From Acetobacteraceae bacterium (GTDB taxonomy: Bacteria; Pseudomonadota; Alphaproteobacteria; Acetobacterales; Acetobacteraceae): a DNA stretch of 64,000 nucleotides. The DNA is taken from NCBI GenBank assembly GCA_022842185.1, contig JALHQB010000012.1, forward strand, positions 1-64,000, in the 5' to 3' direction. Of this stretch, positions 1 through 64,000 are shown in pieces (within the stretch, counting starts at the first letter, position 1; each line of letters opens with the position of its first letter). A model generated the notes under the pieces. The model saw nothing but the letters and a program-made list of their open reading frames with translations, did not search any database and was not told the origin of the DNA. The translations under genes and the position numbers were made by a program.

Positions 1-167
1 GCGGCGTCCCGGCGGATCGGGCTCGGCCGCGCCGGCAGGTTCAGCCGGTGCGCCTTGCCCACCACGGCATTCTTTGAGATGCCCATCCGACGACCGATCT
101 CGGCCGTCGAATGACCTTCGGCCCACAGCGCCTTCAGGCGCTCGATCGCTTCCGCGGTCCAATCCAT
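1..167 (-). CDS. gcrA: GcrA family cell cycle regulator (C-terminal part outside window)
   Basis: Only the first 55 codons are present; the gene runs off the left edge. The N-terminus reads MDWTAEAIERLKALWAEG followed by STAEIGRRMGISKNAVVGKA, the conserved DNA-binding start of GcrA. In Caulobacter, GcrA is the sigma70-associated regulator that responds to GANTC methylation and controls cell-cycle genes. The start is the ATG at 167-165, beginning the conserved MDWT; an upstream purine run (GGGGACG) could serve as ribosome binding site. The family is confined to Alphaproteobacteria, which supports the taxonomic placement. Truncation here is only the window boundary. Confidence 0.88.
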   Translation of the reverse strand, partial: MDWTAEAIERLKALWAEGHSTAEIGRRMGISKNAVVGKAHRLNLPARPSPIRRDA

Positions 168-251
168 CGTAAGCGTCCCCCTTGCCATCCCCTGACACAA
201 GATACGGTAGGCCAAACCGGGGTGGAGGCACAAGTTCTGCGATGCGCCGGA

Positions 252-315
252 TTGCAAATTCCTGTGGACAAGCCACCATAGGTTTACTTGCAAAATAAAA
301 GTTGCAATTTGCAAG
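252..315. promoter_or_regulatory. Cluster of TTGCAA palindromes, candidate HxlR-regulator operator
   Basis: TTGCAA, itself a palindrome, occurs four times in 64 bases (252-257, 289-294, 302-307, 309-314). Two of them form a longer inverted repeat, CTTGCAAA (287-294) and TTTGCAAG (308-315), in an AT-rich stretch 60-125 bases before the HxlR-family start at 377. HxlR proteins are winged-helix dimers that bind inverted repeats near their own promoters, so an autoregulatory operator is the natural reading. This is inferred from position and symmetry. Confidence 0.45.
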
Positions 316-376
316 CTTTGCGCCCGCAATGCCTACGCTCTTTCCCTGCCATGCGCCACCACCCCGGACGCTTCCC

Positions 377-877
377 ATGCAACCGACCGATTTCGGCGCC
401 ATGCGCTGCCCCGTCGCCCGCGCCATGGCGGTGCTCGGGGAACGCTGGTCCCTGCTGATCCTGCGCGAGGCCTTCGCCGGCACCACCCGCTTCGACGGCT
501 TCGCCACCAATCTCGGCATCGCCCCCAACATTCTCTCCGCGCGGCTGACCCACCTGGTCGAACACGGCCTGTTCGACCGGGTGCGCGACGGCAGCCGCCA
601 CGCCTATCGCCTGACCGATCGGGGGCGGGACGCCTTCACCCTCTACCTCGCCATCCGCGACTGGGGCGCGCGCCATTTCTCCGGCGACGAAGGCCCACCC
701 ACCCTGATGATCGACCGCGCCACCGGCGCCCCCGTCACCGCCCCGCCCCCCCGCCGCGCCGATGGCACCCCGATTGGACCGGAGGATGTCCGCATCCTGC
801 CCGGCCCCGGCGCCAATGCCGCCATCCGCCGCCGCTTCGGCACCACCGAACCCCTGGAAGCCGAACCCCATGAATGA
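377..877 (+). CDS. HxlR/MarR-like winged-helix transcriptional regulator
   Basis: A 166-residue protein of the HxlR family. The N-terminus carries the family hallmark C-P-V-A-R-A-M-x-V-L-G-E-R-W-S-L-L-I-L-R (Cys11 corresponds to the redox-sensitive cysteine in several members), followed by a winged helix with the recognition segment GIAPNILSARLTHLVEHGL. The C-terminal 60 residues are proline-rich and variable. The start at 377 begins just before the conserved CP motif; an in-frame ATG at 302 would add an unconserved leader and overlap the TTGCAA sites. The stop overlaps the MATE gene start by 8 bases, so the two are translationally coupled and the regulator probably controls the pump. The inducer is unknown. 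Confidence 0.85.
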   Translation: MQPTDFGAMRCPVARAMAVLGERWSLLILREAFAGTTRFDGFATNLGIAPNILSARLTHLVEHGLFDRVRDGSRHAYRLTDRGRDAFTLYLAIRDWGARHFSGDEGPPTLMIDRATGAPVTAPPPRRADGTPIGPEDVRILPGPGANAAIRRRFGTTEPLEAEPHE

Positions 878-2213
878 CGCCGCCGGCATGGCCTTCCCGC
901 AGACCACCACGCGGGTCCGGCTGCGCCGCATCCTCGCTTTGGCCGCCCCCACCACGCTGCTGGCCGCCACACAGGTCGCGGCCCTGCTGATCGAACCCTG
1001 GCTGGCGGCGCGGCAGGGCACGCTGGCCCTGGCCGGCTGGGCACTCGTGCTGCCCTTCGCCCTGCTGCTGGGGCAGATGACAGCCGGCGCCATGGGCGGC
1101 GGCGTGGTCTCGGCCATCGCCCGCGCACTGGGCGCGGGCAAGCCGGACGAAGCCTCGGCCCTGGCCACCCACGCCCTGGTCATCGCCTGCGCGGGGGCGG
1201 CGCTGTTCGCCATCCCGCTCGCCATCTTCCCGCGCAGCGTGCTGGGCGCCATCGGCGGGGCGGAGACCGCCGAGGCGGCGGCGGCCTATTCCGCCTGGCT
1301 GTTTGGCGCCGGCGCATTGCCGACCTGGCTGACCAACACCCTGGCGTCCATCCTGCGCGGCGGCGGCCGGCACGCGCTGGCGGCGCGCGGGGTGATCGGC
1401 GCCTGGATCGTCTATCCGCCACTCGCCTGGCTGTTGATGGAACCGGCGGGGATGGGCCTCGCCGGAGCGGGTCTGGCCTTCGCCATCGCCATGACCGGCG
1501 CCGCCGTGGTGATGGCGGCGGTCTTCATGGCCGGCGGCGCCGGCTTCACCCCCGCCCTGCGCACGCCGCTGCGCCGCGCGCTGTTCCACCGCATCCTCGC
1601 CGTGGGCGCGATCGCCTGCGCCATGGCAACCATCGCCAACCTGGCCACCATCCTGGTCACGGCGCGGATCGCCCAATACGGCGCCGCCGCGGTGGCGGGA
1701 TACGGCATCTCGGCGCGGATGGAATTCCTGATGATCCCCCTCGCCTTCGGGGTGGGCTCCGCCCTGACCGCCCTGGTCGGCCGCGCCGTCGGCGGCGGGG
1801 ATTGGGCCGAGGCACGTCGCATCGCCTGGACCGGCGCCGCGCTGGCCGGCTGCGTGACCAGCGCCATCGCCATCCCGGTCGCCATCTTCCCCGCCGCCAC
1901 CGCCGCGGCCTTCACCACCGACCCCGCGGTGCGCGCCATCGCGACCGAGGCACTGTCCATCATCGCCTGGGCCATGCCGGGGTTCGGGATCGGGATGGCG
2001 TTCTACTTCGCGTCGATGGGCGCGGGGCGGATGGCGTTCCCGGTCGCGGCAGGGCTGTCACGCATCGCACTGGCGGTCGGCGGGGGGTGGGTGGCGACCG
2101 ACCTGCTGGGGCTCGGGCTGGGTGGGCAGTTCCTGGCGGTGGCGCTGGGGATCACGGCGTATGGGGCGCTGTGCGCGGCGGCAGTGCGGCCGGGGGTTTG
2201 GGGGGCGCGGTGA
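870..2213 (+). CDS. MATE family multidrug efflux transporter
   Basis: A 447-residue inner-membrane protein with about 12 hydrophobic segments in two homologous halves, the MATE/NorM architecture (usual length 440-480). Such proteins export cationic drugs or metabolites in exchange for sodium ions or protons. The start at 870 (ATGAATGACGCC) lies inside the end of the upstream HxlR gene; a second ATG six codons later could also serve. Overlap with a regulator suggests an inducible efflux module. The last 60 codons are strongly G-rich, but the frame is intact. A two-hairpin repeat begins 15 bases after the stop and may end the transcript. Substrate cannot be told from sequence. Confidence 0.88.
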   Translation: MNDAAGMAFPQTTTRVRLRRILALAAPTTLLAATQVAALLIEPWLAARQGTLALAGWALVLPFALLLGQMTAGAMGGGVVSAIARALGAGKPDEASALATHALVIACAGAALFAIPLAIFPRSVLGAIGGAETAEAAAAYSAWLFGAGALPTWLTNTLASILRGGGRHALAARGVIGAWIVYPPLAWLLMEPAGMGLAGAGLAFAIAMTGAAVVMAAVFMAGGAGFTPALRTPLRRALFHRILAVGAIACAMATIANLATILVTARIAQYGAAAVAGYGISARMEFLMIPLAFGVGSALTALVGRAVGGGDWAEARRIAWTGAALAGCVTSAIAIPVAIFPAATAAAFTTDPAVRAIATEALSIIAWAMPGFGIGMAFYFASMGAGRMAFPVAAGLSRIALAVGGGWVATDLLGLGLGGQFLAVALGITAYGALCAAAVRPGVWGAR

Positions 2214-2228
2214 GGCTGCGCCGGCGCC

Positions 2229-2310
2229 TTGGAGAGGGGCGTCGCCCCTCTCCAAACATCACCCCACCAAAGGCTTAAGGCCTTTGGAAACCTCAACTTT
2301 GGTGCTGAGC
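2229..2310 (+). repeat. Two-hairpin 3' repeat, family A copy 1
   Basis: Starts 15 bases after the MATE stop. Hairpin 1 is 2229-2255 (arms TTGGAGAGGGGC / GCCCCTCTCCAA), followed by a CACCCCA linker, then hairpin 2 at 2267-2287 (CCAAAGGC / GCCTTTGG), then a CTCAACTTTGGTGCTGA tail. The same layout recurs at 8474, 20714 and, inverted, at 2601, 8631 and 23155, always reading with the gene whose stop it follows. A role in transcript termination or mRNA 3'-end stability is inferred. Confidence 0.8.
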
Positions 2311-2600
2311 GTTCGAGGTCTGTCTGTCGTGTGGGTATTGGATCATCCGGACGCAAGTTTGGCACGGCGTGCAAATATGCTGAGATGCACGAGCCGCTTG
2401 GCGGCTGGCGGGGAGTCGCGGACTGGCAGCACCCGACGAGGGCCGCCCATCAACCTTCCCTACTCCTGGACAGGCCCCGATGTTCCCTCTCAATTCACAT
2501 CATCAACGGGCGGTTCCGCGCCTTGAAGGCGCCGCCAAGCATCGACCCAAAATAAAAGCATGAAATTTTAAAGCACTTTAAGTCCCGGAACCGCCCCAAA
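2311..2600. other. Non-coding spacer between two inverted family A repeats
   Basis: Part of the 469-base gap between the convergent MATE and thiolase genes. No credible gene is visible. It contains a short GCGCCTT/AAGGCGC hairpin at 2518-2532 and an AT-rich patch at about 2551-2583, with the near-palindrome TTAAAG-CA-CTTTAA at 2568-2581. The patch stands out against the surrounding high-GC sequence; its role is unknown. Confidence 0.5.
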
Positions 2601-2671
2601 TCCCCGCGGTCCAGGGGGCCGTCGCCCCCTGGGGGGGGTGAGGTCCGGAGAGGGGCGAAGCCCTTCTCCGG
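2601..2671 (-). repeat. Two-hairpin 3' repeat, family A copy 2 (inverted)
   Basis: Reads on the minus strand, downstream of the thiolase stop at 2683. Hairpin 1 is 2645-2671 (CCGGAGAGGGGC / GCCCTTCTCCGG, one wobble pair) and hairpin 2 is 2611-2632 (CCAGGGGGC / GCCCCCTGG). Compared with the copy at 2229, the inner pairs of hairpin 2 differ in both arms while pairing is kept. Confidence 0.78.
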
Positions 2672-2682
2672 TCCCGTCCGTG

Positions 2683-3855
2683 TCACCGCTCGACGCACAT
2701 CGCCACGCCCATCCCGCCCCCGATGCACAGTGTCGCGAGCCCCTTCTTGGCCCCGCGCTTTTGCATTTCGAACAGCAGCGTTGTCAGCACGCGGGCGCCG
2801 GACGCACCGATGGGGTGCCCCAGTGCGATTGCGCCGCCGTTCACGTTCACCTTGGATGTATCCCAGCCGAGGTCCTTGTTCACCGCCAGCGCCTGCGCCG
2901 CGAAGGCTTCGTTGGCCTCGATCAGGTCGAGCTCCTCATGCGTCCAGCCGGCCTTGGCCAGCGCCTTGCGGGACGCCGGGATCGGGCCGGTGCCCATGAT
3001 GGATGGATCGACGCCAGCGGTCGCCCAGGATGCGATGCGCGCCATCGGGGTGATGCCGCGCTTGGCGGCTTCGGCGGCGGACATCACCACCAGCGCTGCG
3101 GCGCCGTCATTGATGCCGGATGCGTTGCCGGCGGTGACGGTGCCGTCCTTGTTGAAGGCGGCGCGCAGCTTCGCCAGCACTTCCATGGTGGTCTCGGGCT
3201 TGGGGTATTCGTCGTTGGAGACAACCACGTCGCCCTTGCGGCCCTTGATGGTGATGGGGGTGATCTCGTCGGCGAAGCGGCCGGCCTTCATCGCCTCGCC
3301 GGCCTTGCGCTGGCTGTTGAAGGCGAATTCGTCCTGCTGGTCGCGGGTGATCTGGAACTTCTGCGCCACGTTCTCGGCGGTGTTGCCCATGTGATAGCCG
3401 TGGAAGGCGTCCATCAGCCCGTCGCGCAGCATGGTGTCGATCAGCGCCAGGTCGCCCATCTTCTGCCCGGCGCGCAGCTGCTGGGCATGCGGCGCCTGGG
3501 TCATGGATTCCTGCCCGCCGGCAATCACGATGCGGGCGTCCCCGGTCGCGATCTGCTGGGCGGCCAGCGCCACGGCGCGCAGGCCGGACCCGCAGAGCTG
3601 GTTGATGCCGAAGGCAGTGTGTTCGACCGGGATGCCGGCGTTCACCGAAGCCTGCCGGGCGGGGTTCTGGCCCGACCCGGCAGACAGGATCTGGCCGAGG
3701 ATCACTTCATCCACCTCGCCGCCTTCGATCTTCGCGCGTTCCATCGCCGCCTTGATCGCAGCGGTGCCAAGGACATGGGCGGGCAGCGAGGCAAAGGCCC
3801 CGTTGAACGCGCCGACCGGGGTACGGGCGGCGGAAGCGATGACGATGTCGGTCAT
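2683..3855 (-). CDS. phaA: Acetyl-CoA C-acetyltransferase (beta-ketothiolase)
   Basis: A 390-residue thiolase, the standard length for the tetrameric biosynthetic class. It joins two acetyl-CoA to acetoacetyl-CoA, the first step of polyhydroxybutyrate synthesis, and can run in reverse. Catalytic residues are visible: nucleophile Cys88 in [11 protein letters not shown], His347 in [14 protein letters not shown] and Cys377 in [11 protein letters not shown]. The start at 3855 gives [15 protein letters not shown], the normal N-terminus. It is co-directional with a PHA synthase-like gene 56 bases upstream and next to phaR, so a role in PHA synthesis is likely; no acetoacetyl-CoA reductase (phaB) is present here. 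atoB-type degradation is the alternative assignment. Confidence 0.9.
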
Positions 3856-3911
3856 GACGGGGTGTTCTCCCAAGGGAATTTGCACGCAACATGCGCCTGC
3901 GTGGGGGGTGG

Positions 3912-4880
3912 CTACAAGCGTCTGAGCCATGCGGCGAAGGGCTGCCAGAGCGCCGCTTCCGCCCCCGCTCCGGCGACCATGCCGATATGGCCGCCGGCGG
4001 CGATATGCACCGTGCCCTGGCGCAGCCGCGCGGCGGCCGCGGCGGCCGAGGCCGGTGGCACGATGCGGTCCCGTTCGGGGATGCCGGCGAAGGCGGGTCC
4101 GTCCCAGGCGGCGGGGTCGATCACCTGCCCGGCGATGCGCCAGGCAAGCCGACCGGGTTCGTTCCGCCCATACCAGCCTGCCAGGCATTGTCGTGCGACA
4201 GGGCCTGGCAGCGGCACGCCGTCGTTCAGCCAGTCCTCCAGCGCCACGAACAGCGCGGCGCGTTCGGAGTCCGGTGTCAGCCGGGCGAAGGCACGGAATT
4301 TCTGCGCGATGCCGAAGGGGTCGAGCATGGCGAACAGGGATTGGATGGTATCGACGGTCAGCGCGCCGGTCGGTTCCATCAGGGCATCGAGGCCCGGCAG
4401 CAGGGCGGCCGCGGTGCGGGCGCGGCGAGGTCCATCCGGACCGGCGTGGAAGTCCCACGGTGTTGCCAGGAGGGCGAGCGCCCGCACCCGGTCCGGCCGG
4501 CGCAGCGCGGCAGCGAGCGTGAGCAGCCCGCCCATGCAGTACCCCGCCAGCACCACCGGACCGGGTGCCGCCACCAGCGCGCGTTCCAGCCGCCCGGCAA
4601 CGTAGTCCGTCAGCGTGAAGTGCCTCTCTGCCTCCCCCGGCCAGCCCCAGTCGAGCAACAGGGTGCGGAACCCCTGCCCCGGCAGCCAGCGCATCAGGGA
4701 CCGTCCGGGCGCGAGGTCCAGCACATAGGCGCGGTTGACCAGGGACGGCACGAACAGCACCGGCGGCCCGTCGCCGCCGAAGTCGAGCATCCGGGAACCG
4801 CCCTCCGACCAGATCGCCGGCGGATCGGGCAGGTCGCGGGTGAAGGGGTGGCGGCGATACGCGGCCAGCCCGGCGATCAT
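3912..4880 (-). CDS. phaC: PHA synthase-like alpha/beta hydrolase, catalytic part (frame broken upstream)
   Basis: The catalytic region of a class III-like poly(3-hydroxyalkanoate) synthase. The lipase-like box GYCMGG places the nucleophile Cys115 (counting from the ATG at 4880) where lipases have serine, as in PhaC. Later come an acid residue in [10 protein letters not shown] and the histidine in [11 protein letters not shown]. PhaC polymerises hydroxyacyl-CoA at the granule surface. The start is uncertain: this frame is open well beyond 4880, with an alternative ATG at 5045, and its GC-rich third positions extend to about 4995, where the coding signal jumps to another frame holding the N-terminal part (4930-5316). 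A one-base insertion, biological or from sequencing, would explain this. Counted from 4880 the protein is 322 residues. Confidence 0.72.
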
Positions 4881-4929
4881 GGCCCGGTCGGCCCGGGCGA
4901 GGCGCCTCAGGACGGCGGTGGAAAAGGCT

Positions 4930-5316
4930 TCAGCCGCGTGGCCGCTTGCCGCGAGGGCGCCGAGGATCCGGTCCCGCTCCGTCTGGCCCGCCTTCGAGAT
5001 CGGCCAGGCGGCGTTCGAGTTCGGCCAGGCGTTCGGCCATGGCATCGCGGGCAGGTTGGTCGCGGCCGCCATCGCCCGCATCCCGGCCAGGCCCAGGTGC
5101 AGCGGCAGGGGCCGGGGCCCACGGCGGCGCAGCGGGCCGGTCATGGCTGTAGCGCGGCGCCAAGGTTGTGGCCGCGCGCATCCATGCCGCGCCGAGCGCA
5201 GCCCAGGCAGCCCATTGCTCGGCCAGTTCCGGATCGGCGGCCAGTCCGGCAATTTCGCTTTGCCACAGCGCGATCCAGTCCTCCGCGAGGCTGTCGAGAT
5301 CCTCAGGCGGTTCCAT
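4930..5316 (-). CDS. N-terminal part of PHA synthase, or separate PhaE-like subunit
   Basis: A 128-codon frame reading MEPPEDLDSLAEDWIALWQ, then an Ala/Pro-rich linker and a short coiled coil, MAERLAELERRLADLE. After that it runs into a basic tail (RRPRGKRPRG) and stops. Removing one G near 4995 would join the coiled coil directly to AGQTERDRILGAL of the catalytic frame, and codon third positions become AT-richer in the tail, so I favour one gene broken by a frameshift. The alternative is a small accessory protein like PhaE, overlapping and coupled to the catalytic gene. A GTG at 5355 could extend it by 13 residues. Divergent from phaR. Confidence 0.5.
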   Translation of the reverse strand: MEPPEDLDSLAEDWIALWQSEIAGLAADPELAEQWAAWAALGAAWMRAATTLAPRYSHDRPAAPPWAPAPAAAPGPGRDAGDGGRDQPARDAMAERLAELERRLADLEGGPDGAGPDPRRPRGKRPRG

Positions 5317-5455
5317 AGGGGGTTTTGTTCCTCGCGGCGCGGACCATAGCCGCACCGGCGCCGTGAAGGAACGTACGGAATTTGTTGCTTTCGCTGCACC
5401 GCGATCCGCGTGCTAGTGTGACGAATGAGGAACGGACGAGCGAGGCAGGATATCG

Positions 5456-6073
5456 ATGGCCGGTAGCACAGCCACGACCAACGCGCAGGCGGGCGACGCC
5501 ACGATGCCCCCCGTTGTCGTGAAGAAATACGCAAACCGCCGCCTCTACAACACCGAGGCATCGACCTACGTCACGCTCGACGACCTGGCCAAGATGGTCC
5601 GCAATGGCCGTGACTTCGTCGTCTATGATGCCAAGTCCGGCGATGACATCACCCGCTCGGTCCTCACGCAGATCATCGTGGAAGAAGAAAGCAAGGGCGG
5701 GCAGAACCTGTTGCCCACCGCCTTCCTGCGCCAGTTGATCGGATATTACGGCGACAATCTTCAGGGCCTGGTGCCGCGCTACCTCGAATTCGCCATGGCA
5801 TCCTTCGGCCGCCAGCAGGACCAGATGCGCCGCACGATGGAAAACACCATGGGCGGCATGGGCGGGATCGGTGGGATGGGCGGCTTGCTTCCCTTCCCGA
5901 ACATGGAGGAGCTGGGCAAGCAGAACATGGCGATGATGGAACGCGCCATGTCCCTGTTCGCCCCGTTCGGCCGCCGGGATGACGCGCCGGCCGATGTGGA
6001 CGCCCTGAAGGCCGAGGTCGAGACGCTGCGACGCGAATTGGCCTCGTTGAAGGATGTCAGGCCGCGGAGCTGA
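5456..6073 (+). CDS. phaR: Polyhydroxyalkanoate synthesis repressor PhaR
   Basis: A 205-residue protein. Residues 20-85 form the PHA accumulation regulator DNA-binding domain, with the signature KKYANRRLYNTEASTYVTL, followed by the PHB-accumulation domain (LTQIIVEEESKGGQNLLP). A Gly/Met-rich linker and a C-terminal coiled coil (VDALKAEVETLRRELASLK) complete it. PhaR represses phasin and PHA genes and is released by binding to PHA granules. It is divergent from the phaC-phaA genes across a 139-base gap that probably holds both promoters and a PhaR site. The start at 5456 is preceded by a purine-rich GAGGCAGGA. A small CCCATG/CATGGG hairpin lies just after the stop (6084-6101). Confidence 0.93.
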   Translation: MAGSTATTNAQAGDATMPPVVVKKYANRRLYNTEASTYVTLDDLAKMVRNGRDFVVYDAKSGDDITRSVLTQIIVEEESKGGQNLLPTAFLRQLIGYYGDNLQGLVPRYLEFAMASFGRQQDQMRRTMENTMGGMGGIGGMGGLLPFPNMEELGKQNMAMMERAMSLFAPFGRRDDAPADVDALKAEVETLRRELASLKDVRPRS

Positions 6074-6131
6074 ACCCGCGGTTCCCATGCTTCCTCATGG
6101 GGCCTTCACGACTGCGCGATGCGCGTTCCAG

Positions 6132-6176
6132 TAGATAAGTCTGCTTGTTCGCAAGCGCTATCTGTACTATTATCTA
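6132..6176 (+). promoter_or_regulatory. Sigma70-type promoter within an inverted repeat, before XRE gene
   Basis: TTGTTC (6145-6150) and TATTAT (6168-6173) are separated by exactly 17 bases, a near-consensus promoter. A transcript would start around 6180, only a few bases before the GTG/ATG starts at 6183-6189, leaving essentially no leader. The promoter is bracketed by TAGATAA (6132-6138) and TTATCTA (6170-6176), an inverted repeat that overlaps the -10 box and could be an autoregulatory operator. Confidence 0.55.
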
Positions 6177-6182
6177 GGGGTT

Positions 6183-6629
6183 GTGATGATGAATTCTCCT
6201 CCCCCCTCCTCTCCCGATATCGAAATCAGCGACGATAGCTCGACGCAGCGCGCGAGCCTTGTCGATCATCACGTCGGCGCTCGCATTCGCGAACGGCGGA
6301 CGATGCTCGGGCTGTCACAACAGCAACTCGCGAAGATGATAGGCGTGACCTATCAGCAGGCCCACAAATATGAGCGGGGCCTGAACCGCATCTCCGCGGG
6401 CCGGTTGTTCGAAATCGCCCAGGTGCTCAACGTGCCGGTGTCCTTCTTTTTCGAAGGCCTTCAGCCGGGGGTCGAGACGCAGCCTGTCTCCTCGCGCCAG
6501 CGCATGTTCCTCGAACTCGCCCGCAACTTTGCCCTGATCGACAACGACAAGCATCAGGAAGCGCTGAGCCAGATGGCCCGCGCTTTGGCCGCACAGTCCC
6601 AGGCCCATCAGCGCGACCGGGACGATTAA
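6183..6629 (+). CDS. XRE family helix-turn-helix transcriptional regulator
   Basis: A 148-codon protein. Residues 29-85 are a Cro/CI-type HTH (VGARIRERRTMLGLSQQQLA, then GVTYQQAHKYERGLNRIS), followed by a short C-terminal helix region. This size and the segment ISAGRLFEIAQVLNVPVSFFFEGL are typical of small XRE regulators widespread in Alphaproteobacteria. Start choice is open among GTG 6183, ATG 6186 and ATG 6189; no clear ribosome binding site precedes any of them, which fits the near-leaderless promoter just upstream. It lies alone between phaR and a binding-protein gene. Targets are unknown; self-regulation is suggested by the inverted repeat over its promoter. Confidence 0.85.
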   Translation: MMMNSPPPSSPDIEISDDSSTQRASLVDHHVGARIRERRTMLGLSQQQLAKMIGVTYQQAHKYERGLNRISAGRLFEIAQVLNVPVSFFFEGLQPGVETQPVSSRQRMFLELARNFALIDNDKHQEALSQMARALAAQSQAHQRDRDD

Positions 6630-6734
6630 GCAGCACGGAAATCGCCTCATTCATGGGCGAATCCTAGAATCTTAGCCCAGTTCGGCACCTTTTTCCGTCT
6701 GCTGCACACAACGTAATCACTGCCATCTATGGTG

Positions 6735-6761
6735 CTCCGCAGCAAACCTGCTGCAGCGGAG
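6735..6761 (+). promoter_or_regulatory. Hairpin covering the ribosome binding site of the 6768 gene
   Basis: CTCCGC (6735-6740) can pair with GCGGAG (6756-6761), extended by AGCA/TGCT (6741-6744 with 6749-6752) around an AACC loop, with a three-base bulge. The GCGGAG arm is the likely Shine-Dalgarno sequence for the ATG at 6768, so folding would hide it. Translational control is an inference. Confidence 0.35.
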
Positions 6762-6767
6762 ACCTTG

Positions 6768-8393
6768 ATGCATACGACCCTGAGCCGCCGTCATCTCCTT
6801 GGCGGAGGAGCGGCCCTCGGCATGGCCGCAGTGCTCCCCTATGACCTCGCCCAGGCACAGGCGCCCGGCGGCCATCTGCGCGTCGGCATGACCGCATCCG
6901 CCGTGCCGCTGCCCAATGGCATGCCCGACCAGGGCGCCGAAGGGCATCGCTTCATGGGCATCACCCTCTACGACCACCTGGTCATGTGGGACCTGTCGAT
7001 CTCCGACCGGCCGGCGCCGCTGCGCCCGGGTCTTGCTTCGTCCTGGCGAGTCGATCCGGCCAATCCGAAGCGCTGGATCTTCACCATCCGTGAAGGCGTC
7101 AAGTTCCACGACGGCAAGATCCTCACCGCCGAGGACGTCGTCTTCTCCTACAACCGCGCCTTCAAGAACGACGCCCCGGAATACGACCCGCGCGGGTCCG
7201 CCCAGGTGCGCGGCCGCATGCCCACCCTGGTGAACTGGTACGCCGAAGGCCCCAACACCTTCATCATGGAAACGCGCACGGTCGACAGCCTGGTGCCCTA
7301 TGGCGCGACCTGGACCGGCATCACCCATCGCGCCGCCTGGGAAGCCGCCGGGCGTGACAATGACAAGTTCCTGACCCAGCCGGTCGGCACCGGCCCGTTC
7401 AAGCTTGAAGCATTCAACATCCGCGAACGCGCCATCCTGGTGCGCAATGCGGATTACTGGGAGACCTCGCGCATCCCCAAGGTCGCGCGAGTCACCCTGC
7501 TGCCGTTGCCCGAGGCCAATACCCGCGTCGCCGCCCTGCGGTCCAACCAGGTGGATTTCATCGAGGCCCCGCCGCCCGACGCCATTCCGTCCCTGCGCCA
7601 GGCCGGCTTCAACATCGTCACCAATCAGTACGGCCATAATTGGACCTGGCACTTCAACCGCAAGGAAGGTTCGCCTTGGAACGACGTGCGGGTGCGCCGT
7701 GCGGCGAACCTCGCGATCGACCGTTCCGGCATGAAGGACATGCTGGCCGGCACCATGTTGGAAGGCGGCGGGCTGATCCCGGTCGGCGGCCCGTGGAACC
7801 CGGTGCGCAGCCCGCGCCTGACCTACGATCAAGCGGCCGCACGCCGCCTGCTGACGGAAGCGGGCATCACGTCGCGCACGCCGCTGCGCACCAAGGTCGC
7901 GATCTCCTCCTCCGGCTCAGGCCAGATGCAGGTGCTGGCGATGAACGAAGCGCTGCAGCAGCAGCTTAAGGAAGTCGGCATCGAGATCACCTTCGAAGTG
8001 TTCGACTGGAACTCGCTGCTGGGCACCTGGCGCGAAGGGGCCGGCGCGGCATCGGTGCGCGGCTGCGATGCGATCAACATCTCCTACACCGCGCTCGACC
8101 CCTATTCGGCGATCGTGCGGCTGGTGAAGTCGGATCTCGCGCCGCCGGTCGCGAACAACTGGGGGTACTTCAACGACCCGACCTATGATGCGCTGATCAC
8201 CCGCATCTATGAGACCTTCGACATCGAAGCGCAGGACGCGCTGGTGAAGGAACTGCACGACAAGGTGCTGGACGACGCGATGTTCCTGTTCGTCGCGCAC
8301 GACATGAACCCGCGCGCGATGAGCCGCCGGGTGAACGGCTTCGTGCAGGCGCAGTCGTGGTTCCAGGACCTGACGCCGATCGCGGTGGGATAG
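6768..8393 (+). CDS. ABC transporter substrate-binding protein, SBP_bac_5 (DppA/OppA) family
   Basis: A 541-residue periplasmic binding protein of the peptide/nickel class. The N-terminus MHTTLSRRHLLGGGAALG has a twin-arginine-like motif and a hydrophobic stretch ending at an AQA cleavage site. The core has family motifs such as EGVKFHDGKILTAEDVVFSY and GTGPFKLEAF. No permease or ATPase gene adjoins it, so it is an orphan. It is closely related to the proteins at 19081 and 20980: all three share a starting block (RVGMTASAVPLPNGMP here), LPLPEANTRVAALRSNQVD and a C-terminal HDMNPRAMSRRVNGFVQAQ block. The start at 6768 is preferred over an in-frame ATG at 6729 because it precedes the signal peptide and follows GCGGAG. 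Ligand unknown. Confidence 0.87.
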   Translation: MHTTLSRRHLLGGGAALGMAAVLPYDLAQAQAPGGHLRVGMTASAVPLPNGMPDQGAEGHRFMGITLYDHLVMWDLSISDRPAPLRPGLASSWRVDPANPKRWIFTIREGVKFHDGKILTAEDVVFSYNRAFKNDAPEYDPRGSAQVRGRMPTLVNWYAEGPNTFIMETRTVDSLVPYGATWTGITHRAAWEAAGRDNDKFLTQPVGTGPFKLEAFNIRERAILVRNADYWETSRIPKVARVTLLPLPEANTRVAALRSNQVDFIEAPPPDAIPSLRQAGFNIVTNQYGHNWTWHFNRKEGSPWNDVRVRRAANLAIDRSGMKDMLAGTMLEGGGLIPVGGPWNPVRSPRLTYDQAAARRLLTEAGITSRTPLRTKVAISSSGSGQMQVLAMNEALQQQLKEVGIEITFEVFDWNSLLGTWREGAGAASVRGCDAINISYTALDPYSAIVRLVKSDLAPPVANNWGYFNDPTYDALITRIYETFDIEAQDALVKELHDKVLDDAMFLFVAHDMNPRAMSRRVNGFVQAQSWFQDLTPIAVG

Positions 8394-8473
8394 AGGGCGC
8401 CGCAAATCAACGGTGGTGCGAACGTCCGCGCCAACGGCAGGTGGAGGAGCGCTACGTGTACTGATGTTGCTCC

Positions 8474-8553
8474 TTGGAGAGGGGCGTCGCCCCTCTCCAA
8501 ACCTCACCCCACCAAAGGCTTAAGGCCTTTGGAAACCTCAACTTTGGTGCTGA
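8474..8553 (+). repeat. Two-hairpin 3' repeat, family A copy 3
   Basis: Nearly identical to the copy at 2229: hairpin 1 at 8474-8500, CACCCCA linker, hairpin 2 at 8512-8532 (CCAAAGGC / GCCTTTGG), tail CTCAACTTTGGTGCTGAAC. It lies 80 bases after the stop of the upstream binding-protein gene and reads with it. Confidence 0.8.
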
Positions 8554-8630
8554 ACGCCGGACGTCGGTGCCAAGCTATATGCCCCATTCTTGGCCTTTGA
8601 CCGGGCGAGAAACGCCCCGCGTGACAAGCG

Positions 8631-8699
8631 CCAAGATCCCGCGGTCCAGGGACCCGTTGGTCCCTGGCGGGGTGGCTTGGAGGGGCAGCGCCCCTCCAA
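8631..8699 (-). repeat. Two-hairpin 3' repeat, family A copy 4 (inverted)
   Basis: Reads on the minus strand toward the end of the histidine kinase gene. Hairpin 1 is 8677-8699 (TTGGAGGGGC / GCCCCTCCAA), hairpin 2 is 8646-8667 (CCAGGGACC / GGTCCCTGG, perfect). The A-T pair inside hairpin 2 replaces the G-C pair found in the copy at 23155, a compensatory double change. Confidence 0.78.
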
Positions 8700-8864
8700 T
8701 CTTCGCGCACATGGACCGACGCCCCTCCGTCACATTGGTGATGTCTGCCGGAATGCCAGGTCCGGTACCCAAAGCCGGCGGCGCCTGTCGCTTTCAGCGC
8801 TGGTTTGGGGGTTCCGCATCGGCAGTCATTCAGACTGCGGATATATGCCGAACCCATGGTCAGA
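8700..8864. other. Spacer between family A repeat and histidine kinase stop
   Basis: Remainder of the 471-base gap between the convergent binding-protein and histidine kinase genes. I see no gene, promoter or repeat here beyond short imperfect inverted repeats. It separates this repeat from the kinase stop by 165 bases, whereas most copies lie within 20 bases of a stop codon. Confidence 0.4.
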
Positions 8865-10235
8865 TCATCGCCCTTTGCCGGTCGATGACCCAATCCGTTG
8901 GGATACGGCGCCTTGATGTGCCCCCTGCATACGAGACATCCGGGCTTCCCCCGCCACCGGCAGGACCAGCCGAGCGCAAAGTCCGCCGGACGGGGCTGCG
9001 GTCAGCATGATGTCGCCCCCATAGAGGGAGGCCCGATCCGCGACGATGGCAAGGCCCAGGCCGTGACCAGGCTTGGCCTCGTCCAACCGCACCCCACGCC
9101 GCAAAAGCTCCGCTCGATCCGCCTCGGGGATGCCGGGGCCGTCGTCACAGACCTCGACGACCAGAACACCGCCGGCTTGCCGCGCGGCGATCTCGACGCT
9201 TGCCTCGGCCCATTTCACGGCATTCTCGGCGAGGTTGCCGATCATCTCGGCAAGATCCTCCGCATCGCCCCGGAAGGCGGGGTTGCCCTCAACCCGAATG
9301 GCGAGCGCAACACCGCGCCGCCGCGCCTCCGGCGTCAGCACCAGTGCGATGTCATCGAGCACCGGCCCCACCGGGGTCGGGCCCTGCTGGACGAGCCCCG
9401 CCCCCGCCGCGCGTGAACGCTTGAGGTGCCATTGGATCATCTGCTCCATGCGGGCGATCAGCAGCGCGTCCTCCGGCTGCGCCCGGTTCGCGAGGACAGC
9501 GAGCGGAGTCTTGAGCGCATGCGCCAAATCGCCGGCCTGGGCGCGGGTGCGTTCCAGTGTGGCCGCATTCGTGGCCAGCAGATGGTCGAGTTCCGCCGCA
9601 AGGGGCATCAATTCCGCCGCCCTGGGTGGGGGCAGGCGTTCGGCCTCCCCGCCGCGGATGCGAGCGACCGCCCGGACGAAGCGCGAGAGTTCGACCAGGC
9701 CCGTACGCACTGCCAACAATTGCGCCACGACGAGTGCGAGGCCCAGCACCGCGAGCGACCAGCCCAGCGGGCCGCGGACCGATGCGAGTTCGCGGTCGCG
9801 CTCGGCGGCCGGCAGCGTCACGGTGACAAACAGGGGGCGACCGTCGCCCGGGGCGGTAAACGCCTCGCGATGCGCCATCAGCGCCGCACCGCCGGGACCG
9901 AGCGGGGCGGCGCCATCTCGCCCCAGATCGCCCGTCAGCAGCGCCGGCGCACGGGCCAGCACCGCGCTCCCATCGGCGACCTGCCAGTAGAAGCCGGCCA
10001 AGGGTTGCTCGAACCGCGGATCGGCCGGCGGCGGGGCAACGCTGAAACCGCCGCGCTGATCCCAGTCGGCGGCGGCCATGATGCCGCGCGCATCGGCGAC
10101 CAACTCCGCGGTCAGGCGCCGTGTCACGAAGCCTTCCAACAAGGCCGAGAGCACGAACCACGACAGCCCGAGCGCCAGCAGGGTCAGCACGCCCGATGCC
10201 AGCAGCAGCCGGCCGCGGATGGAGGCGGGCTTCAT
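8865..10235 (-). CDS. Two-component sensor histidine kinase (PhoQ/EnvZ-like)
   Basis: A 456-residue inner-membrane kinase. TM1 lies at about residues 9-32, a periplasmic sensor loop at 33-155, TM2 at about 157-176, then a HAMP-like linker. The phospho-acceptor His239 is in DLAHALKTPLAVL, the N box is NLAENAVKWA, and the G boxes are DDGPGIPE and GHGLGLAI. The last 30 residues (after LVLPVAGEA) are an unconserved extension. It overlaps the response regulator stop by 4 bases (ATGA), so the pair is coupled. A PepSY-like secreted peptide gene is coupled upstream, the usual arrangement for PhoPQ-like systems sensing cations, antimicrobial peptides or envelope stress. The actual signal is unknown. 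Confidence 0.9.
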   Translation of the reverse strand: MKPASIRGRLLLASGVLTLLALGLSWFVLSALLEGFVTRRLTAELVADARGIMAAADWDQRGGFSVAPPPADPRFEQPLAGFYWQVADGSAVLARAPALLTGDLGRDGAAPLGPGGAALMAHREAFTAPGDGRPLFVTVTLPAAERDRELASVRGPLGWSLAVLGLALVVAQLLAVRTGLVELSRFVRAVARIRGGEAERLPPPRAAELMPLAAELDHLLATNAATLERTRAQAGDLAHALKTPLAVLANRAQPEDALLIARMEQMIQWHLKRSRAAGAGLVQQGPTPVGPVLDDIALVLTPEARRRGVALAIRVEGNPAFRGDAEDLAEMIGNLAENAVKWAEASVEIAARQAGGVLVVEVCDDGPGIPEADRAELLRRGVRLDEAKPGHGLGLAIVADRASLYGGDIMLTAAPSGGLCARLVLPVAGEARMSRMQGAHQGAVSQRIGSSTGKGR

Positions 10236-10900
10236 ACCGGATCGTGGGGCAGCAGCCGATAACCCTCGCCACGCCGCATCTCGATTCGGCCCTCGCCGAT
10301 CTTGCGGCGCAGCCGGCCGATGACGACTTCCAGCGAGCGGAAATCGCGGTCCGCATCCCGGTCGTACATCTGCTCGGACAGCTCCGTCCGGCTTACGACC
10401 TTGCCCTGATGGAGCATGAAGAAGCGCAGCAGCCGCGCCTCGAAGGCGGTCAGCCGGACGGCCATCCCATCCAGCGTGACCAGCCCGGTGGCGGTGTCAT
10501 ACACCAGCGCCCCGGCCGTGAGTTCGGCCGTCGCGTGCCCCGCCGCGCGCCGCAGCAGGCTGGAGAGGCGCAGGATCACCTCCTCCATGCGGAAGGGCTT
10601 CAGCACGTAATCGTCCGCCCCGGCACGGAATCCGGCCACCTTATCCGCCCATTCGCCGCGTGCGGTCAGAATCAGAACGGGGAAGGCAAGCCCAGCCCCA
10701 CGCCAACGCCGCAATACTTCGATACCCGGAAGCTTGGGCAGGCCGAGGTCGAGCACCGCCGCCGCGCAGCCCCCTGTGGCGCCAAGGAACTCACCCTCCT
10801 CCCCGTCATGGGAGAGATCGACGGCAAAACCGGCCTGGTCCAGCGCCCGGGCGATCTGCGCGGCCAGGTCGCGGTCATCCTCAACGACGAGAATCCTCAC
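10232..10900 (-). CDS. OmpR/PhoP family response regulator
   Basis: A 222-residue regulator. The receiver domain (1-115) has the acidic pocket EDD at 7-9, phospho-acceptor Asp51 in LDLGLPKLPG, and Lys101 in YVLKPF. A winged-helix DNA-binding domain follows (about 125-220: LTAFEARLLRFFMLHQGKVV, then RSLEVVIGRLRRKI). It overlaps the partner kinase by 4 bases downstream and the PepSY-like gene by 4 bases upstream, forming a three-gene operon read leftward. It probably autoregulates and controls envelope genes. Which neighbours it controls cannot be seen. Confidence 0.92.
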   Translation of the reverse strand: MRILVVEDDRDLAAQIARALDQAGFAVDLSHDGEEGEFLGATGGCAAAVLDLGLPKLPGIEVLRRWRGAGLAFPVLILTARGEWADKVAGFRAGADDYVLKPFRMEEVILRLSSLLRRAAGHATAELTAGALVYDTATGLVTLDGMAVRLTAFEARLLRFFMLHQGKVVSRTELSEQMYDRDADRDFRSLEVVIGRLRRKIGEGRIEMRRGEGYRLLPHDPV

Positions 10901-11196
10901 CTCGCGCTGCCGGGCAGGATGCGCGCATCGCTCTGGCCGACGCCATCCACCTCGAGGAAGCGGCAGCCGGGCCCGGTCAGTCGAAGACGCAGAACATTGC
11001 CCGACGGCGTGCGCCAGCGCAGTTCCTGCACCAGCCCGTCATCGCGGTCGCGCATCGCCAGGGCCTCCCCGCGGTAACGGCCGGCGGCACAGGCGAGCGC
11101 CGCCTCGGGCGCCATGGCCACGGCATCGTCGGGCGGGTCTGCGCGAGCGGAGGTAACGAACGCAATCAGCATGGCGACGGCAAGGGTGCAGCGCAT
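10897..11196 (-). CDS. Small secreted PepSY-like protein coupled to the two-component system
   Basis: A 99-residue protein with a signal peptide (MRCTLAVAMLIAFVTSARA, cleavage near residue 19) and a short periplasmic domain resembling PepSY (RYRGEALAMRDRDDGLVQE, RTPSGNVLRLRL, FLEVDGVGQ). PepSY proteins commonly sit first in PhoPQ-like operons and are thought to modulate the sensor or periplasmic proteases. The stop overlaps the response regulator start by 4 bases. The ATG at 11196 follows AAGGG at good spacing; an in-frame ATG at 11214 would add six residues. The PepSY assignment rests on pattern and context, since the domain is short and diverged. Confidence 0.65.
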   Translation of the reverse strand: MRCTLAVAMLIAFVTSARADPPDDAVAMAPEAALACAAGRYRGEALAMRDRDDGLVQELRWRTPSGNVLRLRLTGPGCRFLEVDGVGQSDARILPGSAR

Positions 11197-11304
11197 GAAG
11201 CCCTTATACCGCATGTGGCTCAACGCAAACCAAATGGTCCGGTTACGCGACGGTTTGCAGTGGGTCAGGCAAGCGCAGATCTCGACAACAGCGAGAGACC
11301 TGCC

Positions 11305-12318
11305 ATGAGCGCGCCACGCCGAGACCCGCCCCCCATGACCGATCCCGTCGCGACCGGAAGCGATGCCCGCCTGCCTACCATCGCCCTGTTGCGCGCCGCA
11401 GCACCTGTGCTGCGCCGGGTCGCCCGGCCGGTCCTGGCGGGCTGGCTGCTGATCGCGGGGATCGCGGCACTCTCGCCTTCCATCGGCTGGATGGGCAAGC
11501 AGGTGGTGGACGGTCTGGAAGCGGCCGAGTTCGGACTGGCGGGTCTGCTGCTGACGAATGGATGGGCCTTCGGGCTGCTGTTCACCGCGTTGACGATGCT
11601 GGAGATCGCCGACAAGCCGGTCGGCAAATGGATCGAATCGCGCCTCGTGATCGAGCTGCAGAACACCTACCTCGCCGCCCGCCGCGCAGCGCATGCGACC
11701 GATGACGCAGCGCTGATGCTCTATGGGGCGGAGGAAGCCAAGCGCGGCCTGAAAATCCTGATCGATGACGTGCCGAAGCTGGTCTTCACCCTGGCCTCAG
11801 TCAGCATTTGGCAAATGGCCCTGGCGCCGGAATGGCTGCCCTTCATGATGGTGGCGGTGCTGCCCGCGATGCTGTGGCTGTGGGTGCTCTCGCGCCCGGT
11901 GCAGTCGCATGCGCTGCACGCGCTGGACGCCCAGATGGAGATCGCCGGAGCCACGACCCGGGACCGGGCCGCCCATCTCTCCTCGCAGCAGGGACGCTGG
12001 ATGCGCGCCAGCATCTTCATCGACCTGTTCAAGGGGCTCGGCGAGAGCGGCCTGGTGTGGATGATCTGGGCCAGCTTCGTGACGTCGGTCCTGACGGTGC
12101 TGCTGCTGGTGCCCGACAGCGCGTTGGGCCGCCAGATGTCCCCGGGCGAGTTCATCGTGACCATGGTCAACCTCGGACTTTTCGTCGATCCCTTGGCCAA
12201 GCTGGGCAAGATCGTGATGCATTTCTCGCAGTCGCGGCCGGCGCTGGCCCATGCCCTCGGCCTCGTCCCCAACCTCAATGAAGCCCGAACGGTGCCGTTT
12301 CGGCCGGGTTCGGCGTGA
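11305..12318 (+). CDS. ABC-exporter-like membrane protein without ATPase domain
   Basis: A 337-residue protein with about six membrane segments (roughly 42-60, 78-98, 155-175, 176-197, 250-270, 282-300). Their spacing, with long cytoplasmic loops between segments 2-3 and 4-5 and the SRPALAHALGLVP end where exporters lead into the nucleotide-binding domain, resembles the type IV ABC exporter transmembrane domain. No Walker A, signature or Walker B motif exists in it or beside it. It is divergent from the two-component operon and followed 46 bases later by a secreted PepSY-like protein, so it may belong to the same stress response. ATG 11335 is an alternative start. Function not established. 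Confidence 0.6.
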   Translation: MSAPRRDPPPMTDPVATGSDARLPTIALLRAAAPVLRRVARPVLAGWLLIAGIAALSPSIGWMGKQVVDGLEAAEFGLAGLLLTNGWAFGLLFTALTMLEIADKPVGKWIESRLVIELQNTYLAARRAAHATDDAALMLYGAEEAKRGLKILIDDVPKLVFTLASVSIWQMALAPEWLPFMMVAVLPAMLWLWVLSRPVQSHALHALDAQMEIAGATTRDRAAHLSSQQGRWMRASIFIDLFKGLGESGLVWMIWASFVTSVLTVLLLVPDSALGRQMSPGEFIVTMVNLGLFVDPLAKLGKIVMHFSQSRPALAHALGLVPNLNEARTVPFRPGSA

Positions 12319-12364
12319 CCCTGGCACAAGCATGCCGTCACCAGCACCATCCAGGAGAATATCC

Positions 12365-13204
12365 ATGCGACGTTTCCTCACCACGCTCATGCTCTCGACC
12401 GCCCTGGCCGGCCCGCTTGCCGCACAGGAGGCGCGGGTCGATGGCACGGTGGCCGAGGTGTTCGGCCGCCAAGCCATCATCACCGCGCCCGAGGGTCGCA
12501 TTCTCGTGGCCCTGCCCGACGGCGTGGCCGCCCCCGCGCCCGGCACCCGTGTCGAGTTGCGCGGTACCCGCAGCGGCGACAGCTTCGCCGCAACTGCGCT
12601 CAACATCGCCGGCGTCGCGCCCACCGGCGCGGGCGAGGTCGCCCTGCCGGTCGAAATGCGCGGTTTGGGGCTGACCGAGGTGCGGACCCGCACCGAACGC
12701 GGCCGCCGTGGTGAGCGCGAGATCGACATCCACGCCCGCATGCCGGGCGGCGGCTGGCTGCTGGCCGAGATCCGCGATGGCCGGCTGGTCGAAGTCAAGA
12801 CCGACGGGACGGCCATGCCGCAGCCGCTGGTGGAGAGGCTGCTGCCGGCCGGTATCCGAGGCGACCGGAGTTTCGCCGGCCTCACCCGCATCACGGACAT
12901 CGACATCGACCGTGACGGCGAGATCGAGGTCAAGGGACTGGATGAAGCGGGCATGCGCATCGAGATCGAATATGCGCCGGGCGGAGCAATGATCAGCTTC
13001 GAACGTGAGCGCGACGATCGCCGCTCCCTGCCCGTCGCGACAGCCCGCGCGCGGCTGAACGAACTTGGCTATCGGCAGATCGGCTTCGTGGATCGCACCG
13101 GGCGCCACAATCGCGCCTTGGCGACCAACACCTACGGCGAATGGGTTGAAGTGCGGCTCGATGAGCAGGGCCGCGTGGACCGCGAGCGCCGCTGGGACCG
13201 CTGA
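12365..13204 (+). CDS. Secreted protein with PepSY-like C-terminal region
   Basis: A 279-residue exported protein. The signal peptide is MRRFLTTLMLSTALAGPLAA (cleavage near residue 20-21). Residues 22-95 look like a small beta-barrel (VDGTVAEVFGRQAIITAPEG, RVELRGTRSG). The centre is charged (IDIDRDGEIEVKGLDEAGM), and the C-terminal 50 residues (ARARLNELGYRQIGFVDRTG, then EWVEVRLDEQGRV) resemble a PepSY/DUF2874-like repeat. It follows the ATPase-less exporter-like gene by 46 bases, starts after CCAGGAGAATATCC, and is probably co-transcribed with it. It may be a periplasmic partner of the nearby two-component system. Function not recognised. Confidence 0.65.
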   Translation: MRRFLTTLMLSTALAGPLAAQEARVDGTVAEVFGRQAIITAPEGRILVALPDGVAAPAPGTRVELRGTRSGDSFAATALNIAGVAPTGAGEVALPVEMRGLGLTEVRTRTERGRRGEREIDIHARMPGGGWLLAEIRDGRLVEVKTDGTAMPQPLVERLLPAGIRGDRSFAGLTRITDIDIDRDGEIEVKGLDEAGMRIEIEYAPGGAMISFERERDDRRSLPVATARARLNELGYRQIGFVDRTGRHNRALATNTYGEWVEVRLDEQGRVDRERRWDR

Positions 13205-13296
13205 TCTCTAGCGGGGCCGCGGAGGCGTACCGTCGGCAAGAAGCCAGGCAAACGGGGGGGTCTGCCCGCGTTGTCTGGGGGTCCGGAAAGAACGAC

Positions 13297-13327
13297 TACC
13301 AGCGGTCACGTCCCTTGGCCGCTGGTA
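13297..13327. terminator. Bidirectional hairpin between convergent genes
   Basis: TACCAGCGG (13297-13305) pairs perfectly with CCGCTGGTA (13319-13327) around a 13-base loop, midway between the converging stops at 13204 and 13342. No clear T-run follows on either strand, so factor-independent termination is only probable. Confidence 0.4.
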
Positions 13328-13341
13328 TCATGCCTGGGCGT

Positions 13342-14172
13342 TCAGCTGCGCGCGCCGATCAACCGCCGGCGCAGGCGTGACGACAGGAAGTCGATCGCCG
13401 CGACGGTGATGATCATCAGGATGATGATGAACGCCACCTCGTCCCAATGGCGGACGCGAATGCGCTCGGCGATCTGCAATCCGATGCCGCCGGCGCCGAC
13501 CACGCCGAGGATGGTGGCGGAGCGCGTGTTGCTCTCGAAGAAATACAGTGCCTGCGCCAGCATCACCGGCGCGACCTGCGGCAGGATGCCGAAGCGGATG
13601 GCGGCAAGCCGCCCGCCGCCGGCGGCGATGACGCCTTCGGCCTGCTTCTTCTCGGCGTTCTCGATGGCTTCGGCATACAGCTTCGCCAGCACCGCAATGT
13701 CCGCGGTGAAGATCGCCAGCACGCCGGCCAGCGGCCCGAGACCCACGGCGCGCACATAGGCCAGCGCCCAGATCAACTGATCGACGCCGCGGAACCCATC
13801 CAGCACCCGGCGCAGCGAAAAGCGGAACAGGATGTTGGTCACAATGTTCCGCGCGCCCATCAGCCCCAGCGGCACGGCGACGATCGCCGCCAGGAAGGTG
13901 CCGAGGAAGGCCATGGCGACGCTCTCGGCCATGCCCTTGAGGATCTCGACCCACAATTCGCCGGGCGAGGGGGGAACCATCAGCCGCACGATGGTGCCCA
14001 GGCCCGACAGCCCGTTCCACAACCGCTGCGGCGTGAAGTCGAACCACCACAACGAAGTCACCAGCCAGGCCGCGAAGGCCATCCAGCCCGCCACGCGCAT
14101 GGCGCGGCGCGCGGGCGATACGCCGAACGCCGCGGGCATGCGTTGGCGCCACTGCGCAACATCGGGGGTCAT
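13342..14172 (-). CDS. phnE: Phosphonate-type ABC transporter permease PhnE (second copy)
   Basis: A 276-residue inner-membrane permease with a BPD_transp_1 domain. The PhnE-specific cytoplasmic loop is clear: EAIENAEKKQAEGVIAAGGG, then ILPQVAPVMLAQALYFFESN, SATILGVVGAGGIG and a C-terminal basic end. Last gene of a leftward five-gene operon (phnC, phnD, phnD, phnE, phnE), its ATG overlapping the previous phnE stop by 4 bases. Two different PhnE permeases most likely form a heterodimeric channel for phosphonate, phosphate esters or phosphite. No C-P lyase or phosphonatase gene is present in the window, so the substrate is open. Confidence 0.9.
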   Translation of the reverse strand: MTPDVAQWRQRMPAAFGVSPARRAMRVAGWMAFAAWLVTSLWWFDFTPQRLWNGLSGLGTIVRLMVPPSPGELWVEILKGMAESVAMAFLGTFLAAIVAVPLGLMGARNIVTNILFRFSLRRVLDGFRGVDQLIWALAYVRAVGLGPLAGVLAIFTADIAVLAKLYAEAIENAEKKQAEGVIAAGGGRLAAIRFGILPQVAPVMLAQALYFFESNTRSATILGVVGAGGIGLQIAERIRVRHWDEVAFIIILMIITVAAIDFLSSRLRRRLIGARS

Positions 14173-15071
14173 CGCGCGGCCTCCAGCCGGCCGATCGCAG
14201 CGTGGCGCAGGCGTTCCGACACCAAGTCCAGCACCGAGACGGTGATGATGACCAGCAGCACGATGGCGCTGATCTCCTCGTAATAGTTAAAGGCGATCAC
14301 CTTGTAGAGTTCCTCGCCGATGCCGCCCGCGCCGACGAAGCCGATGACACTCGCCGAGCGGATGTTCACCTCGAAGCGCAGCAGCAGATAGGAGATGAGG
14401 TTCGGCAGCACCTGTGGCAGCACCGCGAAGCGGCAGCCATGCAGCCAGGACCCGCCGGCGCTCTGCACCCCTTCCCAGGATTTCAGGTCGGCATTCTCGA
14501 TCGCTTCTGCGAACAGCTTGCCGTTGGCGCCGGCCGAATGCAGCGCGATGGCCAGGATGCCGGCAAGCGGACCGATGCCGAAGGCCCAGACGAAGATCAG
14601 CGCATAGACGATCTCGGGCACTGTCCGCAGCGCTTCCAGCGTGCGGCGTGCGAGCTGGTAGGCGAGCGGCGATGGCGTGATGTTGCGCGCCGCCGGGAAC
14701 GCCATCACCAGCGCGGCGGCCGAACCCATGAGCGTGGCGAGCGCCGCCATGTTCGCGGTCTCGATGATCAGCAGCGACCATTCGGGCAGCCGGTACATCC
14801 AGAAGGCCAGCGAGCCTTCAGTCTCGGCATCTGCGAATAGCGCGTCCCAGCGCAGGTCGGGCAGGATTCGGATGAAGTACTCGCCGATGCGCGGCAGCCC
14901 GGCCCACAGCGTCGCGGGATAGGCCTCGCTGACCCAGGCCGCCGTCAGCAGGCAGGCAAGCAGGATGGCGCCGCCCAGCAGCGCCTGTATGCGCTTCTGC
15001 CGGCGTGCGGCCAGGAAGGCTTCCTCCCCGCGGATCACCGCGGGGAGGCCGGTGGCGTAGGATGCCCTCAC
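14169..15071 (-). CDS. phnE: Phosphonate-type ABC transporter permease PhnE (first copy)
   Basis: A 300-residue permease, paralogue of the downstream one. Family features include EAIENADLKSWEGVQSAGGS, VLPQVLPNLISYLLLRFEVN and SASVIGFVGAGGIGEELYKV. An additional N-terminal segment and a membrane-proximal loop (LPDLRWDALFADAETEGSLA) make it longer than its partner, as in many PhnE1/PhnE2 pairs. Its start overlaps the end of the preceding phnD by 4 bases (ATGA) and its end overlaps the next phnE by 4 bases, so translation of the three is coupled. Confidence 0.9.
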   Translation of the reverse strand: MRASYATGLPAVIRGEEAFLAARRQKRIQALLGGAILLACLLTAAWVSEAYPATLWAGLPRIGEYFIRILPDLRWDALFADAETEGSLAFWMYRLPEWSLLIIETANMAALATLMGSAAALVMAFPAARNITPSPLAYQLARRTLEALRTVPEIVYALIFVWAFGIGPLAGILAIALHSAGANGKLFAEAIENADLKSWEGVQSAGGSWLHGCRFAVLPQVLPNLISYLLLRFEVNIRSASVIGFVGAGGIGEELYKVIAFNYYEEISAIVLLVIITVSVLDLVSERLRHAAIGRLEAAR

Positions 15072-16075
15072 GAACGCCGGCGACGCGCGGCCGCTTCCTC
15101 GCGACGCATCTCGACGAACAGCTCGTAATCCTCGTGCCGCGCTTCGACACCGCCGAGCGTCGCCCCGCGAGCGATCTGCTGCGCGATGTCGGGATGCGAT
15201 TTTGCCAGCGCGAGCTGGAACGTCTGCATGTCGCGCTTGAAGGCTGCCGGCATGTCGGATCGCACGGCCAGCGGGCCGTTCATGATCGGCTCACTGGTCC
15301 AGATGATGCGGACGTCGGACATGCGCAGCATACCCTTGTCCACCATCGCACGCAGATTGCCGCGGCTGTAGCCCTGCGCGGGATCGCCCAGCGTCGAGGC
15401 ATGGGTCACGCACGCGTCGTACTGCCGCTGCAACACTGCGACGACGCCCTGTTCATGTCCGCCGGCGAAACCGGTGCGGCCGAAATACTGGCCGGGTTCC
15501 ACACCCACGCCCTGGCGGCGCAGCTGGAAGCGCGGGATCAGGTAGCCGGAGGTCGAGTTCGGATCGGCCCAGGCCAGCGACTTCCCGCGCATCTGTTCGA
15601 GGTTGGTGATACCGGAATCGGCACGCACCACCAGCACGGAAACGTAGGAGATCGATCCGTCGCCCTGCTGCACGATGACCAGCGGTTCGACCCCGCCATT
15701 GGTGTCCAGCCAGGCCCCCGCATAGGCCGAGGGGCCGAGTGCGGCGAATTCGAGCTGCTTCGCCGACAGCCCCTGCATCACACCCGCATAATCCGATGCC
15801 GGGAACAGCCGTGTCGGGACCCCGAAGGTATGTTCGATCAGCGCACGGTATGGTTCGAAGCGGCCGAGGCGGTCGGCTTCGTTCTCCCCGCCCATGATGC
15901 CGTAGCGGATCACCGGCACCTGGTCGGCCCAGGGGCGGCGACCGGGTTCGGGCATCGTCACATCCGCATCCTGGGTGCGGCGGCGGCCCGGCAGTTCCTG
16001 TGCATGCGCAAGCATCGGTGCGGAGGCGGCGGCGAAGGCCAGGCCGCCCAAGATGCGGCGACGGATCATGGTCAT
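15068..16075 (-). CDS. phnD: Phosphonate ABC transporter substrate-binding protein PhnD (copy 2)
   Basis: A 335-residue periplasmic protein. The N-terminus MTMIRRRILGGLAFAAASA is a signal peptide, with cleavage after AHA. The PhnD core is conserved: GGENEADRLGRFEPYRALIE, LGPSAYAGAW, RADSGITNLEQMRGKSLAWA, then DPNSTSGYLIPRF. It is strongly similar along its whole length, including the basic EAAARRRRS end, to the PhnD encoded directly upstream, so the two arose by tandem duplication. Differences cluster in the ligand-facing half (GQYFGRTGFAGGHEQGVVAV versus GTGYFSRTGFGGGHEQAVVA), which suggests diverged specificity. The stop overlaps the phnE start. Confidence 0.9.
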   Translation of the reverse strand: MTMIRRRILGGLAFAAASAPMLAHAQELPGRRRTQDADVTMPEPGRRPWADQVPVIRYGIMGGENEADRLGRFEPYRALIEHTFGVPTRLFPASDYAGVMQGLSAKQLEFAALGPSAYAGAWLDTNGGVEPLVIVQQGDGSISYVSVLVVRADSGITNLEQMRGKSLAWADPNSTSGYLIPRFQLRRQGVGVEPGQYFGRTGFAGGHEQGVVAVLQRQYDACVTHASTLGDPAQGYSRGNLRAMVDKGMLRMSDVRIIWTSEPIMNGPLAVRSDMPAAFKRDMQTFQLALAKSHPDIAQQIARGATLGGVEARHEDYELFVEMRREEAAARRRRS

Positions 16076-16076
16076 G

Positions 16077-17075
16077 TCAGGACCGGCGGCGGCGCGCGGC
16101 GGCTTCGTCGCGGCGGATTTCGACGATCAGCTCGTAATCGGCGTGGCGCACCTCGCGGTAACCCGTGCCGGCGCCGCGCTCGACCTGGCGGTAGATATCC
16201 GCATGGGCCTTCGGCAGCGCCAGGTGGAAGCGTTTCCAATCCTCCTTGAAGGCAGCCGGAAGATCGACACGCGCCGTGTGCGGGCCATTCACGATCGGCT
16301 CGCTGGTCCAGATGATGCGCATGTCGCTCATGTTGAGCATGCCCTTATCCACCATCGCGCGCAGATTGCCGCGGGTGTAGCCGGCATTGACGTCGCCCTG
16401 GCCCGAAGCCCAGGTGACGGCCGCGTCATACTGGCGCTGCACCACCGCGACGACAGCCTGTTCGTGCCCGCCGCCGAAGCCGGTTCGGGAGAAGTAGCCC
16501 GTGCCATCGACCGCGATGCCCTGGCGGCGCAGCGCGAAGCGTGGGATCAGATAGCCGGAGGTCGAATTGGGGTCCGCCCAGGCGAGCGACTTGCCGCGCA
16601 TCTGCTCAAGGTTGGTGATGCCGCTGTCAGCCCGCGTGATCATCACGGCGACGTAGGAGATCGAGCCGTCGGCTTCCTCCGCCGTCAGCAGCGGCTCCAC
16701 ACCGCCATTCGTGTCCAGCCAGGCGCCGGCATAGGCCGAGGCTCCAAGCGCCGCGACCTCGATCTGCTTGGCGCTGAAGGCCTGCTGCACGCCGGCATAG
16801 TCGGACGCCGCGAACAACCGGGTGGGCACGCCGAAGGTGGCCTCCAGCAAGTCACGATAAGGGCCGAAGCGGCCCATGCGGTCGGCCTCGTTCTCACCAC
16901 CCAGCAGCCCCACGCGCAGCTGCGGCACCTGGTCCGCCCAGGGGCGGCGGCCGGCTTCCGGCATGGCGGTGGCGGCATCGAGGGTGCGGCGCGGCGTCCA
17001 AGCCTGCGCGGCAGCGAGCTGCGGCGTGAGGGCGGCGCCGGCGACAAGGCCGGCAAGCGTGCGGCGAGTGATCAT
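16077..17075 (-). CDS. phnD: Phosphonate ABC transporter substrate-binding protein PhnD (copy 1)
   Basis: A 332-residue binding protein, first of two tandem PhnD copies. It has a signal peptide (MITRRTLAGLVAGAALTPQL, cleavage near AAA) and the PhnD motifs GGENEADRMGRFGPYRDLLE, LGASAYAGAW and DPNSTSGYLIPRFALRRQG. The gene ends one base before the ATG of copy 2 and starts 18 bases after the PhnC stop, with a GGAGAAT ribosome binding site. Tandem binding proteins feeding one permease pair widen the ligand range; which compound each binds is unknown. Confidence 0.9.
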   Translation of the reverse strand: MITRRTLAGLVAGAALTPQLAAAQAWTPRRTLDAATAMPEAGRRPWADQVPQLRVGLLGGENEADRMGRFGPYRDLLEATFGVPTRLFAASDYAGVQQAFSAKQIEVAALGASAYAGAWLDTNGGVEPLLTAEEADGSISYVAVMITRADSGITNLEQMRGKSLAWADPNSTSGYLIPRFALRRQGIAVDGTGYFSRTGFGGGHEQAVVAVVQRQYDAAVTWASGQGDVNAGYTRGNLRAMVDKGMLNMSDMRIIWTSEPIVNGPHTARVDLPAAFKEDWKRFHLALPKAHADIYRQVERGAGTGYREVRHADYELIVEIRRDEAAARRRRS

Positions 17076-17093
17076 GACGGATTCTCCTGGTGG

Positions 17094-17894
<801 letters not shown>

Positions 17895-18038
17895 GTGCCA
17901 TGGCCCCCTGATGTTGCGGCGCAGTAGCAGCGGGACGTGACTCGGCGATGACGACCACATGACAGACGCATTGCGATGACGGGTTGAGACGCGGCGGATG
18001 CGCGGGCAGATTGCCCCCCAGAACCGGAGAACAACGCC

Positions 18039-19010
18039 ATGACCACCCGCCGCGCCTTGCTGGCCGCCCCGCTGGCCCTGCCCGCCTTCGCCCGCGCCGC
18101 CGCCGCCCAGGATGCCTGGCCGAACCGCAGCGTTGCCGTGCTGCTGGGGTATCCGCCCGGCGGCGTGACCGATTTCGCGGCGCGCGCGGTGACCGAGCGC
18201 ATGGGCCGCGCCCTGAACCAGACCATGGTGGTGGAAAACCGCCCCGGCGCCGCGACCGCCGTGGCGAACACCGCCGCGGCTCAGGCACGCCCGGATGGCT
18301 ACACGCTGCTGATGGGAACCTCGACGCTGGCCATCAACCCGGCGTTGCAGCCGAACCTGACGCCGCGCGACCCGCAGCAGGAACTGACGCCGATCGGCAC
18401 GGTGTTCCGCACAGCCTTCGTGCTGCATGTGCATCCGTCCCTGCCGGTGCGGAACACGGCGGAACTGATCGCCTATGCCAAGGCCAATCCCGGCAAGCTG
18501 AACTTCGGGTCCTCCGGCACCGGCGCGGTGAACCATCTGTGCCTGGAACTGTTCCGCGCGCAGGCCGGCATCGACGTTGTGCATGTGCCCTATCGCGGCG
18601 GCGCCGCCGGGCTGATCGACCTGCGGGCCGGGCGCATCCAGGGCATGTTCAACGCGGTGCAGGAAGCCCTGCCGGTGGTGCGTGAGGGCGCGACCCGCGG
18701 GCTGGCCATATCCTCGAAGGAGCGGGCGACGGCGATGCCCGAATTGCCGCCGATCGCCGATGTGCTGCCCGGCTTCGATGGCGTGTTCTGGCAGGGCCTG
18801 TTCGGCCCGGCCGGGCTCCCCGCGCCTATCGTCACGCGCGCCAGCGCCGCGTTGCGGGAAGCGACGACGGACCCAGACCTCATCGCCCGCATGGCCGCAC
18901 AGGGCGTGGCGCTGGTGCCCGGTGATGCCGATGCCCTGCGCCGGATGCTGGCCGAGGAGACGGTGATGTGGGGCCGGCTGATCCGCGAGCAGAACATCCG
19001 CCCCGAGTAG
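18039..19010 (+). CDS. Bug/TctC family tripartite tricarboxylate-type binding protein
   Basis: A 323-residue secreted binding protein. The signal peptide is [20 protein letters not shown]. The family pattern is present: [57 protein letters not shown] and [10 protein letters not shown]. Such proteins bind carboxylates and deliver them to TctAB permeases, but no permease gene is nearby, as is common for the expanded Bug families of Betaproteobacteria and Acetobacteraceae. Its ATG follows CCGGAGAACAACGCC. A dipeptide-type binding protein gene follows 70 bases later. Ligand cannot be assigned. Confidence 0.87.
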
Positions 19011-19080
19011 CCGGCCCGATCCTTGCTTGCCCGTCTCCCGCTATCCGGCGCCACTCCGGCCCGGTGTTCGGGAGACGATG

Positions 19081-20700
19081 ATGAGGCTGAAGAACCGTCT
19101 GGCCGGCGGCGCCATCGCCGCCGCCATGCTAGCGTTGGGGGCAGGCAGCGCGCTGGCCCAGGCGCAGCCGCGCACGCTGCGCATCGCCATGACCGCCGCC
19201 GATGTGCCGACCACCTCCGGCATGCCGAACAACGGCTATGAAGGCATGCGCTTCCTCGGCTATCCGATCTTCGAGCCGCTGGTACAGTGGAACCTGACGC
19301 GCGCCGACGCGCCGGCCGACATCCGCGACGGCCTGGCCGAATCCTGGACGCAGGACCAGGCCAACCCCAAACTGTGGCGCTTCGTTCTGCGCCAGGGCGT
19401 GAAGTTCCATGACGGTACCGCCTTCAACGCCGATGCGGTGATCTGGAACTTCGACCGCTTCTTCCGCAACGACAGCCCACAATTCGACCCGACAGGGTCC
19501 GCCATCGCCCGCGGCCGCATCCCGGTCCTCGCCTCCTACCGCAAGATCGACGAGTTCACCGTCGAGATCGAGACGACGCGGGCGGTGTCCTACTGGCCGT
19601 ATCTGATGACGCTGGTGCTCATCACCTCGCCGAATTCCTTCGAACAGGGCGGGCGGGATTGGTCGCGCGTCGCCGCGCTGCCGCCGGCCGGCACCGGGCC
19701 GTTCCGGCTGACGCGCTTCGTGCCGCGGCAATCGGCCGAGCTGACCCGAAACGCGGAGTATTGGGAGGAAGCCCGTCGCGCGCGGTTGGACCGCATCATC
19801 CTGCTGCCGATGCCCGAGGCGACCACGCGTCTCGCCGCGCTGCGGTCCGGCCAGGTGGATTGGATCGAGGTACCGCCGCCCGACGCCATCGCTTCGCTGC
19901 GGCAGGCGAATTTCCAGGTGGTGACGAACTCCTACCCCCATGTCTGGCCGTGGGTCTTCGCCGCTGGGCGCGCGAACAGCCCTGTTGCTGACCAGCGCGT
20001 GCGCCAGGGGCTGAACTACTGCTTCGACCGTGGCGGCATGGTCACGATGCTGTCCGACACGGCGGAAGCTTCGGTCGGCTTCTTCGGCGCGACCGATCCG
20101 CGCTTCGGCGCGCCGCAGAACCGCTACCGCCTCGACCCCGCGCGGGGCCGGGCCTTGCTGGCGGAAGCCGGATACAACGCCCAGCGGCCGCTGCGGCTGA
20201 AGATCGCCATCTCGCCATCCGGTTCGGGACAGATGCTGCCGCTGCCGATGAACGAGTTCCTCCAGCAATCCCTGAAAGAACATTGCGGCGTCGATGTCGA
20301 TTTCGAGGTGGTTGAATGGAACACGCTGCTGGGGTCGCAGCGCGTGGCGCCCGACCAGCCGGCCTGGCTGGGCGCGGACGCGACCAACGTGTCCCTCGTG
20401 TCGTCCGATCCGTCGCAGATGGCGCGGTGGTTCCTGTCGTCCAACTTCTCTCCGCGCGGGTCCAATTCCGGGCATTGGGGGGATCCGCAATTCGACGCGG
20501 CGATGGCCGAGCTGGAAACCGCGACCGATCCTGCGCGCGTGCTGGCGCTGACCCGCACGGCGCATGAGCGGCTGGTCGATGGCGCACCGTGGCTGTGGAT
20601 CGTGCACGACCTGAACCCGCGGGCGATGAGCCGGCGGGTGCGGGGGTTCGTGTCGGCGCAGTCGTGGTTCCAGGACCTGACGCGGGTTGAGTTGCAGTAG
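19081..20700 (+). CDS. ABC transporter substrate-binding protein, SBP_bac_5 family
   Basis: A 539-residue DppA-type periplasmic protein with signal peptide MRLKNRLAGGAIAAAMLALG ending near AQA. Typical features are RQGVKFHDGTAFNADAVIWN, GTGPFRLTRF and LPMPEATTRLAALRSGQVDW. It is a close paralogue of the next gene (20980): both open the mature protein with RIAMTA-DVPTT-GMPNNG and end with HDLNPRAMSRRVRGF. ATG 19081 is chosen because GGGAGA lies at proper distance; ATG 19078 directly before it is equally in frame. No permease accompanies it. A family A hairpin repeat begins 13 bases after the stop. Ligand unknown. Confidence 0.87.
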   Translation: MRLKNRLAGGAIAAAMLALGAGSALAQAQPRTLRIAMTAADVPTTSGMPNNGYEGMRFLGYPIFEPLVQWNLTRADAPADIRDGLAESWTQDQANPKLWRFVLRQGVKFHDGTAFNADAVIWNFDRFFRNDSPQFDPTGSAIARGRIPVLASYRKIDEFTVEIETTRAVSYWPYLMTLVLITSPNSFEQGGRDWSRVAALPPAGTGPFRLTRFVPRQSAELTRNAEYWEEARRARLDRIILLPMPEATTRLAALRSGQVDWIEVPPPDAIASLRQANFQVVTNSYPHVWPWVFAAGRANSPVADQRVRQGLNYCFDRGGMVTMLSDTAEASVGFFGATDPRFGAPQNRYRLDPARGRALLAEAGYNAQRPLRLKIAISPSGSGQMLPLPMNEFLQQSLKEHCGVDVDFEVVEWNTLLGSQRVAPDQPAWLGADATNVSLVSSDPSQMARWFLSSNFSPRGSNSGHWGDPQFDAAMAELETATDPARVLALTRTAHERLVDGAPWLWIVHDLNPRAMSRRVRGFVSAQSWFQDLTRVELQ

Positions 20701-20713
20701 ACAGGGCGGAAGG

Positions 20714-20771
20714 TTGGAGGGGCGTCACCCCTCCAAGCCACCCCACCAAAGGCCAGTGGGCCTTTGGAAAG
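20714..20771 (+). repeat. Two-hairpin 3' repeat, family A copy 5
   Basis: Begins 13 bases after the stop at 20700. Hairpin 1 is 20714-20736 (TTGGAGGGG / CCCCTCCAA), then a CCACCCCA linker, then hairpin 2 at 20746-20767 (CCAAAGGCC / GGCCTTTGG, perfect). Hairpin 1 is two pairs shorter than in the copies at 2229 and 8474. Confidence 0.78.
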
Positions 20772-20979
20772 CGTCACTTGGTAAACTTACATATTTTCCG
20801 CGCGCGGGCATGGGGTGACCGCGCGCGCCAACCGAGACGAAGCCCGAATTTCAAGGCCACCGGATTTGGCAGCCCTGCACCAAGGCCCGTCCCGGTCCCA
20901 CCGCGAAGGCGCGTTTCTTGCTCACCCGATCGCGACGCCCGCCAACCAAGGCCGGCTCCGCGATGGGAGAGATCAATAC

Positions 20980-22587
20980 ATGAGCAGGTTTCGGCGAATC
21001 ACCGCCTATGCCCTGGGCGCCGCGATGCTGGCGGCTCCCGCGCTGGCGCAGCAACCGCGCACGCTGCGCATTGCCATGACGGCATCGGATGTGCCGACCA
21101 CCACGGGCATGCCGAATAATGGGTTCGAGGGGATGCGCTTCCTCGGCTACCCGATCTTCGAGGCACTGACGCTGTGGGATCTGTCCGACGCGTCACGACC
21201 GGCGGGGCTGCGCCCGGGGCTGGCGGAATCCTGGGAACAGGATGCGGCCGACCCCAAGATCTGGCGGTTCCGACTGCGCCAGGGCGTGACCTTCCATGAC
21301 GGCACGCCGTTCAACGCCGATGCGGTGATCTGGAACCTCGATCGGTTCTTCCGCAATGACAGCCTGCAATTCGAACCGGGCGGCAGCGGCATCACCCGCG
21401 CGCGCGTCACGATCCTGGGGTCGTATCGCAAGATCGACGACAATACGGTGGAGATGACGACGACGCGCGTCGCGTCGTATTTCCCCTACATGGTCGTCTA
21501 TATCCTGATGACCTCCCCCCAATCCTTCGAAACGGGCGGGCGCGACTGGGCGCGTGTGGCGGCGATGCCACCGGCAGGCACCGGGCCATTCCGGCTGTCG
21601 CGCTTCGTGCCGCGGCAATCGGCTGAGCTGACCCGCCATGACGGATATTGGGACACGGCGCGACGCGCGCGGCTTGACCGCATCCTGCTGCTGCCGATGC
21701 CGGAGGCGAACACCCGGCTTGCCGCGCTGCGGTCGAACCAGGTGGATTGGATCGAGGTGCCGCCGCCCGATGCCATCCCGTCCCTGCGCGCGGCGGGATT
21801 CAACGTCACGACCGGGTCGTATCCGCATGTCTGGCCGTGGTTCTTCCAGATGAATGGGGACAACACGCCGTTCGGCGACGTGCGGGTGCGGCAGGCGCTG
21901 AATTACTGCGTCGATCGCGACAGCCTGGTGCAGTTGCTGAACGGCACGGCGGAACCTTCGGTCGGCTGGCTGAAGCCGTCCGATCCGGCCTTCGGCACGC
22001 CGGTCAATCGGTATGGCTATGATCCGGCGCGCGGGCGTGCGCTGCTGGCGGAAGCCGGCTTCAATGCGCAGCGGCCGCTGCGCTTCAAGGTGATGATCTC
22101 GACATCCGGATCGGGCCAGATGCTGCCGCTGCCGATGAATGAGTTCATGCAGCAGAACCTGCGCGAAGCCTGCGGCGTGCAGGTGGATTTCGAGGTGACG
22201 GATTGGTCGAACCTGCTGGTGGCGACGCGATCCGCGGCAAACGCGCCGGTGGTGGCGAATGTGCAGTCGTTGAATCCGTCCTCGCCTTCATCCGACCCAT
22301 CGGTGATGGCGCGGTACTTCCTGCGCGCTTTCGCGCCGCCCAATGGCTTCAACTGGGCGGGGTTCAGCGATGACCAGTTCGAGGCGGCGTTTGCGCGGTT
22401 GGAGAGCGCGCGGACCTCGGCCGAGGCGACCGCTGCCTATGCCGAGGCACATGCGCGGGTGGTGGACAACCCGCCCTGGCTGTTCATCGTGCATGATCTG
22501 AATCCGCGCGCGATGAGCCGGCGGGTGACGGGGTTCACCTCGGTGCAGTCGTGGTTCCAGGATCTGGTGCCGGTGAATCTGCAGTAG
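20980..22587 (+). CDS. ABC transporter substrate-binding protein, SBP_bac_5 family
   Basis: A 535-residue periplasmic binding protein and the nearest paralogue of the preceding gene, probably a tandem duplicate. Signal peptide MSRFRRITAYALGAAMLAAP with cleavage at ALA. Core motifs are RQGVTFHDGTPFNADAVIWN, PAGTGPFRLSRFVPRQSAEL and LPMPEANTRLAALRSNQVDW. The end HDLNPRAMSRRVTGFTSVQ matches the two other orphan copies. It is read after a 279-base gap that contains a family A repeat, so it may have its own promoter. GGGAGA precedes the ATG at 20980; the frame is open upstream but lacks signal-peptide character. Two hairpins (22615-22630, 22703-22725) follow. Confidence 0.87.
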   Translation: MSRFRRITAYALGAAMLAAPALAQQPRTLRIAMTASDVPTTTGMPNNGFEGMRFLGYPIFEALTLWDLSDASRPAGLRPGLAESWEQDAADPKIWRFRLRQGVTFHDGTPFNADAVIWNLDRFFRNDSLQFEPGGSGITRARVTILGSYRKIDDNTVEMTTTRVASYFPYMVVYILMTSPQSFETGGRDWARVAAMPPAGTGPFRLSRFVPRQSAELTRHDGYWDTARRARLDRILLLPMPEANTRLAALRSNQVDWIEVPPPDAIPSLRAAGFNVTTGSYPHVWPWFFQMNGDNTPFGDVRVRQALNYCVDRDSLVQLLNGTAEPSVGWLKPSDPAFGTPVNRYGYDPARGRALLAEAGFNAQRPLRFKVMISTSGSGQMLPLPMNEFMQQNLREACGVQVDFEVTDWSNLLVATRSAANAPVVANVQSLNPSSPSSDPSVMARYFLRAFAPPNGFNWAGFSDDQFEAAFARLESARTSAEATAAYAEAHARVVDNPPWLFIVHDLNPRAMSRRVTGFTSVQSWFQDLVPVNLQ

Positions 22588-22614
22588 ATTTTTCTATCCC
22601 TCAGACGGCGGGCG

Positions 22615-22630
22615 GCGGGCATCCGCCCGC
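22615..22630 (+). terminator. Short GC-rich hairpin after the 20980 gene
   Basis: GCGGGC (22615-22620) pairs with GCCCGC (22625-22630) around ATCC, 28 bases after the stop at 22587. It is extendable by neighbouring GGC/GCC pairs. There is no T-run, so termination is only plausible. Confidence 0.35.
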
Positions 22631-22702
22631 CTTGCCTTCGCGCCACGCGCTGGCGCGCCGGGGATAACTGATGGTCTGGGCGCGGTCGCGCTTTGCGCTC
22701 CC

Positions 22703-22725
22703 GGATCGAGGCTTGGCCTCGATCC
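22703..22725. repeat. Perfect 10-bp inverted repeat in the spacer before the NIPSNAP gene
   Basis: GGATCGAGGC (22703-22712) and GCCTCGATCC (22716-22725) form a perfect stem with a three-base loop, about 100 bases upstream of the gene at 22828. It could be a terminator, a REP-like unit or an operator. Confidence 0.4.
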
Positions 22726-22827
22726 GGTGTGTATCGCGCTGGTCGGGCGGCGGGACCGTCCAGTGCTGCGCTTCCCCGATGACGCGCGCCACGACATGCT
22801 GCGCGCACCATCCAGGAGAAGCCCGTC

Positions 22828-23154
22828 ATGATCGTCGATCTGCGAATCTACACCTGCCTGCCCAACCGCGTGGCCGAGTTCGTCGCGCTGTATGAGGAAC
22901 GCGGCTGGCCGTTGCAGCAGAAGCATCTGGGCAATTGCGTCGGCTGGTACACGACGATCGAGGGTTCGTTGAACACCGTGGTTCACATGTGGGGCTATGA
23001 GGACCAGGCCGATCGTGAACGGCGCCGTGCGGCGATGGCCGCCGACCCGGCCTGGGCAGAATATCTGGCCGAGGTTGGCAAGCGCGGTATGTTGGTGAAG
23101 ATGGAAAACCGCATCGTGAAGCCCGCTCCCTTCTTCGCCGCACTGAAGGCGTAG
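22828..23154 (+). CDS. NIPSNAP family protein
   Basis: A 108-residue ferredoxin-like (dimeric alpha/beta barrel) protein of the NIPSNAP family. The start MIVDLRIYTCLPNRVAEFVA and the segment GWYTTIEGSLNTVVHMWGYE, followed by DPAWAEYLAEVGKRGMLVKM, are the family pattern, including the conserved H-W-x-Y-x-D/S element near residue 55-61. Biochemical role in bacteria is not settled; members often accompany catabolic or transport genes. GGAGAAG precedes the ATG. It stands alone, convergent with the EamA transporter gene across an 81-base gap filled by a family A repeat. Confidence 0.85.
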   Translation: MIVDLRIYTCLPNRVAEFVALYEERGWPLQQKHLGNCVGWYTTIEGSLNTVVHMWGYEDQADRERRRAAMAADPAWAEYLAEVGKRGMLVKMENRIVKPAPFFAALKA

Positions 23155-23234
23155 CAGCGCCAAAGTTCCCGCGGTCCAGGGGCCCGTTGGCCCCTGGTGG
23201 GGTGAGGTTCGGAGAGGGGCGACGCCCCTCCCCG
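23155..23234 (-). repeat. Two-hairpin 3' repeat, family A copy 6 (inverted)
   Basis: Reads on the minus strand, its hairpin 1 (23210-23234, CGGAGAGGGGC / GCCCCTCCCCG with one A-C mismatch) ending one base from the EamA stop codon at 23236. Hairpin 2 is 23176-23197 (CCAGGGGCC / GGCCCCTGG, perfect). It fills the whole gap between two convergent genes. Confidence 0.78.
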
Positions 23235-23235
23235 T

Positions 23236-24141
23236 TCACCGCCCAAGCAATACGAGCACGACCCCGGAAACGACGATCAGCGCACCGATGATGTCGCTGC
23301 GCTTCATCCGTTCGCGCAGGAAGAAGCGGCTGAACAGCAGGGTGAACAGGATTTCCACCTGCCCCACCGCACGCACCAGTGCGACGGGCGCATAGGCGAA
23401 GCCGGTGAACCAGCAGGCCGACCCGCAGGCGGACAGCGCTCCGACTTGCACCGACGACCGCCAGGTGCGGAACAGATGCGGGATGGATGCGCGTTCCGTC
23501 GCCAGCAGCCAGCCCCCCTGCATCAGGGTTTGCAGCGTGTTGATGACGACGAGGGTCTCCAGCGCTCGCAGCGTTGCATCCGGCCCTTCCAGCGTCTGCG
23601 TCGCCGCGCGGATGGCCATGGCGCACAGTGCGAAGGCGAGGCCCGCGCCGAGACCGAACAGCGCCGCCGGCTGCACCGTCGCGGTCATCACGTCCCGCAG
23701 CGACGACACCCGCCCCGCCAGCGACAGGTACAACGTGCCTGCCACCGACACCGCGATGCCGGCCCAGGCCAGCGGCGCGAAGGATTCGCCCAGGAAGATC
23801 AGCGCGAGGAACGCCGCCTGCACGGCTTCCGTCTTGGAATACGCCGTCCCCACCGCGAAGCCACGATGACCGAAGGACATGATGAGCAGGTTGGTCCCGA
23901 TGATCTGCCCGAAGCCGCCCAGCACGCAGAACAGCAGGAAGGTCCAGGACAGCGCGGACAGGCTGCCGCCGAAGATCGCCAGATACAGCACGACGAACAG
24001 CACGCCGAAGGGCACGCCGTACAGGTATCGGACCACCGCCGCGGCGTTGACGCTCAGCTGCCCGCGCAGCCGCTGCTGCAACGCCGTCCGCCAGGTCTGG
24101 AACAGCCCGGCGCACAGCGTCGCCGCGACCCAGATGGGCAT
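23236..24141 (-). CDS. EamA/DMT family transporter
   Basis: A 301-residue membrane protein with about ten hydrophobic segments in two EamA halves. The second half ends in the typical RAVGQVEILFTLLFSRFFLR, ERMKRSDIIGALIVVSGVVL pattern. DMT proteins export or import small metabolites. The ATG overlaps the TGA of the enolase-superfamily gene by one base, so it is coupled to a sugar-acid dehydratase and a TctC binding protein (operon 26257 to 23236). A role in moving the substrate or product of that enzyme is a fair guess. Confidence 0.87.
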   Translation of the reverse strand: MPIWVAATLCAGLFQTWRTALQQRLRGQLSVNAAAVVRYLYGVPFGVLFVVLYLAIFGGSLSALSWTFLLFCVLGGFGQIIGTNLLIMSFGHRGFAVGTAYSKTEAVQAAFLALIFLGESFAPLAWAGIAVSVAGTLYLSLAGRVSSLRDVMTATVQPAALFGLGAGLAFALCAMAIRAATQTLEGPDATLRALETLVVINTLQTLMQGGWLLATERASIPHLFRTWRSSVQVGALSACGSACWFTGFAYAPVALVRAVGQVEILFTLLFSRFFLRERMKRSDIIGALIVVSGVVLVLLGR

Positions 24142-25292
24142 CAGCCAAGCCTCGGGTCGAGCCAGGGGCGCGGCATGGGCTGCCAGGGCGTCAGCCGCGC
24201 GCCGGACTCACCCAGTGTGGAACCAAGGCCGGGCGCGTTGGGCAGCGTCGCGGTGCCGCGCGCGAAGCGCAGGTCGTGGCCGTTGACAAGCGTGAAGAAA
24301 CGGTCGGTCTCACCGAACTGCACTTCCAGCGGCAGCAGGTTCGGGATGGTCGCGCAGAGATGCACCGAATGGGCGTGGCACACCGGGCCGGTCGGGTTGT
24401 GCGGCGCGATCTCCACGCCCGCCGTTTGCGCCAGCGCGGCGATGCGGCGGATTTCCTCGTGCCCGCCGGCGTATTTGATGTCGGGCATCAGCACGTCGTA
24501 GCAGCCGGCCTCGATGATGGTGCGGTACGCGCCGATGCCGGCGAGTGTCTCGGCGCCGGCCAGCCGCATGCCGCGATCATTGCACATCGACCGCAGGCGG
24601 CGGATGGCCGGGTGGTTGGCCTCGGCGACCGGGCATTCCAGCCAGAACAGCGCGAAGGGCGCGACATCCTGCACCAGCCGTGCCGCACCGCCGGGCGAAA
24701 AGCGCCAATGGGCATCGACCATGATGTCGATGTCCCGCCCGACCGCCGCGCGCACAGCGGCAATGCGCGCCAAGCCCTGATCGTACGCCGCGCGCTGGGC
24801 TGCGTCCGCCGCATCCTCCCACACCAATGGTTCGAAGGGCGCGAGTTTCACCGCGCGGAAGCCATCCGCCACCGCGCGAGTCGCCGCCGCCGCGAAGCCT
24901 TCCGGCGAGCGTGGATTCGCCCCGCGATTGATGTTGGCATACAGCGGCACCGCATCGCGTAGCGCGCCACCCAACAACGCATGGATCGGCTGCCCGGCGG
25001 CCTGGCCGGCGAGGTCCCACAACGCCTGCTCGAACGCCGACAGCACCGCATGCGCCACCAGCCCGCCCGGCGCGTGCGGGATCAGCCGCGCGATGCGATT
25101 GCGGTTCGCGGCGTCCTCCCCCACGACATTCGCCGCGAGCCGCGCGGCCTCGGCCTCCAACAGCGGTTCCTGATTCGACAGGGTGCATTCGCCGATGCCC
25201 GAGCACCCATCAGCGGTGCGGACCACCAGGAACGACCAGTTGGTCTTGGGCGTGACGTTGACGCCCAAATACTCGACCGCGGTGATTGTCAT
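24141..25292 (-). CDS. Enolase-superfamily (mandelate racemase/muconate lactonizing type) dehydratase
   Basis: A 383-residue enzyme with the N-terminal capping domain (1-125) and C-terminal barrel. Metal and catalytic positions can be seen: the K-x-x/KLAPF strand (FRAVKLAPFEPLVWED), DAHWRF for the first metal ligand, ECPV, AGAETLAG, DIKYAGG and HNPTGPV with a probable catalytic histidine. This combination resembles sugar-acid dehydratases of the mandelate racemase subgroup rather than muconate cycloisomerase. The start at 25292 overlaps the end of the TctC gene by 4 bases (ATGA). With a carboxylate binding protein upstream and an EamA transporter downstream, uptake and dehydration of an aldonate or aldarate is likely; the exact sugar is unknown. 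Confidence 0.82.
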   Translation of the reverse strand: MTITAVEYLGVNVTPKTNWSFLVVRTADGCSGIGECTLSNQEPLLEAEAARLAANVVGEDAANRNRIARLIPHAPGGLVAHAVLSAFEQALWDLAGQAAGQPIHALLGGALRDAVPLYANINRGANPRSPEGFAAAATRAVADGFRAVKLAPFEPLVWEDAADAAQRAAYDQGLARIAAVRAAVGRDIDIMVDAHWRFSPGGAARLVQDVAPFALFWLECPVAEANHPAIRRLRSMCNDRGMRLAGAETLAGIGAYRTIIEAGCYDVLMPDIKYAGGHEEIRRIAALAQTAGVEIAPHNPTGPVCHAHSVHLCATIPNLLPLEVQFGETDRFFTLVNGHDLRFARGTATLPNAPGLGSTLGESGARLTPWQPMPRPWLDPRLG

Positions 25293-26257
25293 TGCGCCTC
25301 GATCCTCACCGCCTCGGCGAGGCGCTTCCATTTCGCGATGTCGCTGTCGATGCGCGCCTGGAACTCCGCCGGGGTGGAGGCGACATAGACGCCGCCCAGC
25401 AGCCGCACGCGGTCCTGCAGGGTGGTGTTGGACCGCAGCGCGGCCAGCATGTCCCACAGGCGCTGGCGAATCGGCGCCGGCGTGCCCTTGGGCGCCAGGA
25501 TGCCGTTCCAGGCAATGGTCTCGAAACCCGGCAGGCCGCTCTCGGCCACCGTGGGCGTGTCCGGTAGATCCGGGTGGCGTTGCAGCGTGGTGACGGCCAG
25601 CAGCTTCATCTCCCCGCGCGCGATGTAAGGGCTGACATTCACAAGGTTGGCGAAGGCCACAGGCGCCTCGCCCGAAATCACCGCCTGCGCCAACTGCGGC
25701 GTGCCGCGATAAGGAACGTGCTGAATGTCCAGCCCCGCCTCATGCTTGAACAATTCCATCGACATATGCGCCGATGATCCAACCCCGCCCGAGGCATAGT
25801 TCAACTGTCCGGGGCGCGTCTTGATTGCCGCGATCAGCCCGGCGACGTCATTCACCGGCAGCACCCGCGCGTTCACCACCAGCGCATTCGGCCCGACCAC
25901 CAGCAGCGCCACCGGGTCGAAGGCATTGGTCAGGTCATACGGCAGGTCACGATAGATCGCGGCGTTGATGCCATTCGACCCGGCATTGCCCAACAGGAAA
26001 TTGTAGCCGTCCGGCGCGGCACGGAAGGCGGCCTCCACCCCGATGCGCCCCCCCGCCCCGCCCCGATTGTCCGGCACGAAGGACTGGCCGAGCGCGGCTT
26101 CGAGCAGCGGCGCGATCAGCCGCGCCGTGGTGTCGTTCCCGCTGCCCGGCGCGTCGGGCAGGATCAGGCGCACCGGGCGCGTCGGCCAGGCGGGTTGCGC
26201 CGTTGCGGGCATGGCAAAGGCAGTCGCGGCGGCAATCAGGACGCGGCGTTGGAACAT
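25289..26257 (-). CDS. Bug/TctC family binding protein
   Basis: A 322-residue periplasmic binding protein. Signal peptide MFQRRVLIAAATAFAMPATA. Family motifs: WPTRPVRLILPDAPGSGNDT, FVPDNRGGAGGRIG, AAPDGYNFLLGNAG, LDIQHVPYRGTPQLAQAVIS and LAPKGTPAPIRQRL. First gene of a coupled leftward operon with the enolase-superfamily dehydratase and an EamA transporter, which suggests it binds that enzyme's acid substrate. No TctA or TctB gene is present. An E-family hairpin repeat lies between it and the next TctC gene upstream. Confidence 0.87.
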   Translation of the reverse strand: MFQRRVLIAAATAFAMPATAQPAWPTRPVRLILPDAPGSGNDTTARLIAPLLEAALGQSFVPDNRGGAGGRIGVEAAFRAAPDGYNFLLGNAGSNGINAAIYRDLPYDLTNAFDPVALLVVGPNALVVNARVLPVNDVAGLIAAIKTRPGQLNYASGGVGSSAHMSMELFKHEAGLDIQHVPYRGTPQLAQAVISGEAPVAFANLVNVSPYIARGEMKLLAVTTLQRHPDLPDTPTVAESGLPGFETIAWNGILAPKGTPAPIRQRLWDMLAALRSNTTLQDRVRLLGGVYVASTPAEFQARIDSDIAKWKRLAEAVRIEAQ

Positions 26258-26332
26258 GGCGAGGGTCCTCCCGGGACCCGCGCAGGGTGGCCCGAAGCGG
26301 GCGCCGCATCAATGCAGGGGGCAAGGAAGGTT

Positions 26333-26399
26333 AGGGGAGAGAACTCCCCCAAACCCCCTCCATTTTTTGTCACTCGGCGCCGGGTATCGGCGCGTGACG
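26333..26399 (-). repeat. Hairpin 3' repeat, family E copy 1
   Basis: Lies 20 bases after the stop of the TctC gene at 26419, reading with it. A GTCAC/GTGAC stem encloses GCGCCG/CGGCGC (26374-26399), followed by GGAGGGGGTTTGGGGGAG and the small hairpin AGGGGAG/CTCCCC at 26333-26347. The same order, with different stem bases, occurs at 39442-39511. Confidence 0.65.
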
Positions 26400-26418
26400 T
26401 CAGGCGAAAGCGGGACGA

Positions 26419-27402
26419 TCAGCCTGCATCGACGTTCAGGCCCTCCTTGCGGATGACTTCCGCCCATTTGGCGATCTCGCTGCGCACGAAGGCCGCAAAT
26501 GCGTCGGCATTGCCGTGCATCGGGAAACCGCCAAGTTCGGTGAAGCGGCGCTGCGTCTCCGGCATGGCCACCATCGCGGCAATCTCGGCATTGAGGCTGT
26601 TCACCGCCGCGGCCGGCAACCCGGCGGGGCCGAACAGGCCGAACCAGGTATTCACCTCATACTCGGCGAGCTCGGGCATCGTCTCGCGCATTGCCGGCAC
26701 ATCGGGCAGCAGCGCACTGCGTTCCTTGCTCGTCACCGCAAGCGCCCGCACCGCGCCCGACTGGATGTGCCCGGCAATGCCCGTGAGGTTGTCGATCATG
26801 AACGAGACGTTGCCGCCGAGCAGGTCGATCTGCGCGGGGGCGGAACCGCGATGCGGCACATGGATCGCCTCGGCATTCAGCATCTGCAGCATCAGCACCG
26901 GCGACAGATGCGTCGATTGGCCCACGCCGGTCGAGGCATAGGGCACGCGCCCCGGCTGCGCCCGCAGCATCGCCGCCAATTCGGCGACGGTGCGCGCCGG
27001 CACGTCCTTGTTCACCACCAGCACATTCGGCCCGGCAATGGTGCCGGCGATCGGGATGATCTGGTCAGGGCGATACGGCATGTTGCGGAACAGCGAATAG
27101 GCGATCGCCTGCGGCCCGATATTGCCCAGCATCAGCGTCGTGCCGTCCGGGCGGGACCGCACCATCTCCAGAGAACCGATGGTGCCACCCGCGCCGGTGC
27201 GGTTTTCCACCACCACCGGGATGTTCCAGCGCGGATGCAGGAACTGCGCGACCAGACGCCCCATGATGTCGGTGGTGCCGCCGGCGGCGGCCGGGACGAT
27301 GATGCGTGTGGGTCCAGGCGGCCGCCAGGCCTGCGCGCGGGCCAGGCCCGGCAGGGCGATCAGCGATGTTGCCAGTGCGGCGCGGCGTGTGATGTCGGTC
27401 AT
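26419..27402 (-). CDS. Bug/TctC family binding protein
   Basis: A 327-residue periplasmic binding protein with signal peptide MTDITRRAALATSLIALPGL cleaved near ARA. Motifs: TRIIVPAAAGGTTDIMGRLV, VVVENRTGAGGTIGS, SRPDGTTLMLGNIG, IHVPHRGSAPAQIDLLGGNV and GPAGLPAAAV. It is not coupled to its neighbours: a 161-base gap with an E-family repeat lies downstream, and a divergent dipeptide-type binding protein gene starts at 27567. The start at 27402 is the one placed directly before the signal peptide; purine-rich GGAAAGAGAAC precedes it. Ligand unknown. Confidence 0.87.
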   Translation of the reverse strand: MTDITRRAALATSLIALPGLARAQAWRPPGPTRIIVPAAAGGTTDIMGRLVAQFLHPRWNIPVVVENRTGAGGTIGSLEMVRSRPDGTTLMLGNIGPQAIAYSLFRNMPYRPDQIIPIAGTIAGPNVLVVNKDVPARTVAELAAMLRAQPGRVPYASTGVGQSTHLSPVLMLQMLNAEAIHVPHRGSAPAQIDLLGGNVSFMIDNLTGIAGHIQSGAVRALAVTSKERSALLPDVPAMRETMPELAEYEVNTWFGLFGPAGLPAAAVNSLNAEIAAMVAMPETQRRFTELGGFPMHGNADAFAAFVRSEIAKWAEVIRKEGLNVDAG

Positions 27403-27566
27403 GTTCTCTTTCCCCAGGACGTCGTTGTTTGGGGGCAGCATGGCGTGCCGCGCGCCGCCGTGGAAGCCGCCACCTGCGGGCGGGCGATGCCGCCGCGCAT
27501 TTGACCCGGCAATGCCGGCACCCATAGGCTTGCTGAACGCAGGCTTCAAAGAACGCAGGAAACGCC

Positions 27567-29153
27567 ATGAAACGCCGCACGCTTCTGGGGGCCGCCGCAG
27601 CGGCGGCCGCCGCCACCCGTTCCCCGGCCGTCGCCCAGCCCGCCCGGACCGCAACGCTTCGCTTCGTGCCGCAGGCGAACCTCACGGCGCTGGACCCGAT
27701 CTGGACCAGCGCCATCGTCACGCAGATGCACGGCTATCACGTCTATGACACGCTGTTTGCCGTGAATGGCGCGCAGCAGCCGCGCCCGCAAATGGCCGAG
27801 GGCCACACGGTCAGCGACGATGGCCGCGTCTGGCGCATCCGCCTGCGTGATGGCCTGCGCTTCCATGATGGCGAACCGGTGCGCGCGCAGGATTGCGCCG
27901 CCAGCCTTGAACGCTGGTCGAAGCGCGACGCCTTCGGACAGATCCTGGCGGCCGTGGTGGAACGCTGGGGCGCGGCGGATGATCGCACCCTGGAAATCCG
28001 CCTGACGCGGCCCTTCCCGCTGCTGCTGGCGGCATTGGCCAAGCCCGATGCGAATGTCCCGTTCATCATCCCCGAGCGCCTGGCGCGCACGGACGCCAAC
28101 ACGCAGGTGTCCGAGGTCGTGGGCTCCGGCCCCTATCGCTTCCTGCGCGATGAATTCGTCTCGGGCAGCCGCGTCGTCTATGCGAAGAACGAGGCCTATG
28201 TGCCGCGGCAGGAGGCCTCCGACTGGGCGTCGGGCGGCAAGGTCGCGCATTATCCGCGCATCGAGTGGCACATCCTGCCCGACCCGGCGACCGCCGCGGC
28301 GGCGTTGCAGAATGGCGAGATCGACTGGCTGGAGCAGCCGCTGTCGGACCTGATCCCCACGCTGCAGCGCAATCGCAACATCGCGGTGGATATCCTGAAC
28401 CCCGCCGGCCTGATGTCCATCATGCGGCTGAACCACCTGCAGGCGCCGTTCAACGACCTCAAGACGCGGCAGGCGGTGGCGCTTTCGGTCGATCAGCCGG
28501 AATACATGCAATCGACGCTGGGCGACGACCGATCGGTCTGGCGCGAATGCCGCAGCCTGTTTCCCTGCGGCACGCCGCTTGGAATCGAGGATCTTTCGGA
28601 ACTCGCCCGCGCGCCGCGCAGCCTGGACCGCGCGCGCGCCGCGTTGCAGGCATCAGGATACAAGGGCGAGAAGGTCGTCATCATCAACCCGACCGACTTT
28701 CCGTTGATCGGGCCGCACGGCCAGATAACGGCCGACCGCCTGAAGCGCATCGGGATGAATGTCGAATTGGCGGATACCGACTGGGGCACCGTGGTGCAGC
28801 GCCGCGTCCGGCGCGAACCGGTGGACCAGGGCGGCTGGAGCATCTTCCACACCTACGGCTCCTCGCTCGCCTATCTGAACCCTGGCGTGTCATCCCTGGT
28901 GAAGGGGCCGGGGCCGTCCGGCTGGTTCGGCTGGTACACCAGCCCGAAGGCGGAGGAGCTGATCCAGGCCTGGCTCGGCGCGGCGGAACCGGAGCGGCAG
29001 CAGGCTCTGGCCAACGAGATCAACAAGCTCGCGCAGGATGATGTGGCGACGATTCCGCTTGGGCAGTTCTACATCCGCACGGCGCATCGGCGCAGCATCA
29101 CCGGGCTCGCCAAGGGCAGCATGCCCTATCCCTGGGGCGTGCGCCCTGCCTGA
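27567..29153 (+). CDS. ABC transporter substrate-binding protein, SBP_bac_5 family (diverged)
   Basis: A 528-residue DppA/OppA-type binding protein with a twin-arginine-like MKRRTLLGAAAAAAAATRSP signal. It opens with RFVPQANLTALDPIWTSAIV, has LRDGLRFHDGEPVRAQDCAA and the GSGPYRFLRDEFVSGSRVVY core, and ends PYPWGVRPA. It lacks the NPRAMSRRV end shared by the three other copies in this window, so it belongs to a different branch; its pattern resembles binding proteins annotated for peptides or opine-like compounds. No permease genes adjoin it. It follows GGAAACGCC and is divergent from a TctC gene. Confidence 0.86.
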   Translation: MKRRTLLGAAAAAAAATRSPAVAQPARTATLRFVPQANLTALDPIWTSAIVTQMHGYHVYDTLFAVNGAQQPRPQMAEGHTVSDDGRVWRIRLRDGLRFHDGEPVRAQDCAASLERWSKRDAFGQILAAVVERWGAADDRTLEIRLTRPFPLLLAALAKPDANVPFIIPERLARTDANTQVSEVVGSGPYRFLRDEFVSGSRVVYAKNEAYVPRQEASDWASGGKVAHYPRIEWHILPDPATAAAALQNGEIDWLEQPLSDLIPTLQRNRNIAVDILNPAGLMSIMRLNHLQAPFNDLKTRQAVALSVDQPEYMQSTLGDDRSVWRECRSLFPCGTPLGIEDLSELARAPRSLDRARAALQASGYKGEKVVIINPTDFPLIGPHGQITADRLKRIGMNVELADTDWGTVVQRRVRREPVDQGGWSIFHTYGSSLAYLNPGVSSLVKGPGPSGWFGWYTSPKAEELIQAWLGAAEPERQQALANEINKLAQDDVATIPLGQFYIRTAHRRSITGLAKGSMPYPWGVRPA

Positions 29154-29207
29154 ACGAGGCAGGCGGGATCCGGGAAGGTCTCCCCCGGATCACCGCCACG
29201 TCCGGCA

Positions 29208-29239
29208 GCCTGGCCCGGCCACATGGGCCGGGCTCAGGC
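29208..29239. terminator. GC-rich hairpin between convergent genes
   Basis: GCCCGGCC (29213-29220) pairs with GGCCGGGC (29226-29233), extended outward by CCTG/CAGG, between the stops at 29153 and 29248. No T-run, so efficiency is uncertain. Confidence 0.4.
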
Positions 29240-29247
29240 CCTCCGCG

Positions 29248-29643
29248 TTACTGCGCGTAGAGGCCGCGGTTGGTCACGACGATGCGGCTGGCGCGGCAGA
29301 TGTTGACCTGGCGCAATTCTGCCGCCCCGCCACCGGCCCAGGTGATACGGAAATCGTAGTTGCCGGGGTTGTTGGCCCGCGCATTCCACACCCGGCCCGG
29401 CGCCAGCACATTCTGGCCAAGCTGATCGACGCCCCAATTGGCCATGCTGGAATGGCTGTACTGCAACGTCAGCACCGTGCGGGAGGAGTTGTTGGTGACC
29501 TGGAACCGGGTGTCGCAACCCGGCATCGACGGCTGCGGCGCAGCATAGACCGGCTGGGGCACATAAACTGTCTGCGGGGCGCAGGCCGCAACCGTGGCGG
29601 CACCCAGAAGGGCGAAGATGGCAGGCAGCAGGCGGCGAAACAT
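29248..29643 (-). CDS. Small lipoprotein, probable periplasmic beta-sandwich domain
   Basis: A 131-residue protein starting MFRRLLPAIFALLGAATVAA with lipidation Cys21 (VAAC). After a Pro/Tyr-rich linker (QTVYVPQPVYAAPQP) it has a globular part with RFQVTNNSSRTVLTLQYS, then APGRVWNARANNPGNYDFRI and RQVNICRASRIVVTN. Conserved asparagines and a cysteine pair (Cys43, Cys116 approximately) suggest a disulfide-stabilised fold, similar to small secreted proteins of unknown function in Acetobacteraceae. The gene is isolated, divergent from the DUF805 gene. Confidence 0.6.
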   Translation of the reverse strand: MFRRLLPAIFALLGAATVAACAPQTVYVPQPVYAAPQPSMPGCDTRFQVTNNSSRTVLTLQYSHSSMANWGVDQLGQNVLAPGRVWNARANNPGNYDFRITWAGGGAAELRQVNICRASRIVVTNRGLYAQ

Positions 29644-29801
29644 ATCGGCAAACTCTCCCGGTTCGTAGAACGCGCCAACAGGCACGCCCTTTGTCGATAT
29701 GTGACCGTATGCAACGTCCGTTACGCGGGCAAGATGCCACGGGCTTGCGCGGCGACGGCCGGCCATGGTGCTGTGAAGCACTTCCGCAAAGGGTTCCGGA
29801 C

Positions 29802-30605
29802 ATGACGATCGGCCAGTGGCTGAGTTTCAGGGGGCGCATCGGGCGCAAGACGTTCTGGCTTGGCTATGTCCTGCCGCTGTTCGTCGCCAGCATCGTCGCC
29901 AATATCCTCGACGTCTCGCTCGGGCTTGCACCGTCGCCCATGGCCGATGCGATGCCGGCCGATGCGTCGCAGGTCGGGCCGGTCAGCGGTCTGGTGTCGC
30001 TGCTCACGATCTGGCCGTCCCTGGCTGGCACTATCAAGCGACTGCACGACCGCGATCGGTCCGGCTGGTGGATCGGCGGCTTCTATCTGGCAGGGGCGGT
30101 GGCGGGGGTCGTCGCCTTCCTGGGCATGATGACCGCGCCTGCGAATGCGAGCGGCGCGGTGCTGATGGTGGTCGGTGCCGGGGCGGTGATGCTGGGCTAT
30201 GCGATCTGGCTGCTGGTGGAAACCGGCTTCCTGCGCGGTACCGTCGGTTCCAACCGCTTCGGTCCGGATCCGCTGAGCGGTGGCTATGGCGCTCCGCAAT
30301 GGCAGCAGCAGGGCATGCCCCCGCAGCAGTGGCCGCACCCCGGACAGCAGCCGCAACAATGGCAACAGCCCGGCCAGTGGCAGCAGCCGCAATGGCAGCC
30401 GCCGCCGCAGCAGGGTTGGCAGGCGCCGCCGCAAGGTTATCCGCCGCCGCAGCATCCTGGCGCGCCGCCGCCAGGCTATGGCCAACCCCCGCCCGGCTAC
30501 GGTCAGCAGCCACCACCGGGATATGGCCAGCCGCCGCCACAGCCGCCCGGCCAATGGGGCGGGCCTGGACAGGGCGGCAGCGTCCCGCCGGTGCGGCGGG
30601 ACTGA
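29802..30605 (+). CDS. DUF805 membrane protein with Gln/Pro/Gly-rich tail
   Basis: A 267-residue protein. Residues 1-150 are a DUF805 domain: SFRGRIGRKTFWLGYVLP, four membrane segments and the conserved IKRLHDRDRSGWW element, then the ETGFLRGTVGSNRFGPDPL motif. From residue about 160 on, the chain is a low-complexity tail of QQ, WQQPGQ, PPQGYPPPQ and repeated PPPGYGQ units, likely cytoplasmic and disordered. DUF805 proteins have no proven function, and such tails usually bind proteins or self-associate. The start at 29802 begins the domain (MTIGQWLSFRGRIGRK); the open frame upstream is unconserved. It converges with an amidase gene 31 bases on. Confidence 0.82.
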   Translation: MTIGQWLSFRGRIGRKTFWLGYVLPLFVASIVANILDVSLGLAPSPMADAMPADASQVGPVSGLVSLLTIWPSLAGTIKRLHDRDRSGWWIGGFYLAGAVAGVVAFLGMMTAPANASGAVLMVVGAGAVMLGYAIWLLVETGFLRGTVGSNRFGPDPLSGGYGAPQWQQQGMPPQQWPHPGQQPQQWQQPGQWQQPQWQPPPQQGWQAPPQGYPPPQHPGAPPPGYGQPPPGYGQQPPPGYGQPPPQPPGQWGGPGQGGSVPPVRRD

Positions 30606-30636
30606 CAGCGGCGTCGCAGGCCCGGCGCGGCCGGAC

Positions 30637-32031
30637 CTACGCCGGATCGACGGGGGAGGCAGGAACGCCGGCCGCCTCGATCACCGCGCCGGCCTCCAAC
30701 AGCACATCCTCCCGATACCGGCCTGCCAGCAACTGGACGCCGACCGGCACGGTGCCGACCAGCCCGGTCGTCACCACCAGCCCCGGCAGCCCCATCAGCG
30801 GCAGGCCCACCTGGGTCAGCTGCGCCTCGATGATGCGGCGGAAGGCCTCGGGGCTTTCGACATCCTCCTGATCGCGGAAGGGCAGTTCTCCGGAGACCGG
30901 CGTGATCGCCACCGGGAAGCGTTCGAAGAATTCCATCCACTGCCGGACGAAGGTCGCGCGTTTCTGCAGCCCGTCCATGAAGGCGTTGAGGTCGGCCTGC
31001 GGGCACAGCGCCTCCATCTGCGCGAAGACGAAGGAGGCGTCGGGGTCGGCTTCCTGGTGTAGCGCGGCGTTCAGGCCGCGGCGCGATTCCGCCAGCCACA
31101 ACATGGCCTGCAAGGCGGCGGGTTCGCGCAAGGGCGGGGTATCGGTTTCCTCGATGGTCCAGCCGGCGGCTTCCAGACGTTTCGCGGCATCGATCAGCGC
31201 CGCCGTCACCGCAGGCTGGACCGCCATGCCATCCGGGTTCAGGCACAGCGCGGCACGCCTGGGCACGGAAGGACCTTCCAGCGGGACATCGACCCACCAG
31301 GGGTCACGGACATCCCGCGCCGCCATGGCGGCGAAGGACAGGCGCAGATCGGCGATGGTCCGCGCGATCGGACCGGACACTGCCATCAACTGACCGCCGG
31401 CATGGCGTTCAGCCCCGGTCTGGTTCCAGGCCGGGATGCGCCCCAGCGTCGGCCGCAGCCCGTGCACCCCGCAGGCATAGGCCGGATAGCGGATCGACCC
31501 GCCGATATCCGTGCCATGCCCTACGGCCCCGATCCCGGCCGCGACCGCCGCCGCCGCCCCGCCCGATGACCCGCCCGGCGTGATCGCCGGGTCGCGCGGG
31601 TTCCTGGTGTGTCCGTGAAGGGAATTGCGGGTGAACCAACGCAGCGAGAAGGCGGGTGTGTTGGTCCGCCCCAGGATCACCGCCCCCGCGCGGCGGAGAT
31701 TGGCAACGACAGGGCTGTCGGCCTTGGCCACCAGATCCTTCTGCAACCGCAGACCGTTGGTGGTGGCGTAGCCCTGCTGGTCGGCATTGACCTTGATGGT
31801 CACAGGCACGCCCGCCATCGGTCCCGCATCCTCGCCTCGCGCGATCGTCGCGTCGATCGCGGCGGCCTGGGCCAGGACGTCCTCGGGCCGGTGGTCCACC
31901 ACCGCGTTGATCCTGGGGTTCGCCGCGTCCAGCCGTCCCAGGGCATCGCGGGCCACCTCGGCGGCCGAGACCTGTCGGGTCCGGATGCGGGCGGCAAGTT
32001 CGGTGGCGGGCAGGCGCCAGAGGTCTGTCAT
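30637..32031 (-). CDS. Amidase signature family enzyme
   Basis: A 464-residue amidase. The Ser-cisSer-Lys triad is visible: Lys80 in GVPVTIKVNADQ, Ser155 in TPGGSSGGAA and nucleophile Ser179 in GHGTDIGGSIRYPA. The remainder is of usual length and ends YREDVLLEAGAVIEAAG. Family members hydrolyse amides (or act as GatA). The lack of gatB/gatC neighbours and the domain pattern argue for a stand-alone amidase. It lies alone downstream of the ABC exporter gene (107-base gap with a hairpin). Substrate unknown. Confidence 0.88.
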   Translation of the reverse strand: MTDLWRLPATELAARIRTRQVSAAEVARDALGRLDAANPRINAVVDHRPEDVLAQAAAIDATIARGEDAGPMAGVPVTIKVNADQQGYATTNGLRLQKDLVAKADSPVVANLRRAGAVILGRTNTPAFSLRWFTRNSLHGHTRNPRDPAITPGGSSGGAAAAVAAGIGAVGHGTDIGGSIRYPAYACGVHGLRPTLGRIPAWNQTGAERHAGGQLMAVSGPIARTIADLRLSFAAMAARDVRDPWWVDVPLEGPSVPRRAALCLNPDGMAVQPAVTAALIDAAKRLEAAGWTIEETDTPPLREPAALQAMLWLAESRRGLNAALHQEADPDASFVFAQMEALCPQADLNAFMDGLQKRATFVRQWMEFFERFPVAITPVSGELPFRDQEDVESPEAFRRIIEAQLTQVGLPLMGLPGLVVTTGLVGTVPVGVQLLAGRYREDVLLEAGAVIEAAGVPASPVDPA

Positions 32032-32077
32032 GTCCGGTCCATGTCTCGTTGCCCGCGCAGGGCAGCATGCCCGGGCG

Positions 32078-32097
32078 CCCGCGCCAATGGGCGCGGG
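32078..32097 (-). terminator. GC-rich hairpin downstream of the ABC exporter gene
   Basis: CCCGCGCC (32078-32085) pairs with GGCGCGGG (32090-32097) around a four-base loop, 42 bases past the stop at 32139. A terminator or part of the amidase leader; no T-run. Confidence 0.35.
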
Positions 32098-32138
32098 GCG
32101 GACAGGGTCCGGTGTGTCGGCTCAGACCGGGCGGCCCG

Positions 32139-34022
32139 CTACAGGAAGCCGCCCGACTGGCGCTTCCACAGCGCGGCATAGGTGCCGCCGCGGTCCAGAA
32201 GCGCGGCGTGCGACCCCTGTTCCACCACGCGGCCATGATCCAGCACCACCAGGCGGTCCATGCTGGCGAGCGTCGACAGACGATGGGCGATGGCGATCAC
32301 CGTCTTGCCCTCCATCAGCCCGACGAGTTGTTCCTGGATGACCGCCTCCACTTCGGAATCGAGCGCGGAGGTCGCTTCGTCCAGAACCAGGATCGGTGCG
32401 TCCTTCAGCAGCACCCGGGCGATGGCGACGCGCTGGCGCTGCCCGCCGGACAGTTTCACGCCGCGCTCACCGACATGCGCGTCATACCCCGTGCGGCCAC
32501 GCCAGTCGGCAAGTACCACGATGAAATCATGCGCGGCGGCGCGATGCGCGGCGGCGACGATCTCCTCCTGCGAGGCTGCCGGCCGGCCGTATCGGATGTT
32601 GTCGCGGATCGACCGGTGCAGCAGTGCCGTGTCCTGCGTGACCACGCCGATCGCGCCGCGCAGCGATTCCTGCGTCACCGTCTCGATGTCCTGCCCGTCG
32701 ATCAGGATGCGCCCGGCCTCGGGAGAGAAGAAGCGCAGCAGCAGGTTCATCGCCGTCGTCTTGCCCGCACCGGAATGGCCGACCAGGCCGACACGTTCGC
32801 CCGGTGCGATGGACAGGTCGAAGTCGTTCAGCACGCCCCGCGCCTGGCCATAGGCGAAGCGGACGTGTTCGAAGCGAATCGCGCCCTTGGCGACCTGCAG
32901 CGGCCTGGCATCGGGCCGGTCGGGTGCGGTGGGCGGCACGGCGATGCTGCCCGATGCTTCCTGCACCACGCCGATATTCTCGAAGATGCCGGTGACGTTC
33001 AGCGCGACCCAGCCGGAGATGTTGGCGATCTGCCAGCCCATCGGCAGCGCGGCGGCCACCGTGGCCAGCCCGATCTCCCCCTGTTGCCAAAGCAGGATCG
33101 ACACGGCGCCAAGCGAGGTCAGCAGCAGCGCATTCAGTGTGGACAGCGCCAGGCCGTTCAGCGTGACCAGGCGCATCTGCCGCTGGAAGGCTTCGGTGAG
33201 CCGGGCGATGCCATCGCGGACGAAGCCGTCCTCATCCTCGGCGCGAGCGAACAGCTTGACGGTGAGGATGTTGGTGTAGCTGTCGACGATTCGCCCGGTC
33301 AGCAGGGACCGCGCTTCGGATGCGGCCTTCGACCGGTCGCGCATACGCGGCACAAGGAAGCGCAGCAGCACCAGATAGGCGCCGAACCACACCAGCACCG
33401 GCAGGGCCAGTCGGATATCCGACTGCGACAGCCAGATGACCGCGGCGCTGCCATAGACGAGGATGTACCAGACGGCATTGACGCCCTGCACCACGCTTTC
33501 GCGCACCGCGGGGCCGGCCTGCATCACGCGGGTGGCGATGCGGCCGGCGAAATCCTCCTGGAAGAAGGCCCAACCCTGGCGGACGACGTGGAAATGCGAT
33601 TGCCAGCGGATCAGGCTGGTGACGTTGGCGCTGATGCCCTGCTGCGTGACCAGGTTGTGCGCCGTGATCATCAGCGGTCGTGCGACCAGCAGCACGGCCG
33701 CCATGCCGGCCAGCTGCGGCCAGGCTTCGGCCAACAGGTGGTCCGGGCCGTGGGTGGTCAGCAGGCCGATGACCGTGCCGATGAAGATGGGGATCAGCGC
33801 ATCCAGCAACGCGACCGCCATGCCGAGCACGAACAGCAGCACGAAAAGCGCCTTCGCCTGGCGAATGAAGTACCAGTAGAAGGGCAGCAGCCCCGAGGGC
33901 GGCGGAGCGTCGGGCACATCCGTGCCGAACAGCTTGCTGGCCGGCGCGCCGGGCGGGGCCACGGGATCGACGATGGATTCGAAGGGGAGGCGCGGCATCC
34001 CTCCATCGACGCCCGCCGGCAT
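32139..34022 (-). CDS. ABC transporter, fused permease and ATP-binding domains (exporter)
   Basis: A 627-residue half-transporter of the MsbA/multidrug type. An N-terminal cytoplasmic stretch of about 60 residues precedes six membrane segments (to about 340); the nucleotide-binding domain has Walker A GHSGAGKTT, signature [16 protein letters not shown], Walker B ILVLDEATSALDS and the switch His in AIAHRLSTL. It exports lipids, drugs or peptides as a homodimer. Start is uncertain: ATG 34022 has no ribosome binding site, while ATG 33998 has GGAGGG placed too close. A degenerate F-family repeat sits in the 93 bases between it and the catalase gene. Substrate unknown. Confidence 0.87.
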   Translation of the reverse strand: MPAGVDGGMPRLPFESIVDPVAPPGAPASKLFGTDVPDAPPPSGLLPFYWYFIRQAKALFVLLFVLGMAVALLDALIPIFIGTVIGLLTTHGPDHLLAEAWPQLAGMAAVLLVARPLMITAHNLVTQQGISANVTSLIRWQSHFHVVRQGWAFFQEDFAGRIATRVMQAGPAVRESVVQGVNAVWYILVYGSAAVIWLSQSDIRLALPVLVWFGAYLVLLRFLVPRMRDRSKAASEARSLLTGRIVDSYTNILTVKLFARAEDEDGFVRDGIARLTEAFQRQMRLVTLNGLALSTLNALLLTSLGAVSILLWQQGEIGLATVAAALPMGWQIANISGWVALNVTGIFENIGVVQEASGSIAVPPTAPDRPDARPLQVAKGAIRFEHVRFAYGQARGVLNDFDLSIAPGERVGLVGHSGAGKTTAMNLLLRFFSPEAGRILIDGQDIETVTQESLRGAIGVVTQDTALLHRSIRDNIRYGRPAASQEEIVAAAHRAAAHDFIVVLADWRGRTGYDAHVGERGVKLSGGQRQRVAIARVLLKDAPILVLDEATSALDSEVEAVIQEQLVGLMEGKTVIAIAHRLSTLASMDRLVVLDHGRVVEQGSHAALLDRGGTYAALWKRQSGGFL

Positions 34023-34053
34023 GTGAAGTCAACCGGCGGGCGCATGACGGCTG

Positions 34054-34110
34054 AAGCGTTCTGCGCCACTTTTGAGCGAGCATGGCCACGCGCCTGACCG
34101 GGCGCGTGGT
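34054..34110. repeat. Degenerate F-family repeat, copy 1
   Basis: Contains GAAGCGTTCTGCGCCA, TTTTGAGCGAGCATGGCCACGC and GCGCCTGACCGGGCGCGT, the same blocks as the full copy at 50811 but without the second arm of its long inverted repeat. It follows the catalase stop by a few bases, in the opposite orientation relative to the gene from the other copies. Confidence 0.5.
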
Positions 34111-34115
34111 CCGCT

Positions 34116-36212
<2,097 letters not shown>

Positions 36213-36330
36213 GGCTGGCTTCCTTGCGCTGGCTTGGCTGTGGGGCCGCCAGCGGGGAAGCTTCCCGCGCACCGGCCTTCCAGCACAGCGCGCGAGACGG
36301 GCATTGGTTGCGCCGGCCGCTTAGAGCAGA

Positions 36331-36426
36331 TCGCGCCTGACTGGCCTTAGTCGGGCGCGTGAAAATGCTCGCTCACACAAAGGTTCAGAGCGTTTTGCGC
36401 CAGCACAGTCTGGCGCAAAACGCTCT
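36331..36426 (-). repeat. F-family repeat, copy 2, with perfect 17-bp stem
   Basis: Reads leftward from the acyl-CoA dehydrogenase stop, overlapping its TAG. AGAGCGTTTTGCGCCAG (36387-36403) pairs perfectly with its complement at 36410-36426 around CACAGT. Beyond it lie GAGCGAGCATTTTCACGCGCC and a second, imperfect inverted repeat (GCGCCTGACTGG / TCGGGCGCG). A full copy in the opposite orientation is at 50811. Confidence 0.75.
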
Positions 36427-37597
36427 AGCCAGGCAGGCCGAGCACGTTCTTGGACAGGATGTTGCGCTGGATCTCGTTCGACCCGCCATAGATTGTGGCC
36501 GGGCGCGCCTGGATGTACTGGCCCGTCGGGTTGAGGTTCCGGTTGCCTTCCATCGGTTCCAGCAGGCCGGCATTCTCGCCAGCGATCTCCAGCATCGTAT
36601 CCGTGATGCGCTGGAACAATTCGGTCTGGAACACTTTCAACATGGACACATCGGCGCCAAGGGTTTCCCCCCGCCGCAGCTTGTCGACGAAGGTGCCGTA
36701 GAGCGACTTCAGGTCCTCGAGGTCCAGGCGCAGCCGCCCATAGGTGTCCTGGAAGGTCGCTTCTTCCCAGACACCCATCCGTTCCGCGAGCTGCCGCAAC
36801 CGCGTGAAGGCATAGGCCGACAGCCGCGGTGAACCGAGATAGATGCGTTCGAAGGACAGCAACGCCTTCGCCATGTCCCAGCCGCGGTTCGGCGTGCCCA
36901 CCAGGTTCTTCGCCGGCACGCGGACATTGTCGAAGAAGACCTCGCAGAATTCGTCATGGTATTCGAGGTTGATGATCGGCTTCACCGTGATCCCCGGCGT
37001 CGCCATATCGACCAGCAGGAAGGAGATGCCCTCCTGCTTCTTCGCGTTCTTGTCGGTGCGGACCAGCAGGAAGCACCAGTTGGCGTCGGACGCCAGCGTG
37101 GTCCAAATCTTCTGGCCGTTGACGACGTATTCGTCGCCATCCAGTACGGCTTCGGTCCGCAGCGCGGCGAGGTCCGACCCGGCATTCGGCTCGGAATACC
37201 CCTGGCACCACACATGCTCGCCATTGAGGATCTTCGGCAGGAACTCCTGCTGCTGTGCATCCGTGCCGTGGTTGATCAGCAGCGGGCCGACCATGACGAT
37301 GCCATGGTCATTGGTGCGGGCGCAGCCGTGCCGCTCGATCTCCTCGGTGAAGATGATCTGCTTGGCCGGGGAAAGGCCCAGCCCGCCGAATTGGCGCGGC
37401 CAGCCGGGGCACAGCCAGCCCTTTTCGGCCAGTTGGAAATACCAGGGCTTGTTCTCCTCCCAATGCAAGCGCTTGGGCGGGTTCCGCAATTCGGCGGGAT
37501 AATTCGCCTCGATCCATGTGCGGACATGCGTGCGGAACGCCTCGTCCTCCATGGCGTTGAGGTCGGTGGCTTCCTTGGGTGCGATGCTGACGGCCAT
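36425..37597 (-). CDS. Acyl-CoA dehydrogenase
   Basis: A 390-residue FAD enzyme with all three acyl-CoA dehydrogenase domains. Seen are WCQGYSEPNAGSDLAALRTE (substrate/flavin region), GQKIWTTLASDANWCFLLVR, and the C-terminal RPATIYGGSNEIQRNILSKN, close to the IYEGTNEIQR block of the family but with G where some members have the catalytic Glu. It is the last gene of the leftward operon 44693-36425 and pairs with a shorter, diverged dehydrogenase at 38365, as in steroid, bile-acid or branched acyl-CoA pathways where two subunits make a heteromer. It starts 3 bases after the enoyl-CoA hydratase region and ends inside an F repeat. Confidence 0.9.
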   Translation of the reverse strand: MAVSIAPKEATDLNAMEDEAFRTHVRTWIEANYPAELRNPPKRLHWEENKPWYFQLAEKGWLCPGWPRQFGGLGLSPAKQIIFTEEIERHGCARTNDHGIVMVGPLLINHGTDAQQQEFLPKILNGEHVWCQGYSEPNAGSDLAALRTEAVLDGDEYVVNGQKIWTTLASDANWCFLLVRTDKNAKKQEGISFLLVDMATPGITVKPIINLEYHDEFCEVFFDNVRVPAKNLVGTPNRGWDMAKALLSFERIYLGSPRLSAYAFTRLRQLAERMGVWEEATFQDTYGRLRLDLEDLKSLYGTFVDKLRRGETLGADVSMLKVFQTELFQRITDTMLEIAGENAGLLEPMEGNRNLNPTGQYIQARPATIYGGSNEIQRNILSKNVLGLPG

Positions 37598-37600
37598 GGT

Positions 37601-38368
37601 TCAGCCTCCAAACTTCGGCGTGCGCTTCTCAAGGAATGCCGAGCGGCCTTCCTGGAAGTCGGATGTTGTGAACAGCAGGCCCTGGAAGGTGGCCTCATCG
37701 GCCAGCGCCTCATCCAGGCCTTCCGACAGGATCTTCTTGGTCAGTTCGATCGGCCCAGCGGCGGATGCGGCCAGCGTCCGCGCCTTGTCCAGCGCGACCT
37801 CCAGCGCCTTGCCCGGCGGGGCCAGGTAATCCACCAGCCCGATCTGCTCGCCTTCAATTGCGCCCGTCACTTCATGGTAGAATAGGATTCGGCGCGCCCG
37901 CCCGACGCTGACCCGCCGAGGCAGGAAGTACGGCAGGCCCATATCGGCCATCAGCCCGATCTTGCCGAAGCCGGCGACGAAGCGCGCATCTTCCGCCGCC
38001 ACGATGGTGTCGCAGGCGCAGGCCACTGCCATGCCGGCCCCGGCCGCCCAGCCTTCAACAGCGGCGACGATCGGCTTCGCGCCCCGCGCCATCAGCCGCA
38101 CCAGCCGATGCGTGCGGCGCATGCGTTCACGTCCATCCAGCGCGGTGCCGACATCCATCGAGGATATGTCGCCGCCAGCACAGAAGGTGCCGGCCGCGCC
38201 GGTTATGACTATGGCGCGCACCGCCTTGTCCGCATGCGCGCGTTCCAGCGCGTCTTCCAGCGCCGCGCGCACGGCGGGCGCGATGGCGTTCTTGCGCTGC
38301 GGATAATCGATGGTCAGGACCAGGACGTTGCCGTCCATGTCCTCCCGGACGCGAGCGGCGTCGCTCAT
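37601..38368 (-). CDS. Enoyl-CoA hydratase/isomerase family protein
   Basis: A 255-residue crotonase-fold enzyme. Oxyanion-hole segments are visible: GAAGTFCAGGDISSMDVG and AAVEGWAAGAGMAVACACDT, and the C-terminal helix ends FLEKRTPKFGG. The acid residue after AARFVAGFGKIGLMADMGLP is not a clear Glu of the hydratase type, so isomerase or other crotonase chemistry is possible. It overlaps the upstream dehydrogenase stop by 4 bases and lies between the two acyl-CoA dehydrogenase genes, so it should act on the same acyl chain. Confidence 0.87.
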   Translation of the reverse strand: MSDAARVREDMDGNVLVLTIDYPQRKNAIAPAVRAALEDALERAHADKAVRAIVITGAAGTFCAGGDISSMDVGTALDGRERMRRTHRLVRLMARGAKPIVAAVEGWAAGAGMAVACACDTIVAAEDARFVAGFGKIGLMADMGLPYFLPRRVSVGRARRILFYHEVTGAIEGEQIGLVDYLAPPGKALEVALDKARTLAASAAGPIELTKKILSEGLDEALADEATFQGLLFTTSDFQEGRSAFLEKRTPKFGG

Positions 38369-39423
38369 TCCACATCCTCCGGCGCCAGCGCCATGAAGCG
38401 GCGGCGATGCAGCGCGGCAGAGCCGTACTGATTCATGATCACCATGCCGCGCCGCAGATACAGCCCGACATCATATTCATCGGTATAGCCGATGCCGCCA
38501 TGCAGTTGGATGCATTGGCGCAGCACGAACATTCCCGATTCCGTCGCGCGATGCTTGGCCTTCGACACCGCCGCCTGGCGCACCGCGCCGGTCGCGCCGT
38601 CATCCAGCACCGCGGCCGCGGTTTCCACCGCCGCCCGCGTCAGCGCGATATGGATCTTCAAATCCGCCGCACGGTGCTGCAAGGATTGGAAGGTGCCGAT
38701 GATCCGCCCGAATTGCTGGCGGGTCTTCAGATACCCCAGCGTCAGTTCGAACGCCTTTTCCATCAGCCCCAGCATCTGACCGGCGGTTGCCAGCGCGGCT
38801 TCATCCAGCGCATGTTCCAGCACCGCGCCGATATCGTCCGCAATGCGCGACGCCCGCGACAAGTCGGCCCGCAGCGTGCCGACGAAGCCGCCATCCATGG
38901 TCTTCTCGAGCACCACATCCGCACCAGTCGCGTCCAGCGACACCAGCGCGATCCGGTTGCCCTCCCGCACCGGCAGCAGGAACACATCCGCCCCGCCCGC
39001 ATACGGGATGAACACCCGCGGCGCATCGCCCGTACCTGGGGCGGCGATGCTGTCGGCCTTTTCCTGCCACGCGGTCAGCACGACCTTCCCACTGTCCAGC
39101 AACGCCTTGTCATCGGAGGCCGCCAGCAGCCGTGCCGAAAGCATCGCAGGAATCAGCGGCTCCGGCACCAGCCCCGCGCCGAGCACCTCGGTCAGCGCCA
39201 CCGCTTCGGACATGCCAAGGCCCGCACCACCGGCGGCCTCAGGGACCGCCAGGCCAATCCAGCCCAGTGATGCCATTTCGGCGAACACCTCGCGCGAAAA
39301 GCCCGGTGCCACGAAACGCTGCGCCCGCACGCGCTTGGTGTCTCCGCCGCGCGGGGCAACCGCGCCCGCACTGTCGCGGATCATGCGGATGGATTCGGAT
39401 CGGTCGTCCAATGCTTGGCTCAT
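38365..39423 (-). CDS. Acyl-CoA dehydrogenase, short diverged form
   Basis: A 352-residue acyl-CoA dehydrogenase of the shorter class. N-terminal GFSREVFAEMASLGWIGLAV, middle beta domain, and C-terminal TRQQFGRIIGTFQSLQHRAA and LHGGIGYTDEYDVGLYLRRG are the family pattern. Such forms lack some flavin-binding elements and function with a partner subunit, here probably the 390-residue enzyme at 36425. The start at 39423 directly follows an E-family repeat, and the ATG context has GAGGGAACG; the open frame continues upstream through the repeat but is unconserved. ATGA overlap with the enoyl-CoA hydratase gene. Confidence 0.88.
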   Translation of the reverse strand: MSQALDDRSESIRMIRDSAGAVAPRGGDTKRVRAQRFVAPGFSREVFAEMASLGWIGLAVPEAAGGAGLGMSEAVALTEVLGAGLVPEPLIPAMLSARLLAASDDKALLDSGKVVLTAWQEKADSIAAPGTGDAPRVFIPYAGGADVFLLPVREGNRIALVSLDATGADVVLEKTMDGGFVGTLRADLSRASRIADDIGAVLEHALDEAALATAGQMLGLMEKAFELTLGYLKTRQQFGRIIGTFQSLQHRAADLKIHIALTRAAVETAAAVLDDGATGAVRQAAVSKAKHRATESGMFVLRQCIQLHGGIGYTDEYDVGLYLRRGMVIMNQYGSAALHRRRFMALAPEDVE

Positions 39424-39441
39424 CGTTCCCTCAAGACAAGG

Positions 39442-39511
39442 TCGGGGGAGAGAACTCCCCCGATCCCCCTCCTTCTTCTGACTGGGCGCCTCGCCGGTGG
39501 CGAGGCGCAGC
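39442..39511 (-). repeat. Hairpin 3' repeat, family E copy 2
   Basis: Begins 3 bases after the stop of the CoA-transferase B gene and reads with it. GCGCCTCGCC (39500-39509 on the plus strand as GGCGAGGCGC) pairs with 39486-39494 around a short loop, then GAAGAAGGAGGGGGATCGGGG and the hairpin GGGGGAG/CTCCCCC at 39444-39461. The same block order as at 26333. Confidence 0.65.
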
Positions 39512-39514
39512 ACT

Positions 39515-40156
39515 TCACTGGGTGTGCAGCACGGCGCCCGAAGCAGCCTGGACCTCGGCCAGCGTCAGGCCGGGTGCCAGATCCACCACCACGAAGCCTT
39601 TCTCAGCCGAAACATCGAACACGCCGAGATTCGTGTACACGCGCTTCACCGCACCCGGCGTCGTCAGCGGGTATCCGCATTTCTCCACCAGCTTCGGGCG
39701 GCCATCCTTCGTGGTGTGCTCCATGATGACCCACAGGCGCTTCGCACCCGCGCCAAGGTCCATCGCACCACCCACCGCCGGCGCGGTGTCGTTCTCGCTG
39801 GTCGCCCAATTCGCGATGTCGCCATTCTGCGCAACCTCGAACGCGCCGAGCACGCACAGATCGATGTGCCCACCACGGATCATCGCGAAGGAATCCGCGT
39901 GGTGGCAATACGACCCGCCCGGCCGGAGCGTCACCGGCTGCTTGCCGGCATTCACCAGCCAAGGGTCGATGTTCTCCTTCGCCGGCGCCGGCCCCATGCC
40001 GAGAATCCCATTCTCGGAATGCAGGATCACCTCCCGATCCAGCGGCACGAAATCACCGACCATGGTCGGGATTCCAATGCCGAGATTCACATACCACCCC
40101 TCGGGGATGTCCTGCGCCAGGCGCGCGGCCATGGCCTTGCGGTCGAAACCCTGCAT
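39515..40156 (-). CDS. 3-oxoacid CoA-transferase subunit B
   Basis: A 213-residue class I CoA-transferase beta subunit. The covalent-intermediate glutamate is Glu48 in REVILHSENGILGMGP. The start reads MQGFDRKAMAARLAQDIPEG, with NLGIGIPTMVGDFVP. With the A subunit it moves CoA from succinyl-CoA to a 3-oxoacid (ScoAB or PcaIJ type) or between related acids. Thirteen bases separate it from the A subunit gene. Acting with the acyl-CoA genes around it, it probably activates the pathway's acid or recovers CoA at its end. scoB versus pcaJ cannot be decided from this. Confidence 0.9.
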   Translation of the reverse strand: MQGFDRKAMAARLAQDIPEGWYVNLGIGIPTMVGDFVPLDREVILHSENGILGMGPAPAKENIDPWLVNAGKQPVTLRPGGSYCHHADSFAMIRGGHIDLCVLGAFEVAQNGDIANWATSENDTAPAVGGAMDLGAGAKRLWVIMEHTTKDGRPKLVEKCGYPLTTPGAVKRVYTNLGVFDVSAEKGFVVVDLAPGLTLAEVQAASGAVLHTQ

Positions 40157-40169
40157 GTCCTGCTGCTCC

Positions 40170-40850
40170 CTATGCCCAGTCCGGCCCGCGATCCACCTGG
40201 ATCACGCGGTTCACGAAGATGCCCGGCGTATGCACATTCTCCGGCACCAACTCACCCAATTCGCGGATATGCGACACCTGCGCGATCGTCATGGTGGCCG
40301 CCATCGCAATCACCGGATTGAAGTTCCGCCCCGAGGCCCGATAGGTCAGGTTGCCCCAGCGATCGCCCTCCCAGCCCTCGACCAGCGCGACATCGCCATG
40401 CAGCGCGTGCTCCATCACGTAGCGACGGCCGCCGAACTCGCGTTCCTCCTTGCCATTCGCCAGGATGGTGCCAACGGATGTGGCGGTGAAGAAGGCCGGA
40501 ACGCCAGCACCTGCGGCCCGCATGCGCTCGGCCATCGTACCCTGGGGCACGATCTCGAGCTCGATCTTGCCGGCGCGATACAGTTCCTCGAACACCACCG
40601 AACCGGCGGAACGCGGGAAGGAACAGATGATCTTCCGCACCCGCCCCAGTTCCATCAGCTTCGCCAGGCCCACGCGCCCGTTGCCCGCGTTGTTGGCAAC
40701 GCAGACCAGGTCCGTGGCACCCTGTTCGATCAGCGCCTCGATCAGCTGGTCCGGCTGCCCCACGGCGCCGAAACCGCCGATCAGCACGGTCGAACCGTCC
40801 TTGATGCCGGCCATGGCGTCGGCCATGGATTGAACGATCTTGTTGATCAC
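40170..40850 (-). CDS. 3-oxoacid CoA-transferase subunit A
   Basis: A 226-residue alpha subunit of the class I CoA-transferase. CoA-binding GGFGAVGQPDQLIEAL is present, then VCVANNAGNGRVGLAKLMEL and YRASGRNFNPVIAMAATMTI, ending VNRVIQVDRGPDWA. It lies directly upstream of the B subunit and overlaps the preceding lyase-family gene by 4 bases (ATGA), so both subunits are made from the same operon in equal amounts. Assignment as succinyl-CoA:3-ketoacid (ScoA) or 3-oxoadipate (PcaI) transferase is open; no protocatechuate genes are nearby. Confidence 0.9.
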   Translation of the reverse strand: MINKIVQSMADAMAGIKDGSTVLIGGFGAVGQPDQLIEALIEQGATDLVCVANNAGNGRVGLAKLMELGRVRKIICSFPRSAGSVVFEELYRAGKIELEIVPQGTMAERMRAAGAGVPAFFTATSVGTILANGKEEREFGGRRYVMEHALHGDVALVEGWEGDRWGNLTYRASGRNFNPVIAMAATMTIAQVSHIRELGELVPENVHTPGIFVNRVIQVDRGPDWA

Positions 40851-41689
40851 GTCGAAGGCTTTCCTTGCTGCATCCTGCGGGCTTCGGTCACCAGATCCGT
40901 GACCTCGCGGCTGGTCACCGCATCACCCATGAAGTCGAACTCACCGGCCTTGAGCCGTTCCGCCGCCTGCGTCAGCGCCCCCATGGCATGACGATACAGC
41001 GCACCACCCAGGCTGACACGCCGCACGCCGGCCGCCGCCAGCCGGGCCAGCGGCACCGGCCCGCTGCGTGGCCCGAACACCACGTTCAGCGGCACGGGGG
41101 CCACCGCGCGCGCCACTTTTTCGATGGCATCCATATCCGGCAGGCCGGGCGCATACAGCGCCTCGGCGCCGCATTCCGCGAAGGCGACAAGCCGGCGGAT
41201 GGTGTCGTCCAGATCGGGCCGCCCCTGGAGAAAATTGTCGGTCCGCGCCGTCAGCAGGATGCGGCCCTTCGCGGCCTTCGCCGCCGCGCGGATGCGCGCC
41301 ACAGCATGGTCGAATTCATGGATCGGCGCATCAGGATTGGCCGTCGTGTCCTCGATTCCCAGCCCCGCGAGACCCGCCGCGATCGACGCCTCCACCGTGG
41401 CGACGCAATCCTCGGCTGAGGGGCCGAATCCGTCCTCCAGATCGCCATTCACCGGCAGTCCGGTCAGGCGAATGACCAACTCGGCATTGGCGATCGCCTC
41501 GGCACGGCTGATCTCGGCGGTGCCGTCCGGCCGCCCCATCGCGAAGGCGATGCCCAGGGAGGTGGTTGCCAGCGCCTGGAACCCCGCGCGCTTCAGCAGC
41601 AGGGCGGAGGCGCCATCCCACGGGTTGGGCATGATGAAAGCGCCCGGCCCCTGATGCAGGGCGCGGAACGCTTCATAGGCGGCACTCAT
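40847..41689 (-). CDS. PEP mutase/isocitrate lyase superfamily protein
   Basis: A 280-residue TIM-barrel protein. The metal-site elements are N-G-D-L-E-D-G-F-G and GLGIEDTT, and TARTDNFLQG. The flexible catalytic K-K/R-C-G-H loop of isocitrate and 2-methylisocitrate lyases is missing, since GIEDTTANPDAPIHEF lacks the CGH triad. That favours a PEP-mutase-like, oxaloacetate decarboxylase-like or carboxyphosphonate-lyase-like reaction. It is coupled to both the MaoC-type hydratase (4-base overlap) and CoA-transferase A, so it may cleave the acid released at the end of the acyl-CoA pathway. Function not established. Confidence 0.82.
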   Translation of the reverse strand: MSAAYEAFRALHQGPGAFIMPNPWDGASALLLKRAGFQALATTSLGIAFAMGRPDGTAEISRAEAIANAELVIRLTGLPVNGDLEDGFGPSAEDCVATVEASIAAGLAGLGIEDTTANPDAPIHEFDHAVARIRAAAKAAKGRILLTARTDNFLQGRPDLDDTIRRLVAFAECGAEALYAPGLPDMDAIEKVARAVAPVPLNVVFGPRSGPVPLARLAAAGVRRVSLGGALYRHAMGALTQAAERLKAGEFDFMGDAVTSREVTDLVTEARRMQQGKPST

Positions 41690-42555
41690 CCGGCAGCCGC
41701 CGCGTGGCGGAACAGCCCATTGCTGACCACCACCTTGTCGCGTTCGACCACCCGCGCGCGGAAGGCAGCGCCGCCGTCCTCGTGCCAGATCTCCGTGCGG
41801 ATCGTCTCACCGGGGAATACCGGGGATGAAAACCGCAGATCCATCCGTCCGAACTTCGCCGGGTCATATCCACACAGCGCCTTCATCAGCGCGTGGCAGA
41901 CCACGCCGAAGGTGCACAGCCCATGCAGGATCGGCTGCTTGAACCCCGCCTTGGCGGCCACCTCCGGGTCAATGTGCAGTGGGTTGTGGTCGCCGTTCAG
42001 CCGATAGACGATCGCCTGCTCCGGCCGCGTCGCCAAATCCACCGTCAGGTCCGGCGTGCGATCCGGTTCCGCATGCGGCTTCTTGATCGGCCCGCTCGGA
42101 CCGCCAAAACCGCCATCGCCGCGCGCGAAGGTGGTGCCTTCCAGCGTTGCGAGCAATTCGCCCGTCTTCGCATCCGTCACCACGCGCTCATTGTACAGCA
42201 TCGCGCCCTTGCCAGCGCCGCGATCGACAATCGAGGTGATGCGCGAGCGGCCGATAATCTCGCCTTCGGCCGGGAGCGGCTTGTGCAGGACGATCGACTG
42301 TTCGCCATGCAGCACCTGCGTCCAATCAACGCCAGTGTCCGCGTTACGAATCCAGAAGCCCGGATATCCTAGCACCACCGCCATGGACGGCATCGCCTTC
42401 AGCCGCGGCTCATACAGGAAATCGAGCTGCGCCTGGTCCATCGGGTCCTGCCCCAGACCGATGGAGAAATTGTACAGCGCCGTATCCTGCCAGCGGATCG
42501 TCGTGCGGATTTCCGGGATCGGGTAGTTCAGCAATTGGTCGTGGTTGATGGCCAT
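41686..42555 (-). CDS. MaoC-like (R)-specific enoyl-CoA hydratase
   Basis: A 289-residue double hot-dog enzyme. The hydratase 2 motif is clear: RLNGDHNPLHIDPEVAAKAG (catalytic Asp and His), then GFKQPILHGLCTFGV. The N-terminal half (YNFSIGLGQDPMDQAQLDFL) is the inactive hot-dog, as in peroxisomal-type 2-enoyl-CoA hydratases. It hydrates trans-2-enoyl-CoA to (R)-3-hydroxyacyl-CoA, which can also feed PHA synthesis. Its stop overlaps the lyase gene by 4 bases, and its start touches the stop of the ADP-forming synthetase gene, all within one operon. Confidence 0.9.
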   Translation of the reverse strand: MAINHDQLLNYPIPEIRTTIRWQDTALYNFSIGLGQDPMDQAQLDFLYEPRLKAMPSMAVVLGYPGFWIRNADTGVDWTQVLHGEQSIVLHKPLPAEGEIIGRSRITSIVDRGAGKGAMLYNERVVTDAKTGELLATLEGTTFARGDGGFGGPSGPIKKPHAEPDRTPDLTVDLATRPEQAIVYRLNGDHNPLHIDPEVAAKAGFKQPILHGLCTFGVVCHALMKALCGYDPAKFGRMDLRFSSPVFPGETIRTEIWHEDGGAAFRARVVERDKVVVSNGLFRHAAAAG

Positions 42556-44693
42556 CAGTGCGTATCCTCGATCTCGATCACCGCATCGGCGGCAAACGCC
42601 CCCTGGCCTGCCGGCAACACCAGCAGCGGGTTCACATCGACACCCGCCAGCCGCTCCCCCGCGCCCGCCGCGAAACGCGACAACGCTGACAGCGCCGAGG
42701 CCAGCGCCGCCACATCCGCCTTGGGCCGTCCGCGCGCGCCATCCAGCAGCGGAAAGCCTTTCAGCGACCGGATCATCGCCTCGGCTTCCGCATCCCCGAA
42801 CGGGCAGCGGCGGAAGGACACGTCCTTCAAAATCTCGATGAACACGCCGCCGAGGCCAACCATCGCCACCGGCCCGAACACCGGGTCCTTGGCGACGCCG
42901 AGCGCCATTTCCACAGCACCCTTGATCTGCTTTGCGATGAGGACACCTTCGATCCGCGCACCCGGCGCGCGTTCGGCAGCACGCGACAACAGCGTCGCAT
43001 GGGCCTCGCGCACCGCCTCGGCGGAACCGAGGTCGAGGATCACCCCGCCGATCTCGCTTTTGTGCAGGATGTCCGGCGACAGGATCTTCGCCACCACCGG
43101 GAAACCGAAGGATTCCGCCGCGGCGACGGCGTCCTCCACCGAAGCGCAGGCTTTCTCCGGCACCGCCGGGATGCCTGCAGCGGCCAGGATGCGCTTGCCC
43201 TCGGCCTCGGTCGGCGTGGTTGCCGGCAGGGTCACATCCGGCACCACGATGTCGTCCGGTGGCGGCGCAGCGAAGGCGGCGCCGAAGCGGCCCATCGCCT
43301 CGATGGCATTCACCGCGCGCGTCGGATCCTCGAAGACGATGTAGCCATCCTCCTCATACGCGCGCACCTTCTCGGCCGAGGCGATGACGGACAGCACCCA
43401 GAGCCGGTCGGGAAACTTCTCCCGCGCCTGCTTCAGATACGGCCGCAGTTTCGGCGCCATGGTGGTGGACCCGCCGGTCTGCGTCAGGAACACCAGCATG
43501 GATTGGTACCCGCCGGCATCGGCGGTGACCTCCAGGAAGTGCTCGAACATCTCCGTCTGGTTCACCGCCTGGGCGGTGCAATCCACCGGGTTGCGTGGCG
43601 CGGAGAAGGAGATCAGCCCCTTCAGCTTCGCCTGCGCCTCGGCCGGCATTTCGGGCATCGGCACGCCGGCGGCCTCGGCGGCGTCGGAAATCAGCACCCC
43701 CGCCCCACCCGACACGGTGATGACACCCAGCGTGTTCTTCACCGGATAGATCCGCCGAGACGCCGCATAGGCGATGTCGAGCATCTGTTCCGTCGTGCTG
43801 GCCCGCACCACGCCGAATTCGCGCATCACCGCATCGGTCACCGCATCATCGCCGGCGATCGACGCGGTATGGGATTTCGCCGCATGGCCGCCGAGTTCCG
43901 ACCGACCTACCTTCATCATCACCACCGGCTTGCGGTGGCGGCGCGCGAGGTCGAGTGCCGCGATGAATTGCCGGCTTTCGCGGATGCCCTCCGCATAGGC
44001 GCAGATCACCTCGACCTCCGGCGCCTGCGCTATCCAGCCGATCACTTCGCCGAGAGACACATCGCTTTCATTTCCGGTGGTCACGCACACCGTGGTGCCC
44101 AGGCCGCGCGCGCGCGAGGTGGCGAAGAGATGCGTGCCATACGCCCCGGATTGCGAAGCGATCCCGATATTGCCCCGGATCGGCCAGCCTTGCTCGAAGG
44201 ATGTCGAGAACATCGGGTAGAAGCCGACCGCCGCGTTGAACAACCCCAGGCAATTCGGCCCCAACACGCGCATGCGATGCTGACGCGCGGCGGCCACCAG
44301 CCGGTCCTGCATCGCTGCCCCGGCCTCATCCACCTCGGCAAAGCCGGCGGTGAACACGATGGCCGCGCGGCACCCCTTGGCGCCGAGGTCCGCCACCGCC
44401 TGCACCGCCGCTTCCCCCGGCACGGCGACGATCGCCACATCAGGCACCTGCGTCAGCGCGGACACGGATGCGAAGGCCGGCAACCCCTGAACCGTGGGTC
44501 TGTTCGGGTTCACCGGCAGGATGGTCCCGGCAAAGCCCTGGTTCATCATGTAGGCAATCGGCCGCCCGCCGATCCGCGTCGCGTCGTCGGACGCGCCGAT
44601 CACCGCGACGGAACGCGGCCGGACCATGGCATCAAGCGCGGCAAAAGGGTCGCTACGCGACGCGGTGTTCTGGTGACCGCCTTCGGCGGGCAT
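42555..44693 (-). CDS. ADP-forming acyl-CoA synthetase (acetate--CoA ligase family, fused subunits)
   Basis: A 712-residue fusion. Residues 25-150 are a CoA-binding Rossmann domain (RSVAVIGASDDATRIGGRPI), followed by two succinyl-CoA-synthetase-like ligase domains (SGAYGTHLFATSRARGLGTT, then the phospho-transfer region SHTASIAGDDAV). The C-terminal 230 residues are an ATP-grasp domain (EAEGKRILAAAGIPAVPEKA, GFPVVAKILSPDILHKSEIG). The family makes acyl-CoA from an acid, ATP and CoA, or recovers ATP from acyl-CoA. As first gene of the operon it probably provides the pathway's entry CoA thioester. No clear promoter seen in the gap to 44916, which holds a degenerate F repeat. Confidence 0.88.
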   Translation of the reverse strand: MPAEGGHQNTASRSDPFAALDAMVRPRSVAVIGASDDATRIGGRPIAYMMNQGFAGTILPVNPNRPTVQGLPAFASVSALTQVPDVAIVAVPGEAAVQAVADLGAKGCRAAIVFTAGFAEVDEAGAAMQDRLVAAARQHRMRVLGPNCLGLFNAAVGFYPMFSTSFEQGWPIRGNIGIASQSGAYGTHLFATSRARGLGTTVCVTTGNESDVSLGEVIGWIAQAPEVEVICAYAEGIRESRQFIAALDLARRHRKPVVMMKVGRSELGGHAAKSHTASIAGDDAVTDAVMREFGVVRASTTEQMLDIAYAASRRIYPVKNTLGVITVSGGAGVLISDAAEAAGVPMPEMPAEAQAKLKGLISFSAPRNPVDCTAQAVNQTEMFEHFLEVTADAGGYQSMLVFLTQTGGSTTMAPKLRPYLKQAREKFPDRLWVLSVIASAEKVRAYEEDGYIVFEDPTRAVNAIEAMGRFGAAFAAPPPDDIVVPDVTLPATTPTEAEGKRILAAAGIPAVPEKACASVEDAVAAAESFGFPVVAKILSPDILHKSEIGGVILDLGSAEAVREAHATLLSRAAERAPGARIEGVLIAKQIKGAVEMALGVAKDPVFGPVAMVGLGGVFIEILKDVSFRRCPFGDAEAEAMIRSLKGFPLLDGARGRPKADVAALASALSALSRFAAGAGERLAGVDVNPLLVLPAGQGAFAADAVIEIEDTH

Positions 44694-44782
44694 GGACGTT
44701 TCCTCTCAGACTGTCGCCGGAGGGTGACGCCACGCGCTGCGCCGGGCAAGGGGGGTCGGCACGAGACCCGGCTTCAAGCCGA

Positions 44783-44876
44783 TCGCGCCTGACCGGAAGC
44801 AGTCAGGCGCGTGAACATGTTCGATCAAGCACGGGCAGGGATCGTTCTGCGGCAGGACGGTCTGGCGCAGGTCGCT
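44783..44876 (-). repeat. Degenerate F-family repeat, copy 3
   Basis: Reads leftward from the 44917 gene stop. It holds GCGCCAGACCGTCCTGCCGCAG (a mutated form of the long inverted repeat), TCGAACATGTTCACGCGCCTGA and TCAGGCGCG, so it keeps the outer GCGCCTGAC/GTCAGGCGC inverted repeat (44785-44811) while the AGAGCG stem has decayed. Confidence 0.55.
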
Positions 44877-44916
44877 CCGGGGATGCGCGGTCGCGGGTGC
44901 ATCCCCGACCGATCGG

Positions 44917-45165
44917 TCAGGCCGCCGGCGTGGCCTCGGTCTCGTCTTCGTCGCCCTCGTCCTCATCGGACTCCTGAGGGTCTTCGTCGTCGGCCATGTC
45001 CTCGCCCACGACGGCAGCGATGCAGCGGCGATACGTTGCCAGGATCCAGTCGGCATTCGCGCCGCCGCTTTCGTCCTTGCCCTCGGCGCGCATCACGATC
45101 TGCAGCAGGGCCAGTGCCACCGCCGCCTCGCTGTCGCCTTCGATCTCGATTTCAAGTCCGTCCAT
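44917..45165 (-). CDS. Small acidic protein of unknown function
   Basis: An 82-residue protein with a folded-looking N-terminal half (MDGLEIEIEGDSEAAVALAL, IVMRAEGKDESGGANADWIL) and a very acidic C-terminal tail rich in D and E (DDEDPQESDEDEGDEDETEA). GGAGACG precedes the ATG at 45165. It is a single gene between the catabolic operon and the lytic transglycosylase. No known domain is recognised; the tail could bind cations or basic proteins. Confidence 0.6.
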   Translation of the reverse strand: MDGLEIEIEGDSEAAVALALLQIVMRAEGKDESGGANADWILATYRRCIAAVVGEDMADDEDPQESDEDEGDEDETEATPAA

Positions 45166-45278
45166 CACGCGTCTCCTTCGCTTGCACGACCGTTGTGCAT
45201 CGCAGGACGAAGCGCGTTCCATCGCCGCATCGTGACAGCGGCAAACTTCATTGTCTTGACCCAATCAGGGCCGGCAGC

Positions 45279-45308
45279 CGGATCGCCTGGCCACCGGCCG
45301 GCGATCCG
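45279..45308 (-). terminator. Hairpin downstream of the lytic transglycosylase gene
   Basis: CGGATCGCC (45279-45287) pairs perfectly with GGCGATCCG (45300-45308) around a 12-base loop, 15 bases past the stop at 45324. No T-run. Confidence 0.4.
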
Positions 45309-45323
45309 AGATGTCCAGTCGGA

Positions 45324-46673
45324 TCAGGCGCCGGGCGCCACCACGGTGCAGGCTCCCCGGCTGCGCAGGCGGGAACAGGCCTGCTCCGCGGATGCACGGC
45401 TCAGTCCGGTGACGCGGGCGCGATACAGCGTCCCGGATCCCTGCCGAACCGGCGTGACCTGGCTCCGAGTCCCGAGTGTGGCGACGACATCGCGCGCCTG
45501 GTTCGCGGAGGTGCGGGCCAGGTTCTGCGACGAGAAGGCGCCAACCTGGACCGCCCAGCCATTGCCGCCGCCCGACCCTGACGGGGCGGGCGCGGGGGCC
45601 GCGGCTGCCTGCCGGACCGGGGGCGCGGGCATCGGCGCCGCCGGCAAGGTGCTGGCCTGGGCGGACCCGACAAGACCGAAGCCCCGGAAGGGTGCGGCCG
45701 CCGGCGTGCGGCGTTCCGGCGCCGCCAGCGCCGATGCCACGATGGTCGGCATGCGGTCCGGCGTGGGCTCGTCGGCCTGCTGCTGGCCGCCGCGCTCGAT
45801 TTCCGACTGCCGGGCCGCCTCGGCCAGAGCAGCACGGGCGCTGGCGGTGAGTGTCGGATTCTCGGCGCCGGTCATGTAGGTGGGACCACGGCCCGATGGG
45901 GCTGGTGGCGGCGGCAAGGCCATCGGCGCAAGGCTCGCGACCTGCACCGCCGGGGCGGCGGGCGGCGGGGGCGGCGGCGCAGCGGCATACTGCACCGGTG
46001 CGGGCGCCTGGCGCTGTTCACGCAGGGCAAAGGCGGTCCCGCTGGTCATCGGGCGGGGGCCGGGCGCGATGCGCGTGCCGATGTCGGCCGCGGCATAGAC
46101 TTCGGCCGGTGCGCGGCGATTCGGGGCAACCCCGGCAATCCTGGGCCCGATCCGGGCCACGTAGTTGCGCGTTTCGGTGGGCAGGCCGCGGCCACCCCAC
46201 AGGTAGTCCTCAAGCCGACGCGGGCCGGCATTGTAGGCGGCAAGGAAGGCCGGGTTGCCGTAGAGTTCGTACATTTCCCGCAGATAGGCCGTGCCGGCCT
46301 GGATGCTGTCATACGGGTGATACGGGTCGGAGCCGAGATTGTAGCGCGCCTGGAGTTCCCGATAGGTACCGGGCATCACCTGCATCAGGCCCATGGCGCC
46401 GACCGGGCTGGTGGCGTTGGCGCGGCCACCGCTTTCCTGGCGCATCACCTCGCGAATCCAGCCTTCCGGAATGTCGAAGCGGCGGGAAGCATCACGCACC
46501 CAGGGTCCCCACGGGTCGCCGGGCGGGCCGGGCGGCGAGGGGCTGTCGGGGCGGTTGTAGTATGGGCCGTTACCGGCCGCTGTGCGTTGCGGTGTCTGTG
46601 CGCATGCCGCCAACAGCGACAATACCGCGGCGACCAGAACGGCCCTGCTGCCGTCCTTCAAGCGTCCGGTCAT
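45324..46673 (-). CDS. Lytic transglycosylase lipoprotein with C-terminal SPOR domain
   Basis: A 449-residue envelope protein. Lipidation Cys24 follows AVLVAAVLSLLAA. The SLT domain (about 55-170) has the catalytic Glu80 in REVMRQESGG, then GAMGLMQVMPGTY and FLAAYNAGPRRLEDYL. A long Pro/Ala-rich linker leads to a C-terminal SPOR domain (about 365-449: GWAVQVGAFSSQNLARTSAN, RARVTGLSRASAEQACSRL) that binds denuded glycan at division sites. It cleaves peptidoglycan glycosidic bonds, with a role in daughter cell separation, as in RlpA-like proteins. ATG 46673 is favoured because it directly precedes the signal peptide. Divergent from a SlyB-like lipoprotein gene. Confidence 0.9.
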   Translation of the reverse strand: MTGRLKDGSRAVLVAAVLSLLAACAQTPQRTAAGNGPYYNRPDSPSPPGPPGDPWGPWVRDASRRFDIPEGWIREVMRQESGGRANATSPVGAMGLMQVMPGTYRELQARYNLGSDPYHPYDSIQAGTAYLREMYELYGNPAFLAAYNAGPRRLEDYLWGGRGLPTETRNYVARIGPRIAGVAPNRRAPAEVYAAADIGTRIAPGPRPMTSGTAFALREQRQAPAPVQYAAAPPPPPPAAPAVQVASLAPMALPPPPAPSGRGPTYMTGAENPTLTASARAALAEAARQSEIERGGQQQADEPTPDRMPTIVASALAAPERRTPAAAPFRGFGLVGSAQASTLPAAPMPAPPVRQAAAAPAPAPSGSGGGNGWAVQVGAFSSQNLARTSANQARDVVATLGTRSQVTPVRQGSGTLYRARVTGLSRASAEQACSRLRSRGACTVVAPGA

Positions 46674-46969
46674 ACCCCCTGGTCTCCATAGCGCCGGATC
46701 ACGCGGCATCCCCGTTGTACTGAAGGTCCGGAATCCCCCTCCGGCCCCTCCGGGCATGCCCGCTCACGGGCGTTGAGTGCAATACGCTGAAACGTTGCGT
46801 AGGCCAGCGCCGGGTACCCGGTCAAGCATTGCGGACGCATCGCAGCATGTGGTGTGTCCTGCCGTGCCGTCTGTCCCACGGCTGGACAGCACCACCATAC
46901 TGTGGCCAGACCGAGGCGAACTGCGTGATGATGCCGTCCCACGCCGCCCGCAACACCCTGGAGAGTTGC

Positions 46970-47521
46970 ATGATGTTCGAACTCCGCCGCCTTGCACCGC
47001 TTGGTGTTGTGCTGGCCCTCGGCACCGGCCTGGCGGCCTGCGCCCCGGCCGACAATTCCACCGTCAGCCGCGGTGCGCTCGGCTCCTCGGGGTATGTTTC
47101 CTCCGGCACCATCATCGGCATGCGTCCGGTCGCGGTGCAGGGCACGCGGTCCGGTGTCGGCGTGGGGGCCGGCGCGGTCGCGGGCGGCCTGGTCGGCAGC
47201 ACCATCGGCGGGGACTGGCGCGCGCGGACCGTGGGCGGGGTGATCGGCGCCCTGGCCGGCGGCCTGGCCGGCGGCGCGATCGAGGAAGGCGTCACCCGCG
47301 GCAACGCCATGGAATTCATCATTCGCGACGATAATGGCCAGACGCGGTCGGTCATCCAGACCAATGAACTGAACCTCGCGGTCGGCGAGCAGGTGATCAT
47401 GACGCAGACCGACCGGGTGCGGCTGTCGCGCGGTGCTGTCGCACCGGCCGGCTATGGCGCCCCATATCCCCAGGCCACCCCCTATGGGGGCGGGCCGATC
47501 GACGCCCGCGGCGGCAAATAG
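46970..47521 (+). CDS. Glycine-zipper lipoprotein, SlyB/PcP family
   Basis: A 183-residue outer-membrane lipoprotein. The signal ends LGTGLAAC (Cys24). Residues 60-110 have the glycine-zipper 2TM domain (GVGVGAGAVAGGLVGSTIGG, GVIGALAGGLAGGAIEEG) with GxxxG spacing, followed by a beta domain with QTRSVIQTNELNLAVGEQV. SlyB-type proteins stabilise the outer membrane. Start at 46970 or 46973 (two adjacent ATGs) after GGAGAG. It is divergent from the transglycosylase across about 296 bases that should hold both promoters, and precedes the polysaccharide exporter by 48 bases without belonging clearly to it. Confidence 0.87.
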   Translation: MMFELRRLAPLGVVLALGTGLAACAPADNSTVSRGALGSSGYVSSGTIIGMRPVAVQGTRSGVGVGAGAVAGGLVGSTIGGDWRARTVGGVIGALAGGLAGGAIEEGVTRGNAMEFIIRDDNGQTRSVIQTNELNLAVGEQVIMTQTDRVRLSRGAVAPAGYGAPYPQATPYGGGPIDARGGK

Positions 47522-47568
47522 ACGCCGCCCTTCCGGCCGGCGCGGCCAGGGTGTAGAAGCCCGCGCCC

Positions 47569-48405
47569 ATGTCGCAGCAATTCCCCACCCCCATCCATGC
47601 CTTCGACGCCGCCGATCCGCGGCGGCGCGAACTTGCGCTGGAAGACCTCCGGGGCGGCCTCGCCCGCTGGCGGCTGGCCTGGGCGCTGGCGCGGGGGGAC
47701 ATCACGCACCGCTATCGCGGATCGATCCTCGGGCCGCTGTGGCTGACGCTATCCACGGCCGTGATGCTGGGCGCGCTCGGCTTCCTGTATGCCAAGCTGT
47801 TCCGCATCGACATGACCGACTACCTGCCCTGGCTGACGGTCAGCCTGATCGTGTGGAACCTGCTCAACCAGGTGGTGACCGACGCGACATCCAGCCTGAC
47901 GGGCGCCGAGGGCATCATTCGCCAGATGCCACTGCCCTATACGGTGCATGCGCTGCGGGTGGTGATGCGCAACGCGCTCATCGCGATCCACAACCTGCCG
48001 CTGATCGGCGTGGTCTTCATGATCTTTGGCGTGCCGCTCACCTGGTACGCGCTGCTCGCCATCCCGGCCTTCGTCATCATGGCGGTAGGCAGTTTCGCCG
48101 CGGCGATCTTCCTGGGCATGATCTGCGCCCGGTTCCGCGACATTCCGCCGATCATCGGCTCGATCATGCAGGTGGCGTTCTTCGTCTCGGCGGTGATCTG
48201 GAAGCCCTCGATGGTCGGGCATTGGGAACCGTATCTGCCGATCAACCCGGTCTTCGCGGTGATGGAAGCGGTGCGCGCCCCGCTCATGGGAAGCACCGGC
48301 GGCGTGATCGTCTGGGTTGCCGCCTGCGCCTGGACCGCGATCATGGTCGCCGCCGCCTGGGCCTTCTTCGTCCGCTTCCGCGGGCGCATCGCTTTCTGGG
48401 TGTGA
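47569..48405 (+). CDS. ABC-2 type permease of polysaccharide export (Wzm/KpsM-like)
   Basis: A 278-residue inner-membrane protein with an N-terminal cytoplasmic helix, LAWALARGDITHRYRGSILG-type entry sequence (conserved in Wzm/TagG/KpsM families) and six membrane segments, ending VRFRGRIAFWV. Together with the ATPase 5 bases downstream it exports undecaprenyl-linked O-antigen or a capsule-like polymer across the inner membrane. First gene of the polysaccharide locus that runs to the window end. The start at 47569 begins MSQQFPTPIHAFDAADPRRR. Confidence 0.9.
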   Translation: MSQQFPTPIHAFDAADPRRRELALEDLRGGLARWRLAWALARGDITHRYRGSILGPLWLTLSTAVMLGALGFLYAKLFRIDMTDYLPWLTVSLIVWNLLNQVVTDATSSLTGAEGIIRQMPLPYTVHALRVVMRNALIAIHNLPLIGVVFMIFGVPLTWYALLAIPAFVIMAVGSFAAAIFLGMICARFRDIPPIIGSIMQVAFFVSAVIWKPSMVGHWEPYLPINPVFAVMEAVRAPLMGSTGGVIVWVAACAWTAIMVAAAWAFFVRFRGRIAFWV

Positions 48406-48409
48406 GCGC

Positions 48410-49147
48410 ATGGCCACGATCGACGCCGACGGGCTCGCCATCGAGTTCCCGCTGTATCACCACAATGCACGGTCCCTGAAGCAGCGCATCCTGGCGTCTT
48501 CAGGGTTGCGGCTGAAGCAGGACGCCGACAATCGCGTCGTCGTCGCGGCGCTGCGCGACCTTACCTTTTCGATCGGCAAGGGCGACCGGGTTGCGCTCGT
48601 CGGGCCGAACGGCGCCGGCAAGACCACGCTGCTGCGTACGATCGCGGGCGTCTATGAACCCGTCGCCGGGAAGCTGCGCGTGGAAGGGGAGATCGGTTCG
48701 CTGATCGACCCCGCCGCAGGCATGGACACGCTGCTGACCGGCCGCGAAAACGTGGTGCTTCGTGCCCTGTTCCGAGGCATGACCGAGACCCAGGGCCGCG
48801 CCCTGGCGGATGACGTGGCGAGCTTCGCAGGCCTCGGCGATTTTCTCGACGTCCCGATCCGCGGTTATTCGGCCGGCATGAATGTCCGCCTCGCCTTCGC
48901 CATGGCGACGGCGATGACGCCCGACATCCTGCTGATGGACGAATGGTTCCTTGCCGGCGATGCGGAATTCATGACGCGCGCCGAGGAACGCCTGTCGCAT
49001 CTGGTCGTCGGCGCCGACATCCTGATGATTGCGACACATGACATGTCCGTCGTGCGGAAATGGTGCACCCGGGCGATCCGCCTCGAGGGCGGGCGGATTA
49101 CGGCCGATGGGCCTGTCGAGGACGTGCTGTCCGCCGCAGGTCTGTAG
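48410..49147 (+). CDS. Polysaccharide ABC transporter ATP-binding protein (Wzt/KpsT-like)
   Basis: A 245-residue ATPase. Walker A GPNGAGKTT, signature YSAGMNVRLAFAMATAM and Walker B ILLMDEWFLAGD, where the W-F-L-A-G-D segment is typical of polysaccharide exporters. The N-terminal start (MATIDADGLAIEFPLYHHNA) and the R-S-L-K spacing are those of the TagH/Wzt class. It ends directly after the ATPase domain, lacking the long C-terminal glycan-binding domain of classical Wzt, so the exporter is of the short (KpsT-like) form. ATG 48410 lies four bases after the permease stop and after GTGAGCGC. Confidence 0.9.
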   Translation: MATIDADGLAIEFPLYHHNARSLKQRILASSGLRLKQDADNRVVVAALRDLTFSIGKGDRVALVGPNGAGKTTLLRTIAGVYEPVAGKLRVEGEIGSLIDPAAGMDTLLTGRENVVLRALFRGMTETQGRALADDVASFAGLGDFLDVPIRGYSAGMNVRLAFAMATAMTPDILLMDEWFLAGDAEFMTRAEERLSHLVVGADILMIATHDMSVVRKWCTRAIRLEGGRITADGPVEDVLSAAGL

Positions 49148-49258
49148 CGGCCCGCGCGCAACCCAGCAGGCTGCCCGGTGGTGTCCAGCGCGATCATGGT
49201 TGCCGTGACGTCGCCGCCGCGCAACGATGCATGCTGCGCATCATGAGGCGAATCCCGC

Positions 49259-50782
49259 GTGACCCTGCCCGCACCTGAAGGTCGTCACGCTGCGCATCCC
49301 GTATCGGACCTCGAATGCCCGCGTTGCGGCGCGCCTCTCGCGGACCTGTCCTGCACACCCTGTGGCGCAGCCTTCGCCAGCGTCCTCGGCGTGCCGTTCA
49401 TCGGCGATTTCGAAGCGGCCGACGCGCTCGGCCTGATCGAGATCGTCGCAAACGCCCCGAACCGCGCCAGCCTCATCATCGCCCCGGGGACTGTCGAGCG
49501 GATCGATGCCCTGTGCACCGGTCTTCATGCGGCCGAGGACAAGGACGCCTTCCGTGCCGCCCATGCGGAAGCCCAGGCGTCGTGGTTCGGTCACCGCTAT
49601 GCCGAATGGGAAGCAGTCGAGAGGCTCCTCACGGGCATCGACCTGTCCGGCAAGGATGTCCTCGACATCGGCGCCGGGCAGGGTTTCGACGCCTGGCGCC
49701 TGGCGCTGCGTGGCGCCCGCGTCACCGCGCTCGAATTCAGCCCGGTCGTCGCCGAGGCCGGAGCAACGAGTTTCCCGTCCTTGCGCTGGATCGGCGGCTT
49801 CGCGCATGCGCTGCCCTTCCGCACCGCGTCCTTCGACCATGTCTTCGTCAATGCGGCGCTGCACCACATGCGCGACATCCCGGTGACGATCGCCGAGGCG
49901 CTGCGCGTGTTGCGCCCGGGTGGCACACTGATCACCACCGGCGATCCGTTTCGCGCCGACGACACGGACCAGTCGCTCGAATTCCAGATCTTCGACCGGC
50001 ATGAGGCCGTGCTGCTGGGCATCAATGAGCAGATCCCCCGCACCTCGGATTTTCTCGCCACGCTGGAACGCGATCGCGCAATCCTGTCGCCCGAACTCTT
50101 CACCCAGGTGCTGTATGGTGGCCGCTCGGGCGATGGGCCGACGCTGACGGATTGGACGCCGTGGGACATCGACGCCGATGCCGGGCTGCTGAAGCGGCGC
50201 GCCGGCACCCTGGCGATGCGCGTGCGTCTGACAGCGCCATGGCCGCATGGCCGCGCCATGCAGCGCGACGGCATCCTGCCGCCGGCAACCTTTGCCACAT
50301 GGCTCGATGACCCGACACGGGCGGTGGCCGAGCTCGCGCGGATCATTCCCCCTGACCTGCTCGACACGCCTTTCCCGGGGCAGCCGGCGAAGTTCGATCT
50401 GATCAATGGCTGGCGGGTCGCGCAATCCACCGCGACGACCCGCACCGGCCACCGCCGTGCGCGGCTGTTTCACACCCGCGGCGCGGCACCGACGCTGCGC
50501 TTCGAGATGCGCAGCGCCGCCCCCGCCACGATCACGCTTCGTGCCAATGCACGGCAGATCGGCCGGGCGGAGATCGGGCCGGATTGGAGCAAGGTCGCCG
50601 CCGATGTGTCCGCGGTGCCGCAGGGTGAACCCTTCGTGCTCGAATTCCAGCGCGAAGGGGAACCGGCAGATTTCGATTCGGGCGATTTCGACGTCCGGCT
50701 GTCGGGTGCCCGGGCCGGGTGGCGGGGTCGGATTCGCACGCTGCTGCCGCGCAGCCTGCATCGCCAGTTGGGCCTTGATTGA
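49259..50782 (+). CDS. Methyltransferase-domain protein with zinc-ribbon N-terminus
   Basis: A 507-residue protein. Cys20, Cys23, Cys32 and Cys35 form a probable zinc ribbon (CPRCG, CTPCG). Residues 105-260 are a class I SAM methyltransferase (DVLDIGAGQGFDAWRLALRG, motif I; then FDHVFVNAALHHM and LRPGGTLITTGDPF). Beyond residue 380 is a separate region (RRARLFHTRGAAPTLRFEMR, GEPFVLEFQREGEPADF) resembling a carbohydrate-handling or beta-sandwich domain. The start is a GTG at 49259, the first in-frame start before the cysteines. It follows the exporter in the polysaccharide locus, so glycan methylation or chain termination is likely. Confidence 0.75.
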   Translation: MTLPAPEGRHAAHPVSDLECPRCGAPLADLSCTPCGAAFASVLGVPFIGDFEAADALGLIEIVANAPNRASLIIAPGTVERIDALCTGLHAAEDKDAFRAAHAEAQASWFGHRYAEWEAVERLLTGIDLSGKDVLDIGAGQGFDAWRLALRGARVTALEFSPVVAEAGATSFPSLRWIGGFAHALPFRTASFDHVFVNAALHHMRDIPVTIAEALRVLRPGGTLITTGDPFRADDTDQSLEFQIFDRHEAVLLGINEQIPRTSDFLATLERDRAILSPELFTQVLYGGRSGDGPTLTDWTPWDIDADAGLLKRRAGTLAMRVRLTAPWPHGRAMQRDGILPPATFATWLDDPTRAVAELARIIPPDLLDTPFPGQPAKFDLINGWRVAQSTATTRTGHRRARLFHTRGAAPTLRFEMRSAAPATITLRANARQIGRAEIGPDWSKVAADVSAVPQGEPFVLEFQREGEPADFDSGDFDVRLSGARAGWRGRIRTLLPRSLHRQLGLD

Positions 50783-50810
50783 GGTGCAAAGGCCCCGGAG
50801 GTCTGAGGTT

Positions 50811-50905
50811 AGAGCGTTTTTCGCCAGACTGTGCTGGCGCAAAACGCTCTAAACCCTTGTATGAGCGAGCATCTTCACGCGCCTGACTGAGTCCAGTCAA
50901 AGATC
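50811..50905 (+). repeat. F-family repeat, copy 4
   Basis: Begins 29 bases after the methyltransferase stop. AGAGCGTTTTTCGCCAG pairs with CTGGCGCAAAACGCTCT (50811-50850, one mismatch), followed by ATGAGCGAGCATCTTCACGC and GCCTGACTGAGTCCAGTCA. It is the reverse complement of the copy at 36331 and lies between two convergent genes. Confidence 0.75.
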
Positions 50906-50932
50906 GACGTGCGAATGTCGTCCGATCGTGAT

Positions 50933-52027
50933 CTAGGATGTTCCTGGCGTCAGCACATCCAGCAACTGCCCCGCCATCGCGTCCCAGTCATTGAGCGACC
51001 GCCCCGAATCCCGCGCCCCATCCGTCAGGACCGCGCGGCGGGACGGATCGAACATGGCGCCAAGGGCTTCCGCCAAGGCCTCGGCAGTCACCGTCCGCGC
51101 CACGATCCCGTCCAAGCCGTCGCGCACCTGCTCGGCCAGGCCGCCCACGGGCGTCACCACCACGGGGACGCCGAAACCATGTGCCAGCGGCGTGATGCCG
51201 CTCTGGCTCGCCTCCCGATACGGCAACACCACCGCGTCAGCTTCCGCGACCAGCCGCGCCATGTCTTCCTCCGCCAGCCACCCCGACCGCACCTCGACCC
51301 CCGGCAGTGCGGAAAGGCCCGGTGCAAGTGCCTCGGCATCGCCCTCACCAGCGACGAGGAGCCGCGCGCCGGGGCAGCGTGGCTGGACCAGGCGCCAGGC
51401 GTCACGCAGCAGGTCCAGGCCCTTATACGCCCGCATCCGTCCCACGCTGACGAACAACGGCGCCGCCCCGCCAGCCCGCGGTAGCCTCGCCACCGCAGGC
51501 AGCAGAGCGCCGAGCGCCAACCGATGCACCGGCAGCCCCGGCCGCCGGCGATGGATTCCCGCCGCCACGCTGTCCGAGAAGGCAATGGCCGATTCCGCGG
51601 CATCGAGTTCCCGCTCCAGCCGCCATTCCCACAGCAGACCCGGATCGCCGGGATGCGGTTCGGCATCGTGAACCATCGGCACATAGCGCAGGCCCGCGCC
51701 CTTGAGGGCCGGTGCGACCAACGGCGTCCACAGATGGGTCATCACCGAGACCACGACATCGGCACCGAAATCCCGCGCCTGGCGCCGCAGGCGGCGCGCC
51801 AGCCACGGCACGCGCGGCAGACCCGCGGCGAAGCCGAGCGCGTTGCGATAGGTCGGCACGGCATCGACCGGCAGACCGAGGGCGCGGATCGGCGCGATCA
51901 GATCCGATTGCGCCGACAGCGACAGCGCGACCGCGACGTCACCACGTCGTGCCAGTGCGGTTGCCAGAGCCAGGACCTGGTGACCGCCTCCTCCACGCCG
52001 CCCCCAATACCACATCAACATCCGCAT
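50933..52027 (-). CDS. Glycosyltransferase family 4 protein
   Basis: A 364-residue GT-B enzyme. The N-terminus has WYWGRRGGGGHQVLALATAL (nucleotide-sugar loop) and the donor half has APLFVSVGRMRAYKGLDLLR, GARLLVAGEGDAEALAP and the E-x7-E-like PYREASQSGITPLAHGFGVP, where the first glutamate is kept and the second position is a glycine-histidine, a small departure from the usual motif. It transfers a sugar from a nucleotide donor with retention. It runs on the minus strand with the 999-residue protein upstream, opposite to the rest of the locus. Confidence 0.85.
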   Translation of the reverse strand: MRMLMWYWGRRGGGGHQVLALATALARRGDVAVALSLSAQSDLIAPIRALGLPVDAVPTYRNALGFAAGLPRVPWLARRLRRQARDFGADVVVSVMTHLWTPLVAPALKGAGLRYVPMVHDAEPHPGDPGLLWEWRLERELDAAESAIAFSDSVAAGIHRRRPGLPVHRLALGALLPAVARLPRAGGAAPLFVSVGRMRAYKGLDLLRDAWRLVQPRCPGARLLVAGEGDAEALAPGLSALPGVEVRSGWLAEEDMARLVAEADAVVLPYREASQSGITPLAHGFGVPVVVTPVGGLAEQVRDGLDGIVARTVTAEALAEALGAMFDPSRRAVLTDGARDSGRSLNDWDAMAGQLLDVLTPGTS

Positions 52028-52080
52028 CGGTCAGCCGCCGAGGCCTGCGAGTGCGCGGCGCATGGTTGATGCGCTGCGCA

Positions 52081-55080
52081 TCAACCGCGGTGGCGCAGCC
52101 CGCTGCCGCGCAGCAGGCGAATGACGAGGGCGCGCAACCGCCAGAACGGGCTTTTCTTCATTGCCTCGATCTCGGCGAGCGCGCGCAACAATTCGCCGGA
52201 GGGCGGCGCCGGTGCTGCCGGACCGCCGCGGCCGCCGCCGACCTGCGCCAGAACTTCCGTCGTCAGGCCGGGATGGCGCTGCAGCCAGCCCTGAATTCCC
52301 GCCTGATAGGTGCGGAACTCGCGCCAGCCATCGCCGGGGCTGGCACGCCGACCCGCCGCGACATCGTCGATCGTCGCTCGGAAGGCGGCCAGAGCGTCGC
52401 GCGCCTGGGCATCGGTGGTGAAGCGCGCGGCCTGGGCAATCCCCGCCGCCACGCGCGCTGCGCGGGTGGCGGGATCGGACAGCGACAGGATCGCCGCGGC
52501 CGTGGCTTCGGCATTGTCGGGATCGACGAAGATCGCGGCATCGCCGCCCACTTCGATCAGCGACGAATTGGCGCAGGTCACCACCGGGCAGCCACAGGCC
52601 ATGGCTTCGAGCACCGGCATGCCAAAGCCTTCGTAGCGGGACGGATAGACCAAGGCCTGCGCGCCGGCATAGAGCAGGCGCAGTGCCGCATCATCGACCA
52701 TGACCCGCCGCATCGGCACCGATGGGGCCGCGGCGCGGTAGTCGCGTTCGATGTCGGCAAGCCCACCGACGCAGATGATCTCGAAGACGTGACCTTGCTG
52801 TGCGGCGAGTTCGGCGGCGCGGAAGGCGAGGATGCCGTTCTTGTAGCCGCCCGCCCCGCTGCGGTCCCCGACCATCAGCAGATAAGGCCGAGTGAGATTC
52901 AACGCGGTGCGGCCGGCAGCCAGTTCCGTCCCGGTCGGCGGGGTGAAGATCGGCGGCAGCCCGCAATAGGTCAGGGCGACCTTCTCCTCCGCCACCTCCG
53001 GAAACAGCCGGGCGAGGTCGCGGGCGGAAGACCGCGAGATCATCGCATGTCCCGCGGCGTGACGAATGGCGCGCGCCTTCTCCTGCCAGCCCTCATCGGA
53101 CAGGTCGAGGCCGATCACCTCGGGGATCATGTCGTAGCCGAAGAAGAACGACGGCGTGGCCGTCGGTGTCGAATAGTAGGTCGAGACGAACAGGTCTGCA
53201 CCGAGGTCGCGGCAGATACGTTCGAGATACAGGCTGTCGGCGCCGCAGCGGCCGTAGTCATGCGCGGCGATGGTGCGGTAGTGCACGCCCGGGATGCGGG
53301 GGGCGGTACCGGCACGGTCGAGCACGACGAAATGATCCGCCAGCCCGTCCTTCACCCATTCCTCCAGCATGCTGTGCCAGACCCGGCCGATGCCCGAGGA
53401 CAAATACTGCCAATAGACGCCATCGACGACGATGCGCGGGCTGGCGGGCAGCGGCCCCTGGTCCTTCACGCCGGTCGGCGTATCGAAGAACCAGGCACCG
53501 GCGGCGTCGATCCGCGCGATGGGTTCGACACGATGCGCGGCGGCATCGTCGAACATCGTCTTGTCGGTCACCCAGCCGAAGTAATCGGCGAGGAAACCCG
53601 ACTCCTTCTGCGCCAGCAATTCGCGCCAGCGCGCCGTCGCGCCGACGTAGCCGTAGTAGGTTTCCTTGAAGCCGAGTTGCGCTTCCGTGGCATAGGCGAA
53701 GTGCTGGAAGATGGCGCCGTGCGCTTCGGTCTCGTCATGCATGAACGGCGACAGGGTGGCGATGTTGACCGGTTCGCCCTCGGCCTGTGGGCGGACCAGC
53801 GTGGGGGGTTCATGGGCCGCCCAGTGGTCACCAGGGCGGAAGCGCCATGTCCGGAGCCATTCCTGCCCCGGATTCTGCGCATAGTTGTAGCGTGTGCTGA
53901 GCACCTGCGCGGGGCCGACGAAGTACCAGCACCAGTAATACGCCGCACCGCGATCCGGCTGTTCGATGAACAGCCGGCGCATCGCGCTCACCTGGTCCAC
54001 GGTCCACAGTTCATCCGAATCCATCTGCCACAGCAGGCATTCCTCGCGGATGGCGGGCAGCGGGGCGTTCACCATCTCCTTCTTGCCGTCCCAGAATTCG
54101 CCGGGCGGCTTGCGGTGGATGGTGACCTGGCCGGGGAAGCGGCGCGCCAGGTCGTCGAGGTACTCGCTGGTCCCGTCGTTGCTGCGGCCCTCGCGATGGA
54201 TGTCGTCGGTGACCCGGCCACCGCCTGCCGTGCTCCAGGCGGTGTCGTGGCGCAGTGCGGCGACGCCTTCGACCACATGCCAGTGCCAGCGGAACGGCAG
54301 TCGCGCCAGCATCGCCTCATGGTAGCGGATGAAGGGTTCACCGTTCAGCACGATGGTGAAGAAATGGACCGGCAGGTCCTCGGCGCGCGGGCGTCGGCGG
54401 AAGGCGGAAAAGCCGTTGCGCAGCGCCTGGTCGTCGGCAATCACCTCATAGTCCGGATTGGCGAGAAGCTGCTGGCGCGCGCGGAAGCATTTGAAGGTGT
54501 TGGTGTCGTCGAGCAGGATAAGCCTGGCGCCGATCACCTTGGCCAGTTCGACCTCCCCGGTGAATTCCGATCCGTCGATCAGCACCATGTCGAAGGTGTC
54601 GATGCCGCGTTCGGCCTTGATGCGTTCGATGGCGCCAGCCTCGACACCCGCATCGCGCACATAGGCGATGTCCTGCGCCAGCCAGCGCAGCACTTCCGGC
54701 AGGGGGAACTTCGCCAGGCCGGAGGCTTCCGTGTTGTAGAAGGTCGTCACCTCGGCCTCGGTGGGAAACTCATCCACCGCCACGGAAGACATGTTCGTGC
54801 AGTGCACGAAGGGCCGGTCGGCGTAGGTGGCGCGCAGCACTTCGAAGCGCGGCTTCGACACTTCGATGCAGTACAGGCTTGGGGTGCCGGGATTCTGCGT
54901 CAGGCCAGCGACGAAGGCTTCGGTGCTGCCGCCGCCGGCGGAAGACCCGATCTCCAGCACATGGCGCAGCGGTTCGCTCGCCGCGAGGTCGCGGATCAGC
55001 GCGTAGAAGGCATCGTCCTTGATCTCGGGTGCGATGATCTGGTCGAGATCGGAGGCCGCCACCGGCGTGTTGTCGGTCAT
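52081..55080 (-). CDS. Three-module glycosyltransferase (methyltransferase-like, GT2-like and GT4 modules)
   Basis: A 999-residue protein with three parts. Residues 30-230 resemble a class I methyltransferase or cephalosporin-hydroxylase-like fold (LRHVLEIGSSAGGGST, FDMVLIDGSEFTGEVEL). Residues 238-520 look like a GT-A/GT2-type domain (FFTIVLNGEPFIRYHEAMLA, DxD-like WQMDSDELW at 354-356). Residues 555-960 are a GT4 domain (VDGVYWQYLSSGIGRVWHSM, then SRYEGFGMPVLEAMACGCPV). The end carries MKKSPFWRLRALVIRLLR, a tail common at the end of large glycosyltransferases. It probably adds several residues to the exported glycan. The start lies in a 26-bp tandem triplication with three ATGs. Domain edges are approximate. 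Confidence 0.78.
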   Translation of the reverse strand: MTDNTPVAASDLDQIIAPEIKDDAFYALIRDLAASEPLRHVLEIGSSAGGGSTEAFVAGLTQNPGTPSLYCIEVSKPRFEVLRATYADRPFVHCTNMSSVAVDEFPTEAEVTTFYNTEASGLAKFPLPEVLRWLAQDIAYVRDAGVEAGAIERIKAERGIDTFDMVLIDGSEFTGEVELAKVIGARLILLDDTNTFKCFRARQQLLANPDYEVIADDQALRNGFSAFRRRPRAEDLPVHFFTIVLNGEPFIRYHEAMLARLPFRWHWHVVEGVAALRHDTAWSTAGGGRVTDDIHREGRSNDGTSEYLDDLARRFPGQVTIHRKPPGEFWDGKKEMVNAPLPAIREECLLWQMDSDELWTVDQVSAMRRLFIEQPDRGAAYYWCWYFVGPAQVLSTRYNYAQNPGQEWLRTWRFRPGDHWAAHEPPTLVRPQAEGEPVNIATLSPFMHDETEAHGAIFQHFAYATEAQLGFKETYYGYVGATARWRELLAQKESGFLADYFGWVTDKTMFDDAAAHRVEPIARIDAAGAWFFDTPTGVKDQGPLPASPRIVVDGVYWQYLSSGIGRVWHSMLEEWVKDGLADHFVVLDRAGTAPRIPGVHYRTIAAHDYGRCGADSLYLERICRDLGADLFVSTYYSTPTATPSFFFGYDMIPEVIGLDLSDEGWQEKARAIRHAAGHAMISRSSARDLARLFPEVAEEKVALTYCGLPPIFTPPTGTELAAGRTALNLTRPYLLMVGDRSGAGGYKNGILAFRAAELAAQQGHVFEIICVGGLADIERDYRAAAPSVPMRRVMVDDAALRLLYAGAQALVYPSRYEGFGMPVLEAMACGCPVVTCANSSLIEVGGDAAIFVDPDNAEATAAAILSLSDPATRAARVAAGIAQAARFTTDAQARDALAAFRATIDDVAAGRRASPGDGWREFRTYQAGIQGWLQRHPGLTTEVLAQVGGGRGGPAAPAPPSGELLRALAEIEAMKKSPFWRLRALVIRLLRGSGLRHRG

Positions 55081-55135
55081 CGTGCCACCGGCGTGTTCTT
55101 GATCATCGTGCCACCGGCATGTTCTTCGTCATCGT
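55058..55135. repeat. 26-bp tandem repeat, three copies, over a start codon
   Basis: Copies at 55058-55083, 55084-55109 and 55110-55135 share GCCACCGG-GTGTT--T--TCATCGT with few changes. On the minus strand each begins with an ATG (55080, 55106, 55132). Because 26 is not a multiple of three, the three starts lie in three frames, and only the innermost one (55080) opens the 999-residue protein; the others give MIKNTPVAR and MTKNMPVAR and then diverge. Confidence 0.8.
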
Positions 55136-55407
55136 CAGCTCCGGTGATGTCTCGGCGCCAGGGGCATGCGACGGCTTCGCCCCGCCCGACCGCCACGGTC
55201 CAGGGGCGCTAGATGACCCCTTGCGATGCGTCAAGCGCAAGCCAGCCGCGTGTTGCGAGACATTCTCGACTGGAGCGACAAGTTCCATCGAAGCGCGGCA
55301 CGCGTCCTTGGGTGTTGTGGCTTCGCCGCCCGATTTCGGCTTGGAAAGCCGATGCGAGGGTCTATGAACGGCCCGGCCCGATCCGGGCATGGATACCGAG
55401 GACCGGC
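55136..55407. other. Intergenic region between divergent glycosyltransferase genes
   Basis: Remainder of the 327-base gap between the starts at 55080 (minus) and 55408 (plus). I see no gene and no strong promoter boxes. It must carry the promoter for the leftward genes and possibly for the gmd group. Apart from the tandem repeat, nothing stands out. Confidence 0.4.
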
Positions 55408-56313
55408 ATGGCTATTGACCACGATGTGACAGCGGCGGAGACCCAGCCCCTGGTCAGTGTCATCACCGTTTGCCGGAACGCCGCCGCCACACTGGAGGCA
55501 TGCCTTGCCAGCGTCGCCGCCCAGACCTGGCCTCGCACCGAACACATCGTGATCGACGGCGCTTCGACCGACGGCACCGCAGCGATCATCGAACGCCACC
55601 GGACCCGCCTGGCGGTGGTCGTGTCCGAACCCGACCGCGGCCTGTATGATGCGATGAACAAGGGCGTGGCGCGCGCCGGCGGGGAGTTCGTCATCTTCCT
55701 CAATGCCGATGACGTCTTCGCCGGCCCCGACGCACTGCGGGACGCGATGCGCGACATCGCCCGCCAGCCCGATGGCGATGTCTATTACGGCGCGATCGAG
55801 GTGGTGATGGGCGCGGCCCGACACTGCCACACCCCGCCCCCACCGGATCAGGCGCTGGAGGAAATGGTGCTCGGCTGCCTGCCCCACCAGGCGACGCTGG
55901 CGCGCCGGGCGGTATTCGAGCGTACCGGCCTGTTCGACCTGCGCTGGCGCCGCCACGCCGACTACGACTGGTGGCTCAAGGTCCTGGCGGATCCGACGAT
56001 TCGGCTGCGGCAGATCGGCACCACCGTGGCCTGTTTCGCCCTCGGCGGTGCGTCATCAGACCTGGCCAAGGGACAGCCGGAGGTCTTCGCCATCCAGAAT
56101 GCCTCCCCGCTGTATGACAACCCGGAATGGAGCCGGCGGCGGATCGAGATGTTGCAAAAGGCCTGGCTGGCAGCGCGGATCGAGGCCGCCGACCTGCGTG
56201 AGGCCACGGGCCGGCCGCCGGCCCTATCCTGGAAGGGTCGGGTCGCGGCCGCGTTACCGGCACCCCTGCTGCGGCTGGCCCTGGCTGCGAAGCGTCGCCT
56301 GCCGGGGGCTTGA
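55408..56313 (+). CDS. Glycosyltransferase family 2 protein
   Basis: A 301-residue GT-A enzyme. [20 protein letters not shown] opens the Rossmann half, [16 protein letters not shown] follows, and the DxD motif is [10 protein letters not shown]. The [20 protein letters not shown] region and basic end ([15 protein letters not shown]) are typical. The start at 55408 gives [14 protein letters not shown] just before the domain; the open frame before it is unconserved. First of the rightward sugar genes, 112 bases before gmd. It shares the [17 protein letters not shown] pattern with the GT2 at 60083, so the two are close relatives. Confidence 0.9.
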
Positions 56314-56425
56314 CCGCCCGCGTGATTGGCAGCCAGCCCTTCCGAAGCGCCGCGCCGGCTGCTAGACAGCGCCGGTGAAGCCCGGCGCCGGCGTCATACG
56401 GCTGGCTACCCTTGGAAGGAACAGG

Positions 56426-57481
56426 ATGTCAGATCGTCGCAAGGTCGCCCTCGTCACCGGCATAACCGGCCAGGACGGCTCCTACTTGGCCGAGTTGCTG
56501 CTCGAGAAGGGGTATGAGGTGCATGGCATCAAGCGCCGCTCCTCATCCTTCAACACGGGCCGGATCGATCACCTGTACCATGACCGCCATGTGCCCGGCG
56601 CGTCCTTCAAGTTGCATTACGGCGACCTGACGGATGCGACGAACCTGATCCGCGTCATGTCCCAGGTTCAGCCGACCGAAATCTACAACCTCGGCGCCCA
56701 GTCCCACGTCGCCGTGTCGTTCGAGACGCCGGAATACACCGCCAATTCCGATGCGCTGGGCACCCTGCGGCTGCTCGAAGCCATCCGCATCCTCGGGATG
56801 GAAAAGACCGCGCGGTACTATCAGGCCTCGACCTCCGAACTGTACGGCAAGGTCCAGGCCGTGCCGCAGGATGAAACCACGCCCTTCTACCCGCGCAGCC
56901 CCTACGCCGCCGCGAAGCTGTATGGCTATTGGATCGTGGTGAATTACCGCGAGGCCTATGGCCTGCATGCCTCGAACGGCGTGCTGTTCAACCATGAAAG
57001 CCCCCGCCGGGGCGAAACCTTCGTCACCCGCAAGATCACCCGCGCGGTCGCCGCGATCAGCCTGGGCAAGCAGGAAGCGCTGTGGCTCGGCAACCTCGAT
57101 GCCCAGCGCGACTGGGGCCATGCGCGGGACTATGTCGATGGCATGTGGCGCATCGTCCAGCACGACACGCCGGATGATTATGTGCTCGCCACCGGGGAGA
57201 CCTACACGGTCCGCCATTTCTGCGACCTGTCCTTCGGCGAGGCCGGGATCGGCCTGGAATGGCGCGGCACCGGGGTGGATGAGGTGGGCGTGTGCAAGGC
57301 GACGGGGCGCGAATTGGTGCGCGTCGATCCGGCCTATTTCCGCCCGACCGAGGTGGACCTGCTGATCGGCAGCGCGGCCAAGGCCAAGCGCGTGCTCGGC
57401 TGGACCCACACCGTGAAGCTGCCGGAACTGGCCGCCGAGATGGTCGCCGCCGACATCGCGGAGCTGAAGTCCAATGCCTGA
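56426..57481 (+). CDS. gmd: GDP-mannose 4,6-dehydratase
   Basis: A 351-residue short-chain dehydrogenase. The NADP site is [20 protein letters not shown], the catalytic Thr/Glu segment is [13 protein letters not shown] and the YxxxK pair is in [13 protein letters not shown]-mannose-specific [15 protein letters not shown] is present. It converts GDP-mannose to GDP-4-keto-6-deoxymannose, the first step to GDP-fucose. ATG 56426 lies after AAGGAACAGG. Its end overlaps fcl by 8 bases. Confidence 0.95.
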
Positions 57482-58448
57482 AGGCGCCCCGGCGACAGCG
57501 CATGAGGTCTTCCCGCTCCAGGGCAAGCGCGTCTATGTCGCCGGCCATCGCGGCATGGTGGGGGCCGCCTGCGCCCGCCATCTGGAGCGTGAAGGCGCGG
57601 AGGTCATCACCTCCGACCGCGCCACGGTGGATCTGCGCCGCCAGGATCAGGTCGAGGCCTTCATGGCCCGCGCGCGCCCGGATGCCATGATCGTTGCGGC
57701 CGCCAAGGTCGGCGGCATCCTCGCCAACGACACCTATCCGGCCGAGTTCCTTTACGAAAACCTGATGATCGAGGCGAACCTCATCGAGGCCGCCCATCGG
57801 TGCGATGTGGGCCGCGCACTGTTCCTTGGCTCGTCCTGCATCTATCCGCGTGACGCCGCGAACCCGATCAACGAGGACGCGCTGCTGACCGGCCCGCTCG
57901 AGAAGACCAACGAGTGGTACGCCATCGCCAAGATCGCCGGCATCAAGCTGAGCCAGGCCTATCGGCGGCAATACGGGCGGGACTACATCTCGGCAATGCC
58001 GTGCAACCTGTACGGACCGGGGGATTATTTCCATCCCACCCGCAGCCACGTCATCCCCGCTCTGCTGCAACGCTTCCACGATGCCGCGCAGAACGACGTG
58101 CCGACCGTCACCTGTTGGGGCAGCGGTACGCCCCGGCGCGAATTCATGCATGTCGATGACGTGGCCGAGGCCTGCACCTTCCTGCTGCGGTCCTATTCCG
58201 GGGAAGGCCACCTGAACATCGGGACCGGCAGCGACATCTCCATCGCCGAACTGGCCGCCGAGATCGCCAGCGTCACCGGTTTCAAGGGCCGCATCGCCTG
58301 GGATACCTCCAAGCCGGACGGCACCATGCTGAAACGGATGGACGTGTCGCGCATCGGCGCGTTGGGCTGGCACGCCCGGATCGGCTTCCGCGAGGGGCTG
58401 GACGCGACCTATCGCTGGTTCCTCGAACAGCCCGCCCTGCGCACCTGA
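57474..58448 (+). CDS. fcl: GDP-L-fucose synthase
   Basis: A 324-residue enzyme. [20 protein letters not shown] is the nucleotide site, [12 protein letters not shown] and [13 protein letters not shown] hold Ser and YxxxK, and [20 protein letters not shown] is the GDP-fucose-synthase segment. It epimerises and reduces the Gmd product to GDP-L-fucose. The ATG lies 8 bases before the gmd stop. Ends ten bases before the next glycosyltransferase gene, so the fucose donor is made and used in one operon. Confidence 0.95.
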
Positions 58449-58457
58449 AGGCGCGCC

Positions 58458-60086
58458 GTGCGCGTCGCCTTCTTCGGCCTTGGCTATCATGCGAAGACCG
58501 GGTCGAGCCGCTTCCTGCTCGACCTTCTTGAACGCCACGCGACCGTCGATGCCTTTGCTGCGGAGGCCGATGTGGCTGCCGTGCGCCGCGCCGCGCCCGA
58601 TTTCGATGAGGCCCGCTACGACGCCATCGTGATCTGGCAGTTGCACGAGGCCTTCGCCCTGCTGTCCGGCCGGCATCCGAACGTCACCTTCACGCCGATG
58701 TATGATGCGATGTGGCGCGGCGGTGCCTTCACCTGGAAGCCCAGCTTCAACACGGCCAAGATCCTGTGCTTTTCGTGGGCCTTGCGCGCAGAGGTGATCC
58801 GCCGGGCGCCGGTCCACACGCGCGTACAGTATTTCCCGGATCCCTCGGCGTGCTCGCCGGTGACGGATTTCGACAGCCTGCGCGGCGTCCTGTGGTATCG
58901 CCGCCGCGACATCCCGCCACAGGCCGCCTTCGCCCTGACCGCGGGCACCCGATTCGAGAGCCTGGTCGTCCATGACGCCCCCGACCCCGGCCATGACGCT
59001 CCCTTCCCCACCGCCGCCCCGGACCATATCGGCCGCCTGGTCCGTACCGGCTGGTCGGCCGACGGCGCGGCCTTCGCCGATGCGCTCTCCGCGGCGAACG
59101 TCTTTTTCGCGCCGCGGCCGCTCGAAGGCATCGGCATGGCCTTCCTGGAAGCCATGGCGCGCGGCCTGTGCGTCGTGGCCCCCGACGCGCCGACCATGAA
59201 CGAGTACATCTCCCACGGCAGCAACGGGTTGCTGCATGGGCCGGGGTGGCGGGCGCCGCTCGACTTCGCGCAGGCGCGGGCGATCGGCGCCGCCGCACGG
59301 GACAGCGTCTTCCGCGGCCGCGCGGCGTGGGATTCGGGTGTGCCCGCGCTGCTCGACTTCATCGCCACGCCCATGGCGGCGATCGCCCGCCAGGGGGCGC
59401 GGGTGGCCACCTTGCCCTTCAGCGATGGGCCAAGGGCGGACGGAGAGGGTGACTGGATCGTGCTGGCTGGTGGCGCCGGCCCGGGCGCTGATGCGCGCCG
59501 ACGCGCGATCGGGCAAGCGCCTGCGGGGACGGAGGTGATTCGCGGCCATCATGTCTCGATCGCACCCGACGGTAGCGAGACCCTGCACCGGATCGCCGGG
59601 TTGGACGCCGGCTGGGCGCGGCTGGTGGCGGGCGATGTCGGGGCGGATGGCCCATACGGCCTGGGCGTGCCGGAGGCTACGATGGCCCGTGCCTCCCTGC
59701 TTCAGCGGCTTGGGGCCACAGCGCCGCGGACCGCGCCGCAGCTTTGCGCCCTGCTGCTTCGGGCGCGGGCGGAAGGCGTCATGGTTTATGACGCGGATGC
59801 GGTCCTGGCTGCCATCCCGGAGCCCGACGACGGCACGGCGGACAACCCGGCATGGGTCGCGCTGGTGGGCGAGCAGGCCGGCGCCGAAGCCGCGGGACGC
59901 GTTGGCGCGGCGCTGGACGATGCTGCGGTGGCGGCGGCGGCGCGGCGGCGCGCGGGCAAGGGCGCCCGGGCCGCCCTGTCCTTGATCGGCGGGTTGGATC
60001 GCATCTCCCCCGCCCTGGCCCGAGCCGTGGAATCGCTGATCCTCGGCGGCGCGATGCGCCGGCTGCGCGGGCTGGTGTGGCGATGA
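58458..60086 (+). CDS. Glycosyltransferase with GT4-like N-terminal part and extra C-terminal domain
   Basis: A 542-residue protein from GTG 58458. Residues 1-280 look like a GT4 enzyme lacking the usual N-terminal motif (MRVAFFGLGYHAKTGSSRFL), with E-x7-E at Glu223 and Glu231 in RPLEGIGMAFLEAMARGLCV. Residues about 320-480 (GDWIVLAGGAGPGADARRRA, IRGHHVSIAPDGSETLHRIA, GDVGADGPYGLGVPEATMAR) resemble the late part of GT2 domains found on large rhamnan and O-antigen enzymes, perhaps inactive. Its stop overlaps the next gene by 4 bases. It may be the fucosyltransferase of the operon; this is not provable here. Confidence 0.7.
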   Translation: MRVAFFGLGYHAKTGSSRFLLDLLERHATVDAFAAEADVAAVRRAAPDFDEARYDAIVIWQLHEAFALLSGRHPNVTFTPMYDAMWRGGAFTWKPSFNTAKILCFSWALRAEVIRRAPVHTRVQYFPDPSACSPVTDFDSLRGVLWYRRRDIPPQAAFALTAGTRFESLVVHDAPDPGHDAPFPTAAPDHIGRLVRTGWSADGAAFADALSAANVFFAPRPLEGIGMAFLEAMARGLCVVAPDAPTMNEYISHGSNGLLHGPGWRAPLDFAQARAIGAAARDSVFRGRAAWDSGVPALLDFIATPMAAIARQGARVATLPFSDGPRADGEGDWIVLAGGAGPGADARRRAIGQAPAGTEVIRGHHVSIAPDGSETLHRIAGLDAGWARLVAGDVGADGPYGLGVPEATMARASLLQRLGATAPRTAPQLCALLLRARAEGVMVYDADAVLAAIPEPDDGTADNPAWVALVGEQAGAEAAGRVGAALDDAAVAAAARRRAGKGARAALSLIGGLDRISPALARAVESLILGGAMRRLRGLVWR

Positions 60087-60991
60087 CGGCGCCACGGTTT
60101 TCCATTGTCACACCGTGCCTTGATCGGGCCGCGACGATTGGTGCCGCCATCGACAGCGTGCTCGCCCAGGGGTGCCCTTCGGTCGAGCACATCATCGTCG
60201 ATGGCGGATCGACCGACGGCACGGCACAGGTGCTGGCGCGCTACCCGCATTTGACCGTGATCCGGGAGACCGACCGCAACCTGTATGATGCGATCAACAA
60301 GGGGCTGCGCGCCGCGCGGGGGGAGGTCATCGGGCTGCTGAACAGCGACGACCTCTACGCGCCCGGCGCCTTCGCGGCGGCGGAGTCGTGTTTTGCAGAC
60401 CCCGACATCGAGATGCTGCTGGGCGCCGCCGAATTCTTCACCGAACAGAATGGTCGATTGTCGGTGGATCGAATCCTGGCAGGCAACGCCAATGCATTGA
60501 CCGAGGCGAACGTCATCGGCGGCATCACCACCATGAACGCGGCCTTCTATCGCCGTGGCCTGATGGGCCGGTCGGGCTTGTTCGATGACCGGTTCCCTCT
60601 TTCTGCCGACAAGGATTTCTGGCTGCGGCTGGTGTTGTTGGCACCGCGGCTCGCTGTGACAGGCGCGACCATCATCCGCTATCGGTCGCATGCCGGGTCG
60701 CTCACCTTCGCCGCCGGCGATCTGCGCGATAAATTGTCGCGGCACAATCTTGTGACCGCGCAGACGCGGCTTTCGGAGTTGCCGGCAGGCTCCGCGGCGC
60801 ATGCCGCCTATCGCCGCTGGCACGGTTGGGCGGCCGGCTATCGGGTGCTCGTCCAGCTTCGCAATGGCAAGTGGGGGACAGCCTGGGCCACCGCGCGGGC
60901 TGGTTTCGCCGCGGATCCGCTATGGCCGGCGCGCTTTCTGGGCTATCTGCCCGGGCATTGGACACGCCGCGCCGACCGCGGTGGCGTGTAG
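60083..60991 (+). CDS. Glycosyltransferase family 2 protein
   Basis: A 302-residue GT-A enzyme. FSIVTPCLDRAATIGAAIDS opens it, with IVDGGSTDGTAQVLARYPHL and DxD motif LLNSDDLYAP. PLSADKDFWLRLVLLAPRLA is the acceptor-side segment common to this GT2 group, and the end has WHGWAAGYRVLVQLRNGKWG. ATG 60083 forms an ATGA overlap with the preceding gene. Last gene before a 217-base AT-richer gap that separates it from the rhamnose genes. Confidence 0.9.
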   Translation: MTAPRFSIVTPCLDRAATIGAAIDSVLAQGCPSVEHIIVDGGSTDGTAQVLARYPHLTVIRETDRNLYDAINKGLRAARGEVIGLLNSDDLYAPGAFAAAESCFADPDIEMLLGAAEFFTEQNGRLSVDRILAGNANALTEANVIGGITTMNAAFYRRGLMGRSGLFDDRFPLSADKDFWLRLVLLAPRLAVTGATIIRYRSHAGSLTFAAGDLRDKLSRHNLVTAQTRLSELPAGSAAHAAYRRWHGWAAGYRVLVQLRNGKWGTAWATARAGFAADPLWPARFLGYLPGHWTRRADRGGV

Positions 60992-61065
60992 ACTGACCGA
61001 GAAATTCCCTGGATTCGCGACGTCGAAAAAAAGTCTTTCACAGACGATAGAATACAGCTGCAGCG

Positions 61066-61161
61066 ATGACCCTCACATACCGGAACGGCACGCCGGTCCA
61101 GTTGTGTGGAATCATCCAGACAGGTGAAGATACTCTGGATGCTGCCGTCATCGTCGCGTAA
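61066..61161 (+). CDS. Possible 31-residue small ORF in the gap before rfbB
   Basis: ATG 61066 to TAA 61161 encodes MTLTYRNGTPVQLCGIIQTG followed by EDTLDAAVIVA. The gap (60992-61208) is clearly poorer in GC than its surroundings and has a possible -10 box TAGAAT at 61048-61053. No convincing ribosome binding site is present. It may be chance or a remnant, so it is kept at low confidence. Confidence 0.2.
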   Translation: MTLTYRNGTPVQLCGIIQTGEDTLDAAVIVA

Positions 61162-61208
61162 ATGCGCATGGGCAACCAGACGTCATCAAGGATCGGATCC
61201 TCACCAGC

Positions 61209-62270
61209 ATGACCATTCTGATCACCGGCGGCCTCGGCTTCATTGGTTCGGCGGTCCTGCGGCGCCTGCTTTCCACGACCGATGAGGCGGTGGTGAACAT
61301 CGACCGCATGACCTACGCGGCCAGCCCCGAGAGCCTCGGCGACTGGTGGCGCCACCCGCGTCACATCCACGTCAACGCGGATATCTGCGACGTGGCGGCC
61401 ATGCGGGCGGCCTTCGCGACGCACCGGCCGTCCCGCGTCATGCATCTGGCCGCCGAATCCCACGTGGACCGGTCGATCGACGGCCCGGCGGAATTCATCC
61501 GAACCAATGTCGTCGGCACGCAGGTCCTGCTGGAAGCGGCGCGGGAATACTGGTCGTCGCTGGACGGTCCGGCGAAGGAGGCCTTTCGCTTCCACCATGT
61601 CTCGACCGATGAGGTGTTCGGTTCGCTGGACAGCAGCGACGACAAGCCCTTCGACGAACACACGCGCTACGATCCGCGCAGTCCCTATTCGGCGTCCAAG
61701 GCGGCGTCCGACCATCTCGTGCGCGCATGGCAGCACACTTACGGCATGCCGAACTTCGTTTCGAACACCACGAACAACTATGGGCCGTGGCAGTTCCCCG
61801 AAAAGCTGATCCCGCTGGTGACGCTCAACGCATTGGATGGCCACCCGCTGCCCGTCTATGGCGACGGATCGAACATCCGGGACTGGATCCATGTCGAGGA
61901 CCATGCCGAGGCGCTGGTCCTCACGCTGTTTCGCGGTGTGCCGGGGGCGACCTACTGTCTCGGGCCGCGGCAGGAACGCAGCAATCTCGAAGTCGTGCGC
62001 GCCATCTGCGCGACGCTGGATCGGCTGCGACCCGACCCCGCCGGGCCGCGCGAGCGGCTGATCACCTATGTGCGCGATCGCCCGGGGCATGATTTTCGCT
62101 ACGCGATGGACCCATCGGGTGCGGAGCAGGCCTTGGGCTGGACTGCGAAATACGACTTCGAAGCGGGCCTGGCGCAGACCATCGCCTGGTATCTGGACAA
62201 TGAAGCGTGGTGGCGGCCGATCCGCGACAAGCGGTACGCCGGGCAGCGCCTGGGTGGGGTGAAGGCATGA
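61209..62270 (+). CDS. rfbB: dTDP-glucose 4,6-dehydratase
   Basis: A 353-residue enzyme. The NAD site is [17 protein letters not shown], the active site [14 protein letters not shown] and [11 protein letters not shown], and [20 protein letters not shown] is the RmlB-specific block, followed by [20 protein letters not shown]. It makes dTDP-4-keto-6-deoxyglucose, the second step to dTDP-L-rhamnose. The start at 61209 directly follows CCTCACCAGC; an AT-richer leader of 217 bases precedes it and probably carries the operon promoter. Its stop overlaps the start of a 25-codon ORF leading to rfbA. Confidence 0.95.
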
Positions 62271-62344
62271 CGAGCAACACAGGCTTCGGGCACGGCCGGG
62301 GGCCGACGCACAACCATGCGGCGGCAGGGGAACAGGCACGATGA
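62267..62344 (+). CDS. Possible 25-residue bridging ORF between rfbB and rfbA
   Basis: ATG 62267 overlaps the rfbB stop (ATGA), and its own TGA (62342-62344) overlaps the rfbA ATG at 62341 (ATGA). The frame encodes [20 protein letters not shown] then GEQAR, a His/Gly-rich peptide. Double overlap of this kind usually serves to pass ribosomes from one gene to the next. Whether it is translated is not known. Confidence 0.3.
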
Positions 62345-63222
62345 AGGGCATTCTTCTCGCAGGCGGTTCGGGCACGCGGCTGCACCCGATGACACTCGCA
62401 GCGTCGAAGCAACTGCTGCCGGTCTATGACAAGCCAATGGTGTATTACCCGCTCGGCACGCTCATGCTGGCGGGCATCCGCGACATCCTGCTGATCTCCA
62501 CGCCGGCGGACTTGCCATCCTTTCGCAGGCTGCTGGGCGATGGCAGCCAGTTCGGCGTGTCGATCACCTATGCGGAACAGGCCAAGCCCGAAGGCATTGC
62601 CCAGGCCTTCCACATCGGCGCGGACTGGATCGGGGGCGAACCCTGCGCGCTCGCGCTTGGCGACAACATCATCTATGGCGATGGGATCACCACCCAGCTC
62701 CAGGCGGCGTCCAGCCGCGCGGAGGCCGGCGAAAGCACGATCTTCGGGTATCGCGTGGCGGATCCCGAACGCTACGGCGTCGCCGAATTCGACAGCAACG
62801 GCCGGGTGCTCTCCATCGAGGAAAAGCCCAGCACCCCCAAATCCGACTGGGCGGTGATCGGGCTGTATTTCTACGATGCCCGGGTGACGCAGATCGCGCG
62901 TGACCTCGCCCCTTCGGCGCGCGGGGAGCTTGAGATCACCGACCTGAACAAGGTTTATCTGGGCCTGGATGCGCTGCGCGCCGAACAGCTCGGCCGCGGC
63001 TGCGCCTGGCTCGATGCCGGCACGCCGGGATCGCTGCTGCAGGCTGCGCTGTTCGTCCAGACCGTGCAGGAACGGCAGGGCTTGCAGGTAGGCTGCCCCG
63101 AGGAAATCGCCTTCCGCATGGGCTTCACCGATGCGGCGGCGCTGGCGCAGCAGGCCGCAGCCCTCGGCAAGACCGCCTATGGCGCGTATCTGCGCGACCT
63201 GGCCGGGGGGAAGCTGGCGTGA
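62341..63222 (+). CDS. rfbA: Glucose-1-phosphate thymidylyltransferase
   Basis: A 293-residue nucleotidyltransferase. The signature is [20 protein letters not shown], then [32 protein letters not shown] and [20 protein letters not shown], all RmlA features. It converts glucose-1-phosphate and dTTP to dTDP-glucose, the first step of dTDP-rhamnose synthesis. AGGGGAACAGGCACG precedes the ATG at 62341. Length is standard (about 290). It overlaps rfbC by 4 bases. Confidence 0.95.
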
Positions 63223-63785
63223 AGGTCACACCGCTTGCGATCCCTGATGTGGTCTTGATCGAACCCGTCCGCCACGGCGACGCCCGAGGGTTCTTCAGCG
63301 AGGTCTGGTCGCGCCGTTCGCTCGCCACCCATGGAATCCAGCCGGATTTCGTGCAGGACAATCACGCCGCCTCGGCGCCCCCCTTCGTGCTGCGCGGGCT
63401 GCATTTCCAGCGGCCGCCCTCGGCGCAGGGCAAGCTCGTGCGCGTCGCGCGCGGCGCCATCCTGGATGTGGCGGTCGATATCCGCGAGGGCTCGCCGACC
63501 TACGGCCAGCATGTCGCTGAGGTGCTGAGCGCGGAGAATTGGCGCCAGATGTGGGTGCCGCGGGGTTTCGCGCATGGGTATTGCACCCTCGAGCCCGATA
63601 CCGAGGTGCAATACAAGACCGACGCCTATTACGACCGTGAAGCCGATGGCGGCATAGCCTGGGACGACCCGGCGCTGGGCATCTCCTGGCCAGTCGATGC
63701 GGCGGCTGCGGTGCTGTCGGACAAGGACCGGACGGCACCGCGGCTGGCGGATATCGCGCCGCCCTTCCCGGCAGGGTCCTGGTGA
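63219..63785 (+). CDS. rfbC: dTDP-4-dehydrorhamnose 3,5-epimerase
   Basis: A 188-residue cupin-fold epimerase. The catalytic His lies in [20 protein letters not shown], with [20 protein letters not shown] and the active-site [19 protein letters not shown] element. It epimerises C3 and C5 of dTDP-4-keto-6-deoxyglucose. The start overlaps rfbA by 4 bases (ATGA). Confidence 0.95.
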
Positions 63786-64000
63786 TGCGGCGGGTCCTCG
63801 TTACCGGCCGCGGCGGGCAGCTTGCGACCGGACTGGAGGCTGCGCTGCCCGCCATGGGTTTCGCGCCGACGCTGGTCGGCCAGCCCGACTTTGAATTCGA
63901 CGCGCCTGAGACCATCGCCGCCGCCTTCGCCGCCATTCGCCCCGATGCGGTGGTGAATTGCGCGGCCTGGACGGCCGTCGATGCCGCCGAGGACAGCGAA
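63785..64000 (+). CDS. rfbD: dTDP-4-dehydrorhamnose reductase (N-terminal part only)
   Basis: The first 72 codons are present; the gene continues beyond the window. RRVLVTGRGGQLATGLEAAL is the NADPH site, and PDAVVNCAAWTAVDAAEDSE is the RmlD hallmark. It reduces dTDP-4-keto-L-rhamnose to dTDP-L-rhamnose. The ATG at 63785 shares its A with the final base of the rfbC stop codon. Truncation is only the window edge. Confidence 0.92.
   Translation, partial: MRRVLVTGRGGQLATGLEAALPAMGFAPTLVGQPDFEFDAPETIAAAFAAIRPDAVVNCAAWTAVDAAEDSE

Follow-up and report, generated by a model that had tools for sequence, protein, structure and literature searches.

A 26-bp triplication across the start codon of a probable surface-glycan glycosyltransferase gene, read as a candidate leader of two chained mini-cistrons

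The DNA analyzed here, referred to as the window, is a 64,000-nucleotide stretch of contig JALHQB010000012.1 from an Acetobacteraceae bacterium (assembly GCA_022842185.1). Its minus strand carries a gene for a 999-aa glycosyltransferase that starts in the last of three tandem 26-bp units, each of which has its own ATG. The features discussed below are listed in the order in which the minus strand is read.

55206-55234, minus strand: probable promoter, with TTGACG (55234-55229), a 17-nt spacer and TAGCGC (55211-55206); proposed from a shared motif.
55135-55142, minus strand: Shine-Dalgarno (SD) sequence GGAG (55142-55139) followed by CTGA, ahead of unit 1; anti-SD duplex of -8.5 kcal/mol.
55110-55135, minus strand: repeat unit 1, ATG at 55132; from TRF and the sequence.
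55103-55132, minus strand: mini-ORF 1, MTKNMPVAR, stop TGA at 55105-55103; from the sequence, its translation putative.
55084-55109, minus strand: repeat unit 2, ATG at 55106; from TRF and the sequence.
55103-55106, minus strand: ATGA overlap between the mini-ORF 1 stop and the mini-ORF 2 start; from the sequence.
55077-55106, minus strand: mini-ORF 2, MIKNTPVAR, stop TGA at 55079-55077; from the sequence, its translation putative.
55058-55083, minus strand: repeat unit 3, ATG at 55080, the glycosyltransferase start; from TRF, the sequence and the ortholog alignment.
55077-55080, minus strand: ATGA overlap between the mini-ORF 2 stop and the glycosyltransferase start; from the sequence.
52081-55080, minus strand: 999-aa protein with a methyltransferase-like N-terminus (by eye), a middle part and a C-terminal GT4 domain (Pfam Glycos_transf_1, residues 729-869).
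50933-52027, minus strand: next gene of the probable transcription unit, a GT4 glycosyltransferase (Pfam).

At an E-value of 0.001, Pfam recognized only a C-terminal GT4-type region (residues 724-896) in the 999-aa protein and gave no match to residues 1-723, and the 46 PDB matches to the protein all fell within residues 665-910. By eye, the N-terminal 230 residues resemble a class I methyltransferase, with the motif LEIGSSAGGGST. Six of the 35 genomes of the genus have this N-terminal module, which spans about residues 1-230, whereas in G001, G011, G013, G021 and G032 the best match starts only at residue 225-234; the module thus seems to have been gained or lost as a unit. A GT2 gene (55213-56313) diverges from the 999-aa gene. 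It is listed from an ATG at 55213, and its glycosyltransferase match begins at listed residue 82; the ATG at 55408 looks like the more probable GT2 start, which would leave about 330 bp between the divergent starts. Together with neighboring dTDP-rhamnose-like and GDP-sugar-like enzymes (recognized by eye), the GT4 and GT2 genes look like a surface-polysaccharide cluster. Two further reading frames were set aside, one open from the GTG at 55196 for want of support and an antisense plus-strand ORF at 51712-55212 (1166 aa) as a shadow frame of GC-rich sequence.

TRF run on the window returned an array of 26-bp period, 3.0 copies and 88% matches at 55058-55135, exactly where a preliminary description had placed three 26-bp units, and its score of 121 was the highest among the 21 TRF rows. 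The best score across 60 simulated 64-kb windows (order-3 Markov) was 89, and arrays with a period of at least 20 and at least 2.5 copies arose in 2 of these 60 windows. The triplication is beyond chance, and an assembly artefact is unlikely because the copies differ. Read along the minus strand, the order is promoter-like site, leader, GGAGCTG, ACGATGACGAAGAACATGCCGGTGGC, ACGATGATCAAGAACACGCCGGTGGC, ACGATGACCGACAACACGCCGGTGGC and the remainder of the 999-aa gene. In 458,855 bases of this genome, counting the window, TRF listed eight rows with a period of at least 15 and a score of at least 70, and of these the 26-bp array alone overlapped the 5' end of a called gene; genes were called crudely, and none was called near four of the eight rows. 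In 1,258,855 bases from three genomes of the genus, start-spanning tandem duplications were found in 2 of 849 crudely called genes as against 0 of 3,664 in-gene control positions, the former count resting on three matches, two of them within the 55058-55135 array. The other of the two genes is a 408-aa ORF (G010:C1:43521, L095) with a perfect 16-bp tandem duplication across its start; 16 is 1 modulo 3 and the start reads ATGC, so no coupled mini-ORF of the ATGA kind arises there. Other repeats were noted as well. In the window, imperfect repeats of 15-42 bp cluster at 30321-30539, perhaps a Q/P/G-rich coding stretch (by eye). Elsewhere in the genome, a 57-bp tandem repeat (9.4 copies, 96% matches; G000:C1:32085-32614) sits within a minus-strand ORF called at 32075-32653 and is a likelier candidate for recent variation in unit number than the 26-bp array.

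The preliminary description had also stated that the units carry three ATGs in three frames, and the minus-strand ATGs at 55132, 55106 and 55080 indeed occupy one frame each; a fourth ATG, at 55120 inside unit 1, shares the frame of the unit 1 ATG. What that first reading missed is that 26 is 27 minus one and that an A follows the ATG of every unit. The frame of one ATG reaches the next one base out, where ATGA supplies a TGA, and each earlier unit is therefore a nine-codon mini-ORF whose stop overlaps the next ATG. At both junctions (55106-55103 and 55080-55077), the spacing between a stop and the start that follows falls in the range of about -4 to +3 nt. The unit 3 ATG aligns with the ortholog starts and is the sole ATG, GTG or TTG in the open frame between the upstream stop and 55080. 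The peptide sequences are not conserved, as non-synonymous changes separate mini-ORF 1 from mini-ORF 2. Such chaining is a favorable accident and no proof of design. Of 331 crudely called ATG starts in the sampled sequence that have an SD-like motif, 137 (0.41) read ATGA, and multiplying this fraction by one third for length gives about 0.14, so that roughly 1 in 7 random start duplications would yield ATGA coupling. Upstream ORFs ending at a start are common in GC-rich sequence; in G020 and G004, upstream frames end at the start without any repeat.

The units differ pairwise at 3 (units 1 and 2), 3 (units 2 and 3) and 4 (units 1 and 3) of 26 sites, which makes a recent triplication improbable; at a shift of 26, no perfect match is longer than 16 bp. 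Five columns of the unit vary (8, 9, 10, 12 and 17), all within positions 8-17. There is no variation in columns 18-26 and 1-7, where the SD-like GGTGGC, the start codon and the overlapping stop are located, and GCCGGTGGC plus ACGATGA is accordingly the same in all three units. The chance of such a split is 0.004 for GCCGGTGGC plus ACGATGA and 0.02 for a narrower 13-nt element, GGTGGCACG plus ATGA, both divisions having been picked after the data were viewed. The gene downstream is intact and constrained: its synonymous sites differ by 45-50% (pS) from four orthologs, and dN/dS is 0.20-0.26 against these four, compared with 0.28-0.38 among the four themselves. The gene having been kept intact, some route to the unit 3 ATG presumably works.

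The N-terminal part of the gene occurs in 6 of the 35 genomes of the genus, the source genome included, and in a seventh, G319, from another genus of the family; the start comparison comprised the six ortholog starts of G020, G010, G004, G006, G016 and G319. No tandem copy was found at any of the six, with no TRF row scoring 30 or more within -200 to +150 (350 bases), and the best 20-nt self-match over the start reached 10-13 of 20 in the orthologs versus 19 in the window. A search of the 35 genomes for the repeat pattern with up to 3 mismatches found it in one, as two overlapping matches that both lie in the 55058-55135 array, and nowhere else in that genome or in the other 34. Wider searches defined the reach of this comparison. 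In the family, 12 of 397 sampled genomes matched, with the N-terminus covered only in G000, G010, G020, G004 and G319 and the other seven unused. The genome_contigs search gave 20 loci, of which four belong to the genus group and 16 (48-53% identity, other lineages by title) were kept out of the start comparison. A pattern search of viral contigs gave 284 matching stretches, not one of which encodes a relative, and of the 25 plasmid records that matched by blastn none covers 80% of the query. One further candidate copy, at G000:C2:89569-89616 (84% over 46 bp, E 8.7e-5), was rejected: it matches the leader upstream of the repeat and not the repeat, and is probably a chance match in GC-rich surroundings where nothing promoter- or start-like was seen by eye. 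The best reading of these alignments is that the triplication of the initiation region is lineage-specific.

A motif picked by eye, TTGAC[G/C]-N17-TA, lies upstream of 7 of 7 orthologous starts, with TAGCGC in 4 of the 7; a generic sigma-70 consensus scan reported no promoter at the TTGACG-N17-TAGCGC site. A second TTGAC, lacking the TA, occurs in G004 and in G319. In this genome TTGAC precedes the unit 1 ATG by 102 nt and the unit 3 ATG by 154 nt, and in the orthologs the distance to the start is 103 (G020), 82 (G010), 107 (G004), 102 (G006), 108 (G016) and 125 nt (G319). Because its distance falls in the range of the orthologs, the unit 1 ATG probably occupies the ancestral start position, and the true gene start now lies 52 nt downstream of it.

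The ribosome entry signals were compared by their pairing with a generic anti-SD string rather than that of this genome: the GGAG of unit 1 gave a duplex of -8.5 kcal/mol versus -6.5 for the GGTG of units 2 and 3, making GGAG the best of the three pairings. GGAG lies 7-10 nt ahead of the unit 1 ATG, and the upstream ORF thus has a plausible initiation site of its own. Because the best SD stands ahead of unit 1, and a ribosome that starts there is out of frame with the glycosyltransferase unless it reinitiates, the array likely affects ribosome access to the gene, and to this extent the preliminary description is supported. Predicted accessibility (mean unpaired probability of 0.51, 0.36 and 0.43 for units 1, 2 and 3) did not separate the starts. 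The leader, whose predicted fold has a z-score of +1.30 with 179 of 200 shuffles folding at least as well, is not unusually structured by this model. No Rfam match was found up to E 1 in 54800-55600, and two terminator-like plus-strand matches (55081-55095 and 55107-55121; 0.4 expected) were discarded as one array-repeated motif with an interrupted T tail.

We consider it somewhat better than an even chance (a probability of about 0.55) that a lineage-specific triplication of the start gave rise to a leader of two mini-cistrons that is read by termination and reinitiation. The 26 bp around the start codon (ACG, the ATG, the first codons and a terminal GGTGGC) would have been tandemly triplicated, each terminal GGTGGC possibly serving as a weak SD for the copy that follows. 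Transcription would proceed from the putative ancestral promoter, and ribosomes would bind the ancestral SD, which may now direct entry at unit 1. They would read nine codons, stop at the TGA within ATGA and reinitiate at the overlapping ATG; the second mini-ORF would repeat the stop and reinitiation, after which the 999-aa protein would begin at unit 3. The duplication would have been tolerated on account of a length of 2 modulo 3 and an A after the ATG, which together would couple each copy to the next. As part of this explanation, we infer a moderate change in expression from the leader. Published coupling data make reinitiation at the ATGA overlaps plausible. According to PMC12548453, early studies for the most part put peak coupling efficiency at spacings of -4 to +3 nt. 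PMC6728339 gives strict translational coupling in 13 of 14 tested gene pairs, although of five E. coli pairs it grades three as strongly coupled, menDH as coupled at about 60% and bioBF as uncoupled.

A possible, more tentative explanation is that the array is an inert relic, an old accident in which ribosomes bind directly at unit 3 by way of GGTGGC and the upstream ATGs are nearly idle. The GGTG ahead of units 2 and 3 lies at a workable distance, and the -6.5 kcal/mol of unit 3 falls inside the -3.8 to -10.3 kcal/mol found across the six orthologs. Occurrence of the repeat in a single one of the 35 congeneric genomes agrees with a relic, and as the leader is not unusually folded and predicted accessibility does not set one start apart from another, unit 3 could be open and direct entry there is conceivable. 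However, unit 1 is favored both by having the strongest SD and by its distance from the promoter-like site, and the variable sites avoid the part that contains the start, the stop and the SD-like element. An unlikely elaboration of the termination-reinitiation reading is that unit number acts as a translation rheostat, with each 26-bp unit adding one obligatory reinitiation step so that output is graded and the frame stays unbroken; tuning of this kind by copy number could occur because the unit is 2 modulo 3 and an A follows its ATG.

It is quite improbable that the array is a set of repeated sites at which a regulatory protein or small RNA binds over the start region. The ACGATGA and GCCGGTGGC blocks are invariant across the three units, as a binding site might be, but start, stop and SD-like signals explain this equally well; moreover, no inverted symmetry was seen by eye, the Rfam search up to E 1 and the comparison of the leader fold with shuffles gave no support, and the pattern stands nowhere else in the genome at up to 3 mismatches.

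The preliminary description held that gain or loss of units would shift the start choice of the gene and that slippage could thereby produce phase variation. In favor of such switching or grading of glycosyltransferase expression are the placement of a tandem array where a probable surface-glycan gene begins and a unit number that differs between species (one at the six ortholog starts, three here). However, whole-unit gain or loss cannot shift the frame of the gene because the last unit always supplies the start, the array ending within codon 8; its effect would at most be graded, through more or fewer rounds of reinitiation. The promoter-like site lies outside the array, so that units switch neither frame nor promoter. 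In addition, frequent expansion and contraction would tend to homogenize the copies, yet these number just three and are not the near-identical units prone to slippage, and their divergence, with a perfect match of at most 16 bp, fits an old array better than a frequently slipping one. Slippage-driven phase variation is thus the least probable of the explanations; of the earlier reading, the three frames and the likely effect on ribosome access are supported and on/off phase variation is not.

Contingency loci achieve phase variation through tandem repeats, and the present array shares with them a tandem repeat located where a probable glycan gene begins, but unlike them its copies are imperfect and whole units do not switch the frame. 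The MIRUs of mycobacteria are dispersed repeats found at many genome sites, whereas this array occupies one site and the 34 other genomes of the genus have no match. According to a passage in PMC12548453, MIRUs are apparently mobile, repetitive and present in many mycobacteria, and appear to insert at start codons, where a small ORF becomes coupled at -4 nt at a likely low cost for expression. The likeness to our array, a short repeat at a start codon with a small ORF -4 nt from the gene, is one of arrangement only; here the repeat stands at one site in one genome of an alphaproteobacterium, and the 26-bp unit was copied from the gene itself. In bicistronic design (BCD) cassettes and natural short upstream ORFs, as outlined in PMC12548453 and PMC5995908, a leader cistron passes ribosomes to the gene, while the present arrangement, in contrast to BCD, is natural and repeat-derived, with two leader cistrons in series. 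By analogy, the best reading is that the array works like bicistronic designs and MIRU insertions yet is no MIRU; the MIRU is the nearest natural precedent found and the bicistronic design the nearest engineered one. The -4 nt stop/start overlap, seen here at both junctions, is also that of ATGA termination-reinitiation coupling and the commonest spacing of closely spaced genes in the portions of PMC12548453 and PMC6728339 that treat it. The coupled pairs described there are mostly two full genes, however, whereas here two nine-codon frames derive from the gene's own start and coupling is predicted. The TAACTGA direct repeats described in PMC4679880 likewise adjoin start codons and are proposed to act in translation, but they are 7-bp units of unrelated sequence that form 169 sets in a single genome, usually a few nucleotides ahead of the start. 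In the literature searched, judged largely by abstracts, no start-spanning tandem duplication with chained ATGA mini-ORFs was recognized, the MIRU passage aside, and no paper was found on Roseomonas together with phase variation. Within that literature, a coupled leader is of a known kind, and two mini-cistrons made from a triplicated start of the gene itself were not found described.

The array is an unusual arrangement of ordinary parts with no sign of an on/off switch, and it cautions against taking every tandem repeat at a glycan gene for a phase switch. It suggests that a gene may survive duplication of its start codon when the repeated unit has a length of 2 modulo 3 and the start is ATGA, since each copy is then a mini-cistron coupled to the next. 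A single such event could be enough to create leader ORFs and natural counterparts of bicistronic designs. Across genomes, start-spanning tandem duplications that survive should favor lengths of 0 or 2 modulo 3.
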